From Nitrospinaceae bacterium (lineage in GTDB: Bacteria > Nitrospinota > Nitrospinia > Nitrospinales > VA-1), in NCBI GenBank assembly GCA_021604505.1, contig BQJC01000003.1:62001-126000 (forward strand): a stretch of DNA of 64,000 bases. Direction: 5' to 3'. The position numbers and the translations under genes are program-made. The notes below the pieces were generated by a model. The model had not been told where the DNA came from. It was given only the letters and a program-made list of their open reading frames with translations, and ran no database searches. Numbering within the stretch: position 1 is the first letter of the stretch; every line of letters begins with the position of its first letter. Below are positions 1 through 64,000 of this stretch, piece after piece.

Positions 1-1033
1 TGCTCGCTTTTTCTCTGGCATTGCCGATGATCCTGAGTCCGTCAATATCCTTGAGCAACCGGGTGCCGTAATCCAGAAGGCTTTTTTCGTACTCGAAAAT
101 AGCGTCCATGCCGATTCCCGTCATGAAATCGATGGCGGTTCCCAAACCGATCACCTGAGTGATGGGTGGTGTCCCTGCTTCAAACCGCGCAGGCGGTTTG
201 GCGTAAGTGGTCTTTTCCAGAGTGACCTGCATGATCATATCGCCGCCGGTCACATAGGGTCCCATCGATTCCCAGAGTTCCATCTTACCGTACAACCCGC
301 CGACACCGCTCGGAGCATACATTTTGTGCCCAGAGAAAGTGTAGAAATCACAGTCCAGATCTTTCACATCGACATTCATGTGTGAAGAACTTTGCGCCCC
401 GTCGATCAGGACTTTAGCGCCCACCGCATGCGCTTTTTCGATGATCTCCCTGACCGGGTTGATCGTGCCCAAAGCGTTGGACACATGGTTCACAGCCACC
501 AGCCTGGTTTTCGAATTCAGCAGTTTCTCGTATTCGCTCATCACCAGTTCGCCTTCGTCGCTGACGGGAATGACTTTGAGCTTGGCGCCTTTTTCTTCAC
601 ACAACACCTGCCAGGGAACGGTATTGGCGTGGTGCTCAATATTGGAGATGATGATCTCGTCGCCCGCCTGGACAAATTTTCTTCCAAAACTATGGGCAAC
701 CAGATTGATCGCCTGCGTGGTTCCACTGGTGAACACGATCTCCTTCTTATCCGGAGCGCCGAAAAAATCCGCCACCTTTTGCCGGGCCTCTTCATAAAGC
801 TGAGTCGCGCGTTCACTCAATTTGTAAGCCCCCCGGCGCACGGTTCCGTATTCCTCTGCATCGAACTGCCTCACCCTTTCGATCACACATTGCGGTTTAT
901 GGGTGGTGGCGCCGTTATCCAGATAGATGAGGGGTTTGCCATTGATCGTTTGAGATAAAACCGGAAACTCTTTCCGTATCTTTTCAACATCAATGGAGGG
1001 GGTGTCTGCCAAAACAGTATTTGGATCAGGCAT
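1..1033 (-). CDS. sufS: Cysteine desulfurase SufS (C-terminus cut by window edge)
   Basis: PLP-dependent cysteine desulfurase that takes sulfur from cysteine for SUF Fe-S cluster assembly in the cytoplasm. The 344 visible residues start MPDPNTVLADTPSIDVEKIR and carry class-V aminotransferase marks: YLDNGATTHKP near the N-terminus, a THHANT-like stretch (SNIEHHANTVPWQ), DGAQSSTH and the PLP-lysine motif SGHKMYAPSG. The persulfide-forming cysteine would lie near residue 360, so it is beyond position 1. The ATG at 1033 sits one base from the sufD stop, so it is the last visible gene of the nifU-like/sufB/sufC/sufD/sufS operon and is probably translationally coupled. The SufS (group II) rather than IscS assignment rests on this neighbourhood and the sequence style. 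Confidence 0.95.
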   Translation of the reverse strand, partial: MPDPNTVLADTPSIDVEKIRKEFPVLSQTINGKPLIYLDNGATTHKPQCVIERVRQFDAEEYGTVRRGAYKLSERATQLYEEARQKVADFFGAPDKKEIVFTSGTTQAINLVAHSFGRKFVQAGDEIIISNIEHHANTVPWQVLCEEKGAKLKVIPVSDEGELVMSEYEKLLNSKTRLVAVNHVSNALGTINPVREIIEKAHAVGAKVLIDGAQSSSHMNVDVKDLDCDFYTFSGHKMYAPSGVGGLYGKMELWESMGPYVTGGDMIMQVTLEKTTYAKPPARFEAGTPPITQVIGLGTAIDFMTGIGMDAIFEYEKSLLDYGTRLLKDIDGLRIIGNAREKAS

Positions 1034-1034
1034 G

Positions 1035-2348
1035 TTAAGCCTCCAGTTTTTTCAAAAAAGTATTTTCAAGGTCTTCCACCACCGCGGGAAACGCAATCAT
1101 CTGAATGATGCTTTCCGCGAAGCTCCGGGTCAAAAGTTCCTTGGCCACTTTTTCAGAAAGACCCCGGGTTTTTAAATAAAACATCTGGTCTTCATCGATC
1201 TGCCCGATCGTCGCTCCATGCGTGCACTTAACGTCATCGGCAAAAATCATGAGATTAGGTTTATTGTCCGCATGGGCGTTATCGGACAACATCAGGTTGT
1301 TGATGAGCTGATCCGAACTGGTCAGTTGCGCTCCCTGATTCACAATGACCGTGCCGTCCATGCTGGAGCGGCCTTTGTCATTGACGATGTTTTTAAATTT
1401 CTGGTTGCTGGTACAGTGAGGCGCTTCGTGGTGGATGCGGATAAAATTGTGCACCTGCTCTTCATCGGTCAAAATACTCACCCCGTTCAACCTGAGCTCT
1501 GCGCCGTCTTCCTTAAGGCGGGCTTCATAATGATGTCTTGTCAGTTTGTTGCCATAAGAAGCATTGGTGGCAAAAAACCGGCTGTTTCTCCCAAGGACAA
1601 TCCGCGTTTTGGAACAGTGCCAGGCATCGGTCGCATCCGCTTGCACCTGCGTGTAGGTCACACCGGCGTCTTCCCCTACCAGAATATCCTGCACGCAATT
1701 GACAAAATAATTCCCCTGCACACCGGCGTATTTAACGATCAATTTCAATTCGGCCATCAACCCCAGCCGGACTATCACCCGTGGGTGGGATGTGACAGGC
1801 TGGGCCGGAGACCCGGAAGAAACATATAGAATTTGCAGGGGAGTCGGCGCCTGCGTTTTTTCGGGAAGGTCGATCAATAATCCCTGACGCAAAAAAGCGC
1901 TGTTGATGCAGGCAAACACGTCATTTTCCCCGTCAACCGTTCCCGCCAGGTACTTCTCAATATCGGGTTGAGAAACAGCGTCTTCGAGAGAAACAAAATT
2001 GATTGCAGAACCGATCCCGGAGCAATCCGACAGGCTTTCCTTATAAACACCGTCCACCATAACGAGATAACTGTTTTCACATCCCGGGTAGACATGCTTT
2101 GCGATGAAATCCTGAGAGACAGTGCCCGAAGATAGCGCAAAGGATGTGGAGACCAGATCCTTCGTATTCACGAAAGTGTACATCTCGTGTTTGCGGTGCG
2201 GGAATTTCAGGGTTTCAAACCGCTTAATGGCTGACTCATTGAGAGGTAAAAAAACCTCGGAAGGTTTGGTGTCACCGAGAAACTTTTTGTGCTGGTCGAG
2301 AAGCGCGGATTCGGCCCGGTCTTGGGATTCGGCTACAGTCGTGGTCAT
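1035..2348 (-). CDS. sufD: Fe-S cluster assembly protein SufD
   Basis: Scaffold subunit of the SufBC2D complex, which builds Fe-S clusters in the cytoplasm. The protein (437 aa) has the SufB/SufD beta-helix core with the typical C-terminal pattern: QLTSSDQLINNLMLSDNAHADNKPNL, then CTHGATIGQIDEDQMFYLKTRGL, the usual end of SufD proteins including the conserved His in CTHGAT. A longer reading frame extends to 2423, but the ATG at 2348 follows a strong Shine-Dalgarno (GAGGAGG, 2351-2358) and gives the natural start MTTTVAESQD. It overlaps the end of sufC (to 2359) only in its leader, so the two genes are 10 bases apart. Confidence 0.95.
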   Translation of the reverse strand: MTTTVAESQDRAESALLDQHKKFLGDTKPSEVFLPLNESAIKRFETLKFPHRKHEMYTFVNTKDLVSTSFALSSGTVSQDFIAKHVYPGCENSYLVMVDGVYKESLSDCSGIGSAINFVSLEDAVSQPDIEKYLAGTVDGENDVFACINSAFLRQGLLIDLPEKTQAPTPLQILYVSSGSPAQPVTSHPRVIVRLGLMAELKLIVKYAGVQGNYFVNCVQDILVGEDAGVTYTQVQADATDAWHCSKTRIVLGRNSRFFATNASYGNKLTRHHYEARLKEDGAELRLNGVSILTDEEQVHNFIRIHHEAPHCTSNQKFKNIVNDKGRSSMDGTVIVNQGAQLTSSDQLINNLMLSDNAHADNKPNLMIFADDVKCTHGATIGQIDEDQMFYLKTRGLSEKVAKELLTRSFAESIIQMIAFPAVVEDLENTFLKKLEA

Positions 2349-2358
2349 GGCCTCCTCC

Positions 2359-3105
2359 TCAATTCGTGGTCGTGAGCCAATCGTAACCCTGGGCTTCCAG
2401 CTCCAGAGCCAGATCTTTCTCACCCGACTTGATGATTTTTCCCTGACTCAACACATGTACAAAATCCGGCTTGATGTAGTCCAAAAGCCTTTGATAATGC
2501 GTGATCAGGATCAAAGCGTTATTTTCATTGCGAAGTTTGTTCACGCCATCGGCGACCACGCGCAGAGCATCAATATCGAGCCCGGAGTCGGTTTCGTCCA
2601 GAACGGCGAGCTTTGGCTCCAGGATGGCCATCTGTAAAATTTCATTCTTCTTTTTTTCTCCGCCGGAAAACCCATCGTTCAGACTACGGTCTTTGTATTT
2701 CTGCTCCATTCCCAGCGATTTCATTTTCTCGCTCAGCGCTTCATCGAAGTCCAGAGGGTCGAGTTCTTCCTGCCCCTGGTGGATCCGTTTGGCATTATAA
2801 GCCATCCGCAGAAACTCCGCGTTGTTCACACCGGGAATTTCCACCGGATACTGAAATCCCATGAATATACCCGCCAGGGCTCTTTGTTCCGGTTCCACAT
2901 CTTCGAGGTTTTTGCCGTCAAAAATCACTTCGCCACCCATCACATCATAAGACGGATGCCCCGCCAGTATTTTAGCCAAAGTGCTTTTGCCCGACCCGTT
3001 GGGTCCCATGATGGCATGCACCTCACCCTTTTTTACCGAAAGTGAAATTCCTTTTATTATTTCAGAACCGTCAAACCCGGCCCGCAAATCTTTAACTTCC
3101 AACAT
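2359..3105 (-). CDS. sufC: Fe-S cluster assembly ATPase SufC
   Basis: Cytoplasmic ABC-type ATPase of the SufBC2D scaffold; ATP binding drives the conformational change that exposes the cluster-building site. The 248 residues hold a Walker A (GPNGSGKST, about residues 35-43), the SufC-type signature FSGGEKKKNEILQM and the Walker B/D-loop LAVLDETDSGLDIDALR, followed by the switch histidine in LILITHYQRLL. The length is normal for SufC. It lies between sufB and sufD in the operon; 153 bases separate it from sufB, the largest internal gap of the cluster, with no obvious promoter or terminator there. Confidence 0.97.
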   Translation of the reverse strand: MLEVKDLRAGFDGSEIIKGISLSVKKGEVHAIMGPNGSGKSTLAKILAGHPSYDVMGGEVIFDGKNLEDVEPEQRALAGIFMGFQYPVEIPGVNNAEFLRMAYNAKRIHQGQEELDPLDFDEALSEKMKSLGMEQKYKDRSLNDGFSGGEKKKNEILQMAILEPKLAVLDETDSGLDIDALRVVADGVNKLRNENNALILITHYQRLLDYIKPDFVHVLSQGKIIKSGEKDLALELEAQGYDWLTTTN

Positions 3106-3258
3106 TAACTGTTACCTCTATCTTCATGTGTTTAATAAAATTCCGGATGTATTCCCAAAATCAGGAGTCGTTCAGGAACCGCTAGGAAGGAATGGGTTTC
3201 TCAGCGTCCCCAGCCCCATCGATTCACCTGCCCTTCAATCATAAGCCGGGCGATTCAA

Positions 3259-4710
3259 TTAACCGACGCTGTTTTCCAGTTTCAGAGTCAGCAGTTTTTG
3301 TGCCTCGACGGCAAATTCCATCGGCAACTGCTTAAAGACCTCTTTACAGAATCCGTTGATCACAGCGGTGATGGCGTTTTCCCGGGAAATCCCCCGTTGC
3401 TCAAAATAGAAAAGCTGTTCTTCACTGATTTTGGAGGTGGACGCCTCATGTTCGATCTGAACCGAGCTGTTCGCGGATTCAATATAAGGAAATGTGTGCG
3501 CGCTGCACTTGTCCCCGACCAGCATGCTGTCGCACTGGCTGTAGTTCCTGGCATTGGCGGCGTTTTTACTGACCTTCACCTGACCGCGGTAACTGTTGCT
3601 GGAATAATCGGCGGAGATTCCCTTGGAAATGATACTGGACCGGGTGTTTTTCCCGAGATGGATCATTTTGGTTCCGGTATCGGCCTGCATGTGCCCGTTT
3701 GTCAGAGCAACGGAGTAAAACTCCCCCACTGTATTGTCACCTTGTAAAATACAGCTCGGGTATTTCCAGGTGATGGCGGACCCGGTTTCCACCTGGGTCC
3801 AGGAAATTTTTGAATTGTCCCCCTGGCATTTTCCGCGCTTGGTGACGAAATTGTAGATGCCGCCCTTTCCGGTTTCCATATCGCCCGCGTACCAGTTCTG
3901 CACGGTGCTGTATTTGATCTCGGCGTTATCCATCGTCACCAGTTCGACCACCGCGGCGTGAAGTTGGTTGGTATCAAACTGCGGCGCCGTACAGCCTTCC
4001 AGATACGATACGTAACTGTTCTCTGCACAGATGATCAATGTCCGTTCGAACTGGCCGGTCTCTTCCGTATTGATACGGAAATAAGTGGAAAGCTCCATCG
4101 GGCTGATCGTGTCCGGCGGAATATAAACAAAAGACCCATCCGTAAAAACGGCGCTGTTCAGAGCGGCGTAAAAATTGTCGCCCACCGGCACGACGGACCC
4201 CATGTATTCCTCGACCAGTTCCGGATATTCCTGGATGGCTTCTGAAATCGGACAGAAAATGATGCCGACTTCCATCAGTTTTTTCTTATGCGTCGTCGCC
4301 ACGCTCACACTGTCGAAAACCGCGTCCACCGCCACATTGGACAGTTTTTTCTGTTCATCCAGGGGAATGCCGAGCTTCTCAAACGTCCGCAAAAGTTCAG
4401 GATCCACTTCATCCAGACTCTCAAGTTTTTTCTTCGGCTTGGGAGCGGAATAGTAAGAAATTCCCTGGTAATCGATCGGCGGATAATGCACATTGGGCCA
4501 CTGCGGTTGTTTCATGGTCAGCCATTTCTCGTAGGCTTTGAGCCTGAAATCCAGCATGAACTGCGGCTCGTTTTTTTTCTTGGAAATGGCCCGCACCACG
4601 TCCTCGTTCAACCCCTTGGCAAAGGTTTCCGATTCGATCAGGGTCTGGAACCCGTACTTATATTTTTTATCCTCTAAAACATCGGATACTGTATTTTCAG
4701 TAGATTTCAT
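3259..4710 (-). CDS. sufB: Fe-S cluster assembly protein SufB
   Basis: Main scaffold subunit of SufBC2D on which nascent Fe-S clusters form. The 483-aa length is standard. Family landmarks are visible: GYQ-type opening, [40 protein letters not shown] (with the conserved cysteine), a run of beta-helix repeats ending in [16 protein letters not shown], and [19 protein letters not shown] at the C-terminus. The ATG at 4710 follows the nifU-like gene by 30 bases and has GGGAGTG-type Shine-Dalgarno sequence upstream. It is cotranscribed with the flanking suf genes on the minus strand. Confidence 0.97.
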
Positions 4711-4740
4711 TATATGAACACTCCCTTAGGGAATTTCAGG

Positions 4741-5487
4741 TTACATATTGGGCACAACGATCAACTCGTTGTAGATTTCATTGCGCAAGGCTTGCTCCAT
4801 AAACGAGAGCGTGGCTCCTAACGAGGAACCGCAACTGCCGCACGCCCCCTGGTATTGAATCATTATCTTTTCTCCGTCCACCACGTCCAGAACTTCAACG
4901 TTACCGCCATCGGCCATCAAAGCGGGGCGGATCTTTTCATCCAGAACCAGGTTGATCTGGGCTTTTTGGTCTTCCACACTCAAACCCATCCAGGCCTGTT
5001 CGGCCATCGACAATTCAGCCATCGACCGCTTGGGTTTGTCCTCTTTTTTAGCCGCGGCGCTGGCGATGGCCAGTCCCTTAGCCCCTGGGTAATCGTCTTT
5101 GATGATTTTCAGCAATTCTTCCACCGCGCCAAACGCAAACAGTTTAGCTTCCGGCACGGACGGCACGTCGGGTTCATCCCGCAGGTGATTCTCCACATCC
5201 GTTCCGAGGAGAGAACAAGCCTCGGCAATGGTCAATCCCTTCACCAGAGAAGACAACGTCTCACCGATGGCCAGCGAAACCTTGCCCCCGTAAGCGAAAA
5301 ACTTGGCGCTGAAGATCCGGTCCTCTTCAGTATCCACCAGCCAGTAGAGTTTCATATCCTTGTACTTGGCTTCCACCAGGGCCATCCCCTTTTCATTGGC
5401 ATCTTCCTGGTAGTAAGCCCCGCGGTTCTTAGGCTGAGCGGCCATTTCTTCAAATTTCTTTGAAAACTTATCTTCCGCAACCGACAT
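4741..5487 (-). CDS. NifU-like Fe-S protein with degenerate IscU domain
   Basis: First gene of the SUF operon (248 aa). The C-terminal third is a clear Nfu/NifU C-terminal domain: ALMADGGNVEVLDVVDGEKIMIQYQG followed by the cluster-binding CGSCGSS (CxxC). The N-terminal half resembles an IscU/SufU scaffold (DRIFSAKFFAYGGKVSLAIGETLSSLVKGLTIAEACSL), but the canonical FGCG cysteine is replaced (FAYGG) and I see none of the other scaffold cysteines, so that domain probably no longer builds clusters. A middle segment rich in Ala/Lys links the two. The ATG at 5487 is chosen over an upstream in-frame start at 5568 because AAAGGA lies just before it and the extension has no family match. The likely role is cluster carrier or Suf accessory. 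Confidence 0.88.
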   Translation of the reverse strand: MSVAEDKFSKKFEEMAAQPKNRGAYYQEDANEKGMALVEAKYKDMKLYWLVDTEEDRIFSAKFFAYGGKVSLAIGETLSSLVKGLTIAEACSLLGTDVENHLRDEPDVPSVPEAKLFAFGAVEELLKIIKDDYPGAKGLAIASAAAKKEDKPKRSMAELSMAEQAWMGLSVEDQKAQINLVLDEKIRPALMADGGNVEVLDVVDGEKIMIQYQGACGSCGSSLGATLSFMEQALRNEIYNELIVVPNM

Positions 5488-5586
5488 AAAGGTCCTTTGG
5501 GTTAAAAAACGTCTGTTTTTAAGGAAACCTGTCAGCTTCCTTAGCGGTTCTGCATCCAGAGATAACACATCGGATTTTCAGAACTT

Positions 5587-5615
5587 AGTATAAAGAGAAT
5601 GTACAACGAACTCAA
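5587..5615 (-). promoter_or_regulatory. Sigma-70 type promoter of the SUF operon
   Basis: Reading the minus strand, TTGAGT (-35, 5615-5610) is followed after exactly 17 bases by TATACT (-10, 5592-5587). Transcription would start near 5580, giving a leader of roughly 90 bases before the nifU-like start at 5487. I see no clear IscR-type palindrome in it. Confidence 0.55.
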
Positions 5616-6032
5616 CATACATTAGATGCATTGCACTGGATAAAGGTCTTCCCAATTCCGATTTTTTGAGCGCCAAAACCGAAATAAACCCGCGCTTCTT
5701 CAAAACTGCTTTCAAGATTTTCTAAAAATTAAAACAACTTATTTAAAAACAAGTACTTATATAGATCCCCAAATAAGCCCCTAATCCAAGGACCCGGTGG
5801 GACCTGATTTTTCATAAAAATTATAAAAAATTTCCCCGCCCGGCACAATTTAGAAACCTGATTCCTATAGCCGATGCTCATTTATTGATATGTACAATCC
5901 GTTTAAAAGGACTATAATCGTATTCAAATAATTGAGAACGAGCGAGGGACCCATTTCTTCAGCTCACACCCTGAAAGAGCCTGGGGTGAAGAAGACGTTG
6001 GTACCACGCCTAAAGACATAGGATATCCTGCA
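5616..6032. other. Gene-free divergent interval between SUF operon and moaA
   Basis: AT-rich spacer (about 420 bases) between the SUF promoter and moaA. It holds a TATAAT at 5913-5918 on the plus strand, with TGTACA 16 bases upstream (5891-5896) as the best available -35 for moaA; this is only a weak promoter call. I looked for a molybdenum-cofactor riboswitch and could not recognise one by eye. Confidence 0.3.
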
Positions 6033-7046
6033 ATGTCGACTGATACGGGAACCGAACGACCTCAGTTGGTGGATGGAATGGGCCGCACCATTGTCAACCT
6101 GCGCATTTCCGTCACCGACCGTTGTAATTTTCGTTGTACCTATTGTATGCCCGCGGACAATGTCGAGTTCATGGACCGGGAAAAACTGCTCACCTTTGAA
6201 GAGTTGACCCGCGTTGCGTCCGTCGTTTCTAAAATGGGGATCAACCGCCTGCGGTTGACGGGTGGGGAACCTTTGATGCGTAAAGACCTCCCGCAGTTGA
6301 TAAAGATGCTTTCCCAGGTAGAAGGCATCGATGACATCGCCATGACCACCAATGCATTTTTTCTGAAAGAGCATGCTAAAAATTTGAAAGATGCCGGGCT
6401 CAAAAGGTTGAACGTCAGCCTCGACGCCCTGGACCAGGAAAAATTCAAACACGTCAACCGGCGGGACTGCCTTCAGCAGGTTTTGGACGGCCTTCAGGAA
6501 GCCGCCAAAGTAGGTTTCAAATCGATCAAGATCAACGCCGTCGCCATGAAGAATTTTTCCGAGACGGAAATCATCAGCCTCATCGAAATGGGCCGGTCGG
6601 ATGGGTTCGAAGTGCGCTTCATCGAGTTCATGCCTCTCGACTCAGACCAGGCCTGGGAACGCGATAAAGTCCTGTTCGGTCATGAAATCGTGGACCTCAT
6701 CCGCGAAAAATACGAATTGATTCCCATCGACAACTCTTTGGAGATCGGGCCGGCCAGCGAATATAAATTCGCCGACGGCAAAGGCAAAATCGGCATCATC
6801 ACCGCCGTCAGCAATCCGTTTTGCGACCATTGCAACCGCATCCGCATGACCGCCGACGGCAAACTGCGCACCTGCCTGTTCTCCACGCATGAAACGAATC
6901 TCAAGGAGCTGATTCGGTCGGGAGCCTCCGATGCAACCATCGTGGAAACCATTCTGCAGGCAGTGGCCATCAAAGAGCCGGGACACAAAATCAACCTGGA
7001 TGACTTCGAACGGCCTCAGCGGGCCATGCATGCCATTGGTGGCTGA
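6033..7046 (+). CDS. moaA: GTP 3',8-cyclase MoaA
   Basis: Radical SAM enzyme that starts molybdenum cofactor synthesis by converting GTP to 3',8-cyclo-GTP in the cytoplasm. The 337-aa protein has the N-terminal [4Fe-4S] motif CNFRCTYC (Cys31, 35, 38), the SAM-binding LTGGEPLMRKD, and the C-terminal substrate-side cluster CDHCNRIR...LRTC. It ends in Gly-Gly, the conserved MoaA tail that is needed for activity. An AGGA lies 9 bases before the ATG. No other moa gene is in the window, so it is a lone copy here; molybdoenzymes elsewhere in the genome are implied. Confidence 0.97.
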   Translation: MSTDTGTERPQLVDGMGRTIVNLRISVTDRCNFRCTYCMPADNVEFMDREKLLTFEELTRVASVVSKMGINRLRLTGGEPLMRKDLPQLIKMLSQVEGIDDIAMTTNAFFLKEHAKNLKDAGLKRLNVSLDALDQEKFKHVNRRDCLQQVLDGLQEAAKVGFKSIKINAVAMKNFSETEIISLIEMGRSDGFEVRFIEFMPLDSDQAWERDKVLFGHEIVDLIREKYELIPIDNSLEIGPASEYKFADGKGKIGIITAVSNPFCDHCNRIRMTADGKLRTCLFSTHETNLKELIRSGASDATIVETILQAVAIKEPGHKINLDDFERPQRAMHAIGG

Positions 7047-7198
7047 CTTCTGCGCGAAGGGCGAGCTTGCCCACGCGTGCAACATCCATTGGAAGCAATA
7101 TTGGCCTGATGTCATGCTGAATCCTCAAACAATCTTCGATCGAAAATATCCGGCGTCACACCAGGCGGGATAAATTTTCCCCTGCATCATTCGACCCA

Positions 7199-8050
7199 AT
7201 GACCCTTTTGCAAAAACAAAATGTCCTTGAAAGACACCTGAAAGGTTTAAAAAGCGTTATCGTGGGTTTTTCCGGAGGCGTGGACAGCACCCTGGTTCTG
7301 GCAATGGCGCATAGAACCCTTGGCAACGAAAATGTCCTTGCCGTAACCGCCCAGTCCGAGAGCCTTGCGGAACGGGAACTCAAAGGGGCTCAACAAGTGG
7401 CGGACCAAATCGGGGTCGAGCATTTGATCCTGAGAACCAACGAGATGGCCTCTCCAAAATACCGGGAAAACCCGGTCAACCGCTGCTATTACTGTAAGTC
7501 CGAGTTGTACTCAAAGCTCGCGGCCATTGCCGCAAAAAGAAATTTTGCCCATATTGTCAACGGCATCAATCAGGACGATTTGGGAGACCACCGTCCGGGA
7601 ATCGTCGCCGCCAGAGAGTTCGGTGTGTTGAGTCCGCTTGCAAATGCAGGTTTTGAAAAAAGCGATGTCCGGGAACTTTCCCGCCATCTTGGGCTGACCA
7701 CCTCGGAAAAACCGGCCATGCCCTGCCTGTCCTCCCGCGTTCCTTACGGAGAACCGATTTCGCCGGAAAAACTATTCATGATCGAACGAGCAGAGGATCT
7801 GTTGCTCTCCCTGGGATTCACCCAGCTCAGAGTTCGGCATCACGGGGACACTGCCCGCATCGAACTGTTAAAAGAAGAAATGCCGAAAATAATGGACGAT
7901 TCCGTCGCCGAAACCGTTCGCGGGCGTTTTAAACAGATCGGTTTCAAAAACGTGACGTTGGACCTGGAAGGGTTCAGGTCGGGAAAGTTGAATGACGGTC
8001 TCAAAGAGATCAATCAGGAAAGGAAAGAGACATGTTTCAAGTCGAGTTGA
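7199..8050 (+). CDS. larE: ATP-dependent sulfur transferase LarE, three-cysteine type
   Basis: PP-loop ATPase of nickel-pincer nucleotide (NPN) synthesis; it activates the carboxylates of pyridinium biscarboxylate mononucleotide and inserts sulfur. The PP-loop is GFSGGVDST (residues 23-31). Three cysteines stand at the family positions: Cys96 and Cys99 in NRCYYCK, and Cys176 in PCLSSRVPYG. In Lactiplantibacillus LarE, Cys176 alone is sacrificed as sulfur donor, while homologues with the three-cysteine set are reported to hold a [4Fe-4S] cluster and act catalytically; this protein fits the second class. larC is at 34.8-36.0 kb; larB is not in the window. The end overlaps the next gene by 19 bases. 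Confidence 0.9.
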   Translation: MTLLQKQNVLERHLKGLKSVIVGFSGGVDSTLVLAMAHRTLGNENVLAVTAQSESLAERELKGAQQVADQIGVEHLILRTNEMASPKYRENPVNRCYYCKSELYSKLAAIAAKRNFAHIVNGINQDDLGDHRPGIVAAREFGVLSPLANAGFEKSDVRELSRHLGLTTSEKPAMPCLSSRVPYGEPISPEKLFMIERAEDLLLSLGFTQLRVRHHGDTARIELLKEEMPKIMDDSVAETVRGRFKQIGFKNVTLDLEGFRSGKLNDGLKEINQERKETCFKSS

Positions 8051-8265
8051 GACCGGAGATCAAGAAACAGCTGAAAGACCCGGAAAAATTCGCGAAGGGT
8101 CTCGCCACGGTGTACACGGGCCTGGTCCTCGCCATGAGCGGTGTCGGGATCATGCTGTTTTTATTCTTTACCAAACCGGAGAATGTGCTTCACCCAACGT
8201 GGTTGATGCTTTTGGGCCTGGGAGTCGCCGCCTGGGGCGAATGGATGAAATACAGAGCCAAATAA
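8032..8265 (+). CDS. Small two-helix membrane protein
   Basis: A 77-aa protein I cannot assign to a named family. The first 25 residues are soluble and charged (MFQVELRPEIKKQLKDPEKF), followed by two predicted membrane helices (about residues 26-47 and 55-70) and a basic tail (EWMKYRAK). The start lies inside the end of larE in another frame, with GGAAAGAGA just upstream, so translation is probably coupled to larE. The tight overlap suggests expression with larE, but a function in cofactor synthesis is only a guess. Confidence 0.7.
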   Translation: MFQVELRPEIKKQLKDPEKFAKGLATVYTGLVLAMSGVGIMLFLFFTKPENVLHPTWLMLLGLGVAAWGEWMKYRAK

Positions 8266-8300
8266 ATCCGCTCTCCTTCAAATGATGGATCTTCGTTCGG

Positions 8301-9173
8301 TCACTTCGTTTCATCCTCACTTGAATCTTTACCATCCTTGCTTTGCGCTTTGCGCCCCAGCTCCAATGACCGTTTGGTGGCCATTTCCACCGCATTCATC
8401 AGCGTGGTCCGCAAACCTCCTTTCTCCAGAGTATGAAGCCCGGAAATAGAAGTCCCGCCCGGTGAAGTCACCATATCCTTCAACTCGCCCGTATGCTTCC
8501 CGCTCTCACGCGCCAGTTTGGCGGACCCCAAAACCGTCTGGATGGTCAACGCATTGGCAACATCCCGGGACAAGCCCATTTTGACTCCCGCGTCGGAAAG
8601 CGCCTCGATGATCATAAATATATAAGCCGGACCACTGCCGCTCAATCCGGTGACCGCGTCCAAATGGACTTCATCGACATCCACGGTTTTCCCCACCGCT
8701 TCAAACAAACGGTGCGTGATCTGAATGTCGACCTTGGAAACGTTTTCCCCGGCCGCAATCGCGGTGACTCCTTCTTGAACCAGTGCCGGAGTGTTGGGCA
8801 TGGTTCTCACGACATTGTATTTTCTGTCCTGCCCTTCTTTCAAGACACCTAAAATCACTGAAATGGGCACTCCCGCCGCGACAGACACCAGAAGTTTTTT
8901 CGCGTCTATGAGGTCCCGGACGTCATTTAAAACTTTTTTCACCATCTGGGGTTTCACCGCCAAAATCAGAATGTCACTTTTTTCGACCACCTCACGGTTG
9001 TCCGTGGTCACTTTGACTTTGTACTCGGAATGCAAAAAATCGAGCCGGGCGGACACCACATCGGACACAACGATACTTTTAGCTTCGATGAATGAGGCGG
9101 ATATCAGACCCTTGATCATGGCCTCCGCCATGTTGCCCCCGCCGATAAACCCCACTTTTTTGCTTCTCAGCAC
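8301..9173 (-). CDS. proC: Pyrroline-5-carboxylate reductase
   Basis: Last enzyme of proline synthesis; it reduces 1-pyrroline-5-carboxylate with NAD(P)H in the cytoplasm. The 290-aa protein opens with the Rossmann dinucleotide motif VGFIGGGNMAEAM, has ILAVKPQ and the ProC signature region (TGLSGSGPAYIFMIIEALSDAGVKMGLSR, then TSPGGTSISGLHTLEKGGLR). The start codon is GTG at 9173 with AGGTGG upstream. It ends with a charged, Ser/Asp/Lys-rich tail after the usual core. The next gene upstream in the same direction is the YggS-like PLP protein, a very common pairing. Confidence 0.96.
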   Translation of the reverse strand: MLRSKKVGFIGGGNMAEAMIKGLISASFIEAKSIVVSDVVSARLDFLHSEYKVKVTTDNREVVEKSDILILAVKPQMVKKVLNDVRDLIDAKKLLVSVAAGVPISVILGVLKEGQDRKYNVVRTMPNTPALVQEGVTAIAAGENVSKVDIQITHRLFEAVGKTVDVDEVHLDAVTGLSGSGPAYIFMIIEALSDAGVKMGLSRDVANALTIQTVLGSAKLARESGKHTGELKDMVTSPGGTSISGLHTLEKGGLRTTLMNAVEMATKRSLELGRKAQSKDGKDSSEDETK

Positions 9174-9233
9174 GATAAAACCACCTTTGGTTGGTCGATA
9201 ATATTATAAAAATCATGGTACCCATTGGCTTGC

Positions 9234-9923
9234 TCAGGCCGTCCGCTCGCCAAAGATCGCCGTCCCCACTCGGACCAGGGTGGCCCCTTCTTCAATCGCC
9301 ACCGGGAAGTCATGGGACATGCCCATGGACAGTTCTTGCAAATAAACGCCCTCTATGGCCAATTCGGCCATTTGATCGCGGAGCCCGAGCAACTGTGAAA
9401 AGACATCGCGGGATTGTTCCGGGTCGGGAGCAAAGGGAGGAATCGTCATCAACCCTTCAACACGAACGGCCTGCATTTTCGAAACCGCCCGTAAAGTAGC
9501 CTCAAGATCTTCCGGGGCGACCCCGGATTTGGAAGCTTCGCCGGAAACGTTGACCTGAATTAAAATACGCGTTACGAGGGACCTGGCCCGGCTTTTCTCA
9601 TCGATCACTCTGGCTAGATCAACGCTGTCCACGGAATGAATCAGATCGAAGTGGCCGATGACATGCTTGACCTTGTTCTTCTGCAAATGGCCGATCAAAT
9701 GCCAGGCAAATCCGTCCCGTCCCAGATGGTTGATTTTCTCCAGGGCCTCCTGCACGCGGTTTTCACCAAACAGGTTTGCGCCGGCTTTTTGCGCTTCGAT
9801 TATTTTATCTTCCGTGACGGTTTTGCTGACCGCGACGAGACGAACGCTTTTCGGATCGCGTCCGGCTTTTTTTGCAGCCTCAGTTATCTTGGCGTTCACC
9901 CATGCCAGCTTATCTGATATCAA
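9234..9923 (-). CDS. YggS/PLPBP family PLP homeostasis protein
   Basis: Cytoplasmic pyridoxal-phosphate-binding protein of the YggS/PROSC family, which helps control free PLP and amino-acid balance. Visible marks are LVAVSKTVTEDKI (with the PLP lysine), LFGENRVQEALEK, WHLIGHLQKNKVKH, HSVDSVDLA, QVNVSGEASKSGV, and the C-terminal SMGMSHDFPVAIEEGATLVRVGTAIFG. I place the start at a TTG (9923; ISDKLAWVNAKI), because AGGAAG lies 8 bases before it and the length then matches the family (229 aa); an earlier TTG at 9944 lacks support. It probably shares a transcript with proC. Confidence 0.92.
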   Translation of the reverse strand: MISDKLAWVNAKITEAAKKAGRDPKSVRLVAVSKTVTEDKIIEAQKAGANLFGENRVQEALEKINHLGRDGFAWHLIGHLQKNKVKHVIGHFDLIHSVDSVDLARVIDEKSRARSLVTRILIQVNVSGEASKSGVAPEDLEATLRAVSKMQAVRVEGLMTIPPFAPDPEQSRDVFSQLLGLRDQMAELAIEGVYLQELSMGMSHDFPVAIEEGATLVRVGTAIFGERTA

Positions 9924-10000
9924 GAAGCATACTTCCTGTGGCAATACCCGTGAATTGAAAAGCGGAGTGCATCAAAATCTTTAAAATTCCCGTTGTCTCT

Positions 10001-10339
10001 TCAATAAAGAGCATCTTCGCCCCGTTCTCCAGTTCTGATCCGGACCGCATCTTCAACGGGAAGAACAAATATCTTTCCATCACCCATATTGCCCGACTGG
10101 ACAGTTGTTACCAGCGTATTCACCACCTCATCGACAGCGGTGTCTTCCAGAACAATAGAGATTTCCACCCTGGGGTGAAACACAGGCACTTTGGAGCCAG
10201 GGGCCGATTTCAATTGGCTCAACGGCTTGCCAATTCCCTTGACATCCATGACCGAAAGACCGGGCACACCCAGTTCAAACAGTTTTTCCCGAACTGCTTC
10301 CAGTTTTTCATGACGTATGTAGCATTTGATCATTTTCAT
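10001..10339 (-). CDS. PII-family regulator with altered T-loop
   Basis: Small trimeric signalling protein of the PII superfamily (112 aa). The core is good: MIKCYIRHEKLEAVREKLFELGVPGLSV at the N-terminus, and the C-terminal ATP-binding strip SGNMGDGKIFVLPVEDAVRIRTGERGEDAL is almost canonical. The T-loop (GKPLSQLKSAPGSKVPVFHP) differs from GlnB/GlnK: the usual uridylylated Tyr51 and the GHTELY context are absent, so control by GlnD is unlikely. No amtB or glnA adjoins it. A start at 10339 (or 10333) is preferred, because the longer frame from 10381 would begin inside the upstream gene's terminator. Confidence 0.85.
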   Translation of the reverse strand: MKMIKCYIRHEKLEAVREKLFELGVPGLSVMDVKGIGKPLSQLKSAPGSKVPVFHPRVEISIVLEDTAVDEVVNTLVTTVQSGNMGDGKIFVLPVEDAVRIRTGERGEDALY

Positions 10340-10362
10340 AATGGTGAGGAACAATTTAGACC

Positions 10363-10403
10363 AAAAAAAAAGGCTTTGCAAGCTTTTGAGATTGCAAAGC
10401 CTT
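10363..10403 (-). terminator. Rho-independent terminator of the response regulator gene
   Basis: An 11-bp perfect stem, AAGGCTTTGCA at 10370-10380 and TGCAAAGCCTT at 10393-10403, with a 12-base loop. On the minus strand it is followed by a run of T (10363-10371). It sits between the REC gene and the PII gene, so the two are separate transcripts. Confidence 0.85.
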
Positions 10404-10472
10404 TGTCAAAAACGGGTGGAACCGGTCCAAATGGGAAATCGGGATGGATTCCGCACATCCAGAAAACCCGGT

Positions 10473-10868
10473 TTAAAGTCCGATATCTTTTCCGGCAGCC
10501 ACTATTTTTTCAACCACACTCAGGAGTTTCTCCTTTTCCACCGGCTTGACCAAGTAGTCTTTGACCCCTTTCTTCAAAAAGGAGGTTGCCATTTCGGTAT
10601 CAGGGTATCCTGTAACCATCACCACAGGAATCCCTGGAGCTTCTCGCTTGAGAAAATCAACACACTCAACGCCATTGACTTTGGGCATACGAATATCGCA
10701 CAAAATCAGGCCCACATTGATCATATTGTCTCCCGTACGAAGAATAGCAATGCCCACTTCCCCATTTTCTGCCTCTAAAACATTAAACCCCGCGCCTTCC
10801 AAATGAAGTTTCAATACTTCACGCACATCATCCTCATCATCAATGACTAAAATTCTACCTTTTGGCAT
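10473..10868 (-). CDS. Single-domain response regulator (REC only)
   Basis: CheY-like receiver of 131 aa without an output domain. It has the acidic pair in LVIDDEDD, the phospho-acceptor Asp in LILCDIRMPK, the switch Thr in VVMVTGYPDT and the invariant Lys in DYLVKPVEKEK. The ATG at 10868 follows GGAGGGAA; the longer frame to 10901 has no ribosome site. It is transcribed divergently from the dCache/PAS histidine kinase that begins at 11217, which is the most likely partner, although the two could also act in separate pathways. REC-only proteins usually act by protein contact. Confidence 0.93.
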   Translation of the reverse strand: MPKGRILVIDDEDDVREVLKLHLEGAGFNVLEAENGEVGIAILRTGDNMINVGLILCDIRMPKVNGVECVDFLKREAPGIPVVMVTGYPDTEMATSFLKKGVKDYLVKPVEKEKLLSVVEKIVAAGKDIGL

Positions 10869-10888
10869 TATTCTTCCCTCCAATAATA

Positions 10889-10917
10889 TTAATAATTGCA
10901 CTTCTTTCGGCGGTCAA
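10889..10917 (-). promoter_or_regulatory. Promoter of the response regulator gene
   Basis: On the minus strand TTGACC (10917-10912) and TATTAA (10894-10889) are separated by 17 bases, a sigma-70 type arrangement. The start of transcription would be near 10882, leaving a very short leader that carries the GGAGGG ribosome site. Confidence 0.5.
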
Positions 10918-11216
10918 AGAAAACATCCAACCTTCAAAAATCAAAAACCCATAAACCCTCAGGGACAAATAACTTAAATCGGGAAATCAGGCAACGCCGT
11001 TGTAAAAAAACTTACCCACCACTGGGGCCAACCCTTGCGAGTCTCTCAGGATAGGCCTATGTTATTATTAAGATATCTTCGCTGTATGGAAAATAGGTCC
11101 GCTCAACTTGCAAGTCAAGGCCCAAAAGGGATTTTTTAACGGTTAAACAATTACAGGTTTCGCCATTGTCGTAAGGTCAGGTTCCCACTTTCCCAAATTT
11201 TCAGGGACGGAAATAA
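10918..11216. other. Spacer between divergent regulator and kinase genes
   Basis: About 300 bases with no gene. I see no convincing promoter for the histidine kinase, no tRNA and no strong hairpin; AGGCCTATG near 11053-11061 and the AT-rich run behind it are unremarkable. Confidence 0.4.
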
Positions 11217-13637
11217 ATGCTTCAGCAAACCTCCACCCCTAAAGCAGCTCAAACTCCCCACAAGGGTTTAAAAGCCAAACTGATCCTGACCATGTTGGGT
11301 GTCGGAACCCTCCCTCTCCTTCTTGCTATGGTCATCTCTTACATCCAGGGAACAAAATCCCTGCAAGATGTAATTGGCGCCAGTTTTCAGGCCCTGGCCT
11401 TCGAGACAGCGGCAAATATCGATTTTATAATGCTGGAGGAAATCAAAAGAAATCTCCGCCTCGCCAAACATCCCACCCTGGTTTTAAACGTAAGAGAGCG
11501 TTTCCGGTTGACGTCTAAAATGGACAATGCCCAACTTGCCAGACATTTTAAAACCCAGGCGGAAATGTGGGAAACCAAAGGCCCCGGTTCGGAAGCCTTA
11601 TTGACCAATTCCGGCAGCAGAATCCTAAAAAGTTTTCTTAAAAGGGACCCCACTTCAAAGCTCTCGACGCATGCTCTTTTTGTGACGGACTCAAAAGGAG
11701 TTCTGGTTTCAAGCATCGATGACTACCCAGAATTTTTCAGTGGAGATTATCCCTTTGTTTTAAAAACCGTCGAAGGGGGAGAAGGGTTTGTTTACATTGG
11801 ACCCATAAAATCGTTGTCGGGCACCGATCAATTTGGTTTTCACTTTGAGGTTCCTATTCTCAGTCAAAACGGGAAAGTTATCGGCGTGTTGCATCGCGTG
11901 TATTTGGCAAAACAGTTTTTTTCCGCTTCCATAGAACAGATTATTTTTGGAGAAACCGGTCACGTGATGCTGATCGATTCTGACGGAGTGGTGATCGATT
12001 GCCCTATTCTCCCCACCGGCTTTAAGATTCCTGATCCTCAATTAGTGGCGGACGTTACCAAACCCCAGGCGGGATGGGCCATCACTCAGAGCGATGGCCA
12101 CACCAACGAAGGCTTGTCGATCATTGGCTACGCCCCTTTATTGCAAACCAACAAGGCAACCGTCGCATCGTCCGATAGAAAGTGGTTCACCTTTGCCTGG
12201 CAATCATCCCATGAAGTTTTTGCTCCCACGAGAAAACTTCTTTTATGGATTTCGGCAGCGGGTTTTGCTTCTATTCTTTTGATTGCCCTCATGGGATCTT
12301 TGGCATCCAACAAGATTGTCAAACCCATCCGTGTTCTGCAAAATGCCACCGCCCGCATTGGTCGCGGCGAAGACGTCGAACCGTTGAACATCACCACTGG
12401 GGATGAAATCCAGTCTCTCGGCAATGAAATCAATTTGATGAACAAGCTGCTGAAAAAAGCGTTTCACGGTCTTGAAGATGAAGTCCGGGAGAAAACTAAA
12501 GAAGTGCGCTCCCTGCAGGAATACACCGAAAGCATATTGATGAGCGTCCCGGATGTTCTGCTCATATTTAATGAAGAATTGAAGGCGGAATACGTCAACG
12601 AAGCCTTTGAAAAGCTAACGAAGATATCCGCTTCACAAGCCAAAGGTCAAAGCCTGACAACAATGAACCTGAAACACCAGGATCAATGGCAATCCCTTAT
12701 GGATGAATTGAAAGCTTACTCTCTGGGCATCGGTGAAAAAGCTGAAAACCCTGGCCGGGTCACTCTTGGAAACCGGGAACCCAGGGACCCCCTGGCACCA
12801 AAAGCGTCCCCTCAGTCCTCCTGGGAAACAAAAAATGCCGTCACCCTGGGCAATCGGGTGTTCGCCTATCAATTTTTTGACGTCGCCATTTCAGTAGAAG
12901 AAAAACGCCGGATCGGACTTCTGATGAAGGAAATCAGCGAACAGAAAGCCCTGCAGGATCAGTTGACGATGGCGGAAAAATTGTCCGGTCTGGGAACCCT
13001 TGCGGCAGGGATTGCCCATGAGATGAACAATCCTTTATTTTCCATCATGGGATTCACCGAGGCCATCCTGGAAGAAAAAAATCCTTCGAAGATAAAAACC
13101 TACGCTCAAAAGGTGCTGGAAAAGTCCAAACACATGGCATCGATCATCCTCAATATGTCTGGATACACCCGGTCCAGCGAAATGGATCAAATGAGGGACA
13201 TCAATATCAACGAAAGGATGGAAGCTTCCATTGAAATGGCCCTGATGGCTTCTTATTCAAATGACATCCATATCGAAAAAAAATTCTCGCAACCTCTTCC
13301 GCTCATAAAAGCCAAGCCGGAAGAAATCCAGCAAATTTATGTAAACATCATTCGAAACGCCGTCCAGGCCATGGAAGGTAAAGGGGAACTCACTCTCACC
13401 TCCATTCAAGACAATGGTAAAATTCTCACGACCATAGAGGACAAAGGGCCGGGAATTCCCCAGGAATATCTTTCCAAGATATTCGATCCTTTCTTTACCA
13501 CCAAGGATCAGGGAAAGGGCACCGGGCTGGGGTTGAATATTGTTCACCGGCTGGTGAATAAATACGGCGGGACCATTTCCGTGGATTCCAAGATTGGAGA
13601 GGGAACCAAATTCAGCATCTCCTTTCCGGTAAAATAA
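11217..13637 (+). CDS. dCache-HAMP-PAS sensor histidine kinase
   Basis: Membrane-bound two-component kinase of 806 aa. Order: membrane helix about 25-48; a long periplasmic sensor (about 50-340) with dCache style (HALFVTDSKGVLVSS, GETGHVMLIDSDGVVID); second helix about 343-365; HAMP (KIVKPIRVLQNATARIGRGEDVEPLN); coiled coil; PAS (about 440-560); HisKA with H-box AAGIAHEMNNPLFSIMGF (His near 601); HATPase with N-box NIIRNAVQAM, G1 EDKGPGIP, F-box DPFFTTKDQGKGTGLGLN. The H-box and ATPase look like NtrB/ZraS-type kinases, which often talk to NtrC-type regulators; the nearby regulator is REC-only. The PAS-GAF gene follows 26 bases later. Confidence 0.92.
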   Translation: MLQQTSTPKAAQTPHKGLKAKLILTMLGVGTLPLLLAMVISYIQGTKSLQDVIGASFQALAFETAANIDFIMLEEIKRNLRLAKHPTLVLNVRERFRLTSKMDNAQLARHFKTQAEMWETKGPGSEALLTNSGSRILKSFLKRDPTSKLSTHALFVTDSKGVLVSSIDDYPEFFSGDYPFVLKTVEGGEGFVYIGPIKSLSGTDQFGFHFEVPILSQNGKVIGVLHRVYLAKQFFSASIEQIIFGETGHVMLIDSDGVVIDCPILPTGFKIPDPQLVADVTKPQAGWAITQSDGHTNEGLSIIGYAPLLQTNKATVASSDRKWFTFAWQSSHEVFAPTRKLLLWISAAGFASILLIALMGSLASNKIVKPIRVLQNATARIGRGEDVEPLNITTGDEIQSLGNEINLMNKLLKKAFHGLEDEVREKTKEVRSLQEYTESILMSVPDVLLIFNEELKAEYVNEAFEKLTKISASQAKGQSLTTMNLKHQDQWQSLMDELKAYSLGIGEKAENPGRVTLGNREPRDPLAPKASPQSSWETKNAVTLGNRVFAYQFFDVAISVEEKRRIGLLMKEISEQKALQDQLTMAEKLSGLGTLAAGIAHEMNNPLFSIMGFTEAILEEKNPSKIKTYAQKVLEKSKHMASIILNMSGYTRSSEMDQMRDININERMEASIEMALMASYSNDIHIEKKFSQPLPLIKAKPEEIQQIYVNIIRNAVQAMEGKGELTLTSIQDNGKILTTIEDKGPGIPQEYLSKIFDPFFTTKDQGKGTGLGLNIVHRLVNKYGGTISVDSKIGEGTKFSISFPVK

Positions 13638-13663
13638 AGTTTCTTCACCATACGAGGCTCATC

Positions 13664-14578
13664 ATGGAAGAATTCGACCTGTTTAAAAGCGAAAAACTTT
13701 CCAGAGCGGTGGAGGCTCTCGCGGAAGCCGTGTTCATCACCGACCCCGGTGGAACCATCACCTACGTGAATCCGGCCTTTGAAACCATCACCGGGTATTC
13801 GCCTGAAGAAGCTTTGGGAAAAAACCCACGGATTTTAAAAAGCGGTCAAAATCCTCCTGAAATTTACAAAGACATGTGGGACGTCCTGCTTCAAGGTAAA
13901 GTCTGGCGCGGCCAGGTGATCAACAAGCGAAAAGACGGAACGTTCTACCATGCCAAATCGACCATCTCCCCCATTTGGAACGATACCGGCAGGATCCTGA
14001 GTTATGTCGCGGTCCAGCATGAAATCACCAAACAACTGGAACTGGAGGAACAAGCCCGGCTGGCAACGGAGGAATACAAAGTCCTGCATACCGTCGCCAA
14101 AGCGCTTCATAAAACCGCTTCCCTAAAGGAAATGCTAAATCACGCCATGGAGGCGATCACTCAGTTCAACGAACTCAAGGTGGAATATAAAGCGGGGATC
14201 TTTCTTGCGGATAATGAAAAAAAGATGCTGAATCTTTTCACCACCATCGGGAAATTTTCGGATGAGTTTATGGAAAAGGACAAGGTCGTGCCGTATGGAG
14301 ACTGTCTTTGCGGACGCGCGGCGGAGTCCGGAGATATGCTGGTCAGCAACAGCTGTTTTTCAGATGACCGGCACACCCGGCTGTTCGCGGACATGACCGC
14401 CCACGGTCATTACATCGTCCCTTTAAAGAGCCGCGAAAAACTGGTCGGCATCCTGTTTCTATACACCGACGAACATCCACCCTGGTACGAGCGAAGCCAG
14501 GAAATCCTGCTTTCCATCGGCGATTTGATCGCCGACGCCATTGAGCACAAACGAATGGAAGAAAAGATAAAAAATTAA
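13664..14578 (+). CDS. PAS-GAF sensory protein without output domain
   Basis: Cytoplasmic sensor of 304 aa. A PAS/PAC module fills residues about 10-130 (AVFITDPGGTITYVNPAFETITGYSPEEALGKNPRILKSG is very typical), then a short coiled coil and a GAF domain about 150-295 (GDCLCGRAAESGDMLVSNS, ending in SIGDLIADAIEHKR). After GAF only a short helix (MEEKIKN) remains; kinase, GGDEF or HTH modules are missing and the stop is clean. Many proteins with this start continue into a histidine kinase, so this may be a naturally truncated kinase or a stand-alone sensor working with the kinase 26 bases upstream, with which it likely shares a transcript. Confidence 0.88.
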   Translation: MEEFDLFKSEKLSRAVEALAEAVFITDPGGTITYVNPAFETITGYSPEEALGKNPRILKSGQNPPEIYKDMWDVLLQGKVWRGQVINKRKDGTFYHAKSTISPIWNDTGRILSYVAVQHEITKQLELEEQARLATEEYKVLHTVAKALHKTASLKEMLNHAMEAITQFNELKVEYKAGIFLADNEKKMLNLFTTIGKFSDEFMEKDKVVPYGDCLCGRAAESGDMLVSNSCFSDDRHTRLFADMTAHGHYIVPLKSREKLVGILFLYTDEHPPWYERSQEILLSIGDLIADAIEHKRMEEKIKN

Positions 14579-14596
14579 TCACGCAAAAAAACTATC

Positions 14597-15373
14597 TCAG
14601 GAACTCTTCTTCGCAATCGGTTCCAATAGTTTCTTCCAGTTCTGTTTTTCCCAGCGGCGCGCTTCCTGATAAAAACGGTATTCTTTTTCCTTTTTCTTAA
14701 AATCCGCATGATGATCCCGCCGCATTCCATTTTCCCTGCGGGTCGGCGCCCATTGATGGCACATCTCGTGATACACCGTCAATTCCACCACCTGATACGG
14801 AACAAAATCCTGATTGAGCCGAGGGTGGATGCGAATGGTCTTTTTTGAATAATCATAAGACCCGAAGCGAATCGAATTGAGATTGGGAGTTTTTGAATCC
14901 CGGCCCCACCCCACCTCGGCCTCAATGCCGCCATTAAAATACTCCCCATTCAACCGGTCAAAAATTTCCTGAAGGTTTAAGCCGTTTTCATTTTTCTCGC
15001 AGGTGGCTTCAGGCAGTTCGGAAATAGAAGGCCGGACTTTTTCCTCGAGAAACGACTGGATCAACGGTTTATAATCTGAAGGCAGAATCGCATGGCCCGC
15101 CAGACGGCGGAGAATCGTGGTTTCCAGAGAACTCAATACTTCATCTTTTCCAGCTTCAAAATGGGAAAAGTAATTGTCGTTGAATAGTTCCACCTGAAAT
15201 CCGGGCTTATCCAGCCCCACCCGCACCTGCCCGATATAATCAAAATTCTTCTTTCGGCACTTAAACACCAGCGTAAGAACGCGGGACGGATTGAACCTTT
15301 CCACTCCCTGCCCAAATGACAACGCCCCCTGCTGAATCCGGGCCGCCGGTGCTTTCTGCGCTAAGTTGTCCAT
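14597..15373 (-). CDS. SprT-like zinc metalloprotease family protein
   Basis: Protein of 258 aa. The C-terminal half is SprT-like: LQEIFDRLNGEYFNGGIEAEVGWGRD, IRFGSYDYSKKTIRIHPRLN, then the zinc-binding VYHEMCHQ (HExxH variant), and a basic tail where SprT proteins have a DNA- or zinc-binding part (RRDHHADFKKKEKEYRFYQEARRWEK). The N-terminal 110 residues (a charged beta-rich stretch) match no family I recognise. The ATG at 15373 is preferred to the TTG at 15409 because AAAGGAA lies 5 bases before it. It is transcribed convergently to the PAS-GAF gene. Likely an intracellular protease; substrate unknown. Confidence 0.75.
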   Translation of the reverse strand: MDNLAQKAPAARIQQGALSFGQGVERFNPSRVLTLVFKCRKKNFDYIGQVRVGLDKPGFQVELFNDNYFSHFEAGKDEVLSSLETTILRRLAGHAILPSDYKPLIQSFLEEKVRPSISELPEATCEKNENGLNLQEIFDRLNGEYFNGGIEAEVGWGRDSKTPNLNSIRFGSYDYSKKTIRIHPRLNQDFVPYQVVELTVYHEMCHQWAPTRRENGMRRDHHADFKKKEKEYRFYQEARRWEKQNWKKLLEPIAKKSS

Positions 15374-15544
15374 GACATTCCTTTGTGATAAATGAGCGTT
15401 TAGGTCCAATAAATCATACAGATATTACCGAAACCCCTCCCCATTGTCTACACAGGCCGGATAAATCTTTCCACGGAATTTTGAGAGAAAGCGATGTGAC
15501 CCAGTCGACTTTACTTTAAATACAATTTCCTTTAAGGTTTAAGT

Positions 15545-16891
15545 ATGAGGTATTTAATTCTTCTAATGCTGATTCTGGGGATTTCGTCCTGCATGACGAT
15601 GTCGGGGGGAAGGTCTCCGTTGGATTTTCCTCCTTCGCAAAAAACGGTTGTCAAAGAGGACGTTGCCCTTTTTCTGTCCACAACAGATCCGGCCGTGGAA
15701 AATGAGGTTTTATCCCGGTTGAAGGGATCGCGGGTGTCGAATGAAATGGTCAAATCCATTTTAAGGGAAAGTCCGGTTAAAGCCGTTGTCCAAACCGGCA
15801 TGCAAAAGGATCTTGAAAAAAATCTCAATGGCAGAAATTATCCTTACGCTCTTTATGTTCCCGAAGCGGCTAAAGCGGGAGGTTCCTTTCCTCTTGTGGT
15901 GATATTGCACGGCATGGGTGGATCGGGCGGCAACACCATTCCGGCCTGGGTCAACCGGCTGGGGGAAGATTTTATCATTCTTTGCCCTTCCTACCCGATG
16001 GGCGCATGGTGGGCCAAACCGGCGGAGGATCTCGTTCTGCAATTGATCCAGGAAGTGCAGGCCGATTATCCTGTGGACCCCAACCGCATCTTTTTATCCG
16101 GGTTGTCCAATGGGGCCATCGGCGCCTACATGATCGGCATGTTTTATCCGGATCTGTTCGCGGGCCTCGTCCCGATCGCCAGCGGCATCACTCCCAGGTA
16201 CATGCATTTTCTGGTCAATCTCAAGAACACGCCCATCTACATCATTCAAGGAGTGAACGATCCGGTTTTTCCGATCCAGCTCACCCGCCGGGTTCATAAA
16301 ATCCTGACGGATATGAAATACCCCGTCATCTATCGGGAACATGATAAAAAAGGAACGGCTCACGGTGGGCATTTTTTACCCGAGGAGGAAGTCCCGCCGC
16401 TCGTGGAATGGATGAAGAATCAAAACCGCAACCCTTTCCCAAAAGTGGTGCGGATGACGCGCGAGGCCAATCATCTCGGGCGCATCAACTGGGTGCGGCT
16501 CGGCAAGGGCCTGCAAATGGCCGCTCTGCAGCTTCCGGGACCGGAGAAGGAACCCGTCAATGTCCAGGACGGGAAAATCTCCACTCTTTTTGCCATCCAT
16601 AAAGACAACAATGAATTTGAAGTGATGGGCAAAAACTTAATCGAATTCGAGTTATACTTCAACACGGACATGATCGATTTCGACGCCCCGGTCCGCATCT
16701 CTACCCAAAAACTGAGAGATGAAGGCGGCAAGATAGTGACCGAGCAGAAACAGGAGGGCTTTAACGGCAAACTGGTTAAAGACATCGAAGTGCTTTTGCG
16801 CGATTTCAAGCAAAACCGCGATCCTTCCATGCTCTTTGACGCCAAGATCACCCTATCCCTCGAAAAGACCTTCGCCCTGCTTTCGCAATAA
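15545..16891 (+). CDS. Lipoprotein alpha/beta-hydrolase (esterase/PHB-depolymerase-like)
   Basis: Probable outer-membrane or periplasmic lipoprotein of 448 aa: the signal peptide ends in LGISSC, with the lipid-modified cysteine at residue 16. The middle holds an alpha/beta-hydrolase of the feruloyl esterase/depolymerase kind: oxyanion region VVILHGMGGSGG, nucleophile elbow LSGLSNGAIGAY (Ser near 188), acid in GVNDPVFPIQ and catalytic His in AHGGHFLP. The C-terminal 150 residues form a beta-rich, lysine-rich domain (NHLGRINWVRLGKGLQMAALQ onward) I do not recognise. Its stop overlaps the mutS2 start in TAATG, so translation is coupled although the functions look unrelated. Confidence 0.82.
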   Translation: MRYLILLMLILGISSCMTMSGGRSPLDFPPSQKTVVKEDVALFLSTTDPAVENEVLSRLKGSRVSNEMVKSILRESPVKAVVQTGMQKDLEKNLNGRNYPYALYVPEAAKAGGSFPLVVILHGMGGSGGNTIPAWVNRLGEDFIILCPSYPMGAWWAKPAEDLVLQLIQEVQADYPVDPNRIFLSGLSNGAIGAYMIGMFYPDLFAGLVPIASGITPRYMHFLVNLKNTPIYIIQGVNDPVFPIQLTRRVHKILTDMKYPVIYREHDKKGTAHGGHFLPEEEVPPLVEWMKNQNRNPFPKVVRMTREANHLGRINWVRLGKGLQMAALQLPGPEKEPVNVQDGKISTLFAIHKDNNEFEVMGKNLIEFELYFNTDMIDFDAPVRISTQKLRDEGGKIVTEQKQEGFNGKLVKDIEVLLRDFKQNRDPSMLFDAKITLSLEKTFALLSQ

Positions 16892-19287
16892 TGATTCCAT
16901 CCGAGGATCTTCTATCAGAGTCCGGGAAAACCCGGCTTCTCAACAAATCGTACTCGCAACTGGGCTGGGAACTCATTCAGAACGCCCTGGCCTCCCGCAC
17001 TTCCTCCCCGGTAACCGCGTCGCTGTGCCGTGAGATGCTCCCGGAATCCGATTTTGAATCGGCGGAACGGGCGCTGGCAGAAACCACAGAAATGGTTCTC
17101 CTGCTTGAATCCGGAGAGCCTTTTCCCCTGAATGCGTTTCAAGACATTCGTCCCCTCCTTCAAGAAGCCTACGAAAAAAATATTCTGGAATCGAATCAAT
17201 GCCTGGAAGTCTTGAAACTATTGCGTCTTTGCCGGGCTTTAAAAAAGGCGCTGGATAAAAAAACCGACACGCCCCTTCTACAAACGCTGAGTTTGAAACT
17301 CGATTCCTTACCGGCCTTGTTAAAAGAAATTGAAAAATGCATTTCCGATGAGGGAGAAATCAAGGAAAACGCCTCCCCCGAACTCAAGCAGGCTATACGC
17401 GAAGTGGCAACCGCAAAACAAAACCTGCAAACCCGCATGGCCAAGCTTTTCTCCACGGCAAATTTTAAGGAAGCCCTGCAGGACAGCTATTTCACCGAAC
17501 GGGAAGAACGCCTGGTGGTTCCGGTCCGCGCGGAGTACCGGTCCCGGGTGGAAGGCATCGTGCACGACAGTTCGGGAAGCGGACAAACCTTATTCGTAGA
17601 ACCGACGCAGATCATTCCTTTAAACAATCAATTTAAAATCTGCAAACTCAAGGTCGATCAGGAAAAGTTCAGAATCCTGCAAGGGCTTGCCTCGCAAATC
17701 GCAATGCACCAGGCACTCCTGCTGGAAAATCTGGAAGCCCTCACCCAGCTGGATAGGATTCACGCGAAAGCCCGGCTGGCAAAGCTCATGAACGCCAAAA
17801 AATGCCCCATGAATCGCGAGGGCAACATGAATCTGACGGAGGCGCGCAACCCGGAATTGATCCTGAACAAACAAAAGGTCATTCCCAACGATATCTCGTG
17901 GGACGCATCGACCTGCGCCATCATCATTTCCGGCCCCAATACCGGAGGCAAGACCGTGACCCTCAAAACTATCGGACTCATGTCGATGATGGTCAGGGCC
18001 GGTTTGTTTCTTCCCGTACGGGAAGGGTCGGCGATCAGTTTCTTCCCCGAAGTGTATGCGGATATCGGCGACGACCAGAACATCCAGTTGAATTTATCGA
18101 CGTTTTCAGGACATCTGCAAAAAATCATCCTCATCCTGCATCACGCCCGACCGGGGTCGCTGATCCTGTTAGACGAACTGGGAATCGCGACCGACCCCTT
18201 TGAAGGAGCGGCATTGGCAGAAGCCATCCTTCTGGAATTGAAACGCCGGGAGGTGGTGACGCTGGTGTCCACGCATTACCTGTCCCTTAAAATGCTGGCG
18301 CAGACCCAGGAAGGTTTTCTCAACGCCTGCACCGAATTTGACCCCGACTCCATGACCCCCACTTACCGGTTGATTTTTGGCGTGCCCGGCCACAGCGCCG
18401 CTCTTGACACCGCGCAAAGGCTGGGGCTCGCCTCCGGCATCATTGCCTCCGCCCGGGAAATTTACGACGCCAAGGACAACCGCGCTGAAAACCTCCTGCA
18501 GAACCTCACGCAACAAAAACTCCAATTGGAGCAAACCAGGGAAGCCATCCAGCAACAAAGCGAGGAAATCAACCGGCTGAAAGAAGAACAAAATTCCCTT
18601 ACAGAAAAGCTCCGGTCAGGGGAAAGTGAATTTGAGAAAAATAAAAAGAAACGACTGCAATCTTATTTACGCGAAGCTAAATTTGAAATTCGCAAACTGC
18701 TGCAGGAAATAAAAGGAAGCAAGGACGCGCCGAAAATCCGCCGGGTGGAAAAGCAGATTCGAGCGATGGGGCAAACGCCTCTATCGGCCAACGGCAGGGA
18801 TTTTTCCGGGTGGGAACTCCCGCCGGACAAGCTGGGTGAAGGCGATCAGGTGCTGGTTGAAACCTACGGTGCACTAGGTGTTCTACTGGAAAATCCAAAG
18901 GATAAAGCCAAAGTCCGCGTCAAGCTCGGAAACCTGACCACCTGGGTGGAAACCCAAAATTTGAAAGGGCATGCAAGAAATCGCCAGGTACAAAAAACAA
19001 CCGTGGATCAAATCCAAATCAAAGTACAATCCGACAATACTCCGCAGGCGAAAACCTCATGCGATCTGCGCGGCATGAATTCGGAACAGGCGCTGGAGGC
19101 AATGGAACAGTTTCTCAGTCAGGCGGTCGTGAACAAGGTCCATCATGTGAAGATCATCCACGGTCATGGCATGGGAACGATCAAACAACTGACACGGGAA
19201 TTTCTTGAAACCACAGGAATGTGCAAGAATTTTCACCCCGGATCGAGAGAAGAAGGCGGAGACGGAATCACGGTGGTGGAACTTTAA
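16891..19287 (+). CDS. mutS2: MutS2 endonuclease/ribosome rescue ATPase
   Basis: MutS2 family ATPase (798 aa) that acts on branched DNA and, in some bacteria, on collided ribosomes. Visible parts: the core/lever helices (about 1-320), Walker A GPNTGGKTVTLKT (about residue 348), Walker B LILLDELGIATDP, the switch VTLVSTHYLSLK, a long coiled coil (about 520-620), a KOW-like stretch and a C-terminal Smr nuclease domain with CDLRGMNSEQALEAMEQFL (the usual LDLRG is CDLRG here) and HGHGMGTIKQ. The mismatch-recognition N-terminal domain of MutS is absent, as expected for MutS2. Start shared with the stop of the esterase gene. Confidence 0.96.
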   Translation: MIPSEDLLSESGKTRLLNKSYSQLGWELIQNALASRTSSPVTASLCREMLPESDFESAERALAETTEMVLLLESGEPFPLNAFQDIRPLLQEAYEKNILESNQCLEVLKLLRLCRALKKALDKKTDTPLLQTLSLKLDSLPALLKEIEKCISDEGEIKENASPELKQAIREVATAKQNLQTRMAKLFSTANFKEALQDSYFTEREERLVVPVRAEYRSRVEGIVHDSSGSGQTLFVEPTQIIPLNNQFKICKLKVDQEKFRILQGLASQIAMHQALLLENLEALTQLDRIHAKARLAKLMNAKKCPMNREGNMNLTEARNPELILNKQKVIPNDISWDASTCAIIISGPNTGGKTVTLKTIGLMSMMVRAGLFLPVREGSAISFFPEVYADIGDDQNIQLNLSTFSGHLQKIILILHHARPGSLILLDELGIATDPFEGAALAEAILLELKRREVVTLVSTHYLSLKMLAQTQEGFLNACTEFDPDSMTPTYRLIFGVPGHSAALDTAQRLGLASGIIASAREIYDAKDNRAENLLQNLTQQKLQLEQTREAIQQQSEEINRLKEEQNSLTEKLRSGESEFEKNKKKRLQSYLREAKFEIRKLLQEIKGSKDAPKIRRVEKQIRAMGQTPLSANGRDFSGWELPPDKLGEGDQVLVETYGALGVLLENPKDKAKVRVKLGNLTTWVETQNLKGHARNRQVQKTTVDQIQIKVQSDNTPQAKTSCDLRGMNSEQALEAMEQFLSQAVVNKVHHVKIIHGHGMGTIKQLTREFLETTGMCKNFHPGSREEGGDGITVVEL

Positions 19288-19315
19288 GAATGGCTATAAA
19301 GATGGAGGAAACACA

Positions 19316-19894
19316 ATGAAAAGGATAAGATTTTTTCTTCTGACGTTCCTATTTTTTCTTACAATTTCAATGCCTGCCTATGCGGGCACCAAGGTGAGTT
19401 TAAAAGGAAATATGCTCAATTTAATGGGTGAACCTTTGCAGGTGGGACAAACACTCCCGAATGTCAGTCTTCCCGACAGATCGTTGCAAATGGTCGACCT
19501 TAAATCACTGAAGGGAAAAGTTACCATCCTGAGCGTTGTTCCGTCCCTGGATACTCCCACCTGCGAGGAACAAACCCATATATTGAGCGAAAAGAACGAA
19601 GGTCTGGATCAAACCGCCCGCCTGGTCACTCTCAGCCGGGACCTTCCGTTTGCGCAAAAACGTTTCGCGAAGGAAGCCAAAATCAATAATGTCCTGTTTC
19701 TATCGGACTATCGCGACGCCGGGTTCGGCAATGCTACCGGTTTACTCATCGAAGAAAACCGTCTACTGGCCCGCGCCATCATGGTTCTGGATCAGGAAGG
19801 AGTCATTCGCTACTTGGAGATCGTCCCTGAATTATCCAAGCTTCCTGATATGCAGAAGGTGTTTGATTTTGCCCGCTCCTTAGAACCTCAATGA
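19316..19894 (+). CDS. Exported thiol peroxidase (Tpx-like) without resolving cysteine
   Basis: Tpx-family peroxiredoxin of 192 aa with a signal peptide (MKRIRFFLLTFLFFLTISMPAYA), so periplasmic. The peroxidatic Cys83 is in PSLDTPTCEEQ, the family motif TxxC. In E. coli Tpx a resolving cysteine follows in DLPFAQ..RFC; here the equivalent stretch is DLPFAQKRFAKEA, with Ala118. So it should work as a one-cysteine enzyme using an external thiol, or have a different partner. The ATG at 19316 follows GGAGGA; an upstream frame to 19205 has no support. Only 28 bases separate it from mutS2, so they may be cotranscribed. Confidence 0.9.
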   Translation: MKRIRFFLLTFLFFLTISMPAYAGTKVSLKGNMLNLMGEPLQVGQTLPNVSLPDRSLQMVDLKSLKGKVTILSVVPSLDTPTCEEQTHILSEKNEGLDQTARLVTLSRDLPFAQKRFAKEAKINNVLFLSDYRDAGFGNATGLLIEENRLLARAIMVLDQEGVIRYLEIVPELSKLPDMQKVFDFARSLEPQ

Positions 19895-20000
19895 TTGTGG
19901 CCGACAACCATTTAATCAGCTGATTTAGAACTCTTTATCGACCATTGAGGAAATCAACTTTAAAGAAAAGTTTAATTCGCGCGGATTTTTTTCAAAAACG

Positions 20001-20096
20001 CCTCCTCCCCTGTCATCCTGAGCTTGTGAAATCCGACCGTTACCTTCATGCCCCGAAGGGGTATGTCGCAGGGAGGGGAGAAGGTTGGGTGAGAGG
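20001..20096. repeat. REP-like intergenic palindromic fragment
   Basis: Pyrimidine-rich start (CCTCCTCCCCTGTCATCC), a small GCCCCGAAGGGG hairpin, and GGGGAGAAGGTTGGGTGAG at 20075-20093. The last part is nearly the same as GGGGAGAAGGCTGGGATGAG at 57824-57843, so both look like copies of one dispersed intergenic repeat. Confidence 0.45.
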
Positions 20097-20132
20097 CACC
20101 TTCTTAACAAGAAGAGGGAAAAAGAAAATCGG

Positions 20133-23060
20133 CTAGTTGAAAATGTTGACCAGTTCCTTAAAGAGCGGTTTGGCTTTCTTTATTTTTTCTTCGTTGCCAA
20201 GAACGCACACTCGTCCCGATTCCTTAATTTTCAGGAACAGGTCCGCGTAGGCTTTGATATCCTCCAGGCGGGTAGCCAACAATTCTTCCCGAAACTTTTG
20301 TTTCTGAGCGTGCGTCCGTCCGGTCAAATGGTCGATCATGGAGGACGCCCCCTTTCTATCTGGCGTGAGCGGTGGGTCCAACCGGCCCATGCAGCCGATG
20401 ATAAGCTTTTTCAATTCCTCATCCGGCAAATCCAGGTTGGAAAGATAATCGGCGATTTGATCGTAAATCTCCAGCGTTTCGGTCAAATTGGGATCGCGGT
20501 AGGACACCAGCCCAAAATCTCCCGAAAAATAATCGAACGAGTTGGAACTTCCGTAAGCCCCGCCCTGCATGCGCACTTTTTCCCACAGGAAACTGGTGCT
20601 TAGAAGCGATTTTAACGCACCAAACGGGCCCTTGTACTCAAAACCCAGGTCATACAGGTTCGCGCCCTTGCCGACGTATTGCACCGTACTGGCCGTTAGA
20701 AACCCCTCATCATTGGGAACGGGAGCAAGCTCCCATTTAGCAGGCGCGTTGGATTTTTCTGGAATGACTTCCATCAAGGTCTCTATTTGCCTTTTAGCCT
20801 TGGGATAGTCCTTGCCTTCCAACGTGATGTTGACCAGGGTGTTTTCTTTGGTAAACAAAAAACCCGCCAGCTGGCGGTATTTGTCCGCAACTTCCGAAGG
20901 ATCTTTCTCCGCGCGCTCCAGCAATTGCTCAAGAAATTTGAAATAGGTAATCCCATCCGTGAGTTCATCGAACCGCCCCAACGGTGATTGATAGGACTGC
21001 AGGCGCGACAGGACATACTGGTTGCCATGCGGAACAATACCATCCTCCATATCGGACTTGGCGCTTCTGATGATCTCCACCAGCCGTTTGTGATCGTCAA
21101 AACTGAATTCGCCCAAAAGCTCGGTCAGGATGTCGAACAGTGTGTCGAGTTTTTCCATAACGGCCTTGCCGCTAAAGAAAATATATGAAATCACCTGGTT
21201 GCGGTCGTTGACCGGGGACGAGGAAAAATGCCAGGGGCGCACGCCGCCTGTGTGAATGCCCAAGCGTTTCGACATCTCCATATAACTGCGTTTTTTGGTT
21301 CCCATTCCAAGAATCATCCGGCCAAACAAAGGCAGGTATTGAACCAACTCCATGGGCACCGTATGGGCGTTGAATCCGACCTGCACATAGGCGATCTTGT
21401 TGGTGAACAGGTCATGCAAGAGGATTTTCGGAGACGATTCATTCTTGATTTCAATGGGATATTCCTCCCCTTGTTTAGGGATATCCTCCAGGCCCAGGCT
21501 CGGCAGGGTCGCCAGGGCTTCCGGACTGTCGGGAGTCATCTGCAATTCCTGTAAAGACCGGGTCCGCTCCACAATCTGATCGATTTCATGCGGCTTGAGC
21601 GATGACTTGATGGTTTTTAATTTCTTGCGCACCTTGGCATCCTGTTGTTTGCCAAGCCCCGCCTTGGGCAGCGCCACCAATGTGCTCTGGTGTTTGTTAT
21701 TCAACAAATAACGCTCGATCAATTTTTCGAAATACCCTTGTTTGGATTTTCTTTTGATCTTCTTCATGAGCGCATCGTATTTCAGATGCATGTTGGGGTC
21801 GGCGTCGTACAGCCAGGAACCCAAAGCCTGAATATTGTAAACGATGCCTTTCGCGAAACCGCCGAAATTAGCCTCCCGCAGACGAAAGTCCACGCTGTTC
21901 ACCGCGGATTCGATCATGTCCTCTTCGATCCCGTTTTCCACCAGTCCACGCAGGGTGGAAAAGATGAGGTCCATTATTTTCTCTTCATGCTCCGCTTCCG
22001 TTCCTTTAAGACCCACGGCAAATAATGTCTCCGCCCGTTGGTCGTCGAATCCGCCACCGATCACTTCACTGCCCAGTTCCGAATCGATCAAAGCCTTGCG
22101 CAACGGCGACGCAGAGGTTCCAAGCAAAAGATGGCTCAATATGTTGAACGCCAGACAATGTTCGTGGTCCGTGCTTTTCCCTAGTTTGAGGCCGGTGAGA
22201 ACGAAGGTTTTTTTATCGAGAGACTCTTCCTTGGCAACGGGATAATGAATCACCTTGCGCTTGGGTTTGCTGAATTTTCTCTGAAGCTTAATTGAAGAGT
22301 CCACTTCCATACGATCAAAATGTTTCAAGTAGTTTTCCTGAAGATACTCGAGGTATTCCAACGTGTTGCCATCGCCGTAAAAGAAAATCCGGCTATTGGA
22401 AGGATGGTAATATTTGCGGTGGAATTCTTTAAACTCTTCGTAGGTCAAATCCGGGATCGAAACGGGATCGCCGCCGGATTCATATCCATAGGTGGTCTTG
22501 GGAAACAGGGAATGCGACAGATACCGGTCGATGATACTTTCCGGGCTGGAGAAAACCCCCTTCATCTCATTAAACACCACGCCTTTATAGACCATCTCTT
22601 TATCCGGTGATTCCAATTCGTAATGCCATCCTTCCTGCATGAATGTCTCTTCCGTAATATGCGGGTAAAAGACGGCATCCAGATACACACTCATCAGATT
22701 TCTAAAATCCTTATGGTTGCGGCTGGCAAGCGGGTACATGGTTTTATCGGGAAAGGTCATGGCGTTCAAAAAGGTTTGCAGGCTTCCCTTGATGAGCTCG
22801 ATGAACGGCTCCTTTAAAGGGTATTTTTTGGAACCGCACAGAACGCTGTGCTCAAGAATATGAGCCACGCCCCGGTCGTTTTCAGGAGGCGTACGCAAGG
22901 AAACGCTGAAGACCTTGTTGTCGTCATCGTTTTCAAGAACCATGACTTCCGCACCGTTGCCTTCATGCTTGAAGAAAAGAGACTCGGAATTCAGTTCCTT
23001 GAGGAATTCTTTTTTGAGGAGTTTAAAACCAAAATAAGTTTGATCCGTCTCGAAGCTCAT
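20133..23060 (-). CDS. M16C zinc metalloprotease (PreP/Cym1-like)
   Basis: Large peptidase of 975 aa related to presequence protease. The inverted zinc motif is HILEH (in GVAHILEHSVLCGS, about residue 60), with the downstream glutamate region in VYKGVVFNEMKGVFSSPESI. Repeat halves and the C-terminal PreP-type part (YGSSNSFDYFSGDFGLVSYRDPNL, GCMGRLDPPLTPDRKG) are visible, and the length fits M16C. No signal peptide, so it probably degrades peptides in the cytoplasm. The ATG at 23060 follows AAGGAA; the longer frame to 23111 is rejected. It stands alone between Tpx and exonuclease III. Confidence 0.93.
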   Translation of the reverse strand: MSFETDQTYFGFKLLKKEFLKELNSESLFFKHEGNGAEVMVLENDDDNKVFSVSLRTPPENDRGVAHILEHSVLCGSKKYPLKEPFIELIKGSLQTFLNAMTFPDKTMYPLASRNHKDFRNLMSVYLDAVFYPHITEETFMQEGWHYELESPDKEMVYKGVVFNEMKGVFSSPESIIDRYLSHSLFPKTTYGYESGGDPVSIPDLTYEEFKEFHRKYYHPSNSRIFFYGDGNTLEYLEYLQENYLKHFDRMEVDSSIKLQRKFSKPKRKVIHYPVAKEESLDKKTFVLTGLKLGKSTDHEHCLAFNILSHLLLGTSASPLRKALIDSELGSEVIGGGFDDQRAETLFAVGLKGTEAEHEEKIMDLIFSTLRGLVENGIEEDMIESAVNSVDFRLREANFGGFAKGIVYNIQALGSWLYDADPNMHLKYDALMKKIKRKSKQGYFEKLIERYLLNNKHQSTLVALPKAGLGKQQDAKVRKKLKTIKSSLKPHEIDQIVERTRSLQELQMTPDSPEALATLPSLGLEDIPKQGEEYPIEIKNESSPKILLHDLFTNKIAYVQVGFNAHTVPMELVQYLPLFGRMILGMGTKKRSYMEMSKRLGIHTGGVRPWHFSSSPVNDRNQVISYIFFSGKAVMEKLDTLFDILTELLGEFSFDDHKRLVEIIRSAKSDMEDGIVPHGNQYVLSRLQSYQSPLGRFDELTDGITYFKFLEQLLERAEKDPSEVADKYRQLAGFLFTKENTLVNITLEGKDYPKAKRQIETLMEVIPEKSNAPAKWELAPVPNDEGFLTASTVQYVGKGANLYDLGFEYKGPFGALKSLLSTSFLWEKVRMQGGAYGSSNSFDYFSGDFGLVSYRDPNLTETLEIYDQIADYLSNLDLPDEELKKLIIGCMGRLDPPLTPDRKGASSMIDHLTGRTHAQKQKFREELLATRLEDIKAYADLFLKIKESGRVCVLGNEEKIKKAKPLFKELVNIFN

Positions 23061-23215
23061 GAGGTTCCTTATATATAGAATCCAAAAATAACCCGGTCCA
23101 AAGTCAAACAAACCGGGTCGGAAAGTGATCGATTACCAGCTTTTATAATTAGATGCAGAAAACACGGTTCCGGTCCGGGAAAATCGGACTTTTCAAAGGC
23201 TGGCCCTCCAACGGG

Positions 23216-24037
23216 TCACCGCGATTTAATGTCCAGCCCGATAGGACAATGATCTGAACCCATCACCTCCGGCCGGATAAATGCATCGTTCACCTTGTTG
23301 ACCAGATCCTCGGTGACGAAAAAATAGTCGATCCGCCAGCCGATGTTTCTCGCCCTGGCATTGGCGCGGTAGGTCCACCACGTGTACTGGTCCGGTTCCG
23401 GATGAAAAATGCGAAAGGTGTCCACATAACCGTGAGCGACGAATTTATCCACCCAGGCTCTTTCTTCAGGAAGAAACCCGGAGTTTTTCTCGTTGGCTTT
23501 GGCGTTTTTCAAGTCGATCGCTTTGTGAGCGGTATTGACATCCCCAGTGATGATCAGTTTTTTGCCCTGCGACCGCAACGATTCACAATGGTCCAGAAAC
23601 GCATCGTAAAAATCCATTTTGTATTGCAAACGTTCCGACCCACTGGTGCCATTGGGAAAGTAGACGTTCAGCAAATCAAATCCATTAAATTCCGTGCGGA
23701 TCACTCTTCCTTCGACATCGAACCTTTCGATTCCCAATCCCAGCGCAACGGATTTTGGTTTTTTTTTGCTGAAAGTGACCACCCCGCTGTACCCCTTCCG
23801 TTCGGCTGAGTTCCAAACCACCTGATAGCCTTCCGGTTGAAGGATATCATCCTCCAGGTTATCAGGCTGCGCCTTGGTTTCCTGAAGACACAGGACATCT
23901 GGAGATACGGCTTCAAACCAATCCCAAAATCCTTTCTTCAACACCGCTCGAATCCCGTTCACATTCCAGCTGTATATAATTATGACTGGCTCCTCAGAAA
24001 GATTGGATGATCTGCTGAATTTACCGGGACAAATCAA
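23216..24037 (-). CDS. xth: Exodeoxyribonuclease III
   Basis: AP endonuclease/3'-5' exonuclease of base-excision repair. Active-site motifs of the exonuclease III family are all present: WNVNGIRAVLKKGF, VLCLQETKAQ (metal-binding Glu), ITGDVNTAH (D-x-N), and the C-terminal WRIDYFFVTEDL...GSDHCPIGLDI. The open frame begins at a TTG (24037), but the only ribosome site, GAGGAG at 23990-23995, points into the frame six bases before an ATA at 23981-23983, exactly where homologues start. Real translation may therefore begin at a rare ATA/ATT codon and give about 255 aa. The start overlaps the leader of the opposite GH18-like gene. Confidence 0.93.
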   Translation of the reverse strand: MICPGKFSRSSNLSEEPVIIIYSWNVNGIRAVLKKGFWDWFEAVSPDVLCLQETKAQPDNLEDDILQPEGYQVVWNSAERKGYSGVVTFSKKKPKSVALGLGIERFDVEGRVIRTEFNGFDLLNVYFPNGTSGSERLQYKMDFYDAFLDHCESLRSQGKKLIITGDVNTAHKAIDLKNAKANEKNSGFLPEERAWVDKFVAHGYVDTFRIFHPEPDQYTWWTYRANARARNIGWRIDYFFVTEDLVNKVNDAFIRPEVMGSDHCPIGLDIKSR

Positions 24038-24080
24038 AAGAAGCAGGTATTATGGCACAAATATCATTTTTGTAAAAAAA

Positions 24081-25169
24081 ATGCGCAAACCCCTCTACAT
24101 AAGGAAACCAGCCGCTTTAGCTCTCAGCATTTTCCTCATATTTTGTTGGTTGCCCGCCGCAAATGCAGAGCCACCCCTTAGGTTCGGGGGATGGGTGACT
24201 TACTGGGATTTCAAGCGAGGGATGAACACCGTCTTTGAAGGAGCGGGTATCTATAAGGACATTTTCCTGTTTTCCACCCTGTTGGATCCGGATGGAACTC
24301 CCAGCAAAGTCAATTCAGAAACCGTCAACTACCCCTCCGCCCTTAAACGTTTAAAATCCTCAGGCTTTCAACCCTGGTTGACCATTGTTAACGATGTCAA
24401 ATCCCCCCAGGGAAATAAAGCCATTCTGAAAGATCCAAACCTCGTTCACCAAATTTTAAAAGAGGATGAATCGCGCCGCAAACATCAGCAGAAAATAATT
24501 GATTTCGCGAAAACGTATGAAGTCACAGGGGTGGACATCGACTATGAAAACCTTTTTCCCGGTGACCGGCTTCCCTTCACCCGGTTTATTTCGGAACTGG
24601 CCAAAGATCTTAAAAAACAGAACCTGTCACTTTCCGTCACCGTCCAACCTAAAACCGGGAGATCATCGAGTCAGGGAAAGGGGGCAATGGATTGGTCCCA
24701 GATTTGCCGGCACGCGGACCGGTTACAGATCATGCTGTACAATTTACACAACCCAAAAACCCAGCCGGGTCCGGTGGCCACTCTCGATTGGATATCCAGT
24801 GTCCTCAAGTATGCCAAAAACCAATGTGATCCGAAAATCATCGTGCCCGTTCTTAAAGTCAGCGGGATGCATTGGAGCTCCAGAAAGAATAAAGCGATTC
24901 AATACGACCAGGCGATGGATTTAAAAACCAGACACGGCGTAAAATTAGAACGGGAAACCGTCAGCAAAGTCCCTTATTTTTCTTACCGAACAGGTACTGA
25001 ACGCGGGACCGTCTACTTCGAAGATGCGCACAGTCTGAAAATAAAAATCGAACACATCAAATCCTTGGGGTTCGAAACAATCGTTTTCTGGAGTTTCGGC
25101 AGGCAGGACCCCGAGTTGACCTTTCAACTGAAAGAATTTTTAAAACCGGTAGCCAAGGACGGCTTGTAA
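24081..25169 (+). CDS. Secreted GH18-like glycoside hydrolase
   Basis: Exported protein (362 aa, signal peptide cut after LPAANA) with a TIM-barrel of the GH18/spore-germination chitinase type. The active-site strand is TGVDIDYEN (residues 149-157), matching DxxDxDxE with its first Asp replaced by Thr but with the catalytic Glu156 kept. Other barrel marks are FGGWVTYWD at the start, LQIMLYN, and VFWSFGRQDPEL at the end. The ATG at 24081 begins the signal peptide; an upstream in-frame ATG at 23982 would put 33 unlikely residues in front. Its end overlaps the polysaccharide exporter gene by 30 bases, tail to tail. Possible role: trimming the polymer made by that locus; this is inference. Confidence 0.78.
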   Translation: MRKPLYIRKPAALALSIFLIFCWLPAANAEPPLRFGGWVTYWDFKRGMNTVFEGAGIYKDIFLFSTLLDPDGTPSKVNSETVNYPSALKRLKSSGFQPWLTIVNDVKSPQGNKAILKDPNLVHQILKEDESRRKHQQKIIDFAKTYEVTGVDIDYENLFPGDRLPFTRFISELAKDLKKQNLSLSVTVQPKTGRSSSQGKGAMDWSQICRHADRLQIMLYNLHNPKTQPGPVATLDWISSVLKYAKNQCDPKIIVPVLKVSGMHWSSRKNKAIQYDQAMDLKTRHGVKLERETVSKVPYFSYRTGTERGTVYFEDAHSLKIKIEHIKSLGFETIVFWSFGRQDPELTFQLKEFLKPVAKDGL

Positions 25170-28100
25170 GTTCACGCTGTCGTAGCCCGGAACGACTGAA
25201 AATTTAGTCGCCAGACCGGCTTTTAGTTTACGGGTCAGAAAGTAATCAAAATTGAATCCGCCGTTGGTCGCCCAGCGAACTCCATGGACTTTATCGTCCG
25301 CGCCTCCCAGGCCCAAATCAGCCCGAACTTCGGCATCCTGACCCAGTTTACGTTGATAAAGAATCCTGGCGAAGCCGATCAGCAGTTGATCGGGAGTGTA
25401 ATATTCTCGGGCTTCAAAGTCGGAATCCCTGAAAGAAAGGTCGGCTCCAATTTTCCAGTTTTTTAAACCAGGCAACCGATAGCGTAAACCGGTTCGAATA
25501 TCAAATCCCGCATTGCCGTCGTCATAATCCTGATAGGCCATTCCCATTTTACCGAGAAGAGCCGGGGAAAACCGGGTCTGGTACCCCAGACTGTAGGTTT
25601 TTACCTGAATTCCATTCTCTATGGCCTGGACCGTATCGATGTCCTGTCTGGCCCCATTAAACTGAAACGTGTGAACATTTCTCTGGTATTTTGCCGACAT
25701 CCAATAGTTCTGCGTGTCCTTTCTTTGCGACAGAGTGCGGTGCCGAAGCTTTCCTTCCAACTGCAAAAAATTCCATCCTCTCCAGTGAAGCCCCGCACTG
25801 ACGTGACCTCCGTCAATGTCCGGCCGACCCTTTTCTTTAAAATCTAAAATCCCCCCTTCCAGCGCCAACTCCAGCGGAACCTTCAGGGGAAAGTACACTT
25901 TGGCCGATTGAGAATGATTGCTCCGGTCGTTGGAATCGCGGAAAAAGTTGAAGCGACCCAAAACGCGGGGACGGTTTCTCCAGGCCAGCGCCTCCCGCAA
26001 AGCTTCCACTTTAGGGTTGAGAACAGATTCCTGATCGGGAATGCCGTCCAGAAGATTTTCTGAATCCCAGGTGTTTCCTCCCTGGTAAGAAATATCGGCA
26101 AGATAGAATTGCAATTTATCTTTCAACCGGGGTTCTCGTAAAATCAGACTGGAAAACGTTTTTTCAGCATCCGAGTAATGGCCATTCCAATACTGGGATT
26201 TTGCCATTGCAACCTGAGCCATATGAGAAGGATGCGCTTCTACGAGATGCCGGACCAGTCGATCCCCATCCCAGTCGCGCGGAACGGAAAAACGCCGCAG
26301 TAAAGAAGTGTTGCTATCACCCGGTTTCACCTGGTTGTATCCTGTCGAATCCTGAATAAAACCGAACTTAAAATATTTCTGCAGAAGAGTCCGGTTAACG
26401 GCTCTCGCGGAGTCCGCGTTTCCGTTTCGCGATTGCCCCGCTTCCGAAAAAGGATACGCGTACCCGACCACGCTCAGGCCCGGAATTTCAGTTTTCAGGA
26501 GATTGATATTCCGCTGATAGTCCCCATCCAGGCGAGCATAAAATTCAGTTGCGGTTTCCTGCCGGTTATTTTTGTTCAACCACCGGAAGTTGGTCAGAAA
26601 ATTTCCCTCCCCTCCTTTAGAGTCGATGGCAACCCTATCATGCGCTTCATGCCCGTGAGCCTGAAGATCCCAACGGCCCGACCCTGCGTATTCGCGGAAC
26701 CGGTTCCAATCGGCAAAAAAGGGGGCGCCATCATGAATTCTGGCTGTGGGAACAAACATAGTGGCTTTCATGCCGTATTTTTTTAGTATCGGGTCTCCAA
26801 GTCGAAACGCATCGCGGCGGCCGTCATCAAAGGTGATCAAAATCGGCTTTTCAGGAAGAGGTCGTTTATTATTCAGAGCATCCCCCAACTCAGCCACCGT
26901 GAGAGATGTAAAACCCGCATCGACCAGGGCTTTTAATTGCTCATCAAAGCGCTCGACCCACAAATTGCGGTTCCGGGCATGACCGCTCAGTCCGTGATAC
27001 AGCAAAATGGGGATGTATTTTCCTGGCTCCGCTGGGTTTGCAACGCGCCAATAATACCTTTTCGCGGCATCCAGGTCGTTCATCGCGGTCATGAGATTTC
27101 CCATTTCCAGATTGACTTCATAATCCTTGAAGAATATCTCCTGCTTCGATTGCAAATGACGCATCGCTTCTTCCATACGTCCAAGCGCTTTTAACGAGTG
27201 GAAGGTGCCTATGAACGCCCTTCGGTTATCGGGGTGGATTTTTCCAATATCCTTAAAAACCGCAAGCGCGTCCTCGTACTTGTTATCCTTGACCTGCAAA
27301 TCCCCGATGGATAGCTGAATTCCCACATCGTCCGGGAATTTTTTTTGAGCCTTCTTTAGGAGAGAATCGGCGTCGGCAAGTCGGTCCAGTTCCACATAAA
27401 GTTTTGCCAATAGCAACCAGTCGCCTGCCTGATCTTCATGATTTTTCAATAACGTTTCATACCAGAACACAGCTTGTTCTTGGTCCCGGCGAAACAAGGC
27501 ATCGTCAGCCAGAAATTTAATGATTGGCTTATAAGGGCCATTTTGGCTAATAAAATTTTTGGCCTCCTTGACGGATGTTTCATATTCACCCATCTCGTAG
27601 AGGCACTGAATCCAATAAAAATAGGCCCGTGGAGAATTCGATCCCATGTCCAATACGCTCCGCCACTGAGCCAGTCCCCTTTTAAAGTCCTGGCCCTGCA
27701 TCAACACCTCGCCATAAAAATACTGGATAGGAAGATGGCCGGGAAACTCCCGAACGATACGACTCATTTTTCCTAAAGCCTCTGGATACTGCTTAACCCA
27801 ATACAACGCTTTCACTTCCAATAGTTTTTGATCAGGTTGATTGGGAGCAACCTTCAAACTCCGTTCCAGCACCGACAATGATTTTTCATAATCTCCTTGG
27901 TCCAGATAAAACCGCGCCAGCAAATTATAAGGTTCCGCTTTCCCCGGAAATTGCTTTTGATATCGCTTCCATATTTTTTCGCTTTCCTGCCTTTCTCCCG
28001 CATTCCAGTAAAGCCAACCCAGGTCCCGATAGGCCGCGGAGTTTTTATCATCGTGCGAAAGCGATTTCTCATAATTCAATATTGCGTGCGGAACATTTCC

Positions 28101-29333
28101 GGCTTTCCGCTCACGGGCGCCCATTTTGCTATACAACCTTGCCAAAGCCTTGTTGGTCACTTCCGAGTTTGAGGAATGAGGAAGACGCTGAAGAAAAAAC
28201 TCGAGCCCCTGATCAATAGTTTCATGGCGGATGAACTGGTTCGCCGCCGTCAAAGACCATTCCCGATCGGCTGTGTCTGACCTGAAAGCCTGTCTTAAAG
28301 CCGTCACCGCTCTTGGAACACGCTTTTCTTTCAGCGCCAGTTCAAACAACCGAAAATGTAAATTTTCTCCTGACGAATCCATCCGTGCGGCATTCTGGTA
28401 CCAAACCTCCGCCTCCGACGTCTGACCGGAATGATAGTAGGCACTCGCAATCTGATGGAATAGCTGAAATCCGGTAAACCCCTGATCCACAATTTTTAAC
28501 CAGGCTTTTACCGCTTCATCGTATTTTCCCTGTTTTTCCAGGGCCCATCCCAGGCTATCCAACCGAGTTCTATGGTCCGGCTCCCAGTTCAGAGCTTGTC
28601 TATAAACCGCCTCTGCTTTTTGAAATTGGCCCTGCTGATAAAATTCGTCTCCCTGGCGGGCATAGAGGGAGGATAACCTGACCGCCACCCACTCAAATTT
28701 TGCCTCGTTGGGAAAAGTGGAATACGAATCTAAATAATTTTTTAATAACGAAATCGACAGATCCCGCTGACGCAAGGATTCATAGGCGTCAGCAAGGTGA
28801 GTGAAAGCTTCCCAATGGTCCGGCTGTAATTCTAAAACACTTTTGAAAAGATCCCTGGCGCGACCCGTTCGTCCCATTTTTTGGAGGGCTTTTCCCAAAC
28901 GAAAGCGAACGAGAGTTTGAGCGGGTTCCAGTCTCAGGCTTTCGTTCAGGTGCCGGATGGCGCGGCGCCATTGATTTTCTTCCATCAGCAAAAACCCAAC
29001 GGCGTTTCTGATTTTCCGATTTTCCGGATCGACTTTGAGGATGGTCTCCCAGGTTCGAAGCGCTTCCTGCATTTGTCCAGATTTATAATAAGCCCAACCC
29101 AGATTTTCCCAGGCCTTCATGTGTGCCGGGTCAAGAGTTGTTGCTTTTTTAAACGCGGTTAACGCTTCCTCATATCGACCTTCTTTGAAATATTGGGTTC
29201 CCTGATCCAGAGCCTCCTGTCCGGGGCTCCTGGCAAAAGCCAGGGGTTGAACCCAAGCCAGCTTCAAAACGCAAAGAGTGACAAAACAAGAAAAAATCCT
29301 TACGTTTAAAAAACCGAATTTAGATAAAATCAC
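25140..29333 (-). CDS. TPR - polysaccharide deacetylase - outer-membrane beta-barrel fusion exporter
   Basis: A 1397-aa protein that joins what are usually separate parts of a PNAG-type system. Signal peptide about 1-34; tandem TPR units about 35-770 (first: YFKEGRYEEALTAFKKATTLDP); a CE4/NodB-type deacetylase about 774-1015 with PILLYHGLS, metal-binding TFDDG (834-838) and LQAHGHEAHD (about 889-898); two more TPR-like helices; then a beta-rich C-terminus about 1125-1397 ending in VLGYRF, with the terminal Phe typical of outer-membrane barrels. So PgaA-like (TPR plus barrel) and PgaB-like (deacetylase) functions are in one chain. The start is GTG with weak ribosome site; it lies 23 bases after the pseudo-deacetylase gene. 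Confidence 0.85.
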   Translation of the reverse strand: MILSKFGFLNVRIFSCFVTLCVLKLAWVQPLAFARSPGQEALDQGTQYFKEGRYEEALTAFKKATTLDPAHMKAWENLGWAYYKSGQMQEALRTWETILKVDPENRKIRNAVGFLLMEENQWRRAIRHLNESLRLEPAQTLVRFRLGKALQKMGRTGRARDLFKSVLELQPDHWEAFTHLADAYESLRQRDLSISLLKNYLDSYSTFPNEAKFEWVAVRLSSLYARQGDEFYQQGQFQKAEAVYRQALNWEPDHRTRLDSLGWALEKQGKYDEAVKAWLKIVDQGFTGFQLFHQIASAYYHSGQTSEAEVWYQNAARMDSSGENLHFRLFELALKEKRVPRAVTALRQAFRSDTADREWSLTAANQFIRHETIDQGLEFFLQRLPHSSNSEVTNKALARLYSKMGARERKAGNVPHAILNYEKSLSHDDKNSAAYRDLGWLYWNAGERQESEKIWKRYQKQFPGKAEPYNLLARFYLDQGDYEKSLSVLERSLKVAPNQPDQKLLEVKALYWVKQYPEALGKMSRIVREFPGHLPIQYFYGEVLMQGQDFKRGLAQWRSVLDMGSNSPRAYFYWIQCLYEMGEYETSVKEAKNFISQNGPYKPIIKFLADDALFRRDQEQAVFWYETLLKNHEDQAGDWLLLAKLYVELDRLADADSLLKKAQKKFPDDVGIQLSIGDLQVKDNKYEDALAVFKDIGKIHPDNRRAFIGTFHSLKALGRMEEAMRHLQSKQEIFFKDYEVNLEMGNLMTAMNDLDAAKRYYWRVANPAEPGKYIPILLYHGLSGHARNRNLWVERFDEQLKALVDAGFTSLTVAELGDALNNKRPLPEKPILITFDDGRRDAFRLGDPILKKYGMKATMFVPTARIHDGAPFFADWNRFREYAGSGRWDLQAHGHEAHDRVAIDSKGGEGNFLTNFRWLNKNNRQETATEFYARLDGDYQRNINLLKTEIPGLSVVGYAYPFSEAGQSRNGNADSARAVNRTLLQKYFKFGFIQDSTGYNQVKPGDSNTSLLRRFSVPRDWDGDRLVRHLVEAHPSHMAQVAMAKSQYWNGHYSDAEKTFSSLILREPRLKDKLQFYLADISYQGGNTWDSENLLDGIPDQESVLNPKVEALREALAWRNRPRVLGRFNFFRDSNDRSNHSQSAKVYFPLKVPLELALEGGILDFKEKGRPDIDGGHVSAGLHWRGWNFLQLEGKLRHRTLSQRKDTQNYWMSAKYQRNVHTFQFNGARQDIDTVQAIENGIQVKTYSLGYQTRFSPALLGKMGMAYQDYDDGNAGFDIRTGLRYRLPGLKNWKIGADLSFRDSDFEAREYYTPDQLLIGFARILYQRKLGQDAEVRADLGLGGADDKVHGVRWATNGGFNFDYFLTRKLKAGLATKFSVVPGYDSVNLQAVLGYRF

Positions 29334-29356
29334 AACGGATTGTCAGACGCTTCCGC

Positions 29357-31369
29357 TTAGATCCACCCGGACTCTGGCATGCGCTCTTTCAAAAGTTGGT
29401 GTGACTTGATGGGCTGGTGAATGTCCGGCCTGCCTTCGGTCGTGATAAGTAGCCGGCAGTCCATTTTGTCCAGCTTCGCCTCAAAAGCTGAAAAGCTGGG
29501 GAACCATTCCGAGTTCGCCCTCATTTCCCATTGACTCAAGTCCAGATGCACATGAGTCCAGCGATTGTGTTCCACCAATGTCTGAATTGCAGACATCCAC
29601 AAGGTAATCACCTCTTCACGCTGGCCCGTCTCTGCACCTTCATTTTCCGAATCTGGGTTAAATTTTTTCCCCGGCAAAAGCTTTACAGTTGGAATAAAAT
29701 CCCAACCATATCGGTGGGAAATGATTTGAAACAGGTCTCTATCGAAAGGAACCATAAGGAACTGGTCTCCTTGAACCAGATGAGTGACCGTTGTCACTCC
29801 TGAGACCTTTTCAGAAAGCTTGATCAGGTTTTGAATGTCATTTTCTTCCGGATATTTTTCCAACCAACGTATGTCATGCGGAAAAAATGAGACTTCAGCA
29901 TCCGACAACCCCAGCGCACCTTGTCCATCCTTTGACCAGACCCGAATCTCAATATCCCCATTCAGCCTGCCTTGCAAATAAACAGGTAATTCCCAAAGAG
30001 GTTTCCCTTCCCAATTGACGATGACTCCCTTTCCCCTTTTGATCAGCCGCAAATGATGCCAAATACCGAATGGGATTCCCGGTCCGGTACTGGCAAGATT
30101 TTCGTAACGGTTGTTGTCCATTCGATACTGTAAATGGATGTTATCTTCATTACCTCCCAACCGCCATTCATCCCCTTGCCTGCGGGAATTTTGACGAACC
30201 CAGAATTCACCGCGGTCTAAACGGATGTTTGCATTCAAGGTCCAGTTGTCCGCTTGACTTCTTCCTGGCTTGAAGATCACGGTTCCGGGAGACCCTCGAA
30301 GATGGGCTTCCGGTTTTGTACCGGGATCATGAACCAGGCTCAGTTCTTGCCCTGATAACTTAATGGAGTGGCCCGAGGTATCCACCCGTTCGCCTTTTCC
30401 GGTAAACCACACAGAGTCTTCCTGGGTGGCTTTCTGTTTTAGAACCGCTGTCGTCTGAATGGCTTTATTTGTCAAGGCAAGCAACGTCTCTGGTTGCCAG
30501 CCGGGTTGAACCCTGAGCCGCCTCAGCCGGAACGGATCGGATCTAATGTCATTGACCCCGACAAAACTATCCACGAATCCCAATTGAAAAAATTGTTTCA
30601 AAGCTTGATCATTTTGTTTTGAAAGTTCACGGTAAAGAGAAGAATAAGCCAGGATTTTATATCCAGATATATTTTCCGCGATCATGTCGCGACTGATCTT
30701 ATAATCCTGAAGAACCCTTGCGGAATATTCGTGGTCACTTTCCTCCCTTCCCCCTTCTTCAATCCAGGCCTTGTGAGTGAGATATCGGCCCACGACTTGG
30801 TTTTCAGCGTCCGTCATCACTTCACGACTGCGATGCCCCGCGGAAACAATGCTCCAAATCCCGCTATCGACCATCCGCCGCAATCGATCCCAGTAAAGAA
30901 AAAAGGTCTCCCGCTGATCGATCGCATCGGTGATCAGAGCAACCGTCGCAGGCCATTTAATTTCTCGAAGAACAGGATCAACCACCGAAAAGGTCTCCAG
31001 GTATCCATTGGCAAAAATCAGCAGAAGCGATTTCTCCGGCAACTTGCCATCTTTGTAATAAAAGTTAAAAACATCATTTACGGAAACCGCTTCAAATCCA
31101 CTCTGAGCGAGGGCCGTTAGCTGATGACGCAACTGCTCCTGATGAACAGGGTCTTCGTTTTCCCCCCAAACCACCCGGTCAAATTCCAGAACCGTTAAAG
31201 TTGCCTGACTGGACACGGGTCCCTTCCAGGAGCGGAGTTCAACAGGATCGACTTCCCTAATGCTTTCCGTTGCCCAAAAGAAAATCAGCGCAAACAGAAT
31301 CAGAGCGCCCCACGCAAATTTATCTCTTTTAAAAGTTTTAGAAGCATAGGCCGTTTTTTGATCGCTCAT
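29357..31369 (-). CDS. Membrane-anchored pseudo-deacetylase with concanavalin-like domain
   Basis: Protein of 670 aa in the polysaccharide operon. One membrane helix (about 18-36) anchors it in the inner membrane with the rest in the periplasm. Residues about 55-300 follow the NodB-homology fold (LTVLEFDRVVW, VNDVFNFYYKDGKLPEKSLLLIF, WPATVALITD), but the catalytic TFDDG is IFANG (119-122) and the metal histidines are reduced to GHRSRE (178-183), so it should be inactive. About 340-505 is a beta-sandwich of LamG/laminarin-like style (WHHLRLIKRGKGVIVNWEGKPLWE). The C-terminal 160 residues recall the barrel-like C-terminal half of PgaB (VHLDLSQWE). It starts 3 bases after the synthase. Likely a polymer-binding chaperone. 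Confidence 0.72.
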   Translation of the reverse strand: MSDQKTAYASKTFKRDKFAWGALILFALIFFWATESIREVDPVELRSWKGPVSSQATLTVLEFDRVVWGENEDPVHQEQLRHQLTALAQSGFEAVSVNDVFNFYYKDGKLPEKSLLLIFANGYLETFSVVDPVLREIKWPATVALITDAIDQRETFFLYWDRLRRMVDSGIWSIVSAGHRSREVMTDAENQVVGRYLTHKAWIEEGGREESDHEYSARVLQDYKISRDMIAENISGYKILAYSSLYRELSKQNDQALKQFFQLGFVDSFVGVNDIRSDPFRLRRLRVQPGWQPETLLALTNKAIQTTAVLKQKATQEDSVWFTGKGERVDTSGHSIKLSGQELSLVHDPGTKPEAHLRGSPGTVIFKPGRSQADNWTLNANIRLDRGEFWVRQNSRRQGDEWRLGGNEDNIHLQYRMDNNRYENLASTGPGIPFGIWHHLRLIKRGKGVIVNWEGKPLWELPVYLQGRLNGDIEIRVWSKDGQGALGLSDAEVSFFPHDIRWLEKYPEENDIQNLIKLSEKVSGVTTVTHLVQGDQFLMVPFDRDLFQIISHRYGWDFIPTVKLLPGKKFNPDSENEGAETGQREEVITLWMSAIQTLVEHNRWTHVHLDLSQWEMRANSEWFPSFSAFEAKLDKMDCRLLITTEGRPDIHQPIKSHQLLKERMPESGWI

Positions 31370-31372
31370 GAT

Positions 31373-33016
31373 TTATCGCGTCCCCCAATGGTTTTGCCGA
31401 ACGGTAAATAAGGCGTAATAAGTTTGCCAGACCAGAACCAGCATGTAGAAAAACGAAAACGATATTCCGTAGACCCACAAACGGGTGCGAAAAAAAGCCA
31501 GGTAAACCAGACTGTAAAGGCCCGCCATTAAAACGGCCCCATAGATATAGAGATAGGAAAACGGCCAGAACCCCAAAAGCGGAAGGACAACGGCATTCAA
31601 CACAATGAAGGGAGCGATGACCGGAAACAACACCCCCGAATAATAGAAAAAAGCCGCCACGGGATGCCGCTTCCACATGAAGAAGCAAGCCAGAAAACTT
31701 TCCCGAATCCAGGATTTTTTCCAGCGAAGCTGTTGCCGAAAAAATATTCCATATTTTTCCGGAACGATCGTGGTGCACACCGCCTCGGCATGGTAGATCA
31801 CCCGGTATTTTCTGAGCATGAAATTGGTCAAACTGCGGTCATCCCCAAAGGTGGCTTGAATGCCAAGAAACTTCTGATTCAGCCACACATCGAGGATGTC
31901 CATCACGTATTTGCGCCTGTAAGCGGCGAAACATCCCGAACAACAGGACACAGTTGAAAAAAGCGATTCCGCCGCTTTGATCACCCGGAAAGCGACAAAA
32001 TACCGGACATCCTGCATCTTGGTCAGGGCATTGACTTTTGCATTGGCCACATTGGCGTGCCCGCACACGGCACCGACATCGCTGTCATAAAACCCCTGCA
32101 CAATTTTGTACAGGCCGTCTGGCCGGATGAAGCTGTCCGAATCGATGTATACAAGAATCTCACCCTTCGCCATGCGGGCTCCGATGGCCATGCCATGCCG
32201 TTTTCCCCGGTTCTCTTCAAAATTCACCACCCTTAACGAGGAATGATCCTCAGCCGACCGTTGCATTTCCTTTAAAGTACCGTCGGTGGACCCGTCATTC
32301 ACTGCGATCACTTCAAAACGGTCCTTGGGGTAATCCGACCGGTACACGCAGTCAATCGTACGGCGGATAGAGTCTTCTTCATTTTTACAGGCGATCACCA
32401 CGGTGACCGTAGGAAAGTGATCTCTGTCTTCAGGCGGTTTGTAAAATGCGGAAAATAAAAATCTGGAAAGGATGTAGATGGAGATAATTATGCTGTAGGC
32501 ATTGAAAACGGGTTGATACCAAAAATAAAAAACATTAAACCATTTCAAATACAAAACATTAAGAGTGCCTAGAACAAGAAGGAGAGTCACCAGCTTGGGA
32601 AGAAACTTAAAAAACCGGTATTTTAAAATTCCCTTTTTATCGTTGGCAAACTCAAGTCCGTAGGTGTACTTTGGCGTAGCAGACTCTTTTCCCGATTCCT
32701 GATTTTCAACGGTTTCCCAAACCACTTTAGCCTTGTCATTCCAGGCGGATTGAAGAAGCGAGCCGGAACCATTTTTCTTAACGGAGTCGTCATAGGTAAG
32801 GGGGTGAATCCATGCCCCCTTTTTAAGCGGATGCGGCGTGGAAATTCGGGCTCCCCCAAAACCAATATCAAGCAAATCGGCTCGCAGTTTTGTTTCTTTG
32901 CAAAACGGCTTGAGATCGGAAAAAAAGAAACCCGCCTTTAAAGGCTTGCGTCTGAAATTCCTCTCTTCCTGTTTGCGGCGCGAAGCCCAGGGAAAATCTC
33001 CCTTTTTTTGCGGCAT
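31373..33016 (-). CDS. PilZ - GT2 polysaccharide synthase (NodC/hyaluronan synthase type)
   Basis: Inner-membrane synthase of 547 aa, first gene of the operon. The N-terminal cytoplasmic part is PilZ-like, with RNFRR (RxxxR, about residues 19-23) and LLDIGFGGARI, where the usual Ser of D/NxSxxG is Gly. Then two membrane helices (about 140-195), a GT2 domain with VVIACKNEEDSI, NDGSTDGT, DSD (about 292-294), GDDRSLTN (about 391-398) and QQLRW (about 428-432), and four or five C-terminal helices. The GDDR...QQLRW pair resembles NodC and class I hyaluronan synthases more than PgaC (EDI...QRLRW). The product is thus probably a beta-linked GlcNAc-containing chain, made when c-di-GMP is high. ATG at 33016 with GAGGAT upstream. 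Confidence 0.83.
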   Translation of the reverse strand: MPQKKGDFPWASRRKQEERNFRRKPLKAGFFFSDLKPFCKETKLRADLLDIGFGGARISTPHPLKKGAWIHPLTYDDSVKKNGSGSLLQSAWNDKAKVVWETVENQESGKESATPKYTYGLEFANDKKGILKYRFFKFLPKLVTLLLVLGTLNVLYLKWFNVFYFWYQPVFNAYSIIISIYILSRFLFSAFYKPPEDRDHFPTVTVVIACKNEEDSIRRTIDCVYRSDYPKDRFEVIAVNDGSTDGTLKEMQRSAEDHSSLRVVNFEENRGKRHGMAIGARMAKGEILVYIDSDSFIRPDGLYKIVQGFYDSDVGAVCGHANVANAKVNALTKMQDVRYFVAFRVIKAAESLFSTVSCCSGCFAAYRRKYVMDILDVWLNQKFLGIQATFGDDRSLTNFMLRKYRVIYHAEAVCTTIVPEKYGIFFRQQLRWKKSWIRESFLACFFMWKRHPVAAFFYYSGVLFPVIAPFIVLNAVVLPLLGFWPFSYLYIYGAVLMAGLYSLVYLAFFRTRLWVYGISFSFFYMLVLVWQTYYALFTVRQNHWGTR

Positions 33017-33377
33017 CAAATCCTCGTGAGCGAATTGATCGAACCACCAATTGAATTTTTTGATGTGGTTTCTTACGAGGAAGCGTTACGCAATATCCGT
33101 TCCAAAATGAACTTTTATCGGAACAAGATAAAAAATCTAAAAAACTTTAAAGAGCCAGGAAATTTTATCTAAGGGTTTTATAGCGTTCCCATAAAAAGTG
33201 GAATTCTCGAACGTCAAAATTTTCCAATACATGTGAACCTTTGACGCAGGCTGGGATTTTCATGACAAGAGAAATCTTTGCGGCAGGCAACGGACCGTTT
33301 GTTTGCAATGAATCTCAAAACGTCTTCATACTTTGTTGCTGAAGGGATGAGTTAATATGCGGTGGGAGATTAAAAAC
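33017..33377. other. Upstream spacer of the polysaccharide operon
   Basis: About 360 AT-rich bases between the PilZ-synthase start and the end of the Sel1 gene. Must contain the operon promoter, but I cannot pick a convincing -35/-10 pair. A 48-codon frame on the plus strand (GTG at 33026 to 33172) exists; it is unsupported. Confidence 0.4.
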
Positions 33378-34517
33378 CTATCGCCTGCTCTTTTGCGGCT
33401 TCCATTCTGCCGCCCATTTCTGCGCCTCTGAAATTTGCTTGGGCGTCATGTGCTCTTCGGCCAAGCCCCTGTAACGAACAGCGTCTTTGTAGCCCGTAAC
33501 CCCCGCGAGGTTGAACCACATATGGGCCTGGACATAGTCCTGAGCGGCTCCCTGTCCCTTAAGATAACTCCATCCAAGATTGAATTGGGCTTGAGGCAAC
33601 CCCTGTTCCGCCGCCCGCCGGTACCATTTCAGAGCTTCGCTATAATCCTGAGGAACCCCTCGTCCATTGTCGTACATCCACCCGAGGCGCAGTTGAGCGT
33701 CAGCCTCGCCCTGAGCCGCGGCCATTCCATACCACTTGAAAGCCTTTTTATAATCCTTTGAAACCCCCCGTCCGTTGCGGTACATGCACCCAAGGTTTGC
33801 CTGAGCCCGTCCCAGCCCCTGGTTCGCCGCCAGCCGGTACCATTTCAATGCTTCCCTGAAATCCTGCGAAACACCAAGGCCCTTGCGGTACATCCAACCC
33901 AGATTAAATTGAGCTTCCACCTGCCCCTGTTCTGCCGCCAGCCGGTACCACTTGAGAGCTTCTCCGTAATCTTGTGAAACCCCAAGTCCATTCCGGTACA
34001 TCCAGCCCAGGTTGGATTGAGCTTCGGCCAAACCCTGTTCCGCTGCCAACCGGTACCACTTCAGAGCTTTCTCAAAATCCTGAACAGCTCCCTGTCCACT
34101 GGAAAAAATCAGCCCCAGGTTAAATTGGGCCAGGGCTTTTCCCTGTTCGGCCAGAGCCTTAAACTTTTCAATTGCAGTTTGAAAATCTCCCTGGACGTAA
34201 GCTTTAACGCCCATTTGGAAATCCGCTTCAGCATTGACATTGGCAAGTTTCGCCACGCCCTGGAGGGAAGTTTTAGGGTCTTTATTGAAATGGGTTGCTA
34301 AACCAATTTGGAAGTCGGCCTCTTCATCTGCAAAGGTCACTATTGGGGTTAAAAGGAAAAGGAAGACCAGCGCTTTACAAATACTATTTTTAACTAAAGG
34401 GGGGGATGGGGAAATACCGGTGACGTCGAAACCGATATCCGGCGGGTTTTGCGATAAGCCCCTCTCTGCCCATATAAAACAAGAGGGACGAAAAATATCT
34501 CCCCTGTTTTGAAACAT
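33378..34517 (-). CDS. Sel1-repeat protein
   Basis: Protein of 379 aa with one TPR-like unit (GVKAYVQGDFQTAIEKFKALAEQG) followed by six Sel1-like repeats of 36 residues, each of the form AQxNLGWMYRxGxGVxQDYxEALKWYRLAAEQG. The repeat is also obvious in the DNA, with a 108-base period. An internal hydrophobic stretch (ALVFLFLLTPIVTFA, about 49-63) looks like a signal peptide, but no ATG/GTG/TTG stands directly before it; the ATG at 34517 has AAGAGG upstream and adds about 43 residues. A C7 tract (minus strand) lies just before the hydrophobic stretch, so slippage or a sequencing error there could restore a shorter start. Sel1 proteins usually scaffold protein contacts in the periplasm. Confidence 0.85.
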   Translation of the reverse strand: MFQNRGDIFRPSCFIWAERGLSQNPPDIGFDVTGISPSPPLVKNSICKALVFLFLLTPIVTFADEEADFQIGLATHFNKDPKTSLQGVAKLANVNAEADFQMGVKAYVQGDFQTAIEKFKALAEQGKALAQFNLGLIFSSGQGAVQDFEKALKWYRLAAEQGLAEAQSNLGWMYRNGLGVSQDYGEALKWYRLAAEQGQVEAQFNLGWMYRKGLGVSQDFREALKWYRLAANQGLGRAQANLGCMYRNGRGVSKDYKKAFKWYGMAAAQGEADAQLRLGWMYDNGRGVPQDYSEALKWYRRAAEQGLPQAQFNLGWSYLKGQGAAQDYVQAHMWFNLAGVTGYKDAVRYRGLAEEHMTPKQISEAQKWAAEWKPQKSRR

Positions 34518-34818
34518 CCAGACCTCTTGAAAGAAAACAACAGATTGAATGCCATAACTATTTTATATTGAAGCAATTTTTATTCCAAATGAATCAGATC
34601 ACCGCACAGAGAGGTTCTTAAACCAGAAGAGACGAAAAGCAAAAGCGCAAATCCCTTAAGCCTTTTTGAAATCGGAGTTTTCTGAAGTCGAATAAAGAGG
34701 ATGTTTTAGAAACTTTGAAAGATGTGCTTCAATCAAAAAAAAATTGCCAAAAGGCAGGCCGGAAATACGTCAAAAATACAGGGCAGGAAAGAAATTTTGA
34801 CACTTTGCTAAAGCAGGT
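34518..34818. other. Spacer without recognised features
   Basis: About 300 AT-rich bases between the Sel1 gene start and the larC stop. It should hold the promoter for the Sel1 gene; I see no tRNA, strong hairpin or supported small gene. Confidence 0.35.
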
Positions 34819-36009
34819 TCATTTCAATCGACTGTGCGCCAATCTCAAGACGTCTTCATACACTTTTTTAATCGGGAGTTTTTCCCTGCGGGCGATTTTT
34901 TTACAGTCTTCGTACTCAGGAGAAAATTTAAGGATTTCGCCGTCGAGCGATCCTACTTTCACTTTCACCGGACCATAGGGGGTTTTCAAAGTTTGAATCT
35001 CACGGTCCAGGGTGGTTCGGTTCACCTCAAAATAGCGCACGCCAAAGGTAGACGTTTCCGATAGGATGGTTTTCGCAATGCGTTCCCTTTTCTCAGGCGA
35101 AACCAGGACAGAAAGTTTCACCGCCGGACGGTTCTTTTTCATGCTGACCGGAGTGAAAGTGACATCCACCGCCCCGGCTTTAAACAGCCTGTCCATGACG
35201 TGGTCATAAAACTCCGGGTTCATGTCGTCGATATGGGTTTCCACCATCATCATGGATTCCTCCTCCCCTGCCCCGTCCATCTCACCTAGAATGATCCTGA
35301 GCATGTTCGGCGAATTTTCGATGACGTGATCCCCTGCGCCGTAGCCGGTTTTTTGTATTTTTATTTTGGGAAGCGTTTGAAAATTTTCCGCAAAGAAGCC
35401 GATCATAGCGGCGCCCGTGGGGGTGGTCAGCTCCTTATCCACTCCTGTTGAAAAACAAGGGATGCCTTCCAGAAGATTCAGGGTCGCGGGTGCAGGCACC
35501 GGCAGGGTTCCATGTTCGCATTCGACAAATCCCGCGCCCACATTGAGCGGCGAGGAATAAACCCGATCCACGTTTAAAAGTTCCATTCCCAGAGCCCCGC
35601 CAACGACATCGACGATGGAGTCCACCGCCCCGACTTCATGAAAATGGACTTTTTCGATGCTCGTATGATGGACTTTGGCTTCGGCTTTGGCGATGCGATG
35701 GAATACTTCGATGGCGTTGGATTTGACCTGTGCGGACAAATCCGATTTTTGAATGAGGTTTTTTATCGTTGAAAAATGTCTTCCGTGAGTGCGCTTGACG
35801 GGTTTGATCACCACGTCGACCTTGGTGCCGCAGATGAGGCCGCGCTTGACGGTTCGGGACTTTATTTCGTATCCCTTCGACAAACCCAGTGTTTTCAGCC
35901 CCTGGCGGATTTTTTTCAAATCCACTCCCAGATCCACCAGAGCGCCCAGGATCATGTCGCCGCTGATGCCGGAGTGGCAGTCGAAATAGGCGGTGCGCAA
36001 AGGGGGCAT
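34819..36009 (-). CDS. larC: Nickel-pincer cofactor nickel chelatase LarC
   Basis: Enzyme that inserts nickel into the pyridinium bisthiocarboxylate nucleotide to complete the NPN cofactor of lactate racemase and its relatives; cytoplasmic. The 396-aa protein begins with the family mark YFDCHSGISGDMILGALVDLG and has KVHFHEVGAVDSIVDVVGGA, FVECEHGTLPVPAPATLNLL, ELTTPTGAAM and, near the C-terminus, VETHIDDMNPEFYDHVMDRL. It is one uninterrupted frame; in Lactiplantibacillus the gene is read through a programmed frameshift (larC1/larC2), which is not needed here. It sits one base before the SLOG-like gene and about 27 kb from larE; no larA or larB is in the window. Confidence 0.93.
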   Translation of the reverse strand: MPPLRTAYFDCHSGISGDMILGALVDLGVDLKKIRQGLKTLGLSKGYEIKSRTVKRGLICGTKVDVVIKPVKRTHGRHFSTIKNLIQKSDLSAQVKSNAIEVFHRIAKAEAKVHHTSIEKVHFHEVGAVDSIVDVVGGALGMELLNVDRVYSSPLNVGAGFVECEHGTLPVPAPATLNLLEGIPCFSTGVDKELTTPTGAAMIGFFAENFQTLPKIKIQKTGYGAGDHVIENSPNMLRIILGEMDGAGEEESMMMVETHIDDMNPEFYDHVMDRLFKAGAVDVTFTPVSMKKNRPAVKLSVLVSPEKRERIAKTILSETSTFGVRYFEVNRTTLDREIQTLKTPYGPVKVKVGSLDGEILKFSPEYEDCKKIARREKLPIKKVYEDVLRLAHSRLK

Positions 36010-36010
36010 G

Positions 36011-36559
36011 TTACTTGAAAGAATCTTTAAACAAGGTCTGGATGGCTTTCTTGCCGTTATCGCTCAAAAAGCGGGTGCCCGTTCCAGCAAAATGTTTTCG
36101 GGTGATCTTAACCTCTGTTTCCGCGTTCCAGTGATCCCCTGCCCACTTGAACCAGCCGTTTTTCTCCTGGTCAAACGCATGCAGGGGTTTGTTGCATATC
36201 TTGGCGAATTCCGCGCCCCAGCCGGTTCCCCCTTTGACCGTATTGTCGTCCAGTATTTTTCCAACCACAAACACTTCTTCCGCATGATTGATCTGATGCC
36301 AGATGCTTTGCAAAACCTTGCGGAACAGGGGACCGGAACTGTAAGTCCGGTTCATTAATTTAGAAACATAGGTGAGGCTGACATCGCCGGTCAAAAGCTC
36401 CTCAGAGGTCAAAAACCGGATGCCCCGTTGCCTTTGGGTCTTATGCCCCTCGAACGTAAAGTTCACCTCCTCCACACCGGCAGCTTCCGCCTGGCATCCA
36501 AACTCAGCCTCCGCACCATTGACGCCGCCGCTGAATAAAATGCAATCCTGGCTTTTCAT
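36011..36559 (-). CDS. SLOG/Rossmann-like protein (putative nucleotide- or molybdenum-carrier-like)
   Basis: Protein of 182 aa upstream of larC in the same direction, ending one base before its start, so cotranscribed and probably coupled. It begins with a glycine-rich loop, ILFSGGVNGAEAEFG, and later has EEVFVVGKILDDNTVKGGTGWGAEFAKICNKPLHAFDQEKNGW. This arrangement (SGG-x-GAE at the start, KGGTGWG with a following FDQ) resembles small SLOG-superfamily proteins annotated as putative molybdenum carriers or nucleoside deoxyribosyltransferase-like; I am not certain of the exact family. Its link with larC suggests nucleotide or metal-cofactor handling, which is inference. Confidence 0.6.
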   Translation of the reverse strand: MKSQDCILFSGGVNGAEAEFGCQAEAAGVEEVNFTFEGHKTQRQRGIRFLTSEELLTGDVSLTYVSKLMNRTYSSGPLFRKVLQSIWHQINHAEEVFVVGKILDDNTVKGGTGWGAEFAKICNKPLHAFDQEKNGWFKWAGDHWNAETEVKITRKHFAGTGTRFLSDNGKKAIQTLFKDSFK

Positions 36560-36716
36560 CTAAAGGGGATCCTTCTCAAAAGGGTTAAAGAAGTAAATAA
36601 AGCGCATGCAATAAATTGACAACAACTTAGTTAAAAACCCTGGGAGTTGCAAGAAAATACGGCAGGAAAACAAGCGGGAGGGTGAATCATGACCCAGCGG
36701 AGGAACAACCGGTGGG

Positions 36717-37022
36717 TCATTTTGCTACAGAACCATTGTTTTTTATCTTGCTGAAAAAGCGGCTCAAAATACCGCGTTTCTTGACCTTTTTGGCATGGGT
36801 GGCGACCAGATCTTCCATCGGTGTGGATTTTTCCCGGTGCTCATCAAGGAACAGATCAATGAGAATATGACAGGAATGGCACCCTCCACCCGCGTCACAG
36901 GCTTTGGTCACTTGCTCAATAGTTGTAAGGTTTCTGGATTCGATGCAGGAGCGAATGGTTGCTTCACTCACCTGATAACACTTGCAGATGATTTCATCGT
37001 TCTCGACGGCGGTAGGCTCCAT
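36717..37022 (-). CDS. Bfd-like [2Fe-2S] protein
   Basis: Small protein of 101 aa with a BFD-type [2Fe-2S] domain: IICKCYQVSEATIRSCI and CDAGGGCHSCH give the four cysteines in the CxC...CxxC pattern (the loop here has a double glycine insert, CDAGGGC). It is followed by a basic tail (KKVKKRGILSRFFSKIKNN). Bacterioferritin-associated ferredoxin helps release stored iron when iron is scarce. The ATG at 37022 (MEPTAVEND) matches the domain start better than the frame to 37046. A perfect Fur-type palindrome lies 41 bases upstream, in agreement with such a role. The basic tail is longer than in E. coli Bfd. Confidence 0.85.
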   Translation of the reverse strand: MEPTAVENDEIICKCYQVSEATIRSCIESRNLTTIEQVTKACDAGGGCHSCHILIDLFLDEHREKSTPMEDLVATHAKKVKKRGILSRFFSKIKNNGSVAK

Positions 37023-37062
37023 GGTGCAAACAATCCGGACTGACAATTATTGACTTAAGGAA

Positions 37063-37081
37063 ATTGATAATTATTATCAAT
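37063..37081 (-). promoter_or_regulatory. Fur box upstream of the Bfd-like gene
   Basis: ATTGATAATTATTATCAAT is a perfect 9-1-9 palindrome containing GATAAT-T-ATTATC, the core of the Fur consensus. It lies 41-59 bases before the Bfd-like start at 37022 and overlaps AT-rich -10 candidates (TATAAT on the minus strand just upstream), so iron-bound Fur would block transcription. Confidence 0.8.
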
Positions 37082-37190
37082 ATTATAATAAAAGACAACC
37101 CGTTTGTCTATCCTTTTCAGGGTGAGGAGAAAGCCATTTGTTATCAGAAAGTTTAAACAATTCTGGATATACGGTTCAATCCCGTCTGTT

Positions 37191-39389
37191 TCAACCCAGG
37201 ACCTGGGGTTTTGCAAAAGATTTAAGCCCGTTAAATTTATCGCTTTGTTTTTCCGGCAAAGTGATACTAAATTTTGAGCCTTTGCCCGCCTCACTGGTAA
37301 CGTTGATGTTCCCGCCGTGACGACTGATTATATTTTCGCAAATGGCAAGCCCGATTCCGGTTCCCTCGAAGGTCGTTTTCTCATGCAAACGCTGGAAGGG
37401 TTTAAAAATCCGTCGCGCGTATTTTTCATCAAATCCGATTCCGTTATCCTCGACGGTGATTTTCCATTCCCCCGAATTTTCATCAAAAGAACTTTTGATT
37501 TGGACCACCGGGGAAACGCCATCCCGGTGATACTTGAGGGCGTTGGAGACCAGGTTTTGAAACAAGTTGTTCATTTGGCTGGGGTCCGCCACCAGGGTCG
37601 GCAAAGAATCGCAATCCACTCTCCCCTGAACTGCATTGATCTGCCCTTCCAAACTATCCACGACCTCCACAAGAACCTGGTTAAGATCCGTGGAAACCAA
37701 TCGGGTTTCCCTGGTTTTTATTTTTGAGAACTCTAATAAATCCCCAACAAGCCTGCGCATGCGCAATGCGGATGCTTGCATTTTTTCAAGGTATACGTAC
37801 GTTTCCCCAAACGTCCCACTGAATTTGTTTTTAAAAAGATCGCCAAAAATAATGATTTTTCTAAGCGGTTCCTGGAGATCATGGGCGGCAATATATGCGA
37901 ATTCTTCAAGGTCCTTGTTGCTTCGCTCCAATTCCTGAGTGCGGTGGTTGATTTCCATCTCCGCCATTTTTCGTTCGGTGATATCACTATTGGTCCCCAC
38001 CATTCTTAAAGGTTTCCCTTCATCATCGCGGGCGACGACCTTACCCCGGTCCAGGGTCCAGCACCATTTCCCGGATTTGGTCAATAAGCGGTTTTCAAAC
38101 TCGTAGATGGGAGTTTTTCCGGCAAAATGAACATTCAACACCTCCATTAATTTGGGCATATCGTCAGGGTGAACCAGGTTTTCCCAGGTACTCACATGGT
38201 GGGGCAATTCATCTGGCTCATACCCCAGCAATTTAAACCATTGGGGACTGTAGGTTGCATGACCGGTTTCAACGTTCCAGTCCCAGACCCCTTCCGCGGT
38301 GGCTTCAAGCGCAAGGTTCAGACGTTCTTCGCTATCTTGAAAATTTTTTTCTATCCGCTTTTTATCATCAATTTCAATATGCAAAAGGTGATTGGTTTCT
38401 TGAAGTTCTGCTGTGCGTTCCTGGACCTTATCTTCCAGCTCATCGTGGGCCTGCAGTAAATCTTTCCGGGCCCGCTCCCCTTCAGCAAGGGTTGCTGAAA
38501 GAATCAAAGTCATCGATGCCGCAACTCCTAAAAAAGCTTGCAGCAATAGAAGAGAATCATTAAGGGAAAAATTTTTCACGAAAGGGCCCGATCCCTGGGC
38601 CGTTGAAAGCACAGAATATATTGAGACAAAAAAGACGGCGGTCACGGCGCCCAGGTGTCCAAAACGCAATGCCGCCCAGGCCAGAAGGGGAAAAAGCATA
38701 AAAACCAGCGGGTGGAATCCACTCCCAAACCAGGTCCCAAAAACCATTTCACTGACAATAAATAAAAGGAAAACCAAAGTCACGGATTCACCCGTCAGCA
38801 TAGGTTTTCCGCCGGAATGGAAACGGGCAATAAAGACCAGTATCAGGGGGGTTATGACAAGAACTCCCATTGCATCTCCCAACCACCACGTCAACCAGCT
38901 GTCAAAATAGTGGTCCCAACTTTCAGCTCCCTTGAGACATAGACTGGTTGCACCGACGGTAGCGCTGACTGCACTGCTGACTACGGCGGAACAGGAAATA
39001 AAAACAAGGATATTTCTTACTTTTTCCAAAGGGTTCCCGGATCCCGTATAACGATGATACAAAAAGGCGCCTAACAAAATTCCGCCACTGGACCCCAAAC
39101 CGATCATGATTTCCAGGGGGATCAGCCTGATAATAGAAAAATCAGGCATGTTTTTGTAGGAAAGGGAAAGGTTCAAGCAAAAAGAACCCAGTAAAATCCC
39201 TGGCCAAAGGTGAGTGCCGCGCCACAGAATGGCGGCCATGGCGATTCCCGAAGCGGGAAAGACCGCTGTGACATACCCTGGCAGCATCGCTAAAAAAGTG
39301 CCCAGACGCCCCGCTAAAAAATAGGCAAGGCCAAGCAACAAGGAAGGCAAGATAACCTGGCGAAATGGATTTTCTTTTTTAATTCCCAA
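37191..39389 (-). CDS. MASE1-PAS sensor histidine kinase
   Basis: Membrane kinase of 732 aa. Residues about 1-300 are a MASE1 domain with about eight helices (LAYFLAGRLGTFLAMLPGYVTAVFPASGIAMAAILWRG is diagnostic). A coiled coil follows, then a PAS/PAC domain (about 350-465; VWDWNVETGHATYSPQWFKLLGYEPDELP), HisKA of the phytochrome-like group with AYIAAHDLQEPLRKI (His near 500), and HATPase with NALKYHRDG, EDNGIGFDEKYARRIFKPFQRLH and GTGIGLAICENIISRHGG. No regulator adjoins it. The frame opens at a TTG (39389) right behind a GAGG; no ATG is close. The stop lies upstream of the Bfd-like gene promoter, so they are separate units. Confidence 0.92.
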   Translation of the reverse strand: MGIKKENPFRQVILPSLLLGLAYFLAGRLGTFLAMLPGYVTAVFPASGIAMAAILWRGTHLWPGILLGSFCLNLSLSYKNMPDFSIIRLIPLEIMIGLGSSGGILLGAFLYHRYTGSGNPLEKVRNILVFISCSAVVSSAVSATVGATSLCLKGAESWDHYFDSWLTWWLGDAMGVLVITPLILVFIARFHSGGKPMLTGESVTLVFLLFIVSEMVFGTWFGSGFHPLVFMLFPLLAWAALRFGHLGAVTAVFFVSIYSVLSTAQGSGPFVKNFSLNDSLLLLQAFLGVAASMTLILSATLAEGERARKDLLQAHDELEDKVQERTAELQETNHLLHIEIDDKKRIEKNFQDSEERLNLALEATAEGVWDWNVETGHATYSPQWFKLLGYEPDELPHHVSTWENLVHPDDMPKLMEVLNVHFAGKTPIYEFENRLLTKSGKWCWTLDRGKVVARDDEGKPLRMVGTNSDITERKMAEMEINHRTQELERSNKDLEEFAYIAAHDLQEPLRKIIIFGDLFKNKFSGTFGETYVYLEKMQASALRMRRLVGDLLEFSKIKTRETRLVSTDLNQVLVEVVDSLEGQINAVQGRVDCDSLPTLVADPSQMNNLFQNLVSNALKYHRDGVSPVVQIKSSFDENSGEWKITVEDNGIGFDEKYARRIFKPFQRLHEKTTFEGTGIGLAICENIISRHGGNINVTSEAGKGSKFSITLPEKQSDKFNGLKSFAKPQVLG

Positions 39390-39924
39390 ACCTCTTCTCT
39401 TCTTTATTTTTTGAGCTCAAAGACTCACGGTTCAATACAAGAACGCAGTCACCCGCCCTAACGCTAATCGTTAAATTCCCGGAATCACGAGCAAAAACAG
39501 GTTTGATTCGTAACTTCTTTTATCTATATTTTATGCAACTCCATTAATTATTTAAAAAACCAAAGGATGGATTTCAACAGGTGCGCGTCCCATAATATAA
39601 AATATACAATAAATGTAAATGTTTATTTTATATAAAAAGAGATTTAAAACCAATTAGAATCGCAAACATCCTGAAAAAGGGTTCCAAAGGAAGAAAGTTT
39701 TTTGAAATTAAGTACTGTTTGGTCGGAATGGATTGCCAGTACGGGGGAGTTTGCTCAGGAAAAAGGACCTTGGCAGAGCATGAGCGGGAATGGCGGCAAA
39801 AACGTTTCCAGTCGCTTCAATTTTTTCACTGAAAAATAGGACCGCTGTTAAGACAGGTTGAAGCTTGGCCATTGATCCTATCAATCAAAAAAATAGTTTA
39901 AATAAACGAAAATGTCCAGGCAAA
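39390..39924. other. Gene-free AT-rich interval with inverted repeat
   Basis: About 535 bases between the MASE1 kinase start and the stop of the Fe-S protein. The part near 39590-39650 is strongly AT-rich and has ATATAAAATA and TATTTTATAT as inverted arms about 20 bases apart. This may be the promoter/curved-DNA region of the kinase. I see no RNA gene or supported small gene. Confidence 0.4.
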
Positions 39925-41928
39925 TCATTCATCAAGAATTTCTGCGATGTCCTTGACTTTTACTTTGTCCTGCAACCCTTTGGCTTTGAGAGCGTCTTCC
40001 AGCATGAGGACGCAAAACGGGCAGGAGACGGCAATGGTGTCGGGCTGAGTCTCCATCAATTCGTCCACCCGGTTGTGGCTCATCTTACTGCCCACTTTTT
40101 CTTCCAGCAGGAACCGGGCTCCCCCGGCTCCGCAACAGCTTCCCCGCTCGCGGCTGGTTTCCACTTCCCGAATGCCCTCCCCCTGCACTTTCGCCGCCAG
40201 TACATCGCGCGGAGGTTCATAAACCTGATTGTGCCGGCCCATATAGCAGGAATCGTGGACCACCACCTTTTCATCGCTTTTCCCACCGGGAGCGATTTGT
40301 CCTTCTTTTATGAGCTGGCTCAACAATTCAGAATGATGGATCACTTCCAGATGCGTGCCAAACTCCGGGTATTCGTTTTTCAAGGAGTTGAAACAGTGCG
40401 GACAATGGGTGATGACCTTTCTCACCCCGTTATCCTTAAACGTCCCGGCATTTTTTGTGGCCAGCATGTCGAACAGATATTCATTCCCCGCCCTGCGGGC
40501 CGGATCCCCCGTACAACCTTCCTCTTTTCCCAGAATGGAAAAATCCACGCCCGCGGCTTTCAAAGAAGCCACCACGGCGGACGCGATCTTCTTTCCCCGG
40601 TTGTCGAAACTTCCGTTACATCCCACGAAATAGAGATATTCGGTCGGGTTTTCCTTGTCCCACAACCTGAGGCCCAGGTTCGCCGCCCAGTCGGCCCGGG
40701 AATCGCGTCCGAATCCCCAGGGATTGCTGTTGGTCTCAAGCGATTTGAAGGCCCGGGTCAATTCCTGCGGGTAACGGTCCTCGGTCAAAACCAAACCCCT
40801 GCGCATATCAATCACTTTGTTTACATATTCGATCATCACCGGGCATTCTTCCTCACAAGCTCCACAGGTGGTGCAGGACCACAGGGTCTCGTCCTGAATG
40901 ACACCGCCAAGAAGAACGGGAAAATTTGGAGGTTCGGCCTGGACTGCACCTTGCAAAGAGTTCAAGTGGTTTCTCAGGTCGACCGTCAGTTCCTTTGGAG
41001 ATAAGGGTTTTCCACTTTTAAGGGCCGGGCAGAAATTGTCACAGCGGCCACATTCCGTACAGGTGTGAAGATCCAACAAAGCTTTCCAGGAGAAATCCCC
41101 CACCTCAACCACTCCGAAGGATTCCCTGCTTTCATCCTCAAAATCGACTCTGGAAAGTTGGTTGCCGCGTCCTGTCACATTGGAAAAGTAAACATTGGGA
41201 ATGGACGTGAGAATGTGGAAATGCTTGCTTCGCGGTAAAAGGGTCAAAAAGAAAAGAATGCTCACCACATGCGTCCAATAGGCCAGATTGTGCAGAAAGC
41301 TCACGGCTGACGGACCCATAGGAGCCACAAGAAAAGAAAATACCAGACCCAGAGGTTCCCATAACGAGGCCGCTTCCGGACGGGCGGAAAAATAAGCCGC
41401 CTCGAAAACCACATCGCTGACCATAATGGCTAAAATCAAAACCAGGATGAGAATTCCCTCGCCTGAAAGATTAAGACGCGATGGCCGGACGATGAGCCTT
41501 CGGTACAGCGCGTAAAGTACCGCCAGAGTCACCAGCAACACGAAAACGTCCTTGATCAGGCTGTAGGCATAATGAACCAGTTCGAATCCGGGAAGCGGGA
41601 TTGGCAAATCCTGAAAAAAACCGATCACGAAAAAATGCCCCGCACGCAGGAGAAGCACCAGAAACCCCCAGAAAATAAGCGCGTGCATCCACCCCGCTTT
41701 CTTGTTCTTGAGCAGTTTGGTTTGCAGAAAAGCGATGCGAATGGTGTTCAAGATGCGTTGGACGGGAAAGTCAAACCGGTCATCAGGTCCCGCCTGCAGC
41801 AATACCCGGAACTTGGGCCACAGGCCCGCAAAAAAGAACCCGAGGGCGATGAGGGTGAGAAGGCCCAAAAGAGCCGGTTGGGTTTCTGCGGGAACCCAGT
41901 CCAAAGCCCGATAAGAAGAAGGTGTCAT
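39925..41928 (-). CDS. Membrane-bound (Fe-S) oxidoreductase, HdrD/GlpC-related
   Basis: Protein of 667 aa that joins a membrane cytochrome-like domain to a heterodisulfide-reductase-type module. About 1-250: six helices (nitrate-reductase gamma style, with conserved His such as WMHALIFWGF and FLHNLAYWTHV). Then two [4Fe-4S] ferredoxin motifs, CTECGRCDNFCP and CTTCGACEEECP, and two CCG domains (VGCNGS...EEGCTGD, THCPHCFNSL; HDSCYMGRHN, GSCCGAGG, SCPFCVLML). Proteins of this build often take electrons from ETF (acyl-CoA oxidation) or lactate-type enzymes to the quinone pool. No etfAB is next to it here, so the donor is unknown. It stands alone on the minus strand. Confidence 0.88.
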   Translation of the reverse strand: MTPSSYRALDWVPAETQPALLGLLTLIALGFFFAGLWPKFRVLLQAGPDDRFDFPVQRILNTIRIAFLQTKLLKNKKAGWMHALIFWGFLVLLLRAGHFFVIGFFQDLPIPLPGFELVHYAYSLIKDVFVLLVTLAVLYALYRRLIVRPSRLNLSGEGILILVLILAIMVSDVVFEAAYFSARPEAASLWEPLGLVFSFLVAPMGPSAVSFLHNLAYWTHVVSILFFLTLLPRSKHFHILTSIPNVYFSNVTGRGNQLSRVDFEDESRESFGVVEVGDFSWKALLDLHTCTECGRCDNFCPALKSGKPLSPKELTVDLRNHLNSLQGAVQAEPPNFPVLLGGVIQDETLWSCTTCGACEEECPVMIEYVNKVIDMRRGLVLTEDRYPQELTRAFKSLETNSNPWGFGRDSRADWAANLGLRLWDKENPTEYLYFVGCNGSFDNRGKKIASAVVASLKAAGVDFSILGKEEGCTGDPARRAGNEYLFDMLATKNAGTFKDNGVRKVITHCPHCFNSLKNEYPEFGTHLEVIHHSELLSQLIKEGQIAPGGKSDEKVVVHDSCYMGRHNQVYEPPRDVLAAKVQGEGIREVETSRERGSCCGAGGARFLLEEKVGSKMSHNRVDELMETQPDTIAVSCPFCVLMLEDALKAKGLQDKVKVKDIAEILDE

Positions 41929-42155
41929 ATAAATTGTCCAGACCGATTCAGGGCAATAAGCCCGTTTTTCATAAATTTAAAGGGATTTCTTCCTTAAAAA
42001 ATTAAAACCACCGAAAAACCCTCCAGGCCAATCTTCTCCATTATCAATAGCACAGGAATCTCAGTTGAATTCCCTACCCGGTATGCTATATTTAATTAAA
42101 GGGCGCAAGTTCAATAAATGATTAATTTTATGCTCCTATCCGGAGGATGCTGAGC

Positions 42156-43070
42156 GTGGCTTTATCCAGGCGCAACCTAAATTTGATTCCAGTCGTCGCG
42201 ATGGTTGCAGCGGTTCTGGTACTGACCTTTTCCACGCCGGGATACGGCATACCAAAAAGCGAACCCTTTTTAAAATTGGACAAGCAGGGGGCGGACCAGC
42301 AAGAGCTTGGATATCAGCCGATGCACGAGATCCAGCCGCCGGCCAATCCTTCATTGCACCCCAATTTGACACCTTTTATCAATGAAGCGCATCCTTTCCC
42401 TGATTATATAAAAAAGTTTAACCGCGGCGGGCAATTTCCAAAACATTATATAGAATTATTAAAAACCGCTCCTGTCGATCAGGTGCAAAGTAAGGTGTTC
42501 AATATAAGCGCGTTTCAAAACGCGCGCAAGATCGGTGTGGCCGATTTTGAGAACAAAACGGCAGAGCCTTTTAAGGACAAGGACGCGGGGTACGTGGTGG
42601 CCAGCCAAGTCTCCAGAGAACTGCAATCCTACAGAAAGTATCAGGTCATCCCCCCGACTAAAACCAGTGAAGATGCCCGCTTGAAAATCACCGCCGCGCC
42701 GCCTGCAACCCTACAGGACGGGAACGCACCCTCTTTGGGTGAAGATAAGGACACAACCTCAGTCGAGGCTCTGCCTTACGCAAAACAAAAAGTCGACGCC
42801 GTATTGATCGGCGCCGTCACCAAATACATGGACTCCTATATCGACCGGCGCGGAGAAATGAAAAAAAGCATCTCCAGCGGAGTCGAGTTCGGGGCTTTTC
42901 TGATCAATGCTAAAACGGGCGAAGTGATCTGGGGCGCCCGGTTTGTCGGAACCCAAACCCCGAATATCAGGGGATTATTTGAAGGCAGGACCCATTGGCT
43001 CAATAAAGAAGAATTCTCCCGGGCCGCTATGAAAAAGGTATTGAAGGCTTTTAATGAAACTAAACAGTAG
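42156..43070 (+). CDS. Exported CsgG/LpoB-like domain protein
   Basis: Secreted or periplasmic protein of about 304 aa with an N-terminal signal peptide (ending near TFSTPGYG). After a proline-rich linker the C-terminal 200 residues have the CsgG/LpoB-type alpha/beta pattern: ARKIGVADFENKTAEPFKDKDAGYVVASQVSRELQ at the start, VDAVLIGAVTKYMDSYIDRRGEM, and NAKTGEVIWGARFVG near the end. I cannot name a specific family. A GTG at 42156 is preferred, with GGAGG nine bases upstream; an ATG at 42147 touches that site and is less likely. Next gene in 32 bases is the HmuY-like protein, so an envelope function is likely. Confidence 0.7.
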   Translation: MALSRRNLNLIPVVAMVAAVLVLTFSTPGYGIPKSEPFLKLDKQGADQQELGYQPMHEIQPPANPSLHPNLTPFINEAHPFPDYIKKFNRGGQFPKHYIELLKTAPVDQVQSKVFNISAFQNARKIGVADFENKTAEPFKDKDAGYVVASQVSRELQSYRKYQVIPPTKTSEDARLKITAAPPATLQDGNAPSLGEDKDTTSVEALPYAKQKVDAVLIGAVTKYMDSYIDRRGEMKKSISSGVEFGAFLINAKTGEVIWGARFVGTQTPNIRGLFEGRTHWLNKEEFSRAAMKKVLKAFNETKQ

Positions 43071-43102
43071 AACATTTTCTAACTTAACTATAAAATAAGC
43101 CC

Positions 43103-43888
43103 ATGCTGGATAACTTACATTTAAACAAGCAAACCGAAAGCGAATTTAACGCTTACGAAAAAAAGAAAAAACTATGGAGAAACCTTTTTCTTTTAAATTT
43201 GTGCATCAGTGTTTTGCTGATCGGAATTTTCTGGCTGCCGACCAAATTGGTACAGATGGATGATTTTTTAAACGCTCCAAGCGTCAACCTGCCTGAGGAA
43301 GGAAAAGTAGCAAAATCTCAGCCAGCCATTGCGGTTCCCAGCCTGGAAAACCTGATCCCGTCCCACATCGTTACCGTGAACGCCTCTTCCGATAAGGATT
43401 GGGCTTATTTTGATTTTTCCAGGGGCAATGTTGTCCAGATTCACGACCCTTCTTCCCTGGAATGGGACCTCGCATTCAGAAGAGGAAAGGTGATCTCCAA
43501 CGGCGGCGCCACCAATAAATTTGGCAAGGCCGGACTGATTAACTTGAAAAACTACGAATTCGACACCGTTTCAGAAGTTCCCCAGGAAAAATACACCGAG
43601 GATATCAGCACAAAAACCGAAACGGAAAATCCAGTGCTGGCAAAATGGTACTCCTACAATTATCTGACCCACAAACTCTCGGCCAAAAAGAACGTTTATG
43701 CAGTGCGCACCGCGGACAATAAATTTGCCAAAGTCCAGTTCATGAGCTTTTACTGCGAAAATAAAGAAACTGGATGCATTAAGATGCGTTACGCCTATCA
43801 AGACAACGGTTCCAATAGTTTTCTGAACAACAGCGTCGGGCTTGCATCCTCATCCGCGCCGATCCCGCCGGCCCCTCAGGGCTTGTAA
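43103..43888 (+). CDS. HmuY-like membrane-anchored protein
   Basis: Protein of 261 aa with a single N-terminal helix (about 25-46) and a periplasmic HmuY-like domain. The domain is recognised by WAYFDFSRGNVVQI, WDLAFRRGKVISNGGATNKFGKAGL, and KWYSYNYLTHKLSAKKNVYAVRTADNKFAKVQFMSFYC. HmuY of Porphyromonas binds haem by two histidines; I see no clear pair of haem ligands here, and the anchor is a transmembrane helix instead of a lipobox. So haem binding is possible but not shown. It is in a tight run with the CsgG/LpoB-like gene. Confidence 0.75.
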   Translation: MLDNLHLNKQTESEFNAYEKKKKLWRNLFLLNLCISVLLIGIFWLPTKLVQMDDFLNAPSVNLPEEGKVAKSQPAIAVPSLENLIPSHIVTVNASSDKDWAYFDFSRGNVVQIHDPSSLEWDLAFRRGKVISNGGATNKFGKAGLINLKNYEFDTVSEVPQEKYTEDISTKTETENPVLAKWYSYNYLTHKLSAKKNVYAVRTADNKFAKVQFMSFYCENKETGCIKMRYAYQDNGSNSFLNNSVGLASSSAPIPPAPQGL

Positions 43889-44057
43889 AATCAGCAGCAA
43901 CGGATAAAAACACTTAGCGCTTAAAAAAAACCGGTTTTTCAGTTTGTAAAATTTTCCGGGAATGCTATTTTATACAGTTTCATAAAGTTTCGCCCGGTTG
44001 TAAAATACCCATTAAATTAAATCTCAATTTCAAGCTGAGAATTTCGGAGGAAGGTAC

Positions 44058-44642
44058 ATGTCCAGTTTAAAAGGTTTACTTTTCAGTCAATTTGCCAACG
44101 ATGGGTTGAACGATTTGGTTGAGGAAATGCAATCCAAATACCAGCCCAAAAAAGGCCGCCGGTTTCACCACGATAAAATCACTTATGAAGTCAGCCGCCC
44201 CTCACTCAAAGAAAATCAAATCGAGTTCGAGATCAGCTCTAAAATTCCCGAAGACGAAATCGATAGTTCCGATAAAATGAAAACCTATTTTGACGAAATC
44301 AAAAAAATTCTTTCCAGGGGAGAAAGCCAGCCAGCATCCATCGAAATGGAAAACATCGTCTGGGATTCCAAAAAGGAAACCGAAAAGGAAAGAGACTATG
44401 TAAAGCTGGTGTACCGTTATCCTCTCGACAATTTATTTGAAACACAGGAAGTCATGAAGGCAATCGATGGGATATCCGGCGGCGAAAATTTAAATAATAA
44501 TCCCAAGGCTGCCAGCGCCTTCACCTCGCAAGGCAAATTGGTTTTGCAGAGAGTCAGGCAGAACATTCATACACATGGACGGGCCAACCTCGAACAGTTG
44601 ATTGGAGCCAACGACAGTGTCCGGGCAGGTATCAGCAATTAA
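44058..44642 (+). CDS. Conserved hypothetical cytoplasmic protein
   Basis: A 194-aa protein I do not recognise. It has no signal peptide or membrane helix and is rich in Lys, Glu and Ser (KIPEDEIDSSDKMKTYFDEIKKILSRGESQ). The start is well supported by GGAGGAAGG 5 bases before the ATG. The N-terminus has amphipathic helices (LLFSQFANDGLNDLVEEMQSKY), the C-terminus QGKLVLQRVRQNIHTHGRANLEQLIG. It ends 6 bases before a 59-aa membrane protein, so the two are likely one operon. Confidence 0.8.
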   Translation: MSSLKGLLFSQFANDGLNDLVEEMQSKYQPKKGRRFHHDKITYEVSRPSLKENQIEFEISSKIPEDEIDSSDKMKTYFDEIKKILSRGESQPASIEMENIVWDSKKETEKERDYVKLVYRYPLDNLFETQEVMKAIDGISGGENLNNNPKAASAFTSQGKLVLQRVRQNIHTHGRANLEQLIGANDSVRAGISN

Positions 44643-44648
44643 TTCCCC

Positions 44649-44828
44649 ATGCCTCAAATTCTGTACTTTTTAGGCAAAGCCCTCCAACTCCTGGGCTTGT
44701 GCACGATCACCTATGTGGTTTTCCTTTTCTTCACCGACAAGGGCATGGAGCCGCTTCTGTACATGTCTATTTTGGGCATTGCCGAATTTTATCTGGGAAC
44801 CTTTTTTTTGAGTAAGACCGAAAAGTAA
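44649..44828 (+). CDS. Small two-helix membrane protein (59 aa)
   Basis: A 59-residue protein (MPQILYFLGK...FLSKTEK) predicted to form two membrane helices (about 12-28 and 36-53) joined by a short polar turn (TDKGME). It starts 6 bases after the previous stop, which is typical of coupled genes. It looks like many small respiratory-chain accessory proteins, but no family can be named. It precedes the DUF420 protein by about 100 bases, with a palindromic element between. Confidence 0.65.
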   Translation: MPQILYFLGKALQLLGLCTITYVVFLFFTDKGMEPLLYMSILGIAEFYLGTFFLSKTEK

Positions 44829-44843
44829 ATCATCTGAAACCCG

Positions 44844-44910
44844 GAATATAGAAGACAGAATCAAGAATTTAAAAGATTGAGTTTTCTCCTTAATTCTCGA
44901 TTCTATATTC
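44844..44910. repeat. Imperfect palindrome between small membrane gene and DUF420 gene
   Basis: GAATATAGAA (44844-44853) plus TCAAGAATT (44861-44869) pair with AATTCTCGATTCTATATTC (44892-44910), a stem of about 18 pairs with a seven-base bulge and a 22-base loop. Poor in GC and without a T-run right behind it, it is not a standard terminator. It may be a dispersed intergenic repeat. Confidence 0.55.
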
Positions 44911-44931
44911 TCACCTTCCCCCACTGTCATC

Positions 44932-45642
44932 ATGAAAGAAATACTGGAAAAACCCGGTTTCCTGGCATCGTCAGGAACCCTGGGAGCAGATGTCAGTTAC
45001 CTCCTTGCCCTGGTTTTCACCGTGCTGTTTTTGATCGCCTGGGGGTTTGCCAAAAAAGCCCAGGGCACCAGACACCATAAGCTGATCCTGGTTTCCATGG
45101 TCTCCATGGTGGTTTATTTCTGTGCTTATTATTACGCACGGCAGTTGGGGGTATTATCTTTTGAGGGGGAAGAAGGTTTTGGCGGTCCCAGAGAGGTCTA
45201 TGACTCTGTTTTTGTCCCGGTCCTGACCACCCACCTGATATTGGTGACCCTGGGGTTGATCATGGCCTTTTATATGCTGGTCGAAGGGTTTCGGGCCAGT
45301 GAAAAAGTCAACGACGATTTCGTGCTGAAAACGGGCGAGTTGAAGGTCCGAGCGAAAACCTTTAAAATCGTCATGTTCACGATTCTCGGCCTGTGGGCGG
45401 CCAATCAGTTGTTTTTGACTACGGTTCGCCACGCGTCGATAGGAGCCCGCATCGCCTGGGCTATGATATTTGGCACCGTTGCCCTGGTGGTCAGCTTGGA
45501 GAAGCTCATCGAAAAGCTCCTCCCCGACGGCGCCCGGCGTCACCGGATTATGGGACGTGGGACCATGATCATTTATGGGCTCCTCCTTATCACGAGCACT
45601 GCGACGTATCTAATGCTTTACGTGATTTACCCGGCAAAATAA
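44932..45642 (+). CDS. DUF420 membrane protein (CtaM-like)
   Basis: Integral membrane protein of 236 aa with six predicted helices. Family marks of DUF420 are the scattered histidines: TRHHKLILVSMV, TTHLILVTLG and near the C-terminus RHRIMGRGTMIIYGLLLITSTATYLMLY, which matches the closing helix of the family. DUF420/CtaM proteins act with haem-copper oxidases; in Staphylococcus CtaM is needed for maturation of one terminal oxidase. No oxidase subunit is in the window, but three more tiny membrane proteins follow. The start at 44932 is supported by its position; the ribosome site is weak. Confidence 0.85.
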   Translation: MKEILEKPGFLASSGTLGADVSYLLALVFTVLFLIAWGFAKKAQGTRHHKLILVSMVSMVVYFCAYYYARQLGVLSFEGEEGFGGPREVYDSVFVPVLTTHLILVTLGLIMAFYMLVEGFRASEKVNDDFVLKTGELKVRAKTFKIVMFTILGLWAANQLFLTTVRHASIGARIAWAMIFGTVALVVSLEKLIEKLLPDGARRHRIMGRGTMIIYGLLLITSTATYLMLYVIYPAK

Positions 45643-45786
45643 CTTCCTGCAAACCCTTCAAAACGTTTCATTTTGTTGGAATCAAAGGAAGGAAAGATAA
45701 AACGGGAAAGAATCCGAAATTTCTTGAAACATGGGAACTTTTTCTCCTTGACACGTTTGAAATGCCTGTGATAAGTTCCCCGTGGA

Positions 45787-45894
45787 TCAGATAACTTCAA
45801 AGTACATAAGTAGTAAATAAATAGCGGTCAATCCATTGACCCCCAGGCCGATATAAACGATGGTGTCGAAAATTTTTCCGTCTTTGCTGGCCAT
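45787..45894 (-). CDS. Single-helix micro-membrane protein (35 aa)
   Basis: MASKDGKIFDTIVYIGLGVN then GLTAIYLLLMYFEVI, a 35-residue protein with one membrane helix. It has a good ribosome site (GAGGAAAAGC before ATG at 45894) and a clean stop at 45787. It is divergent from the 34-aa gene 121 bases away, with a shared promoter region between. Such proteins resemble small subunits of respiratory complexes, but I cannot assign it. Confidence 0.55.
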   Translation of the reverse strand: MASKDGKIFDTIVYIGLGVNGLTAIYLLLMYFEVI

Positions 45895-46015
45895 GCTTTT
45901 CCTCAAGAATTTATAGTGGTTCGATTGAAATTGATATTCGGAAAAGGTAACATTCGCGATTCAAAACTGTCAAGAATAAACTTAGTAAACAGTTTCTTAA
46001 TACGGAGGGTCATTG

Positions 46016-46120
46016 ATGGATCTTGAAAAATTAAAAGAAAAAGCGGGACCAATTATTTATCTGGGCACGGTAATTTTTTGCTTGTGGTTTTTTTACTGGT
46101 TCGCTTCCGTTTGGCGTTAA
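46016..46120 (+). CDS. Single-helix micro-membrane protein (34 aa)
   Basis: MDLEKLKEKAGPIIYLGTVI followed by FCLWFFYWFASVWR: an amphipathic start and one aromatic, Trp-rich membrane helix ending at the stop. GGAGGG lies 6 bases before the ATG, which supports real translation. It precedes the 59-aa gene at 46175 by 54 bases and both are upstream of a strong terminator, so they form a mini-operon. Confidence 0.6.
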   Translation: MDLEKLKEKAGPIIYLGTVIFCLWFFYWFASVWR

Positions 46121-46174
46121 AAAATAGCGGTTCCACAAAAAACCAGTTAAACCTATCAGGAGAAAACAAGGAAA

Positions 46175-46354
46175 ATGAGCGAAATACAAGAGGAGCAGAA
46201 AAAGTTTATCACCCCCAAGTCGATCATCTGGTTCATCATCGCCATGATCGCGTGTTTCTTCTATTACTTGCTGATCAATATCGGGTTGATGAAAGTCCAG
46301 GGTCTGGACTTCTTTTACCTGTGGACCAGCGGCGGTGGCGGTGGCGGTCACTAA
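46175..46354 (+). CDS. Single-helix membrane protein with Gly-His tail (59 aa)
   Basis: A 59-residue protein: charged start (MSEIQEEQKKFITPKS), a membrane helix (about 17-37), a polar segment (MKVQGLDFFYLWTS) and a C-terminal run of six Gly and a His. AGGAGAAAACAAGGA provides ribosome sites. A strong terminator follows 24 bases later. The combination of one helix and a glycine-rich, histidine-ended tail is unusual; a role in a membrane complex near the DUF420 protein is a guess. Confidence 0.6.
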   Translation: MSEIQEEQKKFITPKSIIWFIIAMIACFFYYLLINIGLMKVQGLDFFYLWTSGGGGGGH

Positions 46355-46377
46355 GGCGACGAAAACGAAAAATCAGT

Positions 46378-46414
46378 AAAAATGACAGGCTGTTTCAGCC
46401 TGTCATTTTTTTTT
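46378..46414 (+). terminator. Rho-independent terminator
   Basis: Stem AATGACAGGCTG (46381-46392) and CAGCCTGTCATT (46396-46407), 12 perfect pairs with a TTT loop, followed by a run of T to 46414. It closes the mini-operon of small membrane proteins. Confidence 0.93.
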
Positions 46415-46484
46415 CCAGTTCAGGGCTTCTGCGCCATCGGACGACCTCTTCAATCACCCCCATTTACACCTGATCCCAAAAACT

Positions 46485-47144
46485 ATGAACGGAGAACCCA
46501 CCTGCAGAGTTTATCTCATCCGTCACGGAGAAACTGCCAACGCCGGCCAGGTCTGTTTCAACGGCCATTTCGACGTGGACATCTCTCCTGCCGGGCGAGA
46601 GCAGTTTCTCTCTATTTCTGAATCCCTAAAAAACGTTTCCATCCACGCTTTTTACAGCAGTGACCTGAAAAGAACCCGGATCTGTGCCGAAATTGTATCC
46701 AAGCCGCATGGCCTGAAACCCACTGCCTTTTCCGAGCTTCGTGAACTGTCTTTTGGGGAATGGGAAGGAATGAGCGTTGCCGAGGTCAACCAGAAATTTC
46801 CCAATCAATTGGAAAACCGGCTGAAAAATATCGAAACGTTCTCCGTGAAGGGCGGCGAAACCTTCCTGCAGCTCCAAGAACGGGTGATCCCAAAATTCGA
46901 GGAAATTGTAGGCGGTCATTCCAATGAAACCATCGTGATTCTGGCACACGGCGGGGTCAACCGAATCATTCTCGGCCACGTCCTGGGGATTCCCATGAGC
47001 AATATCTTTCGTATTCAACAGGAATACGGAGCCATCAACGTCATTCAGTATTATCAAGACAATGGCGTGGCGGAACTCATTGGCGGCACCCACCACCACA
47101 TTCCCGCCCCTCCCGTCGAAGACAAAAAAATAGCCATTCAATAA
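46485..47144 (+). CDS. Histidine phosphatase family protein
   Basis: Cytoplasmic phosphatase of 219 aa (phosphoglycerate-mutase/CobC-type superfamily). The catalytic motif is YLIRHGETANAG (phospho-His near residue 14), with FYSSDLKRTRICAEIVSKPHGL, LRELSFGEWEGM (acid Glu) and the second His in VILAHGGVNRIILGHVLG. Length and FGEWEG suggest an alpha-ribazole phosphatase or broad phosphatase; with two B12-type radical SAM enzymes and a BtuF-like protein elsewhere in the window a B12 role is possible but unproved. It is followed after 15 bases by an ABC ATPase. Confidence 0.88.
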   Translation: MNGEPTCRVYLIRHGETANAGQVCFNGHFDVDISPAGREQFLSISESLKNVSIHAFYSSDLKRTRICAEIVSKPHGLKPTAFSELRELSFGEWEGMSVAEVNQKFPNQLENRLKNIETFSVKGGETFLQLQERVIPKFEEIVGGHSNETIVILAHGGVNRIILGHVLGIPMSNIFRIQQEYGAINVIQYYQDNGVAELIGGTHHHIPAPPVEDKKIAIQ

Positions 47145-47159
47145 GACCCCGGGATCTCC

Positions 47160-47969
47160 ATGAAAAAACAACCCCTGGTCAAAATTCGCAACGCGACCGT
47201 TTACCTGGGCGGCTATAAAATCCTCTCCTCCATCAACTGGACGATGTCGGCCTCCGAAAACTGGGCCGTTGTGGGAAACAACGGCGCCGGTAAAACCACG
47301 TTCATGAAACTGGTGTTCGGTCAGCTCATTCCCCTGCACGGCGGAGACGTGCACTGGTTTGGCAACCCGGAACTCACCCCGCTGGATCAAATTCGGAAAA
47401 AAATCGGGTTCGTTTCGGCAGAATATCAAGAAGATTATCGGTACAACATTTGCGGTTGGGAAGTGGTCGCCTCCGGCCTGTTTTCTTCAATCGGCATCTA
47501 TGAAACGATCTCCTCCAAGCAAAAGCAAACCGCCCTGGAATGGATGGACTTCTTGGGCATCGGACGCCTGGCTCAAACCGGGTTTAAAAAAATGTCCTAT
47601 GGAGAAGCCAGGAGGACGCTTCTGGCTCGGGCTTTGGTCAACCGCCCTTCCCTTCTGATCCTCGATGAACCCTGCACGGGGCTGGATATTCCCACCAAAG
47701 AGGTGTTTCTAAGGACCCTGGAAAAAATATCGGCGACCCAAACACAGGTGGTCTATGTCACCCACCATATCGACGAGATCATGCCCTTCATCACCCACCT
47801 TCTTTATTTAAAAGATGGGAAGATTTTTAACCAGGGCGCCAAAAAGGATATGCTCGCCGATGAAGTATTGTCCGAGGCCCTGGGCTGCCCCGTCACCCTG
47901 AAAAAAAATCAGAACCGTTACTGGATCACAGGAAGCCGCGCCCTTCTTCCGGATCAACCCACAAGTTAG
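47160..47969 (+). CDS. ABC transporter ATP-binding protein (ModF/PhnL-like)
   Basis: ATPase of 269 aa with Walker A VGNNGAGKTTFMK, Q-loop VSAEYQED, signature MSYGEARRTLLARAL (SYGE instead of SGGQ), Walker B LLILDEPCTGLD and switch His YVTHHIDEIMP. The opening (LVKIRNATVYLGGYKILSSINWTM) and the SYGE signature fit the ModF/YnjD-like group of molybdate-related or orphan ATPases. No permease gene is close, so it may act with a distant membrane partner or as a soluble regulator. It lies 15 bases after the phosphatase gene in one operon. Confidence 0.88.
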   Translation: MKKQPLVKIRNATVYLGGYKILSSINWTMSASENWAVVGNNGAGKTTFMKLVFGQLIPLHGGDVHWFGNPELTPLDQIRKKIGFVSAEYQEDYRYNICGWEVVASGLFSSIGIYETISSKQKQTALEWMDFLGIGRLAQTGFKKMSYGEARRTLLARALVNRPSLLILDEPCTGLDIPTKEVFLRTLEKISATQTQVVYVTHHIDEIMPFITHLLYLKDGKIFNQGAKKDMLADEVLSEALGCPVTLKKNQNRYWITGSRALLPDQPTS

Positions 47970-48151
47970 AATCGATACAATCCCAGAACCGGCTACGAAT
48001 CCCGCCGCTTCTTATCTATTCTAGATGCTTGTCAATTTCCGGATAAATAAGGTAAAATCTTTAGTTGCCCCAATAATCCGCCACTGGACGTTAGGCTTGA
48101 GTGTCTTGACGATTTCCGTCTAACGAGGGGAAATTCTTAAACTTTCGGGTG

Positions 48152-48739
48152 ATGCCAATGAGCCCCTATGTGAATGGAATTTTATTATTTTTCGTTCTCG
48201 TGCTTTCAGGACAGGCACAATCCGCTGAAGCTCTCGATGCCCAGGGATGGTTTGAAAAAGGCAATGAACTCAGCGAACAAGGGCAGTTTGAAAAAGCTGT
48301 CGAAGCTTACCGGAAATCGACGGAGTTGAATGATAAATCCCCCGTCGCCTATTACAACCTGGGCATCGCTTACAAAGGTTTACAGGAACTTGAAAAAGCC
48401 GTTGAGGCATTCAAGAAAACCGTGGAACTCGAACCCACCCATATGGACGCCCGCATCAGCCTTGGAAACGTGTATAATCGGCTGAATCAATGGGAAGCCG
48501 CCATCGGTCAGCTCAACATTGTCGTGCACCGGGAAAGAAACAATGCGGAAGCGCATGGAAACCTGGGGTGGGCTTATTATAATTACACACAGGGGCCGCC
48601 CTTCAAACACCTGGTCATCATCAACCTGAAAAAGGCCATTAGCCTGTTCAAAGCTCAAAATATGCCGGAAGCCGCCGAAGCCACGCAAAAGGTTCTTGAT
48701 GAGGCCATTGCCAAATTTGGATACCAAACCATCGGGTGA
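48152..48739 (+). CDS. Exported TPR protein
   Basis: Protein of 195 aa with a signal peptide (cut after GQAQSA) and three to four TPR units: WFEKGNELSEQGQFEKAVEAYRKSTELND, PVAYYNLGIAYKGLQELEKAVEAFKKTVELEP, MDARISLGNVYNRLNQWEAAIGQLNIVVHRE and AEAHGNLGWAYYNY. A short helical tail follows. It is likely a periplasmic scaffold. I use the ATG at 48152; a GTG sits immediately before it and a further ATG at 48158, with no clear ribosome site for any. Confidence 0.85.
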   Translation: MPMSPYVNGILLFFVLVLSGQAQSAEALDAQGWFEKGNELSEQGQFEKAVEAYRKSTELNDKSPVAYYNLGIAYKGLQELEKAVEAFKKTVELEPTHMDARISLGNVYNRLNQWEAAIGQLNIVVHRERNNAEAHGNLGWAYYNYTQGPPFKHLVIINLKKAISLFKAQNMPEAAEATQKVLDEAIAKFGYQTIG

Positions 48740-48778
48740 ACCGTCACCTGTTATCGTTAATTTTTTAGAGAACAAATC

Positions 48779-49057
48779 ATGACCGTTGAAATTGAAATCA
48801 CAGCGACCCGCAATCCCAATTACGTCACCTATTCCATCGATCACGACCTGATTCCTCCGGGAACGGGACTGACCTACCCGAACGCCGAATCCGCAGAATC
48901 GGACCCGCTGGCAAAAGCCCTGTTCGCCATTCCCGGGGTCGAAGCCGTCTGGGTGCTTGGCAACAGCATTCACGTGACCAAAGACGAAAAAATCCGTTGG
49001 CCCCGCATTCAATCCCGGGTGATCGACGCCATTCGGCGCAACACCAACTCCAATTGA
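48779..49057 (+). CDS. Stand-alone Nfu N-terminal domain protein
   Basis: A 92-aa cytoplasmic protein that matches the Nfu_N domain: TRNPNYVTYSIDHDLIPPGTGLTYPNAESAESDPLAKALFAIPGVEAVWVLGNSIHVTKDEKIRWPRI. In Nfu proteins this domain precedes the cluster-binding CxxC domain; here it is alone and has no cysteine, so it should be an adaptor for Fe-S delivery. The CxxC domain is found separately in the NifU-like protein at 4.7-5.5 kb. Forty bases separate it from the TPR gene. Confidence 0.85.
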   Translation: MTVEIEITATRNPNYVTYSIDHDLIPPGTGLTYPNAESAESDPLAKALFAIPGVEAVWVLGNSIHVTKDEKIRWPRIQSRVIDAIRRNTNSN

Positions 49058-49313
49058 CCGGTTTTCCTCCCCTCCATGATTGCAAATTTTTAATAGACCA
49101 AAAGATCAGGACGAACCCCGGGGTGTTCTTCAATAAAGCAGGTTTTGTTGGGATCTTTCAACGGGCATCACAGAAAACGATTAAACCAAAAGGGTTTATG
49201 CGTATGCCCTTGCCGGGAACCCAACGACGATCAATTCTCTGTAAAATTTGGTTTTGCAGGATAAATTTAGTGGCTTAAAATGCTGAAGTCGCAAATTTTA
49301 CTGAGGACGAGCT

Positions 49314-49607
49314 ATGGGGATCGTACTTAAAGCCGACTTTAAAACCAAACTGAATTCCAAACTTTCGAAATTCAATCCCAAAAATCCCAAAGAAGAGTAC
49401 CACGCGGAAATATTTTCCGAGCTTTTCTGGTTCCCGCAATTTAAGGCCCACGTCGCGGCCTATCTGGAAAGAAATTATTGTGTGGTGGTCAACGACGAAG
49501 ACCATCCGGAACCAGAATCATTGCTGGAGATTCTTAAACCTGAAGAAGTCCGGATGCTGAATGAGTGGATCATCAACCGGCACAACAAACCTTCGGTCGT
49601 GAAGTAA
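49314..49607 (+). CDS. Conserved hypothetical small protein
   Basis: A 97-aa protein of unknown family with a basic start (GIVLKADFKTKLNSKLSKFNPKNPKEE) and an acidic, helical remainder (ESLLEILKPEEVRMLNEWIINRHNKP). No membrane helix or signal. GAGG precedes the ATG, supporting the start. It is convergent with the ExbD gene. Confidence 0.75.
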   Translation: MGIVLKADFKTKLNSKLSKFNPKNPKEEYHAEIFSELFWFPQFKAHVAAYLERNYCVVVNDEDHPEPESLLEILKPEEVRMLNEWIINRHNKPSVVK

Positions 49608-49641
49608 GAAAACCGCGCTTTCCATTCACGCCTGAATCCCG

Positions 49642-50049
49642 TTATTTAACCGCAACGCTGATATCGGGCACTCCGGAGCTCTGCAAAATTCCCATCACCT
49701 TGATGACATTTCCATAAGGAAGGTTTTTATCCGCCCGAATGATGGCGGTTCTTTTCTCTTCTCCTGAGGATTTGCCCTTAAGTTCGCCGATCATTTTTTC
49801 AAGAGTGATCAGAGTCGCTTTTCTCCCATTGAAGAAAATCTGTTTATCCGCGGTCATTTCAATTTCCAGGGTCTTGGTGGATTCATCCAGAGTGGAGGAC
49901 TTTGAAGATGGCAGGGTGAGGTCCATGCGCCGGTTAAAATCGACAAATACCGTTGAGACCATAAAGAAAATCAGCAGGAGAAACACCACATCGATCATGG
50001 GGGTCATTTCCATGCCAAAATTTTCTTCTTCTTCTTTTCTAAAGCGCAT
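49642..50049 (-). CDS. exbD: ExbD/TolR family biopolymer transport protein
   Basis: Inner-membrane protein of 135 aa with one N-terminal helix. The family motif with the proton-carrying Asp is MEMTPMIDVVFLLLIFFMVSTVF, followed by a periplasmic TolR-like domain (ADKQIFFNGRKATLITLEKMIGEL, AIIRADKNLPYGNVIKVMGILQSSGVPDISVAV). It works with ExbB to use the proton motive force for TonB-type outer-membrane transport or similar tasks. No tonB or tolA lies in the window. ExbB is upstream in the same direction, 79 bases away. Confidence 0.93.
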   Translation of the reverse strand: MRFRKEEEENFGMEMTPMIDVVFLLLIFFMVSTVFVDFNRRMDLTLPSSKSSTLDESTKTLEIEMTADKQIFFNGRKATLITLEKMIGELKGKSSGEEKRTAIIRADKNLPYGNVIKVMGILQSSGVPDISVAVK

Positions 50050-50127
50050 AATGTTTTAAAAGTCCGTCCAGCAGCGAACCGGCGGAATATCCTGTTTAAA
50101 TAAAAATTTCATTCCTGATGGCCCAAC

Positions 50128-50901
50128 TTAAAGCGTCGCACGGACCTCCTTGGGGGATTTTTTGGGAGCTCCAAGATCTTTTTCTTGAGCCTTTTTCTCC
50201 CGCACCTCTTCGTAAGAAAGTTCTTCGATCAGCTGAAAGGAGATTTCCTCCATTTCAAAAACATAGCGGTCAATTTTCCCGCGGAAATAATGATAGAGCG
50301 CCAGAGCGGGAATACCCACAACCATTCCAGCGGCGGTCGTTATCAAAGCTTCGGAAATGCCGCTGGCCACAAGCCCAGGGTTTCCCGTGCCGCTTTGGGA
50401 TATGACGTTAAACGCTTTGATCATTCCAAATACCGTCCCCAGCAATCCCATCATCGGAGTGATATTGGCAACGGCTCCAAGAACTCTAAGGTTTGAATTC
50501 ATCAAAGAAGCCTCATGCTGACCGGCTCCTTCTATCGCCCGTTCGATTTCGTCCAGTTTCCCCCCAAACCGCAACAACCCCGTTTTCAGGATTCGCGCCA
50601 AAGCCGTGTCATGAGAGTTGCACAACTGCAACCCCAGATGAACGTCTTTCCAGTTCCAATGATTGCGAACGTTTTTCAAAAACTCGGTGTTGATGATATT
50701 CTTTTTTCTTAAATTGTAAGCCCTTTCAATCCCGATCCCAACGATCAGAATGGAGCAAAAAAGGATGGGGTACATCATGAATCCGCCCTTTTCGATAAGA
50801 GACAAAATTTCCCATCCATTGGATACCGGGCGTTCGGCGGCCTGAACTATCTCGGGAAGGATAAAAAAAACAATTCCGGGAACCAGGTAGAATTTTCTCA
50901 T
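50128..50901 (-). CDS. exbB: ExbB/TolQ/MotA family proton channel protein
   Basis: Inner-membrane protein of 257 aa with three main helices after an extra N-terminal hydrophobic/signal-like segment (MRKFYLVPGIVFFILPEIVQA). The channel part has EKGGFMMYPILFCSILIVGIGIERAYNLR, then LRVLGAVANITPMMGLLGTVFGMIKAFN and ISEALITTAAGMVVGIPALALYHYFRGKID, which contain the conserved small and Thr residues. The C-terminus is a charged coiled tail. The ATG at 50901 is used; another at 50913 is possible. It forms a pair with exbD downstream. Confidence 0.92.
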   Translation of the reverse strand: MRKFYLVPGIVFFILPEIVQAAERPVSNGWEILSLIEKGGFMMYPILFCSILIVGIGIERAYNLRKKNIINTEFLKNVRNHWNWKDVHLGLQLCNSHDTALARILKTGLLRFGGKLDEIERAIEGAGQHEASLMNSNLRVLGAVANITPMMGLLGTVFGMIKAFNVISQSGTGNPGLVASGISEALITTAAGMVVGIPALALYHYFRGKIDRYVFEMEEISFQLIEELSYEEVREKKAQEKDLGAPKKSPKEVRATL

Positions 50902-50913
50902 GAAAAAAAGCAT

Positions 50914-51316
50914 CTATAAAAATAAGGAAATTTGGATTGCAGGAGGCCAGAAATCGTTTCGGCCAAGTGAAGTATAAAATAAGGGCCTAACTTTTATAGC
51001 ATGAAAAAAACGCTCCTGGCAAGCCGCAATGCTGGGCCCAGCTTTTTAAACCCTTTTAAAATCAACTATTCTATTATATATTAAGGATAATCTTGAAATC
51101 TGGTTTTATGGAGAATACCCTTAGGAATACCGAGGCAGAATCGTTTACATCAACAAAGGCCGGGGCTTTCCAGCCTGCCGGGACGAAATGAGATGCTCTT
51201 CTTCCCAAATTCCATGTCCTTTCTTTTTCATTCCCGGAATGACCCGCTATGCGAATGACATGATTCCCCCATTTTTCCTGAAAAACTTATTTACCTGTTC
51301 TTTAATCATTCAGACC
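50914..51316. other. Spacer between exbB and the BamD-like gene
   Basis: About 400 bases holding the divergent promoters. GCTGGGCCCAGCTTTTT near 51030 is a short GC hairpin with T-run, weak as a terminator. A 27-codon frame (ATG at 51001) encodes nothing recognisable. No other feature seen. Confidence 0.35.
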
Positions 51317-52081
51317 ATGCATGGATCTCGCGATCAAAAGATTTTGAAATTTCTCTTCCTCGTGCTGATATCTGCGATCTGGCTCGCAGGCTGCACGACC
51401 ATTAAAAAAAAGGACAACCTGTCCCCCAGCGAACTCATTTCGAAGGGAAAACGGGAAGTCGAACTCAAGGATTATGACAAAGCGGAAGCGTCTTTCAAAC
51501 AGGTTCTGGAGGATTACCCGGATAGTAGAGAGCGGGTACCGGCTCTTTTACATCTGGCCAACACTCATTTTTTGGACCGTGAATATGAAGAAGCCAAATT
51601 TCACTACAAAAAATTTATCGAGTTGTATCCCGCCCATAAATGGGTAGACCGCGCGCATTACTTTAAATCCATGTGCGATTTTAGACTTATCGAAATCGCC
51701 ACACGGGATCAAACCAACACGCACGCGGCGCTGGAAGGATTTGAAGACTTTATGAAAAAGTTTCCCAAAAGCCCGTTCTATCCCAAAGCCGTCAAAAGAA
51801 GAGATGAGACGCTCCAGACCCTGGCACAAAGCGTGTTTGAAATTGGCAAGTTTTATTTTCGGACCGGCGCGTATCAATCCGCCATTCAGAGGCTCGAAAA
51901 CGTGCGCAAAGATTACCCCGTTCAGGGGTTTGCCGACGAAGCCATCTTCCTGATCGCGGAATCTTATTACAAAGAAGAAAATTACGGTAAGGCCAAAGAC
52001 ACATACAAAGAACTTTTAACCAAATACCCCAAAAGCGATTTTTCAGAAGATGCGCGAATCCGACTCAAGGCGCTGCGCTAA
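51317..52081 (+). CDS. bamD: Outer-membrane assembly lipoprotein, BamD/YfiO-like
   Basis: Lipoprotein of 254 aa: signal peptide with lipobox ISAIWLAGC, then five TPR-like units in the BamD arrangement (SELISKGKREVELKDYDKAEASFKQVLEDYPDSRERVPALLHLANTHF, YEEAKFHYKKFIELYPAHKWVDRAHYFKSMCDFRLIE, then the QT...A.EGFEDFMKKFPKSPF repeat). The YxxK...FI.LYP pattern and overall length match BamD, which with BamA inserts barrels into the outer membrane. The longer frame to 51188 is rejected because the signal peptide begins at 51317. The sigma-factor gene starts 9 bases later. Confidence 0.87.
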   Translation: MHGSRDQKILKFLFLVLISAIWLAGCTTIKKKDNLSPSELISKGKREVELKDYDKAEASFKQVLEDYPDSRERVPALLHLANTHFLDREYEEAKFHYKKFIELYPAHKWVDRAHYFKSMCDFRLIEIATRDQTNTHAALEGFEDFMKKFPKSPFYPKAVKRRDETLQTLAQSVFEIGKFYFRTGAYQSAIQRLENVRKDYPVQGFADEAIFLIAESYYKEENYGKAKDTYKELLTKYPKSDFSEDARIRLKALR

Positions 52082-52090
52082 CTCATTGAC

Positions 52091-52984
52091 ATGGCAACTA
52101 AAGCAGTCTCAAAAAAAACCAAACCCGGCCCCAAATCTGTAAAGGTCCGGGAGAGCCAGGAACATGCCGAACCTCTCACCCAATACCTGAAAGAAATCAG
52201 TAAAATCACCCCCCTCAGGCGGGAGGAAGAAGAGGCTCTGGCAGATAAAATTTCCCAGGGCGATCTCACCGCATTACAAGAGCTGGTGAGACGCAACTTG
52301 AAATTCGTGGTCAGCGTCGCCAACAAATACAAAGGCTGCGGCCTTTCCCTGCAAGACCTGATCGAAGAAGGAAACATCGGCCTCATTCAGGCGGCAAAAA
52401 GATTCGACGCCTCCCGGCACGTGAAATTCATCACCTACGCCGTCTGGTGGATCCGGCAGGCCATCATGCATTCCCTTGCAGAGCAATCGGGCACGGTGAA
52501 ACTTCCCATCAAACAAGTGGGCAAGGTTTACCAGATGGGCAAGAAAAGCCGCGCCATGACGCAAACGTTGAACCGGGAACCCACGGAGAGAGAAGTGGCG
52601 GACGACATGGGTTATAAAGCGGAAGATATTCATCTTATCATGCAGGCTTACCGCAATCATTTATCGCTCGATGCGCCGCTCCGTGCAGACGAAACGACGC
52701 CTTACATCGATCTACTGGAAAACTCCAATACCATTCCCTACGATGAAATGATCATGCAGGAAAGCCTGAAAGCCAAGGTGGACCTCCTGCTCAAAGATCT
52801 GGGGCCCAGGGAAGAAAAAATTCTCAGAATGCGTTTCGGATTTCACGGGGAAGCAAAGACCCTGGAAGAAATCGGCAAAGAAATCGGCCTTTCCAGAGAA
52901 CGCGTGCGGCAGATTGAAAAAAGGGCTAAAATAAAGTTAAGAGTGAAATCCAACAATATCTCTTTAGGGGATCACCTCGGTTGA
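52091..52984 (+). CDS. RNA polymerase sigma-70 family factor (group 2, RpoS-like)
   Basis: Sigma factor of 297 aa. After a basic start come region 1.2 (LTQYLKEISKITPLRREEEEALADKI), region 2 (RRNLKFVVSVANKYKGCGLSLQDLIEEGNIGLIQAAKRFD...FITYAVWWIRQAIMHSL), region 3 (LPIKQVGKVYQM, NREPTEREVADDMG) and region 4 with the helix-turn-helix (REEKILRMRFGFHGEAKTLEEIGKEIGLSRERVRQIEKRAKIKLR). Long region 1.1 of RpoD is missing, so it is a group-2 (alternative) sigma factor similar to RpoS/RpoH or short RpoD. The gene is 9 bases after the BamD-like gene, so it may be linked to envelope stress; that is inference. Confidence 0.93.
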   Translation: MATKAVSKKTKPGPKSVKVRESQEHAEPLTQYLKEISKITPLRREEEEALADKISQGDLTALQELVRRNLKFVVSVANKYKGCGLSLQDLIEEGNIGLIQAAKRFDASRHVKFITYAVWWIRQAIMHSLAEQSGTVKLPIKQVGKVYQMGKKSRAMTQTLNREPTEREVADDMGYKAEDIHLIMQAYRNHLSLDAPLRADETTPYIDLLENSNTIPYDEMIMQESLKAKVDLLLKDLGPREEKILRMRFGFHGEAKTLEEIGKEIGLSRERVRQIEKRAKIKLRVKSNNISLGDHLG

Positions 52985-53022
52985 CCCGCCACCAGACAAT
53001 GCCTAAAAAGGCGAACGATTAA

Positions 53023-53664
53023 ATGACTCCCTTCCTCGTTTGGGCAGTTTCCTACTTACTGGGTTCTATTCCTTTCGGAATTCTGTTTGCCAGAAAGAGC
53101 AACGTCGATATCCGCAATCATGGGAGCGGCAACATCGGAGCCACCAATGTGGCGAGAGTTCTGGGGAAAAAAGCCGGCCTGTTGACCCTGGCCGGAGACG
53201 TCTTCAAGGGCCTCGCGGCGGTGGCCATTGCCTCCCGGTTTCTGGACCACCCCTGGGAAATTGCCGTGGCCGGTCTGATGGCATTCATCGGCCATGTGTA
53301 CTCCGTCTTTTTGAAGTTTAAAGGCGGCAAGGGGGTCGCCACCGGTCTGGGAATATTTTTATACCTCATGCCCCTGGCAACGGTTTCCTCCATGGCGGTG
53401 TTTGGCGTATCTTTATGGGCTTCCGGATATGTCTCGGTCGGTTCCATTCTCGCCGCTTTGAGCATCCCGCTTTTCGGGATTTATTATCAAATCCCCCCGG
53501 AATTCATCGCCGTGTCCGTCATCGTGGCCCTCATCGTGGTGAGCAAACACCAGGGCAATCTGGAGCGGATTCTCGCCGGAACCGAGGCCAGGTTCTTGAA
53601 AAAAATAGAATTTGACAAAACCCGCCCAGAAAATATAATGGCTGAACAAGAACGATCCGAATGA
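53023..53664 (+). CDS. plsY: Glycerol-3-phosphate acyltransferase PlsY
   Basis: Inner-membrane enzyme that acylates glycerol 3-phosphate from acyl phosphate, starting phospholipid synthesis. Length 213 aa with five helices. The three family motifs are complete: LGSIPFGILFA with GSGNIGATNVAR, GHVYSVFLKFKGGKGVATGLG, and the C-terminal KHQGNLERILAGTE. It starts 38 bases after the sigma factor stop and precedes two tRNA genes. The start ATG (53023) begins directly with the first helix; the C-terminal tail is basic and ends in MAEQERSE. Confidence 0.96.
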   Translation: MTPFLVWAVSYLLGSIPFGILFARKSNVDIRNHGSGNIGATNVARVLGKKAGLLTLAGDVFKGLAAVAIASRFLDHPWEIAVAGLMAFIGHVYSVFLKFKGGKGVATGLGIFLYLMPLATVSSMAVFGVSLWASGYVSVGSILAALSIPLFGIYYQIPPEFIAVSVIVALIVVSKHQGNLERILAGTEARFLKKIEFDKTRPENIMAEQERSE

Positions 53665-53671
53665 AATGAAG

Positions 53672-53747
<76 letters not shown>

Positions 53748-53773
53748 TTTTTCGTTCCAGCGGAAGTTTGCGG

Positions 53774-53844
53774 GGCACCGTCGCCAAGTGGTAAGGCAGA
53801 GGTCTGCAAAATCTCTATCGGCGGTTCGAGTCCGCCCGGTGCCT
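53774..53844 (+). tRNA. tRNA-Cys (GCA)
   Basis: Acceptor GGCACCG (53774-53780) pairs with CGGTGCC (53837-53843); discriminator T at 53844 as expected for tRNA-Cys; T arm GGCGG...CCGCC; anticodon GCA within GTCTGCAAAATC. CCA is not encoded (next bases TCC). A T-run follows at about 53848-53853. Confidence 0.94.
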
Positions 53845-54123
53845 TCCTTTTTTCATCCACCCCCCCCCAGGAAAAATTTTCCGGCCCGGAAAATTCGTCC
53901 CTGACCCTTGCCCTCAAGGCAGTCACCATTCTGCCCAAGCCGAGAATTACCCGCCGATTTTCAAGGCTTTTGGAATCTCTTTATCTAAATGCTTCTCTGG
54001 CATCTTTTTTGCTCCCTATGGAATAAACCCTGCAATCGTCAAATTTTCCACACCGATCCGGCTCAAGTAACATTTTCACCGGTCCGATAGGATAAACGAC
54101 TCCCACTTATTATGAGGCAAGCG

Positions 54124-54639
54124 ATGTTCAGCAGACTTCAGGCGGCAATCCCTATATTGACGGAAGAGATCCATATTGACGGTTGGGTCAAAAAAATATT
54201 TCCCTGGAAAACCAACAGCGGCCACCTTGCCGACACACCTCCCGATAATAGAGAATGCTACCGGCTGGATATGCAGAACCTTCCGCCTCTGGACGCCACC
54301 CTGGTATCGCAAGGGGGAGCTATCTTCGACCTCAAGGTGTTGAATCTCAGTGCCAGTGGCTTGTCCTGCAGGATTCCGAAGGTGGAACCTGTATTCAGGG
54401 ATCAGGTTTTCACTCTGGTGTTCGCTCTGCCCCTGGAAGAACCGGTCCTCATCAAAACCGAAGCTTATTTGATCTCCAGCAACCCCACCGAATCAGGAAA
54501 TTCGGAGGTTCTTCACCTGCAATTTTCCGGAAATCTCGATAGCCGGCAACGGGACCTGATCCACGGATTCATCGTCAAAAAGCAGTTCGATATGATCAAG
54601 CAACTCCGGAGGGGTGGATGTATTGGGACGGATTGCTGA
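54124..54639 (+). CDS. PilZ domain protein
   Basis: Soluble protein of 171 aa with a PilZ domain: the two c-di-GMP motifs are complete, RECYR (RxxxR) and VLNLSASGLSC (NxSxxG), with the following beta-strands DQVFTLVFALPLEEPVLIKTEAYLIS and LHLQFSG. The first 40 residues (FSRLQAAIPILTEEIHIDGWVKKIF) are not part of the domain. The ATG at 54124 is preferred to 54112, because GAGG sits 6 bases before it. It should bind c-di-GMP; its target is unknown. It stands alone, convergent to ftsY, and is the second PilZ gene in the window with the synthase at 31.4-33.0 kb. Confidence 0.88.
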   Translation: MFSRLQAAIPILTEEIHIDGWVKKIFPWKTNSGHLADTPPDNRECYRLDMQNLPPLDATLVSQGGAIFDLKVLNLSASGLSCRIPKVEPVFRDQVFTLVFALPLEEPVLIKTEAYLISSNPTESGNSEVLHLQFSGNLDSRQRDLIHGFIVKKQFDMIKQLRRGGCIGTDC

Positions 54640-54646
54640 CGGGCGG

Positions 54647-55606
54647 TCAGGAGGCAAACAACGCGTCAACAAAACTTCGGGGATCAAATTCCTGCAGATC
54701 TTCGGCTTTTTCTCCAATGCCTATATAACGCACGGGAAGGTTCAGTTCACGGGTGATATTTAATAGAACGCCTCCTTTACCCGTTCCATCCAGTTTGGTC
54801 ATCACCAGACCGTCGATATCCATCGCTTCGTGGAACAACTTTGCTTGCGAGACACTGTTCTGGCCAATGGAAGCATCCAGAACCAGAAGCGTTTCGTGCG
54901 GCGCATCGGGTAAAACCTTGCCGATCACCCGTTTGACCTTTTTCAATTCTTCCATCAAATTTGTATTGGTCTGCAATCGTCCCGCCGTATCGATGATCGC
55001 CACGTCCATTTTGCGCGCCACAGCCGCCTGGACCGCATCGAACGCCACAGCGGAAGGATCGGCGCCGGTCTTTTGGTGGATGCATGGCACCCCCACCCGC
55101 TCGGCCCAGATCAGCATTTGCTCGACCGCGGCGGCGCGAAACGTATCGCCGGCCCCTAAAAGCACATTTTTGCCTTCATTCTTCCACTTTTGCGTCAATT
55201 TTCCGATAGTCGTGGTTTTTCCGGAACCGTTCACGCCGATGACCAGAACCACGTGCGGCGGCTCAGAAAATTCGCGGCGGCTCCCTTGGGGCGCTTCCAG
55301 AATCCCGGCCATCAATTGCTTCAAGTTTTCCAGAATGCCTTCGTTGTCTCGGATGCGGGCTTCGGCCACGCCTTTTTTAAGTTCCTCAAGAATAAAACCT
55401 GTCGTCGCGACCCCCACATCGGCGGAGATCAGCACCTCCTCAAGTTCATCCAGTAGCTCAGGGCCGACTTTCGCCTGGCCATGCACAACGCGATCGATTC
55501 CCCCTGCCAGAGAGTTTCTGGTTTTCGACAAACCGGATTTCAAACGGGAAAAAAAACCCGATTTCTTCTCCTCAACCACTTCTTCCGTATTTTCCTGATC
55601 ACTCAT
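54647..55606 (-). CDS. ftsY: Signal recognition particle receptor FtsY
   Basis: GTPase receptor for the signal recognition particle at the inner membrane (319 aa). Marks: acidic N-terminus (DQENTEEVVEEKKSG) with the amphipathic membrane-binding helix FFSRLKSGLSKTRNSLAGG, N domain, G1 VIGVNGSGKTTTIGKL, DTFRAAAVEQ, IDTAGRLQTNTNLMEEL, and MTKLDGTGKGGVLL, ending in GIGEKAEDLQEFDPRSFVDALF. The N-terminal A domain is short. The ATG at 55606 with GGAG eight bases before it is preferred to a GTG at 55615. Confidence 0.97.
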   Translation of the reverse strand: MSDQENTEEVVEEKKSGFFSRLKSGLSKTRNSLAGGIDRVVHGQAKVGPELLDELEEVLISADVGVATTGFILEELKKGVAEARIRDNEGILENLKQLMAGILEAPQGSRREFSEPPHVVLVIGVNGSGKTTTIGKLTQKWKNEGKNVLLGAGDTFRAAAVEQMLIWAERVGVPCIHQKTGADPSAVAFDAVQAAVARKMDVAIIDTAGRLQTNTNLMEELKKVKRVIGKVLPDAPHETLLVLDASIGQNSVSQAKLFHEAMDIDGLVMTKLDGTGKGGVLLNITRELNLPVRYIGIGEKAEDLQEFDPRSFVDALFAS

Positions 55607-55911
55607 TCCTGTCACTCCATAAAACTCAAATGCATCAAGCCTCTTTATACAAGGTGACCGGACGATGTCAAGATGAAACCCGATCCTCTCCCTTAGCTTT
55701 TAGGTAAGGAGGGTTCGAAAAATCAATGCGTCTCCCCAAATGGCCCAAACCAAACGAACCAGGCCGGTTAAGCCTTAATATTTAAAGAATTCTCTTAAGC
55801 TGAAGATTCCGGGAATCTGATTAAAGTTTTAACGAAAAAAATCCGCTAGGTTAATCAGTGGTTTTATAGTCGAGTTGTGCCCAAAGAAACCCCCGTTTTT
55901 CGAGGAGTTCC
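55607..55911. other. Divergent spacer ftsY / radical SAM gene
   Basis: About 305 bases with the promoters of two divergent units. I see no compelling -35/-10 pair, hairpin or riboswitch in it; GAGGAG (about 55902) is the ribosome site of the radical SAM gene. Confidence 0.35.
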
Positions 55912-57696
55912 ATGAAAGTTGCCGTATGCAATTCCGTTGGCATCGATGCCGATGGCTACGCCATGATCCACTCGCCCAGCCGGTGGACCAACAGCACGAA
56001 AGATTTGAATATCTTCACTTACTACCCCTGGCAGTTGGCCTACTGTTCTTCCATGCTGAAAAGGGATACCGACCATGAAATCCGGTTTTTCGACGGCTGT
56101 CTGGACAAATTAGACCATGAAGCCTTCGTGGATAAAGTCTCCGAATTCGGCCCGGATTATCTCATCATGGACTGCGCCACACGCACCATCGAAGCGGACA
56201 GCCGTTTCGCCAGAGAAGTGAAACGCCGCTTCGGCACCCAATTGATCTTCTGCGGGCCGCACCCCACCACTTTCCCGGAAGAAGTGAGTGAATACGCGGA
56301 TTACGTGGTTCTCAGGGAATACGAACTGGTCGTGAAGGATATTCTCCAGGGGAAGGACCGCAACGATATTCTGGGCCTCTATCCCAACACCGACTTACGG
56401 CCCCCCTTGGATGTCAACGACCTGCCGTTTCCGGAAGACGACGATGTGTCCCGGCTGGATTACGGCATGCCCGGAGAACCTTCCAGCGAATATCTCGAAA
56501 TTCAGGCCTACGCCTCACGCGGATGCCCGTTGTCCTGCACGTTCTGCGTGTGCGGCAACATTTCCTACCAGCGTCCCAACTGGCGGCCGCGCGATCCGCA
56601 GAACGTTATCCTGGAATTGCAAACTCTGAAGGCCAAATACCCGCAGTTGGAAGGCATCTTCTTCGACGAAGAGGTTCATAACGGCAGTAAAAAATACATC
56701 CTCGAATTGACCAAAGCCATCCGCGAAAACGGCCTGGACGATTTAAAATACGACGTCATGTGCGGCCAATGGCCGATGGATGAGGAAGTGCTGGATTCCA
56801 TGAAAAGCGCCGGCTATTACATGGTGCGCCTTGGCATTGAAACCGCCGGCGAACACGCGGCCAAGGGCATGGAGTTGATGAAAAAATTCAACGTCCCCAG
56901 GCTCAAGCAGTTGATGAAGCACGGCACCAGCATCGGACTGAAATTTTACGGCACGTTCACCTTCGGCGGGGAAGGCTCAACCGACGACTGCGACAAAAAG
57001 ACCCTCGATTTGATCCGTGAAATGATTGACCGGGAGCTATTGTGGCGGTTCCAGCTTTCCATCAGCACGCCCCAGCCGGGAACTCCGTTTTTCAACCGCA
57101 TGAAAGCCCAGGGTTATCTGCGCGATCTCGACTGGAAACACTTCGACGGCGGCAACCATTGCGTGGTCGATCGACCGGAATACCCCGCCGAGCAGGTCAT
57201 GAAAAATTTCCGGGAAGCCGAAACCCTTTATGAAGAAGGGTTCAACAAACGCTACTCGAAAACCGCAAAGGATAATTTCAAATCCCTTTCCATCGATTCC
57301 AACGATGACATTCTGGTTTTTCGCAGCACCCGCATGAAACAGATGAACGATGTCGTCGGGTCCCTGGCCAGTCAATTTGCCAGAAACCGGATCACCACAC
57401 TGGCCCAGCCCGCGGTCGAACAGGAGTTAAAGCAAAACCCCAAGGTCAACGAGGTATTTGTCTATGAAAACGGCCATTTCAAAAATAACTCCTTTCCAGT
57501 AAGTTTGATCAGCAAACTGCAAAAACGGGCCTTTGCCATGGGCGTGATCCCCTACAACAATATCTCAGGCAACGGCTACGCGGATGTGAAAGCCATCGCC
57601 AACCGAATCGGAATCAAAAAACTGGTCGCCGTGAATATCGAAGGCAAGGTATTCGATCTCGACAACCCCGGCGATCACGGAAGGGCTCATATTTAG
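55912..57696 (+). CDS. B12-binding radical SAM protein with GT9-like C-terminal module (first copy)
   Basis: Enzyme of 594 aa. About 1-180: cobalamin-binding-like Rossmann domain with an unusual opening (NSVGIDADGYAMIHSPSRW, then YYPWQLAYCSSMLKRDTDHEIRFFDG). About 190-430: radical SAM core with RGCPLSCTFC (Cys in CxxxCxxC), GIFFDEEVHNG, GIETAGEHAAKGMELM, ISTPQPGTPFF. About 455-594: a Rossmann-like module (DDILVFRSTR...NPKVNEVFVYENG...IKKLVAVNIEG) like the first half of GT9 glycosyltransferases. The reaction, e.g. methylation of a lipid or sugar, is unknown. The gene at 58507 is a clear paralogue, and GAGGAG gives a strong start. Confidence 0.85.
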   Translation: MKVAVCNSVGIDADGYAMIHSPSRWTNSTKDLNIFTYYPWQLAYCSSMLKRDTDHEIRFFDGCLDKLDHEAFVDKVSEFGPDYLIMDCATRTIEADSRFAREVKRRFGTQLIFCGPHPTTFPEEVSEYADYVVLREYELVVKDILQGKDRNDILGLYPNTDLRPPLDVNDLPFPEDDDVSRLDYGMPGEPSSEYLEIQAYASRGCPLSCTFCVCGNISYQRPNWRPRDPQNVILELQTLKAKYPQLEGIFFDEEVHNGSKKYILELTKAIRENGLDDLKYDVMCGQWPMDEEVLDSMKSAGYYMVRLGIETAGEHAAKGMELMKKFNVPRLKQLMKHGTSIGLKFYGTFTFGGEGSTDDCDKKTLDLIREMIDRELLWRFQLSISTPQPGTPFFNRMKAQGYLRDLDWKHFDGGNHCVVDRPEYPAEQVMKNFREAETLYEEGFNKRYSKTAKDNFKSLSIDSNDDILVFRSTRMKQMNDVVGSLASQFARNRITTLAQPAVEQELKQNPKVNEVFVYENGHFKNNSFPVSLISKLQKRAFAMGVIPYNNISGNGYADVKAIANRIGIKKLVAVNIEGKVFDLDNPGDHGRAHI

Positions 57697-57725
57697 GAGG
57701 CCCACGCACAAAAAGGCTTTAAATT

Positions 57726-57846
57726 ATTTTCTCTTTTTTTAGACAAAAAAGAGAAAATACAACCCCTCCCCACCTCAATCCTCTCCTCCATTGGAGGAGA
57801 GGAAGAAACCCCTTCTCCCCAGTGGGGAGAAGGCTGGGATGAGGGG
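57726..57846. repeat. Cluster of three palindromes (REP-like)
   Basis: Three hairpins in a row: ATTTTCTCTTTTTT/AAAAAAGAGAAAAT (57726-57739 and 57745-57758, 14 pairs); CCTCTCCTCCA/TGGAGGAGAGG (about 57780-57802); and CCTTCTCCCC/GGGGAGAAGG (57811-57820 and 57824-57833). An outer pair, ACCCCTCCCCACCTCAATCC and GGCTGGGATGAGGGG, may bracket them. The last element reappears at 20075-20096. Looks like a dispersed REP unit, between radical SAM gene and GT9-like gene. Confidence 0.7.
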
Positions 57847-57875
57847 ATTAAAATTTTTCCCTATTTTTAAGTTTT

Positions 57876-58499
57876 ATGAACCCATCTCAAGACATAAAAA
57901 AAATTCTCGTTATTCGGTCCGCCACCCGCATCCTGAACCAAACTCTTAAGGCGCTCAAACAGGAGTTTCCCGATTCTAAAATCACCGTCCTCGCTCCCAA
58001 GGGAGTTGAAGAAGTCGTGGCTCCGGATCCCTTGGTCGATGAGGTATTGACCATCGGCAACCATCGCAGAATGAGTGTTTTCAACTATGGCCGCAGACCG
58101 CTGGAACAGTTGAGGAGACGGAAATTCGATCTCGCCGTTTCCCTTTATAATGTAGATCACGGGTTGGGCTACTCCAACATCGACCTTCTTGCCTGGGCAT
58201 CGAAAGCAAAAGAGATTCGCGGCTACAACGCACGCGGAACCTATGTCGATCTCACCGGCAAGGGGGTAATAAAAAAATGGTTCCTGGAAAAAACCACCCT
58301 GATATGGGTCGGTCTCAATTACATCGCCACCGGATTATTGTTCTTCTGCATCACTCTTGGCCTGATCGGCGAATGGTGCGTGCGCAAACTTTTTTCTCCT
58401 GGGAAAATCTCTGATAAAGAAAACGCCATCCCAAAAAAGCGGCATGGGAGCCCCATTGCCGCTCCCGAGAAAGTTTCAAAAGTTTTGACCCAGGTTTGA
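57876..58499 (+). CDS. GT9-like half-domain membrane protein
   Basis: Protein of 207 aa between the two radical SAM genes. About 8-130: a Rossmann-like domain resembling the N-terminal half of heptosyltransferase/GT9 enzymes (KKILVIRSATRILNQTLKALKQEFPDSKITVLAPKGVEEVVAPDPLVDEVLTIG, then RRKFDLAVSLYN), the same module that ends both radical SAM proteins. Then a basic helix, a membrane helix (about 146-168, LIWVGLNYIATGLLFFCITLGL) and a charged cytoplasmic tail. The C-terminal nucleotide-sugar half of GT9 is missing, so it is unlikely to be a normal glycosyltransferase. It ends 7 bases before the next gene. Perhaps a docking or carrier protein for the enzymes. Confidence 0.75.
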   Translation: MNPSQDIKKILVIRSATRILNQTLKALKQEFPDSKITVLAPKGVEEVVAPDPLVDEVLTIGNHRRMSVFNYGRRPLEQLRRRKFDLAVSLYNVDHGLGYSNIDLLAWASKAKEIRGYNARGTYVDLTGKGVIKKWFLEKTTLIWVGLNYIATGLLFFCITLGLIGEWCVRKLFSPGKISDKENAIPKKRHGSPIAAPEKVSKVLTQV

Positions 58500-58506
58500 A
58501 CGCCTC

Positions 58507-60276
58507 ATGAAAATCGTCGTCGCTAATTCCGTGGGAGTCGATGCCAACGGCTACCACATGGTGCATGTCCCGTCCCGCTGGTCACTGGGCGTCAAAAATT
58601 TCACCAATTGCGGCTATTACCCTTGGCAATTGGCCTACACCTCCGCCCTGCTGAAAAGAGAAACCGATCATCAGATTAAGTTTTTAGACGGCGTGCTCAT
58701 GGGCTGGAATTTTGAGACTTACTTTGAACTGCTGAAGAAAGAAAAACCCGACTGGCTGATCATGGAAAGTTCTTCCCGCACCATCGACGAAGATCTCAGG
58801 CTGGCGCAGGCGGCAAAACAGGCGTTCGGCACCAGGCTGATCTTCACCGGTCAGCACCCGATGGCGGAACCGGAAGACGTCTTGAAGGTGGCCGATTTCG
58901 TATGCCAGGGAGAATTTGAATATGCAGTACTCGAACTCATCCAGGGAAAGGATCCTCAGCACATTTCAGGCGTCTACCCGAACGGCAACCGCGAGCTTCT
59001 GGACATCGACTCCCTGCCCTACCCTGAGGACGAAGACATCCGCCGCCTGGATTATCACGAACCCAACTGCCGGTATCGGCAGATCCAGATGTACGCTTCC
59101 AGAGGATGCCCGCGCCGGTGCAACTTCTGCGCGGCGGCAACGCTTTATTACGATGAACTGAACTGGCGGCCTAGAAACGTGGATGATGTCGTCCGGGAAA
59201 TCCGTCAGCTAACGGAAAAATATCCTGAAATGGAAGGCGTGTTTTTCGACGAGGAAGTTCACAACATCAAGCGAAGCTTCAACATTGCCCTTGCAAAAGC
59301 TATTCGCGCGGCGAATCTCGATCACCTCAAATACGAAGCGCTCTGCGAATACGTTTCCCTCGATGAAGAAGCCCTTAAAGAAATGCGAAACGCCGGATAC
59401 TACAAAATCCGTTTCGGCATAGAAACCGGAAGTGACGTCGTTGCCGAAAAAATGACGCTGGGGAAAAAACACCATCCCGAAAAATTGCGGTCGATCCTGA
59501 AATTCGGCAAGTCGTTAGGCTTCGTGTTTTACGCCACTTTCAGCCTCGGAGGACTGGGTTCCAGCAAAAAGGAAGACCAGAAAACCGTCGACCTGATTTA
59601 CGAATTGACCAGCCAGAAACTTCTCGATGAAGTGCAGGTTTCCATCAACACCCCGCAGCCGGGAACGGATTTTTATAAAAGCTGTGTGGAAAATTCGTAC
59701 CTGAAAACGGGCATCGAGTGGCAGGATTTCGATGGCAACGGTCATGTGGTCGTCGATTACCCAACCTATCCGGCGGCGGAAATCCGGAACATGTTCAAAA
59801 AGGCGCTAAAAGCCTTCGACCGCGGAAAAAAAGACGCCAACGCGTCCCAGTTCCTGGCCACCGCAAAAACAGCCGCAAAAATCATTCCAGATCGCTCCCG
59901 CGTTCTTATCCTGAGAAGCGTACGACCGTGGATGATTGAGCTGATTCTTAAATCCCTCGATCCCCTGAAACATTCCACCGTGGACCTGCTCGGCCAGGAT
60001 GCAGTGATGGGTGACTTAAAAGGCAACCTGCGCGTGAACCAGTTGTACTCGTACGGGCAGGGATTCTTTTCAGCGGATACCTTCCCCTCCCCTTTGGCCG
60101 ATCAACTCACCGCCAACAACTACGACTTCATTCTGGTTCCTGTCGCCAACAACCATCTGGACGGCTATCAGAACGTTTTAGAAGTGGCGCACCTGATCCA
60201 GCCGAAAAAACTTCTTGCGGTATTTCCCGAAGGTCAATTTGCAGAATTGAGTCTTTCTATATCAGCAGTTCCCTAA
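58507..60276 (+). CDS. B12-binding radical SAM protein with GT9-like C-terminal module (second copy)
   Basis: Paralogue (589 aa) of the protein at 55912, with the same three-part build. It opens NSVGVDANGYHMVHVPSRW, then YYPWQLAYTSALLKRETDHQIKFLDG; radical SAM motif RGCPRRCNFC; GVFFDEEVHNIKRS; GIETGSDVVAEKMTLGKKH; INTPQPGTDFY; and the C-terminal Rossmann-like module starts SRVLILRSVRPWMIELILKSL. It differs in residues after the Cys motif (AAATLYYDELNWRPR against CGNISYQRPNWRPR), so the pair may act on different substrates or steps. The gene begins 7 bases after the GT9-like gene and ends 5 bases from the convergent FG-GAP gene. Confidence 0.85.
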   Translation: MKIVVANSVGVDANGYHMVHVPSRWSLGVKNFTNCGYYPWQLAYTSALLKRETDHQIKFLDGVLMGWNFETYFELLKKEKPDWLIMESSSRTIDEDLRLAQAAKQAFGTRLIFTGQHPMAEPEDVLKVADFVCQGEFEYAVLELIQGKDPQHISGVYPNGNRELLDIDSLPYPEDEDIRRLDYHEPNCRYRQIQMYASRGCPRRCNFCAAATLYYDELNWRPRNVDDVVREIRQLTEKYPEMEGVFFDEEVHNIKRSFNIALAKAIRAANLDHLKYEALCEYVSLDEEALKEMRNAGYYKIRFGIETGSDVVAEKMTLGKKHHPEKLRSILKFGKSLGFVFYATFSLGGLGSSKKEDQKTVDLIYELTSQKLLDEVQVSINTPQPGTDFYKSCVENSYLKTGIEWQDFDGNGHVVVDYPTYPAAEIRNMFKKALKAFDRGKKDANASQFLATAKTAAKIIPDRSRVLILRSVRPWMIELILKSLDPLKHSTVDLLGQDAVMGDLKGNLRVNQLYSYGQGFFSADTFPSPLADQLTANNYDFILVPVANNHLDGYQNVLEVAHLIQPKKLLAVFPEGQFAELSLSISAVP

Positions 60277-60281
60277 AAACC

Positions 60282-61451
60282 TCAAGTCGCTTTAGCGGGT
60301 TCAGGCGGGTTGGGATTGGGGTTCACCATGTTCTTCTTGAGCAGGATATCGATCATGCCTTTGTCCCGGCAGGCGATCGCAAGATCGATCAAGCCGTCCC
60401 CGTTAAAATCCCCTGTGACGATTCCCTGCGGGTATTCATCGACATAGTGATAGATGGGCGGATAGGTAAACGTCCCGTCGCCTTTGCCCAGAGAGATGGA
60501 GACGGCATCGTCCGTCGAGTTGGAAACGGCAATGTCGGTCAGGCCATCGCCGGTGAAATCCGCCGCCGCAACAAACTTCGGAAAACTTCCGGAGGCAAAA
60601 TCTCTGAGCGTTCGGAAGGTCTCATCGCCATTATTGATGACCGTCGTCATGGCGTGCAGGACATTGCTGGAGGTGACCAGATCGCCAAAACCATCGCCGT
60701 TGACATCGAGGTTGACGATAGTCAAAGGCTGACCACCGCCTTTAAAAAGATCTGATGGGTTGAACGTTCCATCGCCTTTTCCCCAAAGAATCTGCACGCC
60801 TCTATTCCCGGACCCCGCCAGCGCTACGGCGATGTCGATATGCTGGTCGTGATTGTAATCCCCCAGAACCAGCGCGGTGGGTTGACCTTTTACTGGCATA
60901 CTTGTCGGATCGTGAAATTTCCCATTCCCCTTGCCCATCAGGGTCACCACTTTGTGATACCGCAAGGTGACCGCAAGGTCCGGAAATCCATCTTCATTGA
61001 AGTCTCCCGCCGTCAGATTGATCGGGATCTTTCCGACGTTGATTTTAACCTTCGTATTCTGGAACCCTCCCATGCGGGTATTCATAAAAATCTGTACGTT
61101 CTGGTCTTCGTAATTCAGTTCCGCCAGATCCAGGTATCCGTCCTGATTAAAATCAGCGGCGGTGATGCAGATGGGGTCCCTTCCGGTGGGAAATACTTTT
61201 TGATCCTTAAACGTACCGTCTCCATTTCCCTTGTAAAAGGAAAAGGAATGGTCGCCGCTGTTGGTCACCACGAGATCGAGCTTTCCGTCGCGGTTAAAAT
61301 CATCGGTGATTAAAAACGAGGGCTCGGCTCCCGTTTCTGTGGCATAGGAAAGTGCAAACAAAGGAGGTAATTTTTTCTGAACCTTTGGCTCGGGACACCC
61401 CGCAGCCAGAAAAGCCAGAATCAACAAACCGTATGAAACAAGTATTTTCAT
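60282..61451 (-). CDS. FG-GAP/VCBS repeat lipoprotein
   Basis: Lipoprotein of 389 aa (signal peptide with lipobox LAFLAAGC) that forms a seven-bladed beta-propeller. Seven calcium-type loops are visible: DFNRDGKLDL, DFNQDGYLDL, DFNEDGFPDL, DYNHDQHIDI, DVNGDGFGDL, DFTGDGLTDI and DFNGDGLIDL, each with the D-x-N/H-x-D-G pattern of FG-GAP repeats and GKGDGTF turns. The C-terminus is proline-rich (NPNPNPPEPAKAT). Such proteins mediate contacts at the cell surface. It is convergent with the second radical SAM gene; no functional link is shown. Confidence 0.9.
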   Translation of the reverse strand: MKILVSYGLLILAFLAAGCPEPKVQKKLPPLFALSYATETGAEPSFLITDDFNRDGKLDLVVTNSGDHSFSFYKGNGDGTFKDQKVFPTGRDPICITAADFNQDGYLDLAELNYEDQNVQIFMNTRMGGFQNTKVKINVGKIPINLTAGDFNEDGFPDLAVTLRYHKVVTLMGKGNGKFHDPTSMPVKGQPTALVLGDYNHDQHIDIAVALAGSGNRGVQILWGKGDGTFNPSDLFKGGGQPLTIVNLDVNGDGFGDLVTSSNVLHAMTTVINNGDETFRTLRDFASGSFPKFVAAADFTGDGLTDIAVSNSTDDAVSISLGKGDGTFTYPPIYHYVDEYPQGIVTGDFNGDGLIDLAIACRDKGMIDILLKKNMVNPNPNPPEPAKAT

Positions 61452-62493
61452 GTGAATGACTGGGGGCTAAAAGGCCAAAAATATCACTATGCGAATCGTT
61501 TACTTTGGTACACGCAAAGTTAATCCAAACAGATAATAAGCATAGCACAAGGACGTCTTGTGAGGCATCCTAATTCCCGAAACATCAGTTGTTATAAAAT
61601 AACCCCCCGTTGCCTGCAATGCAAATTGACTTTTTTTGATTTCACTATCGATGTCAACCTGGTTTTAATTTTAATTTACAAAAACTGCAAATCATTTAAT
61701 TCGGTCATCCATGTCAAAATTTTTTACAAGTAAAGTGCATTGTTTTTTAAAATTTTAAGGTGCATTGAAAGTTAACGCGAAAATAAAACATTGCCAAATC
61801 CGATATTTTTTTGTAAATTTATCTCAATCCAATCGGTTAATGTAAATCTACTTTCGGGCATCGCCTGCCATGAAGGCGATTGCTTTATGTTGCTGTGCGC
61901 GAAAACCGTTACGTAGTTTTACAGGGTGAATCCAGCACGGGCTTCAGGGCAGGTTGATCCACCTGAATTTAGAGTGGGTGGGTTTAGGAGTTTACTTAGA
62001 AAGGTTCCGGCGGTTGGGAAAGTGGCGAAGCTCACTCAATCACGTGCCAACAATTTTTTTGGAAAGATCAATTCTTAAGCGCTGAGCGCTTTTAGCATCA
62101 TCATATCGTGAAAACCACCCACCTTGATCAACTCCTCCTCCGGCACCTACGGGTGGGTGGTTTTCATCGATTCATTTATTAGCCTGTTCGGCCCTATCTC
62201 CAATTCTTCATTTTGACAACATACAGACCCGCTTTCCCTCAGACCTTCGATCAACCTCTTCACTGGAATCTGCATGACTCTGATCCTGTTTCCGAATTGC
62301 GGTTTCCTCATCAAAACCGAAAATACTCTTAAAATCAAGTTTAGAATTTTCCAAAGACATCGAAAGACATTGTGAAAATCCTTTAGTGTCTTTTCTTGCA
62401 AGGTCTTGAGCAGAACACAAAAAAATTAATTTTTTTTCCTCTTTGCCAAGCGTGATATAACTCACGAATTACATTCGCAACATTTTTTTCCTT
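61452..62493. other. Long gene-free interval with structured segments
   Basis: About 1,040 bases with no supported gene. 61600-61840 is AT-rich. From 61860 the base content changes: ATCGCCTGCCATGAAGGCGAT (hairpin), CAGGTTGATCCACCTG, and AAGCGCTGAGCGCTTTT at 62077-62093 (terminator-like). A GTGGGTGGGTTT at 61975-61986 resembles one arm of the long stem at 62110-62165. It could hold a small RNA or the leader of the BtuF-like gene at 62494; I found no B12 box or known riboswitch by eye. Confidence 0.4.
62110..62165. repeat. Long stem-loop (14-bp perfect arms)
   Basis: GAAAACCACCCACC (62110-62123) pairs perfectly with GGTGGGTGGTTTTC (62152-62165); the loop is 28 bases (ACTCCTCCTCCGGCACCTAC inside). 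Two further pairs extend it. Only short T-runs flank it, so it is not a usual terminator. It may be a regulatory RNA structure or an inverted repeat of unknown origin. Confidence 0.75.
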
Positions 62494-63444
62494 ATGAAAA
62501 TTGCAACCCTTCTGCCATCCGCAACAGAAATAATTTGTTCCTTGGGATTGTCCTCTCAGTTGGTTGGAACGTCCCACGAATGCGATCATCCGGACAACAT
62601 CGCCCACCTGCCTAAGCTCACTTCGTCCAGCATCCACTCTCAGGGGAAAAGCCGGGAAATCCACGATTCCGTCGAAAACCTGATTCAAAACACCCTGTCG
62701 GTGTACGATTTAAATTTGGATCTGCTACGGACTTTAAAACCCGACCTGATCATCACCCAGGACATTTGCGATGTTTGCGCGGTGCCTCTCCCCCAGGTGG
62801 AGGAAGCCTGCAAAAAAGTCCTGGGCCCCGGGATTCAAATCATTACCCTGCAACCAAAACGTTTACAGGACATCTGGGATGATATGCAAAAGGTCGCAGA
62901 AATGACGGATCGACAGGAGGCGTTCCATAATTTCAAGAGTGATGTCGACCGGCGCATTCAAGCGATTCGCGACCGGATCGCATCTTCCGAGGCCCCCAAA
63001 AAGCGCATCCTCACCATTGAGTGGATGGACCCGGTGATGGTGGGAGGTATGTGGGTTCCGGATATGATTGAGATGGTGGCCGGGGAATATCTTCTGGCGT
63101 CTCCCGGTCAACATGCAATGACGGCAGATCAGGAACAGTTGAGAAGCATCGACCCGGATGTCGTCGTCGTAAAACCTTGCGGATTCAAGCTGGATCAAAC
63201 GGTCCGCGACTTTGGAACTTTAAAGGAAGCGATTCCCTGGGAGCAATGGGAAATATTTCGTACCGACAATATTTTCCTGGTCGATGGCAACGCTTACTTC
63301 AATCGACCCGGCCCGCGAATCATCGATTCTTTGGAAATGTTAGCCTTCTGCGCTCATCCCGAGCGGTTCCGCGATTTTGGTGAACTTTATAATCAGAAAA
63401 TCATCCGCCTGGACCCAGGTTTAAAACTCCGTAAGCCCGCGTAG
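62494..63444 (+). CDS. Cobalamin-binding protein, BtuF-like
   Basis: Periplasmic-binding-protein fold of the helical-backbone metal receptor group (316 aa). Marks: KIATLLPSATEIICSLGLSSQLVGTSHECDHP at the start, LRTLKPDLIITQDICDVCAVPLPQVEEAC, RILTIEWMDPVMVGGMWVPDMIEMVAGEYLLASPGQHA and the C-terminal LVDGNAYFNRPGPRIIDSLEMLAFCAHPE. Unlike BtuF it has no signal peptide, so it may be cytoplasmic; similar signal-less proteins occur in several phyla. With B12-dependent enzymes nearby, cobalamin or corrinoid handling is plausible. The ribosome site is weak. Confidence 0.85.
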   Translation: MKIATLLPSATEIICSLGLSSQLVGTSHECDHPDNIAHLPKLTSSSIHSQGKSREIHDSVENLIQNTLSVYDLNLDLLRTLKPDLIITQDICDVCAVPLPQVEEACKKVLGPGIQIITLQPKRLQDIWDDMQKVAEMTDRQEAFHNFKSDVDRRIQAIRDRIASSEAPKKRILTIEWMDPVMVGGMWVPDMIEMVAGEYLLASPGQHAMTADQEQLRSIDPDVVVVKPCGFKLDQTVRDFGTLKEAIPWEQWEIFRTDNIFLVDGNAYFNRPGPRIIDSLEMLAFCAHPERFRDFGELYNQKIIRLDPGLKLRKPA

Positions 63445-63451
63445 TTTAAAC

Positions 63452-64000
63452 TCAGGAATGAATGGTAGACGTACCGTAGGCAGGGTTTGGGGCGGGCGAC
63501 TGTTGACGGGCATGGACCGATTCTTTTTTAAAAAAGGACAACATCCCCTTAAAAATATAATCGTGAAATTTTGCCATTAAAAACCAATAAATATTTCCCC
63601 AAACCGGTTTCGGAATAAAATGCGCCTTAAGGATCAGTTTCGTTTTATCCCTTCCCTCGGGAACCAGCAAAAATTGCAACCAGGACAAACCAGGGGAAAT
63701 CATTTCCGCACGCAGAAGCAACTCTTTATTCATTTCCAGTTTTTCCACCCGCCAGAAATCCACGGAATCTCCTTCACGTAATTGATTGTTATCCCTCCGT
63801 CCCCGATTCAGACCGGGACCGCCCAGCAATCGGTCCACAGCGCCTCGCACCTTCCACAAAAGATTGGCGGCGATCCAGCCATGCGTTCCCCCTATACGGC
63901 AGATGACGGGAAAAACCGTTTCCGGCGGCGCCGAGATGTCGATAGAATGCTCATCGATCATAAAAGTAGAAGCCTCGTATTCGCAAAGCGGCATCAGGTT
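63452..64000 (-). CDS. DUF2867/SRPBCC domain protein (5' end beyond window)
   Basis: C-terminal part of a protein that probably continues past 64000. The visible 182 residues match DUF2867: VFPVICRIGGTHGWIAANLLWKVRGAVDRLLGGPGLNRGRRDNNQLREGDSVDFWRVEKLE, AEMISPGLSWLQFLLVPEGRDKTKLILKAHFIPKPVWGNIYWFLMAKFHDYIFKGML. This domain usually follows an NAD(P)-binding epimerase-like domain; the frame stays open through the last six bases, so the longer fusion is likely. An ATG at 63994 could start a shorter protein. It is convergent with the BtuF-like gene, 7 bases away. Confidence 0.8.
   Translation of the reverse strand, partial: NLMPLCEYEASTFMIDEHSIDISAPPETVFPVICRIGGTHGWIAANLLWKVRGAVDRLLGGPGLNRGRRDNNQLREGDSVDFWRVEKLEMNKELLLRAEMISPGLSWLQFLLVPEGRDKTKLILKAHFIPKPVWGNIYWFLMAKFHDYIFKGMLSFFKKESVHARQQSPAPNPAYGTSTIHS

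Follow-up and report, generated by a model that had tools for sequence, protein, structure and literature searches.

The window, by which we mean the whole 64,000-nucleotide stretch of Nitrospinaceae DNA analysed here, carries three genes on the minus strand, encoding a family-2 processive glycosyltransferase (GT2; 31373..33019), a membrane-anchored PgaB-like protein (29357..31369) and a fused exporter-deacetylase (25140..29333), as well as a plus-strand gene for a secreted GH18 hydrolase (23982..25169). The GH18 gene is convergent with the fusion gene and overlaps its 3' end by 30 bp. The GT2, a polymer synthase resembling NodC and hyaluronan synthases, possesses a PilZ-like N-terminal domain, and the PgaB-like protein combines a destroyed deacetylase site with a C-terminal half that contains a lectin/CBM-like beta-sandwich. 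The GH18 enzyme retains an intact DxDxE motif (VDIDYE; PF00704, 90.8 bits). As in synthase-dependent exopolysaccharide systems, a GT2, a periplasmic modifying enzyme and a TPR protein with a predicted outer-membrane barrel are encoded in one operon. The operon genes abut each other, and no ORF of at least 90 amino acids for a small membrane protein such as PgaD was found on the same strand within or next to the operon in the window. Upstream of the GT2 gene lies a gene for a Sel1-repeat protein (33378-34517, minus strand), for which we saw no conserved membership of the operon.

In well-studied bacteria, exporter and deacetylase are separate proteins, as are PgaA (TPR plus barrel) and PgaB in the PNAG export of E. 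coli. The fusion protein comprises 1397 amino acids in one open frame with a GTG start. It begins with a signal peptide (residues 1 to ~34, with a cleavage-like AFA-R site at ~32-35), followed by an array of repeats matching TPR families (residues ~40-765), a CE4/NodB deacetylase domain (residues ~770-1032; 26238..27026, minus strand), a short TPR-like segment (residues ~1036-1115) and a predicted outer-membrane beta-barrel (residues ~1123-1397; 25140..25967, minus strand). The CE4 domain was identified by three lines of similarity: residues 824-909 match Polysacc_deac_1 (PF01522; 42.4 bits, E 8e-11, cut-off 23.1), residues 790-950 match the PgaB family TIGR03938 (E 5e-20), and residues 806-964 match 5bu6, a solved PgaB-type deacetylase domain (E 2e-12). 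In an alignment with E. coli PgaB, H780, D836, D837, H893 and H898 of the fusion correspond to H55, D114, D115, H184 and H189. The catalytic Asp, the metal-binding Asp and two metal-binding His residues are all present in conserved motifs (TFDDG, 834-838; HGHEAHD, 893-899), and by sequence the exporter chain contains an intact CE4 deacetylase domain. The dN/dS value for this domain was ~0.12 between the source genome (G000) and a congener (G001). No GH153 domain was found in the fusion, which therefore differs from PgaB, where CE4 and GH153 form one stand-alone protein. The original prediction had placed a signal peptide, about 700 residues of TPR and an intact NodB-type deacetylase in one 1397-residue chain, with TFDDG at 834-838, a histidine motif near 890 and further TPR-like helices behind the deacetylase, and these motif positions are correct. 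Its proposal to predict the structure of the deacetylase region gave no usable model (5-6 sequences, pLDDT mostly 26-55), including the arrangement of the domains, and the CE4 assignment is based on sequence.

Residues 700-1397 of the fusion were modelled with AF2 from five sequences, and the model was poor overall (mean pLDDT 55). From residue ~1123 onwards it contains 14 long consecutive strands (pLDDT ~60-89), and the last ~30 residues, which end in Phe, were poorly modelled; the predicted barrel likely has 16 strands. In a Foldseek search of the barrel model against PDB, PgaA (4y25) was the top match (E 3e-9), followed by BcsC (9b8a, 9b8h and 6tzk) and PelB (9h80), so that all five top matches are proteins that export exopolysaccharides (PNAG, cellulose or Pel). 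The homologue in L041 (see below) matched PF21197 (PgaA_barrel) over its whole length with an E-value of 7e-4, under the curated cut-off. The order of TPRs followed by a C-terminal outer-membrane barrel is that of PgaA-type exporters, and the score of the fusion against the PgaA family (TIGR03939) was 70.4 bits, far below the family cut-off of 366.65. The C-terminus had been described as beta-rich; the 14 modelled strands and the fold matches to PgaA, BcsC and PelB support its being an exopolysaccharide-type barrel, up to the badly modelled end.

The same continuous architecture was found in five further genomes at 33-67% identity. Three of them belong to the same genus (G001, 67%; G002, 52%; G004, 58%, at L038:6350-10333), and the other two represent distant lineages, namely L041 (JAJDBT010000081.1), which is labelled Nitrospirota (36%), and G231 from outside Nitrospinota (1277 aa, 33%). 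They bear on the concern, raised in the original prediction, that an assembly or frameshift error joined two genes. As the frame is open throughout and six genomes from independent assemblies show the same continuous architecture, the probability of such an artefact is negligible. Between L041 and the window, the CE4 domain is 51% identical, the TPR array 33% and the barrel 32%.

A contig search with a single protein retrieved no fusion homologue, and an alignment-based one retrieved three full-length fusion loci, two of which are those of G002 and G004. Among 77 genomes of the class and phylum, full matches to the barrel profile were confined to four genomes of the own genus. A search with PF21197 over 387 relatives detected no further fusion, which is a weak negative, as the model misses known fusions and the barrel in the window; it also detected a TPR-barrel protein without CE4 in G013 and a partial one in G132. 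When the synthase was searched for in these 387 genomes, no genome other than G231 and those of the own genus showed the full operon. A long frame of 1152 aa in G144 was discarded as spurious and GC-rich.

The gene set surrounding the fusion is conserved as well. In all six operons the GT2 gene, the PgaB-like gene and the fusion gene follow one another at very short gaps or with small overlaps, and each operon is flanked by a GH18 gene. The latter is convergent behind the fusion gene in five of the six, and divergent before the GT2 gene in G231 (L120:12540-13607); the association has outlasted a change in placement, which speaks for a functional link.

The PgaB-like protein, which the original prediction had not mentioned, is a dead second protein of this family kept in the operon. 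The window protein carries IFANGY for TFDDGY and an Asp at the position of H55. In place of the DD of this motif, the four members of the genus have AN, L041 has DT and G231 has DH; none of the six retains the histidine motif. The protein possesses one N-terminal membrane helix and no lipobox. In a model of low overall confidence, the fold of the N-terminal half is similar to that of the PgaB deacetylase, and the C-terminal half forms a jelly-roll beta-sandwich whose best matches include CBM66 and galectins. Judged from these residues, the operon encodes two PgaB-type CE4 domains, an intact one within the exporter and a dead one in the membrane-anchored protein, and we propose that this protein is a scaffold or polymer-binding partner. 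In the CE4 tree, the fusion CE4, the dead CE4 and a Paenibacillus protein grouped together (93/94), apart from PgaB, IcaB and NodB. The grouping, which has moderate support and includes some long branches, is consistent with a duplication in the operon, after which one copy was inserted into the exporter. The fusion CE4 was probably derived from the PgaB-like gene, with the exporter copy keeping the active site and the other copy losing it. Further polysaccharide deacetylase genes in the source genome (L001, G000:C1:874638; L002, G000:C2:687262; L004, G000:C2:398401) were not close to the operon CE4s in the tree. Free-standing CE4 genes of class members were considered as the direct source and rejected on the basis of their unrelated contexts and the tree.

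A dead but retained CE4 in the sister protein sets a precedent for the possibility that the fusion CE4, too, is a structural or polymer-binding module that is non-catalytic in vivo. The G004 fusion could be regarded as such a case: its CE4 lacks all three motifs (YNGL for YHGL, IFDGG for TFDDG, and the histidine stretch deleted), and the remainder of the protein is kept. In addition, the Gly of TFDDG is replaced by Ala in four of the five homologues. Against this, (i) all metal-binding and catalytic residues are kept in five of the six fusions, at overall identities as low as about 35%, and (ii) the CE4 is the most conserved part of the L041 protein. We therefore consider a purely non-catalytic role of the fusion CE4 unlikely. 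Unless the G004 metagenome-assembled genome is faulty, deacetylation by the CE4 is dispensable at least in that organism, possibly as a natural loss.

What polymer the system exports can be approached from the synthase. The GT2 scored higher against NodC (150 bits) than against PgaC (119 bits) or IcaA (101 bits), and among solved proteins its best relatives are hyaluronan synthases. At the position of NodC QQLRWARSTFRD and PgaC QRLRWAQGG it has QQLRWKKSWIRE, i.e., the QQxRW.(R/K)S motif of the NodC/HAS type and not the QR.RW.QGG motif of PgaC and IcaA. The tree grouped it with a Paenibacillus GT2 (94/94) and placed both outside the PgaC/IcaA clade. The match of its N-terminal region to PilZ was below the cut-off (E 0.04 in the window, 0.004 in L041), and the window protein contains RxxxR and DxGxGG motifs (RNFRR...DIGFGG). 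The GH153 domain of PgaB is absent: the fusion lacks it, and the PgaB-like neighbour has a CBM-like domain besides the dead CE4. To our knowledge, characterised GH18 enzymes cleave beta-1,4 bonds.

These observations bear on whether the operon is a rearranged pga operon that produces true PNAG (beta-1,6-GlcNAc), with GH18 in place of the GH153 half of PgaB. The barrel is nearest to PgaA, the CE4 is nearest to PgaB-type deacetylases, and the GT2 also matches PgaC at 119 bits, all of which would suit PNAG. The tree position of the GT2, the NodC/HAS-like QQLRWKKSWIRE, the closest solved relatives being hyaluronan synthases, the lack of PgaD and the beta-1,4 specificity of characterised GH18 enzymes are at odds with it, and we regard this origin as rather unlikely. 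The exported polymer is probably a GlcNAc-type chain, and a chitin-like beta-1,4 chain is at least as likely as PNAG, because GH18 is conserved beside the operon. The label of a PNAG-type system in the original prediction is only partly supported, given a synthase outside the PgaC/IcaA clade, the absence of PgaD and GH153, and the conserved GH18.

Taken together, it is quite likely that the operon of three genes on the minus strand, along with the convergent GH18 gene, constitutes a synthase-dependent exopolysaccharide system, in which a hexosamine polymer (most likely of GlcNAc) is deacetylated within the exporter. The path taken by the polymer, the succession of steps, control by c-di-GMP and enzyme activity are inferred as follows. 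The GT2 would synthesise the polymer and extrude it across the inner membrane, probably gated by c-di-GMP via the PilZ-like domain. The membrane-anchored, catalytically dead PgaB-like protein may bind the chain or hand it over, and the TPR superhelix of the fusion would guide it. The built-in CE4 would then deacetylate the chain beside the barrel, on the periplasmic side, during export, and the C-terminal barrel would pass it outside; the secreted GH18 may trim or free it.

Peptidoglycan is the substrate of many CE4 enzymes, and the best solved match of the GH18 enzyme is of the YaaH/SleL type of spore cortex enzymes. Both facts would suit a system in which CE4 and GH18 act on peptidoglycan, loosening the wall for the TPR exporter, and the exported polymer stays unmodified. 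The fusion CE4, however, groups with the PgaB-like family of the operon and not with NodB, and it sits at the junction of TPR and barrel, the very place where PgaA binds PgaB in E. coli; action on the wall thus seems very unlikely.

The position of the CE4 favours deacetylation of the exported chain. In E. coli, the porin-proximal (outer-membrane-proximal) TPR region of PgaA binds the deacetylase domain of PgaB and raises its activity (Pfoh et al. 2022, PMC9384988), and PelB likewise binds PelA and raises its deacetylase activity (PMC12022489). Because the fusion CE4 lies just before the barrel, where the TPR of PgaA binds PgaB (PMC9384988), the original proposal of a deacetylase at the mouth of the barrel is reasonable as regards position, on the periplasmic side; activity at this place is what we infer from anatomy. 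By analogy with PgaA, the most economical reading would be that the chain is deacetylated during export, as it enters the pore from the periplasm.

The fusion had been put forward as an undescribed type, and we found no earlier description of a PgaA-PgaB-type fusion in the literature searched, a search that left most subscription journals outside. The main text of a survey of exopolysaccharide operons describes BcsZC (hydrolase plus porin) and fusions of glycosyltransferase and deacetylase, and does not name a PgaA-PgaB fusion (PMC7112194). Within the literature searched, the protein represents a new variant of synthase-dependent exopolysaccharide secretion, found here in few bacteria, namely Nitrospinota and two distant lineages. 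How deacetylation is coupled to export is only partly understood in the Pga and Pel systems, where the evidence for binding of the deacetylase to the TPR of the porin comes from co-expression, pull-downs and models. A covalent fusion that arose naturally at this place is independent evidence for a deacetylase working at the pore entrance, and it offers structural work a target in a single chain. As all six operons keep a dead PgaB paralogue, a role of PgaB-like proteins outside catalysis can be told apart from their enzymatic one.

Among known systems, PgaA (4y25, PF21197) resembles the fusion in having a TPR superhelix in the periplasm and, C-terminal to it, an outer-membrane barrel, and the deacetylase docks at its porin-proximal TPR; PgaA has no enzyme domain, whereas the fusion harbours a whole CE4 between the TPR array and the barrel. 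PgaB shares the CE4 motifs and the spacing of the residues with the fusion, and a second, PgaB-like protein is kept in the operon. PgaB consists of a deacetylase and GH153, whereas here the deacetylase is located in the exporter, and the PgaB-like neighbour is dead and membrane-anchored, with a lectin/CBM-like domain replacing GH153. A canonical four-gene pga operon was found in G326 (L124:6454-13826), with a 1239-aa PgaA, a two-domain PgaB, PgaC and a small ORF at the position of PgaD; its PgaB, 35% identical to that of E. coli, is a separate protein, in contrast to the fusion. According to the main text of the above survey, BcsZC in Zymomonas cellulose operons likewise joins a periplasmic polymer-modifying enzyme to a TPR/porin exporter, but the enzyme is a hydrolase (BcsZ) and the polymer cellulose, instead of a deacetylase and an amino-sugar polymer (PMC7112194). 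In PelA/PelB, as proposed for the fusion, the deacetylase acts while bound to the porin protein, which stimulates it (PMC12022489), but there are two chains, a deacetylase of family CE21 and another polymer.

A further counterpart is a plasmid cluster of the Gram-positive Paenibacillus cellulositrophicus (L081:2577-10207; NZ_CP045296.1), in which genes for a GT2 (43% identical to that of the window), a PgaB-like protein whose motif is disturbed (FEDG, histidines absent) and a GH18 are adjacent. A two-domain CE4 lipoprotein and an unannotated ORF similar to nucleotide-sugar dehydrogenases (4070-5314) precede the GT2. Paenibacillus differs in having no outer membrane, and its cluster has no TPR-barrel. 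We tentatively suggest, as one possible reading, that the window operon belongs to a separate class of exopolysaccharide systems with its own clade of NodC/HAS-like synthases and a secreted chitin- or chitosan-like, non-PNAG polymer, in which a core of synthase, pseudo-deacetylase and GH18 is common to Paenibacillus and is combined here with a Gram-negative exporter carrying an active deacetylase.

Follow-up and report, generated by a model that had tools for sequence, protein, structure and literature searches.

Among the described systems close to the locus discussed here is the PgaABCD system of E. coli and Bordetella. The two have in common a GT2 synthase, a PgaB-fold CE4 deacetylase, a TPR arm joined to a 16-stranded porin, a hydrolase fold within a periplasmic scaffold and, probably in our case, c-di-GMP input. 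The locus differs in having a NodC/HAS-like synthase with a PilZ-like domain in place of PgaC and PgaD, a deacetylase fused to the porin, a further CE4 that is dead and membrane-anchored, and a GH18 enzyme in place of GH153. Pga systems carry an active CE4 and GH153 in one PgaB, whereas the active CE4 here sits in the porin fusion. With NodC/NodB and the chitin and hyaluronan synthases the locus shares the synthase core, the W-x-[TS]-R end, acetamido-sugar chemistry and a deacetylase partner; in contrast to NodC/NodB, its synthase scores below the NodC cut-off, its deacetylase is PgaB-like and it has a dedicated outer-membrane exporter. The Bcs cellulose system likewise combines PilZ on the synthase polypeptide (BcsA), TPRs with a barrel (BcsC) and a dedicated periplasmic hydrolase (BcsZ), but PilZ is C-terminal in BcsA and N-terminal here, and the locus has deacetylases and no BcsB.

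Two further comparisons come from the literature. The divergent pgaB clades, in the portion of the study drawn on here, have a glycosyltransferase fused to the deacetylase and lack GH153, PgaD and the porin (PMC7112194). They share with our locus the fusion of Pga-type modules and the loss of GH153 and PgaD, but our deacetylase lies inside the porin protein and is not fused to the glycosyltransferase. Bacterial division 1 chitin synthases, described in part of another paper as of eukaryotic origin and accompanied by DUF1501/DUF1800 genes, are likened to our locus by description only, as a proposed bacterial source of a chitin-type exopolysaccharide (PMC5122149). Our literature search found no description, among the papers it listed, of the four-gene set presented below, which adds a novel form to synthase-dependent exopolysaccharide secretion.

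Layout of the locus

The window, the whole stretch of 64,000 nucleotides of Nitrospinaceae DNA that was analyzed, carries the four genes as intact ORFs (Table 1). An earlier note on this DNA had placed the synthase, pseudo-deacetylase and fused exporter 3 and 23 bases apart, which the ORF coordinates bear out (3 bp between the first two, 23 bp between the last two). It also had the GH18 gene abutting the fusion gene tail to tail; the convergent orientation stands, but the 3′ ends overlap by 30 bp (25140-25169) rather than merely abut. The Glu156 that the note reported as kept is residue 156 counted from the start at 24081, within GVDIDYEN. The gaps between the genes of the locus leave no space for an ORF of 80 aa or longer that could encode a PgaD partner. 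The Sel1-repeat gene at 33378-34517, which lies upstream of the synthase, falls outside the unit because it was not seen in L014.

Table 1. Genes of the locus, with their positions in the window and Pfam matches
Product	Length (aa)	Position	Strand	Pfam match
GT2 synthase	548	31373..33019	-	GT2, 109.5 bits
Pseudo-deacetylase scaffold	670	29357..31369	-	Polysacc_deac_1, 29.1 bits
Fused exporter	1397	25140..29333	-	many TPRs; Polysacc_deac_1, 42.4 bits
Secreted GH18-type glycoside hydrolase	362	24081..25169	+	PF00704, 90.8 bits

Synthase, deacetylases and exporter

The synthase begins with a PilZ-like domain (about residues 15-130) and continues with transmembrane helices and a GT2 core of the NodC/HAS/chitin-synthase type containing QxxRW, ending in WGTR; invariant motifs are seen across 33 homologues. 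Chitin_synth_2 (PF03142) matches the window synthase at 78 bits, above its cut-off of 27, and all 33 family members at E 0.05 or better. The two NCBIfam models score below their cut-offs, with 174.3 bits against 550 for NodC (TIGR04242, aligned over 34-394 of 395 profile positions) and 146.7 against 422.3 for PgaC (TIGR03937), and membership in a simple Pga operon is thereby ruled out. NodC scores exceed PgaC scores in the homologues of a gammaproteobacterial MAG (L024, 190/147 bits) and a Paenibacillus plasmid (L074, 193/125), whereas the order is reversed in the E. coli PgaC control (73/648). In maximum-likelihood trees the synthase groups with NodC and an E. faecium GT2 apart from PgaC, with support of 100/98 and, in a second tree built without L077, L078, L080 and L054, four rows that were long or incomplete, 96/98. 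AU tests on the second tree reject an exclusive clade of synthase and NodC (p 0.0001). The E. faecium GT2 joins NodC, and therefore we do not claim the synthase as a NodC.

PilZ receptors of c-di-GMP carry the motifs RxxxR and [DN]xSxxG. The window domain has RNFRR and DIGFGG, with Gly in place of Ser, and L024 has RANPR and NGSRGG. Against the PilZ cut-off of 22.5 bits (PF07238), the N-terminal part of the window synthase alone scores 17.6, and L014 (17.7), L022 (18.1) and L023 (13.7) also fall below, whereas L024 (39.2) and L074 (29.8) lie above. Judged by sequence, the c-di-GMP control put forward in the earlier note is likely, but the window domain itself stays under the threshold. Kiritimatiellota-type synthases have a zinc-ribbon-like N-terminus and no PilZ-like domain there.

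The scaffold consists of an N-terminal membrane anchor, a PgaB-fold CE4, a CBM66-like β-sandwich and a degenerate GH18-like half barrel. Its AF2 model (pLDDT 74) matches PgaB (4f9d, Z 28.4) and CBM66 (4azz, Z 14.6), and the best the locus reaches with the PgaB model TIGR03938 is 71 bits, below the cut-off of 321.9. In the window all four metal residues (D, D, H, H) are replaced, so that the Asp-Asp and His-x4-His site is lost; the site is complete in one of 22 aligned rows (L055). The likeness of the C-terminus to GH18 was seen by hhalign profile comparison only (P 3e-6, score 46.3, where 40 block shuffles gave no score above 24.5), and the same type of comparison gave no similarity to the C-terminus of E. 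coli PgaB (P 0.67).

The fusion protein runs from a signal peptide through a TPR array and an intact PgaB-type CE4 to a 16-stranded outer-membrane barrel. The model of residues 771-1397 (AF2, pLDDT 88.7) shows all 16 strands. Its CE4 matches 4u10 (Z 28.2) and its barrel matches both PgaA (4y25, Z 27.0 over 270 residues, rmsd 2.5) and BcsC (6tzk, Z 27.0); the PgaA sequence model TIGR03939 scores 70 bits, below its cut-off of 366.65. The CE4 keeps TFDD and HxxxxH, and the metal and catalytic site is retained in seven of 11 rows, including the window; in the G004 fusion the metal site is lost.

These affinities bear on the linkage of the product. The earlier note favored a chitosan-like chain over PNAG, and profiles and trees that place the synthase nearer NodC than PgaC agree; the deacetylase and porin, however, are Pga-like. 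The product might thus be β-1,6 PNAG or a near variant. The locus would then be a Pga system in altered arrangement, with PgaA joined to the deacetylase of PgaB in one protein and GH18 standing in for GH153. The CE4 and barrel folds are those of PgaB and PgaA, BLAST of the CE4 domains returns PgaB and does not find NodB, and a clade of the synthase with PgaC withstands the AU test (p 0.096). Moreover, Streptomyces MatAB, a GT2/CE4 system of another kind, makes a PNAG that chitinase does not remove, as stated in part of the report on it (PMC5972031). Nevertheless, the higher NodC score, the WGTR end that E. coli PgaC lacks, and the failure to find GH153 similarity in either the scaffold C-terminus or the GH18 protein argue against PNAG. 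To our knowledge, no substrate-assisted GH18 cuts β-1,6 chains. We consider PNAG unlikely, though the foremost of the alternatives, and a β-1,4, chitosan-like chain plausible.

The GH18 enzyme and the distribution of the gene set

The PF00704 score of the GH18 protein is above the cut-off (29.6 bits), DIDYE is present in 5/5 orthologues and E156 is invariant in 6/6 alignment rows. Characterized GH18 enzymes mostly cleave β-1,4 GlcNAc bonds, and it is for this reason that a chitosan-like β-1,4 product appears most likely. The nearest solved structures are YaaH (4s3k, E 2.2e-17), 5jh8 and SleL (4s3j), one of them labeled "probable chitinase". YaaH and SleL are cortex-lytic enzymes that act on peptidoglycan, which raises the thought that GH18 opens the wall for the exporter, a role that would fit any polymer. 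A Pfam search of the protein found no LysM or other wall-binding domain, GH18 is also paired with a porin-less Gram-positive operon (see below), and the dead GH18-like half barrel of the scaffold suggests that the fold suits the chain; a wall-cutting role is accordingly rather improbable.

The same four genes occur in the same order in four Nitrospinaceae genomes and in the gammaproteobacterial MAG, and thus in two phyla. The MAG and the window share 31% identity in the fusion and 40% in GH18, and the flanks differ. In G002 the block lies between two genes that adjoin directly in G003, of the same genus, where the matching site lacks the entire block, GH18 included. Gene order had been proposed as a check on whether GH18 is conserved with the locus, and it came out in favor: the order recurs in five genomes and GH18 is present or absent with the block. 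The GH18 gene is single-copy in 4/4 carriers, including the window genome, and absent from the six genomes without the locus that were checked; a protein search among 41 relatives gave matches in four, exactly the carriers. Collectively, the five-genome order, the presence or absence as one block and the single copy rule out chance adjacency and support the view that GH18 belongs to the unit and is conserved with it. We read the four genes as a portable exopolysaccharide kit.

An independent case is the Paenibacillus plasmid, Gram-positive and without a porin, with the order PilZ-GT2, dead CE4, GH18. An ORF for a TviB-like UDP-GlcNAc C6-dehydrogenase inside this operon hints, by its sequence, at uronic acid in the product. 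A mixed polymer, hyaluronan-like or with GlcNAc uronic acid, was considered because related GT2 genes adjoin nucleotide-sugar dehydrogenases: those of E. faecium and Curtobacterium neighbor nucleotide-sugar or UDP-glucose dehydrogenase genes. Hyaluronan synthases are, furthermore, the best solved sequence matches of the window synthase. Yet the four genes are contiguous in five genomes with no dehydrogenase inside the block, and deacetylases and GH18 both work on acetamido sugars, making a mixed product quite improbable.

An actinobacterial MAG (L054) has GT2, CE4 and GH18 in this order. A CE4-like match adjoins the synthase in 34/34 scan loci against 0/6 lone NodC-like GT2 controls, and GH18 stands beside it in 4/34. 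Kiritimatiellota and Verrucomicrobiota have the synthase and dead CE4 in common with the window, often also the fusion, with no GH18 near the synthase; the GH18 profile run over 26 Kiritimatiellota-type genomes gave one weak, distant match only. In 369 gammaproteobacterial genomes a close synthase homologue was found only in the L024 genome itself, and six other GT2s (35-38% identity) are lone genes with neither a CE4 nor a GH18 match nearby. Seven of 296 actinobacterial genomes have the synthase; of six of these loci, five carry a CE4-like match beside it (1.2 kb off in L095 and weak in L096), and among the actinobacterial synthase loci GH18 was found only in L054. That GH18 is an unrelated neighbor held by local synteny, as its not being seen beside the synthase in 30/34 loci might suggest, is scarcely credible given the same tail-to-tail site in a gammaproteobacterium with other flanks, its presence or absence with the block, its standing as the sole GH18 gene of carriers, and the Paenibacillus pairing.

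Proposed pathway and significance

From the parts, their order, folds and motif status and their co-inheritance, as read from sequence or predicted structure, we infer c-di-GMP binding, the sugar, its linkage and the GH18 substrate. The inner-membrane GT2, of the NodC/HAS/chitin-synthase sort, would polymerize UDP-GlcNAc and thread the chain outward, gated by its N-terminal PilZ domain on sensing c-di-GMP. The membrane-anchored periplasmic scaffold, with its dead CE4, CBM66-like sandwich and dead half GH18 barrel, would hold and guide the nascent chain. In the outer membrane, the TPR arm of the fusion would receive the chain, the intact CE4 strip some acetyl groups and the 16-stranded barrel export it, so that a single protein would stand in for PgaA and for the deacetylase portion of PgaB. 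The secreted GH18 would trim or clear the same chain, as do BcsZ and the hydrolase domain of PgaB.

That the genes form a complete secretion locus, from synthase to porin, for a partly de-N-acetylated polymer, as first suggested in the earlier note, is supported by gene order, co-inheritance and the Paenibacillus pairing. On balance, we lean toward a portable, PilZ-gated synthase-dependent system that most likely makes a chitosan-like β-1,4 GlcNAc polymer with part of its acetyl groups removed. More tentatively, the locus may represent an undescribed, widespread class of chitosan secretion that combines a PilZ-gated synthase of the NodC/chitin-synthase type, a double pseudoenzyme scaffold and a one-piece deacetylase-porin, in Nitrospinota and Gammaproteobacteria, with related forms in Kiritimatiellota/Verrucomicrobiota and Gram-positives.

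Chitosan-type polymer is usually regarded as fungal or animal. If the product is chitosan-like, such a polymer would have bacterial producers among the relatives of marine nitrite oxidizers and in many Kiritimatiellota, which would matter for nitrogen and carbon in marine aggregates as well as for biotechnology. The conserved dead scaffold raises the question of what role a pseudo-deacetylase plays for the growing chain, and the one-piece deacetylase-porin offers a natural test of the coupling between modification and export in synthase-dependent systems.

Gene order and inheritance of the locus

The ORF coordinates bear out the intergenic spacings of 3 and 23 bp claimed by the earlier note, and the fusion gene and the convergent GH18 gene share a 30-bp overlap. 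Upstream of the synthase gene and on its strand lies a Sel1-repeat protein gene (33378-34517); the corresponding place in the Nitrospinaceae locus L014 is without a Sel1 gene.

Genes of the locus in the window
Gene	Coordinates	Strand	State
GT2 synthase	31373-33019	-	intact
Degenerate deacetylase (scaffold)	29357-31369	-	intact
TPR/CE4/barrel fusion	25140-29333	-	intact
GH18	24081-25169	+	intact

The order synthase, scaffold, fusion and convergent GH18 recurs in three more Nitrospinaceae loci, L014, L022 and L023 (genomes G001, G004 and G002; the handles L015 and L016 denote the contigs of L022 and L023 a second time), and in the gammaproteobacterial MAG locus L024. Identities to L024 are 59% (synthase), 30% (scaffold), 31% (fusion), and 40% (GH18), and the flanking genes differ. 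Within the host phylum, Nitrospinota, the synthase is present in 4 of 77 genomes, all of one genus. In G003, a member of this genus without the block, an amidase-like ORF (named by eye, without a family search) adjoins an exonuclease gene; in G002, the four-gene block and three further ORFs past GH18 sit between the two. These three ORFs (L113 7300-11007, between GH18 and the exonuclease gene) encode 334-389 aa, and two have similar N-termini. Each of the four carrier genomes has a single GH18 gene, always that of the locus, and a search for GH18 in six non-carrier genomes found none.

Scaffold, hydrolase and exporter

The scaffold (670 aa) has a membrane helix at its N-terminus, a CE4 domain with the PgaB fold (Z 28.4 against 4f9d), a CBM66-like sandwich (Z 14.6 against 4azz), and a C-terminal alpha/beta part. 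All four CE4 metal-site residues are absent in the window protein, and only one of 22 aligned homologues, L055 from Portnoybacteria, has the full site. The profile of the C-terminal part aligns with the GH18 profile in 57 columns over the active-site strand (score 46.3, probability 88, P 3e-6; none of 40 block-shuffled copies exceeded 24.5, and a reversed copy scored 13.6), and the catalytic Glu is not retained. Given the loss of the CE4 metal site and a GH18-like part without its catalytic Glu, the scaffold looks like a double pseudoenzyme that would bind the chain. In L055 (280-3192; CPR, 0.7-Mb genome), the synthase adjoins an intact CE4 joined to a sandwich domain, a minimal version without porin.

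The window GH18 matches PF00704 with 90.8 bits, and its nearest solved structures are YaaH, the probable chitinase 5jh8, and SleL. DIDYE is found in all five orthologues, and Glu156 in the Paenibacillus GH18 as well. Most characterised GH18 enzymes cut beta-1,4 GlcNAc bonds. GH153, the PgaB hydrolase domain of PNAG systems, is described as similar in fold to GH18 (PMC5933820); since the folds are alike, exchanging one trimming hydrolase for the other would be mechanistically natural.

The predicted model of residues 771-1397 of the fusion (pLDDT 88.7) has 16 barrel strands, and the barrel resembles PgaA 4y25 (Z 27.0, 16% identity), BcsC 6tzk (27.0), and PelB 9h80 (26.3). Its CE4 part resembles 4u10 (Z 28.2) and PgaB, with a complete metal site in 7 of 11 aligned homologues, the window among them; the second His is missing in three. 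The fusion deacetylase of L022 (8722-10407) has a TFDG-like FDGG, and a deletion of ~70 residues takes out its His motif; the chain exported in this relative may thus keep its acetyl groups, unless the MAG contains an error.

Synthase kinship and the wider family

The window synthase scores 174.3 bits against almost the entire NodC profile (cut-off 550, not reached) and 146.7 bits against PgaC (cut-off 422.3, not reached). The corresponding NodC/PgaC scores are 190/147 for L024, 193/125 for the Paenibacillus plasmid locus L074, and 73/648 for E. coli PgaC. The chitin synthase family PF03142 matches all 33 members scanned, and 33 of 33 aligned synthases retain D242, D293-x-D295, D393-D394, Q429-Q430-x-R432-W433, and W545-G-T-R548. 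Maximum-likelihood trees group the family with NodC, with an E. faecium GT2 that has a nucleotide-sugar dehydrogenase beside it, and with six lone GT2s from Gammaproteobacteria, leaving PgaC and BcsA outside (support 100/98, and 96/98 in a second tree omitting four long or partial rows). This separation from PgaC is not decisive: a tree constrained to unite the family and PgaC is 7.2 log units worse, and the AU test does not reject it (p-AU 0.096). The six lone genes (L067-L072) are of the NodC/HAS sort with a C-terminal W[ML]TR; deacetylase or exporter matches were looked for beside them and none were found.

The earlier note proposed control by c-di-GMP. By homology, the PilZ domain of the window synthase is probably genuine, the gammaproteobacterial and Paenibacillus synthases scoring 39.2 and 29.8 bits; however, its N-terminal 189 residues reach 17.6 bits and the Nitrospinaceae orthologues 17.7, 18.1 and 13.7, below the cut-off of 22.5, and c-di-GMP binding there is putative. 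PilZ is not general across the wider family: Kiritimatiellota-type synthases (e.g., L027 9740-10160) carry a zinc-ribbon-like CxxC/CPFC N-terminus in its place, which suggests a different switch. Of 194 genomes from the phylum of L027, 39 match the synthase profile, which itself includes the scan loci, and 24 of these score above 540 bits.

Each of the 34 genome-scan loci has a CE4-like match at most 715 nt from the synthase, and CE4 or GH18 matches occur beside none of the six lone GT2 controls. The barrel-bearing fusion is found in 15 of the 34 and GH18 in four (L022, L023, L024, and the actinobacterial L054), within fetched stretches many of which end at contig ends. The Paenibacillus cellulositrophicus plasmid encodes PilZ-GT2, a degenerate CE4 with sandwich, and GH18, in that order. 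Directly upstream of its synthase is a TviB-like UDP-GlcNAc C6-dehydrogenase ORF (L074 6070-7314; omitted from the plasmid gene table), and a pure GlcNAc chain should therefore not be required of every member. On a Kocuria plasmid (L077 1849-5154), a bifunctional deacetylase/GT2 gene is convergent with an annotated chitinase gene, resembling the GT2/GH18 pairing but in another GT2 lineage.

Nature of the polymer

The earlier preference for a chitosan-like polymer over PNAG survives in weakened form. A chitosan-like, beta-1,4 chain is somewhat the likelier reading, given the relationships of the synthase, its pairing with GH18, and the resemblance of part of the scaffold to GH18. The Pga-type deacetylase and porin and the undecided AU test weigh against it. 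PNAG is an unlikely product, and a mixed polymer is less probable still. GT-PgaB domain fusions and GH153/PgaD losses are already described (PMC7112194), as are bacterial chitin synthases that are traced to eukaryotes (PMC5122149); a literature search, with subscription papers and preprints outside its reach, found no report of this gene set. It is very probable that the locus encodes synthase-dependent secretion of an acetamido-sugar polymer, partly de-N-acetylated, and that GH18 belongs to this unit as an accessory.
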